From: a virus
DNA length: 20,304 bases
IMG/VR virus record: IMGVR_UViG_3300010370_000311
Span: 1 to 20,304 of that record
Direction: 5' to 3' (one strand)
Part shown: positions 1 through 20,304 of the stretch, piece after piece
How the letters are laid out: each line of letters starts with the position of its first letter
Position numbering within the stretch: the first letter of the stretch is position 1
The notes under the pieces: model-generated
What the model was told of the DNA's origin: nothing
Seen by the model: the letters and a program-made list of their open reading frames with translations, nothing else
Database searches by the model: none
Program-made: the position numbers and the translations under genes

Positions 1-595
1 CGCTGGCCGCAGTCGCAGGAATCGCCACCTTTGCCGCCGCCTCGCCGGTCGTGAGCTTGTATGTCTGCGCTTCTATCGGCTGCGGCATCGCATCGACCGG
101 GGCGGACTCAAGGAATAGTTCGGTTTCCCGAGCACGGCGAGAGACGAGCCCTGCCAGCGCGACCCGCGTCCCGTCCTTCACTTTGTAGTGCCGCGCCGTG
201 TCGCCGCTCACCCGCGAATATTTGAAGTCGGCAAAGTGGCTTGCCGCCCGCGCGTAGTCGCCCGCGTTAAGATGCTTGATGAGACTCGACTTGCCCAAAG
301 CGCCGACGCCGATGTTGTAGCAAAGACTGACCAAGGCATCGAATTGACCTTGCGACAGCGGCACCTTGACCAGCTTCAGCACGTTGGCCTCGTGCTTGGA
401 CATTTCTCGGCGTAGCGCTTCGGTTGCCTCGTCCAGCGTCCAGTGCGTGTTTGGTTCAACGCCTTCAGTGCAGCCCCAGCCGCACGTCCACACACCTGCA
501 GGGCAGCGGTAAGCCTTGCACGACCCGTCCTTGTGCTTGCTGTGATAGCCCTCTTGGGACTTGATGAGGTCCAGGCCCTTGCTGCTGAGTTTCAT
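1..595 (-). CDS. Phage lysozyme (GH24 endolysin), partial at C-terminus
   Basis: This muramidase would cleave the glycan backbone of peptidoglycan to release progeny. I translated 198 codons from the ATG at 595; the frame is open to the window edge, so the C-terminus is missing. The GH24 signature is clear: SQEGY with the predicted catalytic Glu15, then AYRCPAGVWTCGWG with Cys31 and Thr37 in the usual C-x5-T spacing. The family blocks QGQFDALVSLCYNIGVG (about 82-98) and GLVSRRARETELFL (about 149-162) follow. Compared with T4 lysozyme (E-x8-D-x5-T), about seven extra residues separate Glu15 from the second catalytic position. Five cysteines (26, 31, 38, 42, 92) are present. There is no N-terminal signal or anchor helix, so export should need a holin. 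After residue 165 an Ala/Pro-rich tail leaves the catalytic domain. The start overlaps the upstream stop (ATGA). Confidence 0.92.
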   Translation of the reverse strand, partial: MKLSSKGLDLIKSQEGYHSKHKDGSCKAYRCPAGVWTCGWGCTEGVEPNTHWTLDEATEALRREMSKHEANVLKLVKVPLSQGQFDALVSLCYNIGVGALGKSSLIKHLNAGDYARAASHFADFKYSRVSGDTARHYKVKDGTRVALAGLVSRRARETELFLESAPVDAMPQPIEAQTYKLTTGEAAAKVAIPATAAS

Positions 596-1083
596 ACGCC
601 CTCCGTCAACTTCACGTCGGCGAGGGCGTGCGTTTTGACGTAATCGACCTCACGCGCCAGCAAGGTCACGGCGTCGTTAATTTCGATCAGAGCTTGCGCG
701 ATTTCTGCGGGTTGCTGCATGGCGGGCTGCTGTTGTGTAAGGACAGGCAAAGCACGCTGCACAAGCCCCGGCAGTGTATCACGAACGGCCTGATTTATCA
801 GTGGCGTTGCGTCAACAGTCGCGGGATTAAACGACCGCAAATGATCGGCCACCAGTCGGGCAACAAGGCTTTCAACCTCATCTGCCCTGACGTATCTGTC
901 CCAGCTTGCACCGTTGCTGATGGCGAGCTGGGGACGCGGGTTGCCGTCCTTGCTGTCGTTTATGATGATTGCCGCGCCCGCGCACGTTATGGCATCGGGA
1001 ACGCGGCGCGGATCGTAATGAGGAAGCCGCGCCGGCTTGCTGAGATTGGCCGTCGATCCGCCGTCCTCGATCACGCGCGCCAT
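592..1083 (-). CDS. Small fibre-like/unknown protein before the lysozyme
   Basis: A 163-residue protein of unknown function. Residues about 30-67 (GAAIIINDSKDGNPRPQLAI, then SNGASWDRY) resemble the short beta segment near the ends of phage tail-fibre proteins, where a variable Asp/Gly stretch is followed by a 'SDG..W' pattern. The rest is predicted mainly helical, with a Gln/Pro-rich break (TQQQPAMQQPAE) and an amphipathic C-terminal helix. I chose the ATG at 1083 over the upstream GTG at 1149 because a GCGGGG stretch lies about 8-9 nt before it and because the GTG would bury most of the small membrane gene upstream. The start overlaps that gene by 13 nt and the stop overlaps the lysozyme start. 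It may be a minor tail protein or a lysis accessory; the sequence does not decide. Confidence 0.7.
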   Translation of the reverse strand: MARVIEDGGSTANLSKPARLPHYDPRRVPDAITCAGAAIIINDSKDGNPRPQLAISNGASWDRYVRADEVESLVARLVADHLRSFNPATVDATPLINQAVRDTLPGLVQRALPVLTQQQPAMQQPAEIAQALIEINDAVTLLAREVDYVKTHALADVKLTEGV

Positions 1084-1199
1084 GTCATGACCCCGCAAAA
1101 GATGACGACACACGCAATCAGTGCGACGACAATAAAAATCACGCCGCACATTGGCACAGCGGGCGATTCACGCCGATGTTTCTGGGGCTCTGGTATCAT
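1071..1199 (-). CDS. 42-residue single-helix membrane peptide, candidate holin
   Basis: I translated this small frame by hand: it starts MIPEPQKHRRESPAVPMCG and ends GVMTWRA. The N-terminal 16 residues are polar and basic (KHRR). Residues about 17-38 form one uninterrupted hydrophobic helix rich in Val and Ile with three cysteines, and only four residues follow. By the positive-inside rule the N-terminus would be cytoplasmic. Its ATG overlaps the upstream stop (ATGA), and its own stop lies inside the first codons of the next gene, the packing seen throughout this operon. Placement two genes before the lysozyme suggests a holin or other lysis peptide; the single helix would be unusual for most holins but not unknown. 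It lacks the long periplasmic domain expected of an inner-membrane spanin. It could also be a chance frame, though a hydrophobic run inside an ATGA-coupled frame argues against that. Confidence 0.55.
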   Translation of the reverse strand: MIPEPQKHRRESPAVPMCGVIFIVVALIACVVIFCGVMTWRA

Positions 1200-1879
1200 C
1201 TGAGAGACACAAAGCAGGCCGACCCCGCCGTTTGAAATGTCGGATCGACCGTTATAGTTGTTGATCCGGTCGTTGAGAACGTCGCGTCGCCGCCCGTGTG
1301 TGGCAGAAGGCCCGCTTCCGTATCGATGTCGTAGCGTTCGGTCGCGTTGGTGGGGGAGTGCGTTGGCAGGCCCCCGGAATAGTAAGTGTAAGCAACATAA
1401 ATTCCGACACCGCCTGCAGTGTGTGACAAGCTGCCGGACGTGTACGGGTCAACTGTCTGGCTCGTGGCCGTGGCAACAGGCGTTGATGATTGCAGATCGT
1501 AAACCGCCCAGACGCCGATTCCTGACCGCGCGCATGTTGCCGAGTACGTGACAACGATGTCTGCTGTGGTGCCTGTGTCTACCTGTACGATGTAGAGCGC
1601 CGTGCGCTGGTTCGCACCGCCGCCAGATCCCTCATCCGTGCAGAGCTGCGTCGCCGCGTTGCCGCCAACGGTTACGCTCGTTACCGACACCGTGCCGCCC
1701 TTCGATCCGGCCACGCCGATGACAATACGCCGCCCCGTCGCCGCCGTGCCGATTGATTGGCTCGAAAAGGTGTATGTCGATGCGTCAACCGACGACTGCG
1801 CGTTTGTGCAGAAGGACACTGACGCGGCCACGCTGCTTGATACAGCCGACGCGATCAAAGATGCGAATGACGGCCCCAT
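1196..1879 (-). CDS. Beta-rich virion surface protein, fibre-associated (unknown)
   Basis: A 227-residue protein, rich in Ser, Thr, Gly and Val with almost no Lys, which is typical of beta-sandwich virion proteins. After a hydrophobic N-terminal stretch (GPSFASLIASAVSSSVAASV), a beta region begins with RRIVIGVAGSKGG and then VTSVTVGGNAATQ, a strand pattern found in many uncharacterised phage tail-region proteins. No enzyme motif is visible. The ATG at 1879 shares one base with the fibre stop codon (TAATG), which is why I prefer it over an in-frame start 30 nt upstream inside the fibre gene. Its place directly after the fibre suggests a fibre partner, second receptor-binding protein or assembly factor, but this is inference. 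The alanine-rich N-terminus might be a membrane or signal segment, which I cannot exclude. Confidence 0.75.
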   Translation of the reverse strand: MGPSFASLIASAVSSSVAASVSFCTNAQSSVDASTYTFSSQSIGTAATGRRIVIGVAGSKGGTVSVTSVTVGGNAATQLCTDEGSGGGANQRTALYIVQVDTGTTADIVVTYSATCARSGIGVWAVYDLQSSTPVATATSQTVDPYTSGSLSHTAGGVGIYVAYTYYSGGLPTHSPTNATERYDIDTEAGLLPHTGGDATFSTTGSTTITVDPTFQTAGSACFVSLR

Positions 1880-4800
1880 TAGGTCAACCCCGCGCCTGAG
1901 ATGATCCACGAGGTCGATGTTACTTTAATCGCAGTCGCGACCCCATTAGCGGCGAGCGTTCGGCTGCCAGTTGTGCCAGCGCCAGCGAGCGTTAAAGTGT
2001 CACTCGTTATTGCAATGGTCACTGTGTTGATAGCGTTGACGAATGTGATGCACGTTCCGATTGGGTACGCAACAGACGAGTTGGCGGGGATCGTGAATGT
2101 TCTTGCGTTGTTGTCCGAACTTGGATGGTAAATGTGCTTTTGGGCATCAGATAGGACCAACGTATAAGCTGCCGATTGTGAATTCTGCGGGATTTGCGAA
2201 TAGAGCGGAACGCCTTCGACGTTGATGACGCCGGCAGCGTTTCGACTAATGGTCGTGTCGCTCGCATGGCCAAGCTCAATTGAGCCCGTCGTTGTTTTGG
2301 CGCTTGTCCCATTTGACAAATCGCTAGCAATCGTCAACGCGCCAGCAGGCGTCATCGAGAAGCCGGTCACGATTGACGAAAAGTCCGCATTCGCAGTGCT
2401 AACGCCATTGAATATAAAATCGAGCGTAACGCCATTATACTGAATATACATTCCCTTTGAAGCAACGCCGCTATTTTTCAAAGTGTTCGCTGTTGACGAA
2501 TGCTCGGCCAAAAAGGCCAAAAATGGAACGCCACCGCCATCAAGAGTCCCCAGCGTGCCGTAATAATTTGTGTTGCTGTGTGACCACTTGAAGCCACTGC
2601 CCGCGTGCACGGCGTCAAGGCCAGCAATATTTGACGCGCCCGAATGGGAAAATGAGTACCCCGACGTCGCGCCAGCAAAAGCAAGGGCGTTGCTTGAGTG
2701 CGTGATTGTCACGTCACCGTTGGCAAAATTGACAACGGCTCCCGATGCAAGAAACAGGTCAGACCACGACGCCGCGCCCGTGCCTAACGAATCGGCGTCG
2801 TTGGCCGTCGGGTCAGGGTACGAGGTTAGAGCCGCAGAATACGCTTGGACGTTAGTGCCAATGGCAAGACCTAGATTGCTTCGCGACGTTGCGGCGCTTG
2901 CGACATCCGAAAGATTGTTAGCTGCGATCAAATCGCCGACGCCCGCGCCATCAGCCCCCTTGTTGCCAGTGCGTTCGAACACAACCGCCATAACGTCGTT
3001 TGCCGATGGCGCACCGGCTGCCGCTGTGACCGTAATCGCAACAGCGTAGTAGGTCGAATTGTCGGTGATGCCCGTGACCTCGGCCTCGATATATTCCGTG
3101 CGATCCGAGACTGTAAATATACGGAGATGCCCATAATGCGTGGTATTGGTGCTGTCGTCCCACGTCGCAATGACCGGACCAAGAGATTCAGCGTTTCGGC
3201 CTGTTTTGCTGATGTTTATAGCCGTTGCGCTTGATAGCGTGACATTGTTGGCAAGGACCTTCCCAGACCCAGGGTCGCCGCTCGTGGATGCCGACCACGC
3301 ATAGTCAAGACCTGTATTTGGACCCGTTGCGCCGGTCGCCCCGGTTGCGCCGGTCGCTCCGGTTGCGCCTGCTGCCCCGTTCGTCCCCGCATCGCCTTTA
3401 TCTCCCTTTTCGATGACGAGGGCGGCGCAGTTGTCTCCGCTTGATATTGTTCCGCTCGTTGCCAGGTACGAAACGGGAAAAGTCCAATAGCTTCCTTGAT
3501 CTGTCCCGCTCCCGGTGATGTTGAATGAATGAAAATTTTGTGTGGCTCCCTCCTTGCTGATCTTAACGCGCGCACGGATCGTGCTTGTGCTGTCATCCCA
3601 CGTCGCAATGACCGCTGCCATTGATCCGCCAGCCGAGTCCGTTTCGGAAAAAGCAAGCTCTGTGATGCTGGCAATTGTCGCGTTATTCCCTCGGACCTTC
3701 CCAGACCCAGGGTCGCCGCTCGTGGCCGTGTTCCATTGATACGGGTATGCGGCGTCCAGCCCATCACTGCCTTGCGGACCATCCTCGCCTTGCGGTCCCT
3801 GCAGCGCCGTGAGGCTTTTGACGCGGACGTAAGCATAGGTCTCGAGGTTGCTGGCGATTGACATGGCCGTGCCGAGCGCGTTTCCGCTCGAGTTGGTCTG
3901 CAGGTAGTATTCAAGGATCAGGTTGTCAGCGCTGGCCAGCGTGAACGTCGCGACAACCTGGCTGCCGTGCGTGCCGTCCGCGCCAGAGCCAGAGACGCCG
4001 TTGATGCCGTAGAAGATCGTCCCGGCTGTTTCGAGGCGCAGGCGAAGCTGGCCACCGTCCGCGCGGCTGAACACGCCGTCCGCGTCAACGTCATATGTCC
4101 CGGCAGGTAGCGTGATCTTGTTGGACGCGATCGACGCGCCTGTGATGCTGTTGGCGGCTTCCGTCTGCAGCGTGTGCGTCGTCCAAGCGCCCGTGGTCGT
4201 CGAGCCTGAGGCCGTGCCGTCCGCCCTCTGGTCGAGCCAGATGCCCATCTTGAGCGTGGACGTTGACGGGGTGGACATGCCCGTCTGATCAGCCCAGGCA
4301 GTGCCGATGAATGCCGTGTAGAGGTTTTCGTCTTCGACGTAGGCCAACCAGCCTTCGGCAGGGACGTAGCGGAACCAAGAGCCGTTGCCGTCGCTCTCAA
4401 CAACATCGTGCTGAGCGTAGGATAGCGTGGACCACACGCCCGTTGGCGTGCCGTTGATGATGTAGCGGGCACCACCTGTTGGCGAGCTCGGCGGCGCAGT
4501 CAGGCGGTCCGTGACCTTGAAGAACGCAAGACCATCCTGCATCAGCGCCGGGGTCGAGCCGTCAACGTACCAGTTGCCGCCATCGGCCACGAACTGCACA
4601 GACTGGCCTTGGCCTTTCAGCGAAAACGCTGTGACCGAAGCGCCAGAGATGCCGATCGTCTGGCCCGCCGTGGTGCGAATGGTGACGACGTTGGCCGTGC
4701 CGGCGTGGCGGATGGTGATGCGAAAGCCATCCTCGGCCGTGACGGCAGAGAGCAGCGTGATTGCAAAGCTGCCGCTGGTCGGATTGGCGTTGATGACCTT

Positions 4801-5193
4801 GCCCTGATCCGCAGCGACGACGGTATAGGTTGAAGTCTTGGAACTGACAGGGGTTTCAGGGAGGGCGATCTCATCCGTGACAGGGATCGCCACAGCGCCG
4901 GGAACGTTGTCATGCGTGACGAGCGTAATCCCGTTGGCGTCCTTCACAATCATCTTGAATGCGCTGGTGCCGGTGAAAACCAGCGTTCGCGCGTTGCCGG
5001 ATGTTTTCGGATAGCCGGACGAGTCGGTTGATACGATGGTCCCGAGCGCCGTTGACAGGTCTTTGTCCGCGTAGACGGTCTTCGGCGTCGAGGTTCCGGC
5101 CTCGTAGAATTCCACCGTACCGCCAGACACGGGGTTTCCGTTGGCGTCGGTGATGCGGATCATGGGCGAGAAAATTGCAACAGAATCGGTCAT
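1879..5193 (-). CDS. Collagen-containing tail fibre protein
   Basis: A 1104-residue modular fibre, probably trimeric, likely to bind the host surface. Order of parts: an N-terminal Ig-like/adaptor domain (about 1-100, with ITDANGNPVSGGTVEFYEAG); a beta segment (about 115-220); a DUF2793-like segment (about 225-303, with SPTGGARYIINGTPTGVW and GWLAYVEDENLY); a predicted jelly-roll (about 315-462); a collagen-like stretch (466-478); repeat module 1; collagen-like Gly-X-Y with five Gly-Ala-Thr triplets (about 595-626); repeat module 2; a third Gly-X-Y stretch (from 743); the phage tail repeat NNLSDVASAATSRSNLGL; then a beta C-terminus ending ISGAGLT. No S74 chaperone is seen at the C-terminus. 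CAGGGA lies just before the ATG. It follows the ejection-slot genes, as the tailspike does in P22. The C-terminal third is visibly richer in A and T than the rest. Confidence 0.9.
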   Translation of the reverse strand: MTDSVAIFSPMIRITDANGNPVSGGTVEFYEAGTSTPKTVYADKDLSTALGTIVSTDSSGYPKTSGNARTLVFTGTSAFKMIVKDANGITLVTHDNVPGAVAIPVTDEIALPETPVSSKTSTYTVVAADQGKVINANPTSGSFAITLLSAVTAEDGFRITIRHAGTANVVTIRTTAGQTIGISGASVTAFSLKGQGQSVQFVADGGNWYVDGSTPALMQDGLAFFKVTDRLTAPPSSPTGGARYIINGTPTGVWSTLSYAQHDVVESDGNGSWFRYVPAEGWLAYVEDENLYTAFIGTAWADQTGMSTPSTSTLKMGIWLDQRADGTASGSTTTGAWTTHTLQTEAANSITGASIASNKITLPAGTYDVDADGVFSRADGGQLRLRLETAGTIFYGINGVSGSGADGTHGSQVVATFTLASADNLILEYYLQTNSSGNALGTAMSIASNLETYAYVRVKSLTALQGPQGEDGPQGSDGLDAAYPYQWNTATSGDPGSGKVRGNNATIASITELAFSETDSAGGSMAAVIATWDDSTSTIRARVKISKEGATQNFHSFNITGSGTDQGSYWTFPVSYLATSGTISSGDNCAALVIEKGDKGDAGTNGAAGATGATGATGATGATGPNTGLDYAWSASTSGDPGSGKVLANNVTLSSATAINISKTGRNAESLGPVIATWDDSTNTTHYGHLRIFTVSDRTEYIEAEVTGITDNSTYYAVAITVTAAAGAPSANDVMAVVFERTGNKGADGAGVGDLIAANNLSDVASAATSRSNLGLAIGTNVQAYSAALTSYPDPTANDADSLGTGAASWSDLFLASGAVVNFANGDVTITHSSNALAFAGATSGYSFSHSGASNIAGLDAVHAGSGFKWSHSNTNYYGTLGTLDGGGVPFLAFLAEHSSTANTLKNSGVASKGMYIQYNGVTLDFIFNGVSTANADFSSIVTGFSMTPAGALTIASDLSNGTSAKTTTGSIELGHASDTTISRNAAGVINVEGVPLYSQIPQNSQSAAYTLVLSDAQKHIYHPSSDNNARTFTIPANSSVAYPIGTCITFVNAINTVTIAITSDTLTLAGAGTTGSRTLAANGVATAIKVTSTSWIISGAGLT
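3255..3287 (-). repeat. 33-nt direct repeat, copy in fibre module 2
   Basis: This block is identical over 33 nt to the one at 3693-3725. Both lie in the same reading frame and encode SGDPGSGKV at the start of a repeated fibre module. The offset is exactly 438 nt (146 codons). A second near-identical block (gtgctgtc-r-tcccacgtcgcaatgaccg) recurs at 3150-3177 and 3588-3615 with the same offset. Confidence 0.95.
3319..3411 (-). repeat. Short tandem repeats encoding a collagen-like stretch
   Basis: Nine-base units of the form ggttgcgcc/ggtcgcccc (plus strand) repeat here with small changes. They encode Gly-X-Y triplets, including KGDKGDAGTNGAAG followed by five Gly-Ala-Thr triplets. The tract joins the two repeated fibre modules and probably forms a trimeric collagen-like stalk. 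Such tracts can change length by slippage without breaking the frame, because one unit is three codons. Confidence 0.85.
3693..3725 (-). repeat. 33-nt direct repeat, copy in fibre module 1
   Basis: Partner of the identical block at 3255-3287. The perfect match stands out because the protein between the two copies has diverged considerably, which suggests either strong constraint on this short loop or recent gene conversion. Confidence 0.95.
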
Positions 5194-5248
5194 TCCCTGA
5201 GTCCTTGCGGCTCAAAGTTGAAGGGAACGCTGGTACTTGGGAGGGGTG

Positions 5249-7798
5249 TTAGTCGCGCGATTGCTGGTAAGCGGCAGCGCCGAGAGGCCCAAGGCTCGGA
5301 TTGGCAACGATGGCCTTGGGAGACATGGCGGCGCTGGCCGAGATGGAACCGGAGACGTTCTTGATTGGCAGGACCTCGAAGGTCATCTGCATGACTTTTG
5401 CCAGAGGCCCACTATAGCTGCCGAGCATGCGGACAAAGGCTTGACCAAACCTGCCCGCAAAGAGCGCATTTGTAATGCCGCTGCCGCTCGGGTTCGGGTC
5501 TTTGTAAGCAAGATCCTTCATCGCCGCGCCAAACCGGCGCATAAGCGCGATATCTTCCGGCTTGTAGACTTCACGCATCAGGGACATTTGCGAGTGAATG
5601 GCCTTGTCGATGCGCTGCGCGATCATCGTCGGCGTATGGACTTGGCCCGATGAACTCGTGGTGAGGTTCATCCAGTGAGCAAGCTTAATGTCGTTCATGA
5701 TGCTCGTGGCTTGCTCATCGGGAAGGTTCTTGACGCCTTGCCTGATGAGGCGGATGGCCTCTTGTGAGCCCTGCTTTGGGACAGCTCCCGGATCTGTACC
5801 AAACAGCGCCTTGACGACGGATTCCGGGTTGTCCGTGCTCTCCAAGATTTTGCTGACAATCTTCCGGCCCGGAGACGCTGGCCCCGAAAGCGTCTCATCC
5901 GTAAAGATGCCTTTGAATTGCGACGTGAGGTCGCGCGCCTTCTGCGCTTCCTTGAAAGCTGCCATGTCGCCTTGGATCAGAGCCTTTTCGCTGGCTTCTT
6001 GAACCCAATTGTTGAAGCCGCGATAGACGCGCGCCGTCGCCTCTTTGTCAGCCCCCTGCGCCCCGTCCATCATGCGGCCAAGCGTTCGCCTCATGGCGTC
6101 GAGGTCTGGCACCGTGGCGTTGCCCAGGAACTCGTCAGCTTGCCTCTGTGGCTCGCCAGAACGGAACCGCCGCAGATAGTCCACCATGTTCTTGGCCATG
6201 GGGGCTGCCGCAGGAACTTTCGGGTCAAAGCTTTCAAGGAGGTATGTAAGTTCGCCAAGTTCAGCGCTGATCTTCCCCGGCAACAGATCAAGGCTTGTCG
6301 GCGTTGCGTACATGGGGCCAACTTTGCCCCACTGTTCGTCCAAAGCGTTCTTGGCCACGTCGCGAGCTGCCGTCAGCCCTTGCTGAATGCCGCCGCCCGT
6401 GTCGCTCACGCGGGTTGTCGCCGCTGCTCGATCCGGGTTTAAGCGCGCGGCAACGCTCGCAGGTCCGCCGCCAAGTGTTGCTTCTGTAATGGCCTGTGCC
6501 TGCCTGCGGTCAAAGTCCTGCATCTTGGTCTTTGCCGCGTCGCCCATGACGCCGTAGCGCATGGCCTTTTCGTCAAGCAGATATTCAGGGTCTTTCGTCA
6601 TTTGCCCGCGTGTCACGGGCAATTCAAACTCTTTGCTGCGAACGGTCTGGCCGGCGATCATCGGTTGCCGAACTTTGGCGAATTCCTCAGCGAATTTCTT
6701 AATCACGTCGCCGGACATGTCCGCCGGATCAAAGCCCGCAGCGCGAGCAGCCTCGACGCCCTTTTCCGTAAGCTGGCCGCTCGCCTTGTTGTAAAGGCCC
6801 GGCTCCGTGACGAGCTTGCGCCAAAGGTTGCCCACAACTGGGCTTAGTCCCTCGGCACCAGCGCCGAACAACCCAACAAGGCCCGCGCGGATGGGGTCGG
6901 GGGCTTTTTCAGAGCCAAAATACAGCGCGCCCAGGTCGCCAAGAATGCTGGTCGATGCCGCGCCGCCGCCCTGCCCGAGAACCTGCCCCAGCCCTCCGGG
7001 CGTTCCGCCAGCGCCGCGAACAAGCCGCCCCATGGCAAGGTACGGCAGCGTCTGCAGCGCCGTGGTGTTTACGTCCTCAAGGTCAAGCCCCGGCCTGTTG
7101 ACGTAGGCCACCGTCGGCAGACCGCTCGGCGCGCGGTAGTGCACAAGGTCAGCGCCATAGGCGTCTTTTTCCAGCTTGATGAAGCGATCGCCAAGCGCAT
7201 TCTTGACGATGTTGGTTTGCGCCTCGCTGTCTGGCGTCAACGTATGGCCTGCAACGATGTTCCGGTAGGACGAGCGAGCGGCGTCGCTGTCGTCCTTGAA
7301 AATCTCGTCCTGCAGAACCTGCGATATCCCAGGCGCATCCTTGAAGCGCGGGTCTGTGCGCCCGGCCACGTTGTTTGCGGCCCACTCAAGCCAGCCCTCT
7401 TGCTTCGGGTCTTTGTATCCGGGAAACGGCACGGCCACAGGTCCAGGCCGCTGCGGCTGTGCTTTTTCCGCCGGGTTGCCGTCGCCAAAGATCAGTTCAT
7501 CCAAGTCGCGATCGGAAAGAGGTTTCATGCCCTCTTTCGATGGGGCAGGCATCGACATTTGCGCGCCTGGCGGCATGAACTGCATGCGAGCCGGCGGGGG
7601 CTGGTCTTCCGCCACGGGCGCGGCTTGCTGCGGAGCTTGGCGGATTGTTGGGGCCGGCATGCGCGGGCGAGCCGCTGGGGCATCGCCTGGACGCGGGATT
7701 GCATCAGGACGAGCAATCGGCGCTGGCCTCTGAACCGGGGCTTGCGTTTTGGTAAGATACGGATCGTCGTCGCCAAGGACGAAATCAAGCAGATCCAT
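5249..7798 (-). CDS. Large internal virion/ejection protein (P22 gp16 slot)
   Basis: An 849-residue, mostly helical protein without a recognisable enzyme motif. Residues about 15-130 are a Pro/Ala/Gln-rich, probably disordered arm that carries two similar acidic motifs (DLLDFVLGDDDPY at 2-14 and DLDELIFGDGNPA at 98-110). The middle holds a Gly-rich hydrophobic stretch (about 250-320, with RAGLVGLFGAGAEG) that could insert into membrane. The block PVTRGQMTKDPEYLLDEKAM, about residues 400-420, matches a pattern I associate with large helical proteins in podovirus ejection slots. The remainder is charged helix. It is the third of three genes between the tail genes and the fibre, the place of P22 gp14/7/20/16, so an ejected DNA-transfer protein is the best call. 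Its ATG shares one base with the upstream stop. No transglycosylase signature was seen. Confidence 0.72.
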   Translation of the reverse strand: MDLLDFVLGDDDPYLTKTQAPVQRPAPIARPDAIPRPGDAPAARPRMPAPTIRQAPQQAAPVAEDQPPPARMQFMPPGAQMSMPAPSKEGMKPLSDRDLDELIFGDGNPAEKAQPQRPGPVAVPFPGYKDPKQEGWLEWAANNVAGRTDPRFKDAPGISQVLQDEIFKDDSDAARSSYRNIVAGHTLTPDSEAQTNIVKNALGDRFIKLEKDAYGADLVHYRAPSGLPTVAYVNRPGLDLEDVNTTALQTLPYLAMGRLVRGAGGTPGGLGQVLGQGGGAASTSILGDLGALYFGSEKAPDPIRAGLVGLFGAGAEGLSPVVGNLWRKLVTEPGLYNKASGQLTEKGVEAARAAGFDPADMSGDVIKKFAEEFAKVRQPMIAGQTVRSKEFELPVTRGQMTKDPEYLLDEKAMRYGVMGDAAKTKMQDFDRRQAQAITEATLGGGPASVAARLNPDRAAATTRVSDTGGGIQQGLTAARDVAKNALDEQWGKVGPMYATPTSLDLLPGKISAELGELTYLLESFDPKVPAAAPMAKNMVDYLRRFRSGEPQRQADEFLGNATVPDLDAMRRTLGRMMDGAQGADKEATARVYRGFNNWVQEASEKALIQGDMAAFKEAQKARDLTSQFKGIFTDETLSGPASPGRKIVSKILESTDNPESVVKALFGTDPGAVPKQGSQEAIRLIRQGVKNLPDEQATSIMNDIKLAHWMNLTTSSSGQVHTPTMIAQRIDKAIHSQMSLMREVYKPEDIALMRRFGAAMKDLAYKDPNPSGSGITNALFAGRFGQAFVRMLGSYSGPLAKVMQMTFEVLPIKNVSGSISASAAMSPKAIVANPSLGPLGAAAYQQSRD

Positions 7799-9084
7799 CA
7801 GGCGTCAATCCCGAATGTTTGGCGGATGACGGCGCGCGTTGCGCCTCGAAGCTGCTCGTCGGTTGCTTTTGGGTTTTGCTCGCGAAGCTGCTGAAGGACT
7901 GCCTTGGACTGATCGCGAATGATGCTCCCCATGCGATCAAGTGGCAGCGTCTTGGCGGCGTCCTCGGCGTTTCCAGCCCATGGCTGACCGTTGAAGCCTT
8001 CCGACCGCAAGTACCGATAGCGGGCAATTGCAAGTTGCGTCTGCTTTATGACGCCGTCCATCTTGGCTTTGAATGCCGTTGGACCGTCGTCCATCGTCGG
8101 CACGGCCTTAGACAGCCGCTTGGCTTCCTCAACGCCCATAGCCGCGCCGGTCACTTCCTGGATGTATCGGTTCAGGTTCTCAACCGTGTCGCGGCGAAAC
8201 GTCGTGTATTCCGCATGGCGCTGAAGCACCTCGGGTGGCAGCTTTGCGCGAAGGGTGTCGAATTTATCCGCAAACGACACGCCAAATTGATTAGCCTGTT
8301 CTTCGAACGTCAAAAACTCTTTTTGGAACCCCTCCTTGATAGCCTTCATGCGGCCCATAAGCTCCGTGGCCTTGAACTCAGCCTTGTCCACGTCGCCGCG
8401 CACGTCCCTGCCGAGGGCGGCAGGGTTGGCAGCGTCCGCAAGCATTCGGCCAGCGTCGCCCTTGCCACGATATGCCATCATGAAGCCCAGGGCCTTCGCC
8501 TTGCTGGCAGGCATGGCCCCCATGGGGGTTTGCACGATTGGGTCTTGTGGCTGCTGCCCTGCGCCGGATGGCTGTTGTGGGGCTGCCTGCGTGCGAATGA
8601 GGTTCGGATCGGCTGACATCTCGTCAACCACGGGCTGCATGATTGCGGGTCTATTGGCCGGCGGGGCAAAGGACTGCGGGCGGACAGATGGCGGCGCTGC
8701 TGCGGGCGGTTGCCCGCCGCCAAGCTGCTGCAGAATGATTTGATCAAACACGTCCTTCTGTTCAGCCGCGCGCGCTTGCGCAAGGGTCAGCTTGGTTTGA
8801 GCTTCGAGTTGCTGCCGCTGCAACGGGTTCAGGCTCATGGCGGCTTGGCCCTGGGCAAGCTGCTGCTCGAGAAGCTTCATGCGGATGGGATCTTGCGCCG
8901 CCTCGCGCGACATCCGCTGTTCTTCGAAGCCAAGCCGGCGCTGGTCCATCGCCATGCGCTCTTTCTGCATGGCTTGGTCACGCTCCATCTGCTGGCGCTG
9001 GAAATACCGGCCAAGACCCTGGTTGATCGGGTCGAAGTCGAGTTGGCCTTGGATGCCCATCAAATACTGCGGAAGACTTGGCAT
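7798..9084 (-). CDS. Helical internal virion/ejection protein (P22 gp20-like slot)
   Basis: A 428-residue protein in the ejection-gene slot. Residues about 30-115 are a long Gln/Arg/Glu/Met-rich helix with coiled-coil character (for example RQQMERDQAMQKERMAMDQR). A Pro/Gln-rich flexible linker follows (about 125-185), then a helical C-terminal half with no enzyme motif. Alpha-helical, low-complexity proteins at this position in P22-like phages are packaged in the head and expelled into the host cell; that role is inferred from position and composition. A good ribosome-binding site, AGGGG, lies five bases before the ATG. This gene is preceded by the largest intergenic gap in the window (93 nt), which breaks the otherwise overlapping gene chain and may contain a regulatory site. 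Confidence 0.7.
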   Translation of the reverse strand: MPSLPQYLMGIQGQLDFDPINQGLGRYFQRQQMERDQAMQKERMAMDQRRLGFEEQRMSREAAQDPIRMKLLEQQLAQGQAAMSLNPLQRQQLEAQTKLTLAQARAAEQKDVFDQIILQQLGGGQPPAAAPPSVRPQSFAPPANRPAIMQPVVDEMSADPNLIRTQAAPQQPSGAGQQPQDPIVQTPMGAMPASKAKALGFMMAYRGKGDAGRMLADAANPAALGRDVRGDVDKAEFKATELMGRMKAIKEGFQKEFLTFEEQANQFGVSFADKFDTLRAKLPPEVLQRHAEYTTFRRDTVENLNRYIQEVTGAAMGVEEAKRLSKAVPTMDDGPTAFKAKMDGVIKQTQLAIARYRYLRSEGFNGQPWAGNAEDAAKTLPLDRMGSIIRDQSKAVLQQLREQNPKATDEQLRGATRAVIRQTFGIDA

Positions 9085-9177
9085 GCTAACCCCTATTCTT
9101 GAGGGTGCTTAAGGTATCGTTTGGGACACTCAATCGCCGGAACTGTCCCTATTTGTCCCTTGACAGATCAACGCTTG
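9085..9177 (-). promoter_or_regulatory. Intergenic gap with three helically phased GGGACA motifs
   Basis: This 93-nt gap is the longest in the window. On the minus strand GGGACAAATAGGGACA (9159-9144) gives two direct copies exactly 10 nt apart, and an inverted copy TGTCCC lies at 9128-9123, 21 nt centre to centre from the second. Spacings of one and two helical turns are typical of protein-binding half-sites. The second and third copies could also pair as a six-base stem with a 15-nt loop. No U-tract follows, so it is not an ordinary terminator, and I could not find a convincing -35/-10 pair. Function unknown. Confidence 0.4.
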
Positions 9178-9918
9178 TTAGGTGCGGGCTCCGTAGCCGT
9201 TGAGATAGCCCTGCAGGGAGTTGATGCCGCCCATCTTGCCCGTGGCTTCCTGCGCTACCGGAGCCATGCCGCCTAATCCGCCGCCGTACAGGCTCGCCGC
9301 AATGCCACCGAGCTTGATCAGGTTATTTGGCAAGATGCTGTCAGCCGCCGAGCGTGCGTTGGCGTACTGGATCGAATTGCCCGCCTGCTGCTGGCCAAGC
9401 CCCATGCGCATCTGGCCAAGATTGTTGCCAAGGCTGCTGTCCATCCCAGCCATGGCCGACGATGCGCCATAGCCCTGCTGGCCGATGCCGGCGAGACGGT
9501 TGAGATAGGCCTCATAGTCCTGGCTTCCACGATCAAGCATGGCGCGGCTCATGGCGAGACGGCTGTTGCCGCTGTCCAGCATGCCCATCTGATTAAAGCG
9601 CCGTGACATCGCTCGCGTGGCCATGTCCTCGTTGTGCTGCCGGAATGGGTCTTCACCTGCGTATTCCGCGAGCGCGCTGCGCTGCGCATCGGCTCCGTTC
9701 AAGCCCAGATAGGTTCCATAGCGCTGGTTGGCCTGTCCGCCCTGCGTAGCGTAGGGCTGCAGATAGCCCTTGGCCTGCGTGTTGTAGCGCTCCATCTGCT
9801 CGCGGCCTTGGTCATAGCCGCCCTGCAGCGCCGCCGACGATTGCTGATAAGCTTGGTCGGCGTATTTCTTCTGATTGGCACCCGTGAATGAACCAAGAAG
9901 CGATCCAAGTGAGGGCAT
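9178..9918 (-). CDS. Small ejection/internal virion protein (P22 gp7/gp14 or T7 gp14-like slot)
   Basis: A 246-residue protein that starts MPSLGSLLGSFTG, a hydrophobic Gly/Ser N-terminus typical of the first ejection-type protein in many podoviruses, often annotated as DNA transfer or internal virion protein. The body is helical and rich in Gln, Tyr, Gly and Ala (KKYADQAYQQSSAALQGGYD, later DEDMATRAMSRR-type helices around residue 95-105). A Gly-rich hydrophobic stretch (about 200-225, KLGGIAASLYGGGLGG) could contact membrane. No catalytic motif is present. It starts three bases after the stop of the LamG gene and is followed by the 93-nt gap. Role inferred from composition and gene order. 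Confidence 0.68.
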   Translation of the reverse strand: MPSLGSLLGSFTGANQKKYADQAYQQSSAALQGGYDQGREQMERYNTQAKGYLQPYATQGGQANQRYGTYLGLNGADAQRSALAEYAGEDPFRQHNEDMATRAMSRRFNQMGMLDSGNSRLAMSRAMLDRGSQDYEAYLNRLAGIGQQGYGASSAMAGMDSSLGNNLGQMRMGLGQQQAGNSIQYANARSAADSILPNNLIKLGGIAASLYGGGLGGMAPVAQEATGKMGGINSLQGYLNGYGART

Positions 9919-9921
9919 GCG

Positions 9922-10668
9922 TCAAGCCTCCAAGATAGGCGGTCCATCGCTCGTGTAGTTTGACGAGTCGATGTTATTGAGCGTGTGGTCGTGGGTTGAC
10001 CCGGCGTCGTTGCCGAGGTTGTTCGCGTCTTCGAAGTCGAAGAAAAAGCCGTTGTTGCCGTAGGTCGGCGCGGGGGATGGCTTGGCTTTCCAGATGCCGC
10101 CATCCAGAGCCCCGAAATCACTGACACTCGCGGTCGTCGTGTCCATCCAGTGGTAGCGCGCGATCTTGCCGCCGAAGTAGTCGCCGCTCACCTGATCGCG
10201 CCCGATCTGATGCGCCAGGGTCAGGCCGATCGTTGATGTGCCATCGTAAGCGGTCGTTACCGTCTTGAGCGTTTCGGTGCCGTTGACCCAGAACCTCACG
10301 CGCTCGCCGCTGGCCGCGCCGAAGTTGATGACCACAAACACATGAAACCACGTATTGGCGACCAGCGCGGCCGTCGTCGAGGTCACGAGGCACTTTGTCG
10401 AGAGCGCTGGCGCGGCCCGCTCGTGATAAACAAGCTGATTGCTTGAGTTGATATAGAGCCGCCCGTCAGACGTTGACTGCGCCGCGCTCATGATAGGATC
10501 GTTGCTTGTCGCCGTCGTGCGGTACACCCACACAGACCATGCCCGCGTGTGGGCCGGGAAGCTGTTCGCAACGGGCGTTCGGTTCAGATACTCATCCGTG
10601 CCGTTCAGGATCAGCGCCGGCGCTTGCCTGCCGCTGGCGAAGTGTCCAGTCGGATAAATCAACGGCAT
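9922..10668 (-). CDS. LamG/concanavalin A-like lectin-fold virion protein
   Basis: A 248-residue beta-sandwich protein. The LamG-like pattern runs through most of the chain: ALILNGTDEYLNRTP near residues 18-32, AWSVWVYR (about 43-50), RLYINSSNQLVYH (about 70-82), NTWFHVFVVINF (about 104-115), RVRFWVNGTE (about 122-131), and GGKIARYHW (about 165-173). The end NGFFFDFEDANNLGND is a familiar close to this kind of phage protein. It is probably a structural carbohydrate-binding or head/tail decoration protein; no glycosidase residues can be named. Its ATG shares one base with the upstream stop (TGATG). It stands between the tail hub/needle slot and the ejection genes, so it is likely in the virion. 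Confidence 0.8.
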   Translation of the reverse strand: MPLIYPTGHFASGRQAPALILNGTDEYLNRTPVANSFPAHTRAWSVWVYRTTATSNDPIMSAAQSTSDGRLYINSSNQLVYHERAAPALSTKCLVTSTTAALVANTWFHVFVVINFGAASGERVRFWVNGTETLKTVTTAYDGTSTIGLTLAHQIGRDQVSGDYFGGKIARYHWMDTTTASVSDFGALDGGIWKAKPSPAPTYGNNGFFFDFEDANNLGNDAGSTHDHTLNNIDSSNYTSDGPPILEA

Positions 10669-11225
10669 CAGGCAAACGCCTTCACTGCAACGCCGTACAT
10701 GGATGACCCGTCAGAAATGAACGTCAGCAGGTCAATTGAGCTTGCCGCCGTGGTAAGCGTAGGAGCCGTTCCGCTCGGCCATTTGTACGCCGCGCCATAG
10801 CCCAGCGTCCGCGATCCAGTGCCGTCTTGTCTGACGATCAGCTGATAGGTGCCGCCCGCCTTCATGTTCGTTGGATTTGCCAACGTGCGGTTGCCGCCGA
10901 GCGTCACCGTTGCAACCTGTCCCGTGTCGAGGTTCCACGCGATATTGGCCGCATCCGTCAACGTCGCCATGGCAAAGTATTGCTGGCCAGACCACGCGTT
11001 GACGCCATTGAGCAGCGGCACGGTTTCGCCAGATGTGCCGATGTTCTCGGTTGCTGCGGTCCCGAACGTCGGGAACCCGCCAACGTCGCCAGACAACGCC
11101 GTCAACGTGCTATCGATGCTGTTGAGCAGCTTCGTGGCGTCGAAGAACCATTTGTACCAGGGCTCGCGGAACCGGCCTTGCTCAAGCGTCCCGGATTCAT
11201 GGGCGGGCGGTAGTGTCAGGCTCAT
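10668..11225 (-). CDS. Tail knob/needle-slot protein with fibre-like C-terminal domain
   Basis: A 185-residue protein. Residues 1-45 contain a conserved-looking attachment segment (REPWYKWFFDATKLLNSIDS) followed by a short helix. From about residue 95 a fibre-type beta domain appears: ATVTLGGNRTLANPTNMKAG, then YQLIVRQDGTGSRTLGYG and WPSGTAPTLTTAASSIDLL. This C-terminal domain is common in phage fibre and head-spike proteins and probably trimerises. The gene follows the gp10-like hub with an ATGA overlap, where P22 encodes its tail needle gp26, so a short needle or knob is plausible. It is much shorter in coiled coil than gp26, so the assignment is positional and a head or tail decoration protein is possible. 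Confidence 0.65.
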   Translation of the reverse strand: MSLTLPPAHESGTLEQGRFREPWYKWFFDATKLLNSIDSTLTALSGDVGGFPTFGTAATENIGTSGETVPLLNGVNAWSGQQYFAMATLTDAANIAWNLDTGQVATVTLGGNRTLANPTNMKAGGTYQLIVRQDGTGSRTLGYGAAYKWPSGTAPTLTTAASSIDLLTFISDGSSMYGVAVKAFA

Positions 11226-12667
11226 GCGGCGATCTTCGCCCCATCAGCGGCGATGGATAGGAACGTCTTCACGACCTTGGCCGAGGCCGAGAACTTGTAG
11301 CTGATGCCACGGTGATCCGACGTGCCAAGCGCATGCCAGGCTAGCCGCTTGTTGCTGTTGCCCTGCCGTCCGAGCGCGCGGCTCAATTCGGTGCCCCACG
11401 TCTCGCCGTCGCGGCTCATGGCCATTGTGACCATGGGATCAAGATCAGCCGGCGTGGTCGTGTTGAGGCCAACGCCCGTAACGCAATCGAGATAAAGCGC
11501 ATTCGTCTCGATTTGATCGGGGAACGCATGCACGGGCGGCGTCTGCACCGTCATGACAAGTTGCGTTCCCGCTTCGTCATTGGCTGATGGATCAACAAAG
11601 TAAAGATTGGGCGAACTGCGATGCCCACCGACAACGCGGCCACCGAGTACCATCGTCGTCCCGATGTTCCAGTGCCCTTGGCCGTAACTCTGCCGCTCAT
11701 GCCACAGGCTCGTTGCCGTGTCATAGACCCACGTCGTCACGCCGGGGATGGTCCAAGCCATGTAGGCGTGACCGGCATCCGTCCAGCTCATGCCGACAAT
11801 GGTTGACGGGTCGGCGCAGTCGCGCATGTCCCGGTCAACGTCGGGACGGCTGATTGGACGCGCCGTATAGCCGTCGAGAATAGAAATCGCAGCATACGCC
11901 CCGTCTTTGTCGGTCGTCGCCCAGGCGATGGCGTCCGTGACCAGATCAGGCCGGATGATCGGGGCGGACACCACCGAAGCGGCGGACCAGCAGCCGACGC
12001 GGCTCGATTGTGAACGCTGGAAGGGGAAACCATCATTGCTGCCGGTGTAGTCCCAGACCTCAAACGACCGCTGGCCAAAAGCAATAACGCTGGTTCCACG
12101 TGAAACCGCCCGCAGAAGCCCGTCAGGATCAGACTGCGCTGCAGTGATAGCGAGACCATCCCACCCGGTCGCGTCGTTGATCTCGCTGGCCCTGAGATAG
12201 CCGTCAGGCGATGACGTGACGAAATGGTTAGCCACGGAGCAAACCGAGTTTGGCGAGCCAAAGTCAGTATCAGTGATGTCAACGACCGCGCCGCCCTGGA
12301 TGAATTTTCCCAGGCCATCGCAAACGATCATGGTTTGCGCGCCAGCCGCGCGAGAGTTGCGCGCCATGGTGACGAGACCGTCCGAAGGCATGCCGCCGAG
12401 AACTGTGCTCGTGCCGCCAGCTTCAAACTGATGCACGACGCGACCACACACGGCATAGCCCACGCCATCGACCTCGATCATGGCGCGAACACCGCCAGAG
12501 CCCGACAGCGTGCCGAGTGCGGTCAGGCCCGCCACGGCATGGGTCGAGACCTTAACCCGCTGCTCATCACCCACGACCTCGGCACGGCAATTGATCAGCC
12601 GCGCGATGCCTTCAAGCGGCGATTTGCCTTTGTTGCTTTGCGTGCCGAGAGCAATCGGAAATCTCAT
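11222..12667 (-). CDS. P22 gp10-like tail hub / packaged-DNA stabilisation protein
   Basis: A 481-residue protein, close to the length of P22 gp10 (about 470). Gp10 forms a hexameric ring under the gp4 adaptor that retains packaged DNA and carries the needle and spikes. The N-terminus (MRFPIALGTQSN, then SPLEGIARLINCRAEVVG) and the repeated beta blades (for example YAVCGRVVHQFE, TDAIAWATTDKDGAYAAI, SYGQGHWNIGTTMVLGGRVV) match this family's beta-propeller-like build. Also recognisable is the stretch SPDGYLRASEINDATGWDGL. It directly follows the gp4-like gene with an ATGA overlap, the same order as in P22. Confidence in the family is good; the exact stoichiometry here is taken from P22. Confidence 0.83.
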   Translation of the reverse strand: MRFPIALGTQSNKGKSPLEGIARLINCRAEVVGDEQRVKVSTHAVAGLTALGTLSGSGGVRAMIEVDGVGYAVCGRVVHQFEAGGTSTVLGGMPSDGLVTMARNSRAAGAQTMIVCDGLGKFIQGGAVVDITDTDFGSPNSVCSVANHFVTSSPDGYLRASEINDATGWDGLAITAAQSDPDGLLRAVSRGTSVIAFGQRSFEVWDYTGSNDGFPFQRSQSSRVGCWSAASVVSAPIIRPDLVTDAIAWATTDKDGAYAAISILDGYTARPISRPDVDRDMRDCADPSTIVGMSWTDAGHAYMAWTIPGVTTWVYDTATSLWHERQSYGQGHWNIGTTMVLGGRVVGGHRSSPNLYFVDPSANDEAGTQLVMTVQTPPVHAFPDQIETNALYLDCVTGVGLNTTTPADLDPMVTMAMSRDGETWGTELSRALGRQGNSNKRLAWHALGTSDHRGISYKFSASAKVVKTFLSIAADGAKIAA

Positions 12668-13287
12668 TCCGTGTCCTCGTATCGGCGCGTGGTTGTTCTG
12701 GTTAGAGCGTTGTCAAACCGGGCTGGCGGCGGGATGATGAAATCGGCCTGCAGCGTTGTCCAAGCGTTGGACGCGGCGCGGGCCAGCAGCGGGCTAACCG
12801 GCTTGCCGAAGTCTTCGGCAACAGCCATCGCCAGCATATCGATGACGCCGGCCTCGTGCTTGCGAGGATACTGCCCTTTCAGCCATTCGACGCCGTCGAA
12901 AATAGCCACGTCGTTGACGCTCCACGTCGTCACGTCGTCAAGCGTCGTCGTTCCGGCCACGCTCACCTTGTAGAAATGGCCTTGCGTCCCGGTGGCGCTG
13001 GTCAGCGTTGGCGTGTTCGTTGACGCATTCCATGTGCCCTGGCTGACCAGGAGGTCAACAGTCTCGCTGTCGATGCCAGCCGGCGGGATTACAAAGAAAA
13101 ACTCATCATCAAGGGTCATGTCGGCGTGCTTCACGTCCACGCCGGACGCCTGCCACGCGTGCATCATGTCGTTGAGGGCACCAAGAGTATAGTCCGCGTA
13201 TTCAGCCGCAGCAGCTTCGCCCGTGCCGATCGACACGACACGAATCCGCCGCAGCGCTGATGTAACGATTTCACGAACCGTGCTCAT
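12664..13287 (-). CDS. P22 gp4-like head-tail adaptor with inserted beta domain
   Basis: A 207-residue protein that would join portal and tail hub. The N-terminal helices (TVREIVTSALRRIRVVSIGT, then YTLGALNDMMHAWQASGVDV) and the C-terminal helical part (KHEAGVIDMLAMAVAEDFGK, then ARAASNAWTTLQADF) fit the gp4/tail-accessory family found after coat genes in P22-like phages. Between them, residues about 83-138 (GTWNASTNTPTLTSATGTQG to VAIFDGVEWLKG) form a small beta unit that I know from phage fibre and decoration proteins. Simpler relatives go straight from the 'DDEF' strand to the C-terminal helices, so this looks like an insertion. No gp4-type lysozyme residues can be named. GGGGG lies a few bases upstream of the ATG; the stop overlaps the next start. 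Confidence 0.8.
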   Translation of the reverse strand: MSTVREIVTSALRRIRVVSIGTGEAAAAEYADYTLGALNDMMHAWQASGVDVKHADMTLDDEFFFVIPPAGIDSETVDLLVSQGTWNASTNTPTLTSATGTQGHFYKVSVAGTTTLDDVTTWSVNDVAIFDGVEWLKGQYPRKHEAGVIDMLAMAVAEDFGKPVSPLLARAASNAWTTLQADFIIPPPARFDNALTRTTTRRYEDTE

Positions 13288-13303
13288 GGTGCCCCCGTTA
13301 GCT

Positions 13304-14542
13304 TTAGGTGCCGCTCAAGCGCGTTGCGAGACGCGGATCGATGATCTTGCGGCCATAGAGCACGTCGAGACGCCATTTGCTGATGTCGTTCGTGCCGTCA
13401 TAGATCGGGATCACGCGGACCGAGATGCCCTTGTAGGACTGACGCGATCCGTTGTAAGCGGCCTGCGGCATTTCCATCGGCACGAAGGCCACGCCCATGG
13501 TATTCTTGTGGAACACGAGATTTTGACGGTAGGCCGTCGATGCCGAGCCGACAACGGTAATTGCGGCGTTGTCGGCAGGCGCAGCGTTGACCGTCTGATG
13601 CGGGCCTGACGTGATGATCGGCGGCGAGATCGTTGCCGTGAGGTTACCTGTTCCATCCGACGACACGTCAGCCGTGACAACGAACTGCTGAAGAACGCCC
13701 GTCGTCACCTTGGTCTTGGGGTTTACCATCTGCACGTTGGCAATTGTGAAGATGTCGCCCGCCTTGAGGCGGTTGGCCGCCGCCGCCGTCCAGCCGTCAG
13801 TGATGAGCGATTGCGTCCACGTATTCTTGGCGGTGTCATAGGTCACGTTCTGCGAAGCACCGTTGACGAGCGGAGTGCCGCCGAGCGGGCCAACAGTGTG
13901 GGTCGGCACGACCTGCGACATGAGCGTATCGATGCCGCCCACCATGCCCATCTCGCCACGGCGGAAGGCATCACTGGCCACCTGGTTGATGTAGAGCGCG
14001 GTCTGTGACCCAACGAGGCCCCAATAGTCGGTCGGCGCGAACGCTGCCGCACGGTCGGCTTGCGGGACCGCCATGATATCAAGGCGCTCGGGGGCCTTCG
14101 CGAAGTCGGCGAACGAATCCACGGTGTTGCCCGGCGTTCCCACCCAATTGTAGATGCCGCGATACATTTGCGTCAGAACGTCGTTGGTGATGTCGTTGAC
14201 CAGGCTCGACATGGCCGGCTTGATCACGCGCTCAGACAGGTCGTCGATTTTCAGCGTGAGTTCTGTCGACGTGAACTCAAAGTCGATGCCTTTCTGTTGG
14301 TCGACCGTCAGTGTCGTCTTGCCTTCGATCACGTCTTGCGTCGACAGCGTCGCGCCAGATCGAACGGTGAAGTCGGCCGGACGACGGATCGAGATCGTGT
14401 CACCGATCTTGTAGCCGTTGACAGAGTTGCTAAACTCGCTTTCGTGGGCGCGGTGCATGCGCTTCAGAATGCCGAGTTCGTTTTCGAGGATGATCAGCGC
14501 CTCTTTGGCGACGATATCTGCGGTCAGTGACGTGTTAGCCAT
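13304..14542 (-). CDS. Major capsid protein, P22 gp5-like (HK97 fold)
   Basis: A 412-residue coat protein, slightly shorter than P22 gp5 (430). The N-terminus (ANTSLTADIVAKEALIILEN, then FSNSVNGYKIGDTISIRRPA) and the block TLSTQDVIEGKTTLTVDQQK followed by IDFEFTSTELTLKIDDLSER are typical of the P22 coat family, as is VIKPAMSSLVNDITNDVLTQ. The latter half is beta-rich with Gly/Ala/Asn/Val repeats, consistent with the inserted domain of this family, and the end (ISKWRLDVLYGRKIIDPRLA) is also family-typical. It should assemble the icosahedral shell around the scaffold encoded just upstream. AGGAAAG lies about 11 nt before the ATG. The 20-nt spacing from the scaffold and the strong local site fit high expression. 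Confidence 0.93.
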   Translation of the reverse strand: MANTSLTADIVAKEALIILENELGILKRMHRAHESEFSNSVNGYKIGDTISIRRPADFTVRSGATLSTQDVIEGKTTLTVDQQKGIDFEFTSTELTLKIDDLSERVIKPAMSSLVNDITNDVLTQMYRGIYNWVGTPGNTVDSFADFAKAPERLDIMAVPQADRAAAFAPTDYWGLVGSQTALYINQVASDAFRRGEMGMVGGIDTLMSQVVPTHTVGPLGGTPLVNGASQNVTYDTAKNTWTQSLITDGWTAAAANRLKAGDIFTIANVQMVNPKTKVTTGVLQQFVVTADVSSDGTGNLTATISPPIITSGPHQTVNAAPADNAAITVVGSASTAYRQNLVFHKNTMGVAFVPMEMPQAAYNGSRQSYKGISVRVIPIYDGTNDISKWRLDVLYGRKIIDPRLATRLSGT

Positions 14543-14562
14543 TGTGGGTCAGTCTTTCCTAA

Positions 14563-15360
14563 TCAGCCCTTGCTGCGGCCCGCGTACCATTTCGCGTATT
14601 CGTCCATACTCATGTTGGCCGGATCTTTGGCCGATGGGCTGGACGCGCCGGAAACGGTCGGGGGTGGCGGTGGGGCGGTTGAGTGCCGACGCGGTGAAGG
14701 GCCAGCGCTCAGCTTGGCTTCAATCCGCGCTACTTCTGCCGCTTGTCGATGCGGGGGCAGACCGGAAATCCTGTGCGCCTCGTTCAGGTTCTTGCCGAGC
14801 CAGTAAGTCAGCTCCGCTGCCTTGTCGGATTCGGCGATGATCTCGGTTGTTTCGTTGGCAAATGGCACATAGGCCAGCCCCCGGAACACGTCGTCAAAGT
14901 CGGGCATCCGATCGCGCGCGGCGTCAACTTTCTGCTGATACTCGGTTGCCCTCATTTGCTGCACGCGGGCCTCTTGAGCCTTGGCAGCAGCGACGGCTTC
15001 CTCGTATCGCTCGGCCTTCACGACGCTTTTCAGTCGCGCCGTGTCCTGCTGCTCATAGGGCAAACTGTCGAAGGGCTGCGCGTGCAGCTTCTCGAGTTCG
15101 CCCCGGAGTCGATCGACCTCTTTCAGCGCGATTGATCGCTCTGCTTCGGCCTGCTTCTTGGCGGCATGGATTTGGCCAATACGCTCACTTACGGTCTGCT
15201 TTGGCTTCTTTGCGGCTTCGTCCTCTTGAGACTGAGGCTCGGACTGGCCTTCGGCACTTTCGACCGGCGTCTTAGCCTGATCGGGAGACGGCAACTCGGA
15301 CACAACGGGTACTTTCACCTCCGGCTCAGCGCCGGGGGCGGGGATGGTTTCGGTGCTCAT
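14563..15360 (-). CDS. Capsid scaffolding protein (P22 gp8 slot)
   Basis: A 265-residue, highly charged helical protein between portal and coat, the invariable place of the scaffold in P22-like phages. The N-terminal 60 residues are acidic, Pro/Glu/Gln-rich and probably disordered (PGAEPEVKVPVVSELPSPDQ). A coiled-coil helix covers about residues 60-145 (for example IGQIHAAKKQAEAERSIALK and EVDRLRGELEKLHAQ). A helical part follows, then a Pro-rich linker (STAPPPPPTVSG, about 225-236) and a short C-terminal segment (MSMDEYAKWYAGRSKG) with basic residues, the kind of element that contacts coat in known scaffolds. No protease motif is visible. It would guide shell assembly and then leave. The family is assigned by position and composition rather than by strong sequence identity. 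Confidence 0.82.
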   Translation of the reverse strand: MSTETIPAPGAEPEVKVPVVSELPSPDQAKTPVESAEGQSEPQSQEDEAAKKPKQTVSERIGQIHAAKKQAEAERSIALKEVDRLRGELEKLHAQPFDSLPYEQQDTARLKSVVKAERYEEAVAAAKAQEARVQQMRATEYQQKVDAARDRMPDFDDVFRGLAYVPFANETTEIIAESDKAAELTYWLGKNLNEAHRISGLPPHRQAAEVARIEAKLSAGPSPRRHSTAPPPPPTVSGASSPSAKDPANMSMDEYAKWYAGRSKG

Positions 15361-15384
15361 GATGATCTCGATTGCTGTTACTTT

Positions 15385-15396
15385 CGCCCGAAGGCG
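15385..15396 (-). other. UUCG tetraloop hairpin between portal and scaffold genes
   Basis: In the 72-nt gap 15361-15432 the minus-strand transcript reads CGCCUUCGGGCG, a perfect four-pair stem closed by the very stable C(UUCG)G tetraloop, followed by AAAG. It lacks a U-tract, so it is not a standard terminator. It may affect RNA processing or stability ahead of the scaffold and coat genes. It could also be chance: short GC stems are frequent at this base composition. Confidence 0.35.
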
Positions 15397-15432
15397 GGGT
15401 GTTACGCGGCAAGCAACAGAACGTCTTTTGAA

Positions 15433-17487
15433 TTATTGAGTTACTTGCGTCTGCCGAAGCTCGTCAGCGCCGCGCATAATCTCCTGGCGGGTTTTCTCGA
15501 CGTTAAGCTCAGCCATGTCCGCATCAGCCATGGCCTTGCGCACCGCCGCCTCTTTGACGACGATGTCAGACGGGTCAACAATCTCAGGCTCAACCAATTG
15601 GGGCTGCACGCCGCCTTGCTCAAGCGCTGCCGCCTCAAGTTGGGTCTTCATCGCGTCTGCCATGGTTTTTGCCGCTTGAGCCTTCTTAAGCTCGAGGTCT
15701 GCGACCATGATGGGATCTGGCTCAGGCGGTGGTTGCGGTTGATCTGGGTCGCGCTGAAGCTCTGGCGGCACCATGTTGCGCAACCGCTTCGCGATCTCGT
15801 CCGATTCCGGCCAGTCCATAGCCTTGGCCAGCAGATCGCCAATAACCGGAGCGGCCTGAGGAACGGCGCGCATGAACTCAATCATGCTGTTTGCCGCCTC
15901 AATGCGCTTGGTCGCATAGCTGCGGCCGACCGTCACGCGGATATCAAACGATGCGGCCGACAGATCGTTGATGACCATCGGCTCGCCGTTCGCGGTCATG
16001 ACGACCTGATTGATGCGGGCAAACTTCGTTTCATTTTCCTTTTGGCCAAGTAAGCGGACGACGCGCTCATTGTCGTAAATTTTCGGGATGAGATCGACCA
16101 AGATGCGCCCGCAATGCTCAAGTGAGCGCTGCAGGTTGTCCGCAAAATGGTAGTTCGCAACGTCGCTTTCCTGCTGGCGTCGGCTGATGGCAATTCCGGC
16201 CGTCTCGTTGCTCTTGTCGCCGAGCGCCGCGTCATAGATGCCCGTCGTGCCCTTCATGTCATCCGAGGCGATTTGTGCCTCTTGCACGAGAGCGGCAGGG
16301 ATTGCAGGCGGCGCAATGCGCTCTGGTCTGCTGCCTGGTGCTTCAGGGTCCGGCTGGTACAGCAGATAGGGCTTGTTATCGAGGTTGGCCGCATCCCACA
16401 TGCTTTTAAACGGCCCCAACATGTTGGGCGTTGCAAGGTAAGGGGCTTTCGGCGTCAAAGCGATGCTTTCCGCCGTGGCGGTTCTATAAAAGTTATAGAG
16501 CTGCTGCGGGTCGCGGGCGAAGCGAATGGCTCCGTATCGGTAGACCTTGTTTTCAAGCGGGAATTCTCCGCCGACAACCGGAACAAGCGGTATAAACTTG
16601 CCAGCCCACTCATACGGGCCTTCAAGGATCTCTGATCCGCTGATGATAAACTGTTCAACCTTGTGCGTCTCGCATGGCCGCGTGCGCACAATGGGCAAAA
16701 AGCCTAGCTCAGCCTCGCCCTTGCCTGTGATGTCAACCGACCTGCCGTCCTCGAGTAGGGCCAGCAGCTTGGTCACGCGCGTCTTGCGCCAATACTCCGC
16801 AATGCGAATTGTGTCAGTCGTTGACCAGTAGAACGGTCGATCATAGCCGCTTGTCGGCGTCGTAATCTCGACAGCCTTGGCTTTCGGATACCGCCGCTTA
16901 AACGTGTCCTTCGGCAGCATTTCCGTGACAGCAATCCACATCGCATCGGATCGATCCGGCATGACCGAGCCGGGGTCACAGTACACCGCAAGCGGGTTCT
17001 TCACGGCCTTAATGCGGATCTCTTGATCGAACGCCATGTCATCTGCGTAGTCAGACGACACGCGCCACCAGCCAATGCCGCAGCTGGCTTGATGCTCGGC
17101 CGCCGTCGAATACACATGCCGCGCGCTCGACCGGTACTGAATTTGACGGATCAATCCGTCATAGATTTCGGCCACAGCCGGATCGGCGTCGTCATCCTCT
17201 GGCACCACTTTAATCGCGATGTCGGCCTGTCGGATGTCGTTGGTGATCTGGCGCACGAACTGCGGCAAGCGGTTGATGGTCAGCATGGGCCGCTTGGCCG
17301 CTTCGCGCTCGCGCCGCACGCTTTCGGGCCATTGATCGCCAGCCAGGAACGTCAAATCCCGCGAGGCTTCTTCGCGGTTGTCGCGGTCGTGTTCCCAGCT
17401 CGTCTGGATATTCTCGACAACTTCTTTGATCAGCGCCTCAGCATCGCCTTGGCTGAGCTTTGCGCCTTTCTTCTGGTGCTGGTTCAT
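15433..17487 (-). CDS. Portal protein, P22 gp1-like
   Basis: A 684-residue portal, near the P22 gp1 length (725). It would form the dodecameric ring at one capsid vertex through which DNA enters and leaves. The N-terminal part is strongly family-like: helices with SWEHDRDNREEASRDLTFLA, GDQWPESVRREREAAKRPML, then TINRLPQFVRQITNDIRQAD and the residues SCGIGWWRV, followed by DPLAVYCDPGS-type text (here NPLAVYCDPGS). The C-terminal 150 residues are helical, Gln/Ala/Pro-rich and probably form the barrel or a flexible tail (QPQPPPEPDP is a Pro-rich break). I chose the ATG at 17487 because it overlaps the terminase stop as ATGA; an in-frame GTG at 17499 would add four residues. Confidence 0.92.
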   Translation of the reverse strand: MNQHQKKGAKLSQGDAEALIKEVVENIQTSWEHDRDNREEASRDLTFLAGDQWPESVRREREAAKRPMLTINRLPQFVRQITNDIRQADIAIKVVPEDDDADPAVAEIYDGLIRQIQYRSSARHVYSTAAEHQASCGIGWWRVSSDYADDMAFDQEIRIKAVKNPLAVYCDPGSVMPDRSDAMWIAVTEMLPKDTFKRRYPKAKAVEITTPTSGYDRPFYWSTTDTIRIAEYWRKTRVTKLLALLEDGRSVDITGKGEAELGFLPIVRTRPCETHKVEQFIISGSEILEGPYEWAGKFIPLVPVVGGEFPLENKVYRYGAIRFARDPQQLYNFYRTATAESIALTPKAPYLATPNMLGPFKSMWDAANLDNKPYLLYQPDPEAPGSRPERIAPPAIPAALVQEAQIASDDMKGTTGIYDAALGDKSNETAGIAISRRQQESDVANYHFADNLQRSLEHCGRILVDLIPKIYDNERVVRLLGQKENETKFARINQVVMTANGEPMVINDLSAASFDIRVTVGRSYATKRIEAANSMIEFMRAVPQAAPVIGDLLAKAMDWPESDEIAKRLRNMVPPELQRDPDQPQPPPEPDPIMVADLELKKAQAAKTMADAMKTQLEAAALEQGGVQPQLVEPEIVDPSDIVVKEAAVRKAMADADMAELNVEKTRQEIMRGADELRQTQVTQ

Positions 17488-18875
17488 GCGCCGAGCCACG
17501 CACCCTTGCCGGCAGGCGCACCGCTCGTGAACGCTTGAGACCAGTCAACATGCTGCTTGACCACAAGAGACGGGAACAGCTGCGACAGAGCCCACACGAG
17601 AGCGTCAACGCGGTCGCCGGTCGTCTCGCCGGCCACGCCGAGCGGGGTGAATAGCACCTGTTGATCCTCCAATTCCGCGAACGTCCCGACGTGGCTGATA
17701 CGGCCCTGCTCGTACAGCGCCGCGATCGGTTCCGCGCGCGTGACCTTGCCTCTTGAGGCGTGAACCTCGACGACTGGGATTGTGTCCCTCACTGACTTGA
17801 TGGCCATTTTGACCATGTCGCCGCCCTGGTTTGTTTCGACAACGATCGCGTCGGCTGAGTACATGTCGAATGCCGCGACCGCCCGGCGCGCCCAACCATT
17901 AGGAGACAGTGAGCACGTCTGATCATCGAGCACATAGCCGCGACCATCGACACCGAGGCCAGCAACCACAATGCCCGTCTCTGCTGTGCCTTCGCTGATT
18001 GCCGTCTCCTGGCTTTTTCCTGCAGGGTCGATAGCCACGACGACGCGTTGCATGTCTGGAAGCTTGTCGCCGCGCTTCTTGCGTGTCTTGTCGAGCATCT
18101 CGCGCGTCCATAGCGCGCCTGGCACGTCGTCAAGGACTTCGGCGTCCAGCTCTTGGCGGCCAAGACGCGTGCCCTCGTACTTAGCTTTGATGTTCTCCAT
18201 GAACGACGCGGCGAGGTTGGACGCGTTTTCGTATGTTGAGCCCCGCGTCGTAACTGTCCTGCTGTCGCTCATGATCTTTTTGAGCAGCACAATCGGACGC
18301 GGGGTGGTGGTGATAAGCTGGCGGGGATCGTCGCCGAGGCGAAGCCCAAACTGCAGCATGTCCCAGGTTTCCTGAGCGTAGCGCCATTTGGCTAGCTCGT
18401 CGCACCATCCGAGGTCATGTTGAGGGCCGCGCAGCTGGTCGGGCTCAGTCGCGTTAAATAGCGTGGCAACCGCACCATTGGGCCAAGTCAAGCGCCTCAT
18501 GGAGGGCTGATAGGTGGGGCGGAACGCTTTCGGATGCACGCCAAGAATGCCGCTGTCACCCTCAACCATAACGTCACGGCCGTCTGCCGCTGTCTCAGCC
18601 ACAAGCGCCACGCGGCCTGCTTTGCCTCGTGCAAGAGGTGTCGGCCCGCAGACCATGGACCTAACCCACTCAGACCCGCATCGCGTCTTGCCGAAGCCTC
18701 GGCCAGCAAGAATGACCCATGTCAGCCATTTGCCATCGGGCGGCAATTGATTGGGGCGAGCCCAGAACGGCCAGTGCGTCAGCAGTTCCGCCTTGGTCTC
18801 ATCACTGAGACGGGTCAGATGGGCTGTCCTCTGTGCTTCGGGCAGCGATGCCAACAATTGCGCGGGTGAAAGCAT
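17484..18875 (-). CDS. terL: Terminase large subunit (DNA packaging ATPase/nuclease)
   Basis: The motor protein that cuts concatemeric phage DNA and pumps it into the head. With the ATG at 18875 it has 463 residues. Walker A is AGRGFGKT (57-64); Walker B ends in the acidic pair D159-E160 (LGWCDELAKW); the coupling motif is TTTPRP (189-194). The RNase H-like nuclease domain shows Asp283 (VVVAIDPAGKS), Glu347 (AIVVETNQGGD) and Asp424 (DRVDALVWAL). This arrangement fits the Terminase_6/6C type common in phages and gene-transfer agents of Alphaproteobacteria. A TTG at 18884 would add three residues but the ATG is preferred; the N-terminal LASLPEAQRTAHLTRLSDET is typical of the type. The gene overlaps the small subunit by about 74 nt and the portal by four. 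Confidence 0.96.
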   Translation of the reverse strand: MLSPAQLLASLPEAQRTAHLTRLSDETKAELLTHWPFWARPNQLPPDGKWLTWVILAGRGFGKTRCGSEWVRSMVCGPTPLARGKAGRVALVAETAADGRDVMVEGDSGILGVHPKAFRPTYQPSMRRLTWPNGAVATLFNATEPDQLRGPQHDLGWCDELAKWRYAQETWDMLQFGLRLGDDPRQLITTTPRPIVLLKKIMSDSRTVTTRGSTYENASNLAASFMENIKAKYEGTRLGRQELDAEVLDDVPGALWTREMLDKTRKKRGDKLPDMQRVVVAIDPAGKSQETAISEGTAETGIVVAGLGVDGRGYVLDDQTCSLSPNGWARRAVAAFDMYSADAIVVETNQGGDMVKMAIKSVRDTIPVVEVHASRGKVTRAEPIAALYEQGRISHVGTFAELEDQQVLFTPLGVAGETTGDRVDALVWALSQLFPSLVVKQHVDWSQAFTSGAPAGKGAWLGA

Positions 18876-19236
18876 CCGCACCAAGCGTGACCTCTTGTTT
18901 TATAGGATTGTCGCCGTCGTCGCCGCCAACGTGAGCCGTCTTCTCGCGCCATTCCTTTGGGAAGCGAGCCGCCATTGATCGTGACCAGATGGATTGACCG
19001 AAGCCCTGAAGCCTCATGCCATCCTGGCCAGCATCTTCCCACCAGCGCTGCTCAAACACCTTGGCGCGTGCCATGGCGTCAGAAAATTCAGTGTGCACGC
19101 GTTCCCATTCATAAAGCGTTTCGCGGGTAACGCCAATTTCCGACGCGATCCAAGTTCTTGACTTGCCTTGCTTTCCCCATTCGATGACGCTGTCGCAATA
19201 TTCGGGGCGGTACGCTGTAGGTCTACCGGCTGGCAT
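18802..19236 (-). CDS. terS: Terminase small subunit (DNA recognition)
   Basis: A 144-residue protein that should recognise the packaging site and control the large subunit. The N-terminus is typical of phage small terminases: MPAGRPTAYRPEYCDSVIEW, then a helix-turn-helix region (SRTWIASEIGVTRETLYEWE, about 27-46), followed by a helical oligomerisation part (FSDAMARAKVFEQRWWEDAG). The last 35 residues are acidic and polar and end in the region that overlaps the large-subunit gene. The ATG lies two bases after the stop of the upstream membrane-protein gene. The small terminase normally binds DNA within or near its own gene in pac-type phages, but no pac site can be pointed out here. Confidence 0.9.
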   Translation of the reverse strand: MPAGRPTAYRPEYCDSVIEWGKQGKSRTWIASEIGVTRETLYEWERVHTEFSDAMARAKVFEQRWWEDAGQDGMRLQGFGQSIWSRSMAARFPKEWREKTAHVGGDDGDNPIKQEVTLGADAFTRAIVGIAARSTEDSPSDPSQ

Positions 19237-19238
19237 GA

Positions 19239-20195
19239 TTAAGCTGCGATGCTCTGAAGCTGGGCCAATGTGCGGGTGGAAAGGGCTTGGCGGCGGGGTG
19301 GGACGGGCTGCACCGGCCTATGGTCTGCTGGTGTCAGGGGCGTGGCTTCGGCTTCGGCGTGTGGTGCTTGGCTGCGGGGCTTGAAGATGTGGAAGCCGAG
19401 CCAATTGAAGATCGTGCCGAGGAACGTCGAGATGAGGCTGATATAAGCGCCAATGCCGATGTTGGCCCATGCGATGGCGGCAGGCGTCGGGGCAAGGCTT
19501 CCCGTGGCAATCGTGGCGATCAGGCCGGACTGATTGAGCGCGATGCTGTCGCCCTTTTCGGCCGTCGCGGACTTGGCGCGAAGATCAGCGAGCACCTTGC
19601 GAGCGGCCATGAGTTGCTTGCGCTCGGTGCCGATTTCCTCAGCCACAGCGATCTTGGCCTGGAGGTCGAGGCACTTGGGGCCGCAGCCACCACGACGGCG
19701 CTCTGCGGCCTCCTGCGCGCGGAGGGCTTCGGCGTTGACCGTCGTCACCCATGCGTTTTGGGCTTCGAGTTCGGTCAGGCGCTTGGTGTGCAGGGCAATT
19801 TGAGCCTCAGTTGAGGCAATTTCGTTTCGACCGTCGTCATAGCGTGTGTTTTGCAGCGTGGCAGTTTCGATGTTGGCAGCGCGGTGCGATGTGCCGAAGG
19901 CAACGTGAGAGCCGTACTCAGCCCCGCAAAGGATTAGCCAGGCCACGGCGAGGCCACCGGCAATGCGCTTTTCGCCGCTTGACCAAGCGAGGTCAACGAA
20001 GTTGAGCATGTAGGCGGTCGCAAACGTGACGCCGCCGAACAGGCCACCGAGAAGCACTGAGGCAAATGTGCTTGTTCCGCCGAGGTTCCAGCCGGCGCTT
20101 GCAGCCATCAAAGCGGCGATGACCGTGAAGAATTTCCCGAGATGACGCGCGAACGTTTGCAGTTCAGCGATGGGCGCATGGGGGGATGCGTGCAT
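19239..20195 (-). CDS. Membrane protein with coiled coil and CGPKC motif, unknown function
   Basis: A 318-residue protein I do not recognise. Three hydrophobic helices lie in the first 100 residues (about 22-40, 44-66, 78-97), then a long charged, heptad-like region (about 105-225) with a Cys pair in GGCGPKCLDLQ (about 170-180), then one or two hydrophobic helices (about 228-268, ending IFNWLGFHIF) and a basic, Pro-rich tail of about 50 residues. The coiled coil is likely outside the cytoplasm if the three N-terminal helices start with an inside N-terminus, but the orientation is not certain. A good ribosome-binding site (AGGAGA) lies before the ATG and overlaps the upstream stop. It is two bases from terS, so it is co-expressed with packaging genes. 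A lysis, exclusion or envelope function are possibilities; none is supported directly. Confidence 0.8.
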   Translation of the reverse strand: MHASPHAPIAELQTFARHLGKFFTVIAALMAASAGWNLGGTSTFASVLLGGLFGGVTFATAYMLNFVDLAWSSGEKRIAGGLAVAWLILCGAEYGSHVAFGTSHRAANIETATLQNTRYDDGRNEIASTEAQIALHTKRLTELEAQNAWVTTVNAEALRAQEAAERRRGGCGPKCLDLQAKIAVAEEIGTERKQLMAARKVLADLRAKSATAEKGDSIALNQSGLIATIATGSLAPTPAAIAWANIGIGAYISLISTFLGTIFNWLGFHIFKPRSQAPHAEAEATPLTPADHRPVQPVPPRRQALSTRTLAQLQSIAA

Positions 20196-20206
20196 TGTTC
20201 GGTCTC

Positions 20207-20304
20207 CTAGTGTCGGGGGAGGTCGGCCAACGCTTCGGCGTACAAATCGGGGATGCGCTCGCTGGTGAACTTGACCAGCTCAGATACCGAGATGCCGTGG
20301 CACA
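20207..20304 (-). CDS. C-terminal end of an unrecognised gene (partial)
   Basis: The minus-strand frame entering from the window edge reads 31 residues (CHGISVSELVKFTSERIPDL and so on, ending ADLPRH) to a TAG at 20209-20207. It is in the same direction as the operon, and the ribosome-binding site of the following gene overlaps its stop codon, which supports a real gene. Too little is present to name a function; the residues look like an amphipathic helix. It could also be a chance open frame, though the gene packing argues for a real one. Confidence 0.6.
   Translation of the reverse strand, partial: CHGISVSELVKFTSERIPDLYAEALADLPRH

Follow-up and report, generated by a model that had tools for sequence, protein, structure and literature searches.

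What is a beta unit of tail-fibre type doing inside the neck adaptor of a short-tailed phage with P22-type head genes? The question is raised by the window, that is, the whole stretch of DNA analysed here, a virus record of 20,304 bases whose P22-type head genes lie on the minus strand. The genes relevant to it are the following.

Minus strand: terminase (PF03237/PF17289)
15433..17499, minus strand: P22-type portal protein (PF16510, 5.3e-182)
Minus strand: scaffold-like protein (PF09306 at 8e-5, slightly below the family cut-off)
13304..14542, minus strand: P22-type coat protein (PF11651, 2.2e-50)
12664..13287, minus strand: P22 gp4-type head-tail adaptor with fibre unit, 207 residues (phrog_637, AF2, gp4 fold)
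11222..12667, minus strand: head closure protein Hc3 (P22 gp10-like), downstream of the adaptor (phrog_578, 3e-70)
1879..5193, minus strand: tail fibre/spike of 1104 residues (DUF2793; Pan3/Pam1 head-binding matches)
4834-5193, minus strand: N-terminal 120 residues of this fibre, its Pan3/Pam1-like head-binding part

Residues 9-109 of the 1104-residue fibre match the Pan3 tail spike (9vyg_m, 2.3e-5) and the Pam1 tailspike head-binding domain (7eeq_A, 1.7e-4). Two further observations concern this neighbourhood: a 248-residue protein with a ConA-like lectin (Laminin_G_3) domain (1.3e-11) is encoded among the tail genes (9922-10668, minus strand), and coat residues 219-312 match the distal tail protein family phrog_1302 (7.9e-6), perhaps as an inserted domain of the coat.

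The sequence-only reading had described a gp4-like adaptor interrupted by a fibre-type domain, and the core of the protein bears out the adaptor. Indeed, residues 1-58 match phrog_637 'head-tail adaptor Ad3' (8.5e-15, whole-protein PHROG search), the gene lies between those of the P22-type coat and Hc3, and the predicted core keeps the fold of P22 gp4 (9pgg_Ax; Z 15.6, rmsd 2.0 A, 108 residues aligned), with fits also to the adaptor of Pan3 (Z 16.6), Sf6 gp7 (Z 14.4) and the adaptor of Pam1 (Z 13.7), and a weaker one to T7 (Z 8.6-9.0). The closest solved adaptors (Pan3, 9vyg; Pam1, 7eep) hold 12 chains per entry. Each of the fits to P22 gp4, Sf6 gp7, Pan3 and Pam1 covers only 101-110 of the 207 residues, and, with the full adaptor model as query, the VIA-align rows against solved structures fall on the core, not on the unit. 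As the protein stays below the cut-off of Pfam P22_Tail-4 (PF11650; 13.6 bits versus 21), the gp4-type label is drawn from the PHROG match, the fold and the gene order rather than from membership of that family. The same Pfam search gave no match of the window adaptor to SU10_adaptor (PF24175) at E up to 1.

The adaptor can be divided into the following parts, the fibre unit lying within a real open reading frame of 207 residues.

13096..13287, minus strand: N-terminal core, residues 1-64 (helices 4-14 and 28-47, then the TLDDEF strand)
12868..13095, minus strand: complete insertion, residues about 65-140, missing in the short-loop adaptors L020, L091, L101 and L139
12874..13041, minus strand: fibre-type beta unit, residues 83-138 (GTWNASTNTP ... 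FDGVEWLKG; PHROG tail families)
12667..12867, minus strand: C-terminal core, residues 141-207 (helices 143-160 and 166-183)

The borders are given by adaptors of the short class, in which the second helix leads through the strand to the third helix with no insert. L139 reads GVDVGHIDQTLDDDF, then EHILGAKALL, and L020 reads TMTLTDTFPLADHHIAGVKALLA, L091 and L101 being alike, whereas the window adaptor reads GVDVKHADMTLDDEF, then about 76 residues, then KHEAGVIDMLA. From this alignment, in which all four short-loop adaptors leave a clean gap, the insertion starts directly after the DDEF strand, as had been proposed, and extends over residues 65-140 or so. The limits first proposed for it, residues 83-138, hold for the fibre unit but are too narrow for the inserted stretch, which also comprises a lead-in of residues 65-82. 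This lead-in was compared with the stretch that precedes fibre units; the likeness was weak and was dropped.

Searched apart from the rest of the protein (12871-13044), the unit matches phrog_29238 (5.1e-11), phrog_13892 'minor tail protein' (7.9e-9) and phrog_31460 'tail protein' (4.6e-8), and residues 74-137 match tail-protein families in the whole-adaptor PHROG search as well. Two unrelated domains are thus matched within one open reading frame, which points to a fibre graft in an adaptor. In a set of 50,697 phage records, 65 match the adaptor at E up to 1e-3; among the matches listed, all 60 do so via the unit and none spans 80% of the query, the genes being named minor tail protein, tail fiber, chaperone of endosialidase or hypothetical protein; no isolate with the architecture of the window adaptor appeared among them. 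Relatives of the unit are encoded in at least 584 of the 600 stretches examined. Pfam (at E up to 1) and NCBIfam hold no family for it, the carbohydrate-binding family CBM5/12 (PF02839) gave no match to it in Pfam at E up to 1, and a search for solved structures related by sequence returned a single match, an unrelated reductase (E 0.48). With no Pfam model and no sequence-related solved structure found here, a structure of the unit would be informative for hundreds of phage sequences.

The AlphaFold2 model of the adaptor has a mean pLDDT of 90.5 and a pTM of 0.79. It places between helices 28-47 and 143-160 a compact unit of six strands (residues 81 to 139), the independent beta fold that had been expected, at pLDDT 94-97, a confidence raised by the alignment used, in which 31 of 59 window and locus sequences were fibre fragments. 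Predicted structure against predicted structure, the unit superposes on BFVD fibre models at 0.4 A over 57-58 columns, for instance on A0A6J5SKK0 (0.4 A, 58 columns, 66% identity). Judged by these comparisons, the insertion is real and the claim survives: the segment aligns with fibres and not with gp4, and only the flanks fit gp4.

In viral contigs, queries made with the adaptor alone or with Hc3 found 1 and 2 loci, respectively, and coat-gene queries were therefore used. The resulting survey comprises the window and 286 loci, among which overlapping copies of the same contig are frequent. It holds 139 distinct adaptors with both core halves, a requirement that removed most adaptors truncated at the end of a contig. 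The survey is confined to phages related by the coat gene and cannot serve to estimate how common these forms are among phages; its counts are rows, not independent events, and the module profiles were built from its own members. Within these limits, a long loop is found in 88 of the 139 adaptors and a short loop without any module in 15. The fibre unit fills the loop in eight, a CBM5/12-like module in nine (four of which score weakly with the C-terminal-module profile) and a third beta module in two, and the loop of 86-90 residues in Pan3 and Pam1 (2/139) matches no module profile. Finally, in 15 adaptors the loop is short and the C-terminus bears a CBM5/12-like module, and a loop module and a C-terminal module never occur together (0/34 adaptors with an assigned module).

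The CBM5/12-like assignment is graded, since the PF02839 cut-off of 26.2 is passed by three of the six loops tested (L004, 32.4; L007, 30.0; L120, 28.4) and the others lie below it (L018, 26.0; L231, 24.1; L250, 22.8). The model of the L007 loop fits the CBM region of a Vibrio chitin deacetylase (Z 8.7, 1.2 A, 48 residues), and the usual pair of surface aromatic residues looks replaced in these loops. The C-terminal module of L116 scores above the Pfam cut-off for CBM_5_12 and also matches the head-decoration family phrog_20658 (4.6e-5).

Several other arrangements were met in the survey. The third loop module, containing VSGTGI and without a Pfam match, occurs in L011 (8922-9530) and L126 (7123-7749). 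Three adaptor-type proteins stand in tandem in one phage (L044, 6415-8432; L054, 6645-8794), and a 367-residue adaptor (L064, 6580-7683) has a loop of 270 residues between its core halves. The gap between coat and adaptor in some relatives holds glycosyltransferase-like and methyltransferase-like reading frames, named by eye (L012, 6298-7523; L014, 6317-7599; L023, 2651-4209; L024, 6405-7648).

In the coat tree (71 rows), the window falls into a clade of 13 rows (98 SH-aLRT) which, window included, unites six CBM-loop, four fibre-unit and three C-terminal-module phages; its nearest rows are L003, with a fibre unit, and L004, with a CBM loop and a coat 79% identical. Fibre-unit adaptors need four changes on this tree, two of them forced by starred branches. 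In the tree of adaptor cores, the CBM5/12-loop adaptors form one clade (98/85) and the fibre-unit adaptors stand apart (three changes), a single clade not being rejected (AU p 0.296). In the tree of the modules themselves, all six adaptor units included group together in a clade (99 SH-aLRT), apart from 63 fibre units, on few columns; as these 63 were the top matches of the query, the clade could partly be a sampling effect. The simplest reading would be a single capture, followed by spread of the module or of the whole gene.

Two positions set the adaptor units apart from the fibre copies, to 63 of which the window unit is up to 67% identical (median 62%). Position 23 of the unit is occupied by K or R in 7/7 adaptor units versus 7/65 fibre units, and position 43 by W in 0/7 versus 52/65, a pattern that would fit a unit no longer packing in a fibre trimer. 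In all 21 pairs drawn from seven of the eight fibre-unit adaptors, the unit is also better conserved than the core; the eighth (L228), cut and without the motif, was left out. Identities are 75% for the unit versus 41% for the core between the window and L009, and 53% versus 50% between the window and L006. Between the window and L003, dN/dS is 0.105 for the unit and 0.084 and 0.072 for the core halves. The idea that the adaptor is especially hypervariable was weighed and dropped: with L003 left out, Hc3 diverges to the same degree, its identity being 31-41%, at a coat identity of 67-79%, in the 11 relatives out of 12 that have an Hc3 match.

The site itself is known, a point that the sequence-only reading had missed: many adaptors already hold there a beta domain, the 'fibre dock'. 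According to PMC6702177 and PMC9509320, T7 gp11 and the SU10 and KP32 adaptors possess a long tail fibre dock not present in P22 and Sf6; in T7 gp11 and SU10 this dock is a beta domain. By the same sources and PMC10575957, the adaptors of T7, SU10 and P-SCSP1u are dodecamers whose fibre-dock domain touches fibres outside the tail. By profile and fold, the fibre unit of the window occupies this fibre-dock site, which members of the SU10_adaptor type fill with a beta domain. This equivalence is drawn from shared core profiles and folds rather than from a residue-level comparison with T7.

We conclude that a gp4-type adaptor has acquired a beta unit of tail fibres in the loop that joins its second and third core helices. 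By analogy with T7 and SU10 adaptors and their fibre dock, the unit likely points outward at the head-tail junction, and the solved dodecamers suggest that the ring would bear 12 copies of it. There, the unit may make many weak contacts with glycans of the host surface or of biofilms; these would hold the virion near the cell, the tail fibres doing the specific binding. Such an accessory surface-binding role is our first choice, ahead of docking and bracing, because the unit interchanges with a carbohydrate-binding family and the C-terminal alternative matches a head-decoration family; our confidence in it is just short of even. It has to face the facts that the unit matches no Pfam family, CBM5/12 included, that the aromatic pair looks replaced even in the CBM5/12-like loops, that docking is already known at this site, and that the Pan3/Pam1-type head-binding domain of the window's fibre must be held somewhere on the tail. 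Docking or bracing is to be regarded as a close rival to this plausible role.

Docking is the natural alternative use, since the site of the module equals the fibre dock. The module would then be a replacement dock which, together with Hc3, holds the phage's own 1104-residue tailspike. In addition to the T7 and SU10 precedent, the three long-loop adaptors tested, in which the same cores flank the loop, all score above the SU10_adaptor cut-off in Pfam, and the N-terminus of the window's fibre is of the type found in Pan3 and Pam1, whose adaptors have a loop of similar length. However, P22 and Sf6 hold their tailspikes without any loop domain, 15 sister adaptors have an empty loop and a C-terminal module, which is hard to reconcile with a dock of fixed geometry, and the modules that interchange are of fibre and decoration type, not of dock type. 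We regard a replacement dock as the less likely reading, though a serious possibility.

That the module braces the neck appears improbable. An accessory domain on a coat-contacting adaptor has a precedent in R4C (PMC10276861), the C-terminal module of the sister phages sits where P22 gp4 runs up the portal (PMC6702177), and the unit is under purifying selection. Nevertheless, the coat remains 67-79% identical though the adaptor modules differ completely, so that no co-variation with the capsid is seen. A selectively neutral passenger, i.e. a common fibre unit landed in a tolerant loop, would suit the great abundance of the unit, but is disfavoured and very improbable in view of the single clade of adaptor units, its presence in eight distinct adaptors with cores down to 31% identical and its low dN/dS. 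Last, the notion that the segment is ordinary adaptor core, to which the many adaptors with a filled loop might lend colour, is refuted by its match to fibres and deserves practically no credence.

Neck rings are usually regarded as passive joints. If the surface-binding reading is correct, the neck may be an overlooked place for the display of phage binding modules. More broadly, the neck adaptor of this clade could be a swappable display socket: fibre or decoration modules would occupy the fibre-dock loop, or the C-terminus if the loop is empty, so that some 12 glycan-binding modules ring the head-tail junction as a second adsorption layer independent of the fibres. This generalization is tentative, and we doubt it more than we trust it. 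If the outer loop of the adaptor is indeed a recurrent landing site, predictions of host range from fibres and spikes only would miss a displayed layer, and the T7-like fibre dock would be a single instance of what this loop generally tolerates.

The fibre dock and R4C already provide examples of adaptors with accessory beta domains, whereas for a captured fibre unit that swaps with CBM5/12-like modules at the loop no precedent was found in the literature searched. That search, mostly outside subscription papers, yielded no earlier report of a neck adaptor bearing a fibre unit or a CBM, and no paper containing the strings GTWNAS, GTWNAN or GTWDAS. In R4C, as described in PMC10276861, a dodecameric adaptor bears an accessory beta domain, as does that of the window, but this Ig-like attachment domain is N-terminal, has another fold and belongs to a siphophage; the authors of that study consider a neck domain, different from the present unit, unlikely to act in adsorption, being near the head, which counts against a surface-binding role. 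P22 gp4 and Sf6 gp7 have the helical core, the fold and the coat-adaptor-Hc3 order in common with the window adaptor, but are without a loop domain. T7 gp11 and SU10 gp11 carry, as it does, a beta domain in the loop of the same helix bundle, although that domain differs from the window unit. The Pan3 and Pam1 adaptors, among the closest solved cores, have loops of similar length which, unlike that of the window, match none of the fibre-unit, CBM or third-module profiles. Elsewhere, the GTWNASTNTP unit resides in fibre or minor tail proteins, and its adaptor copies form a clade of their own.
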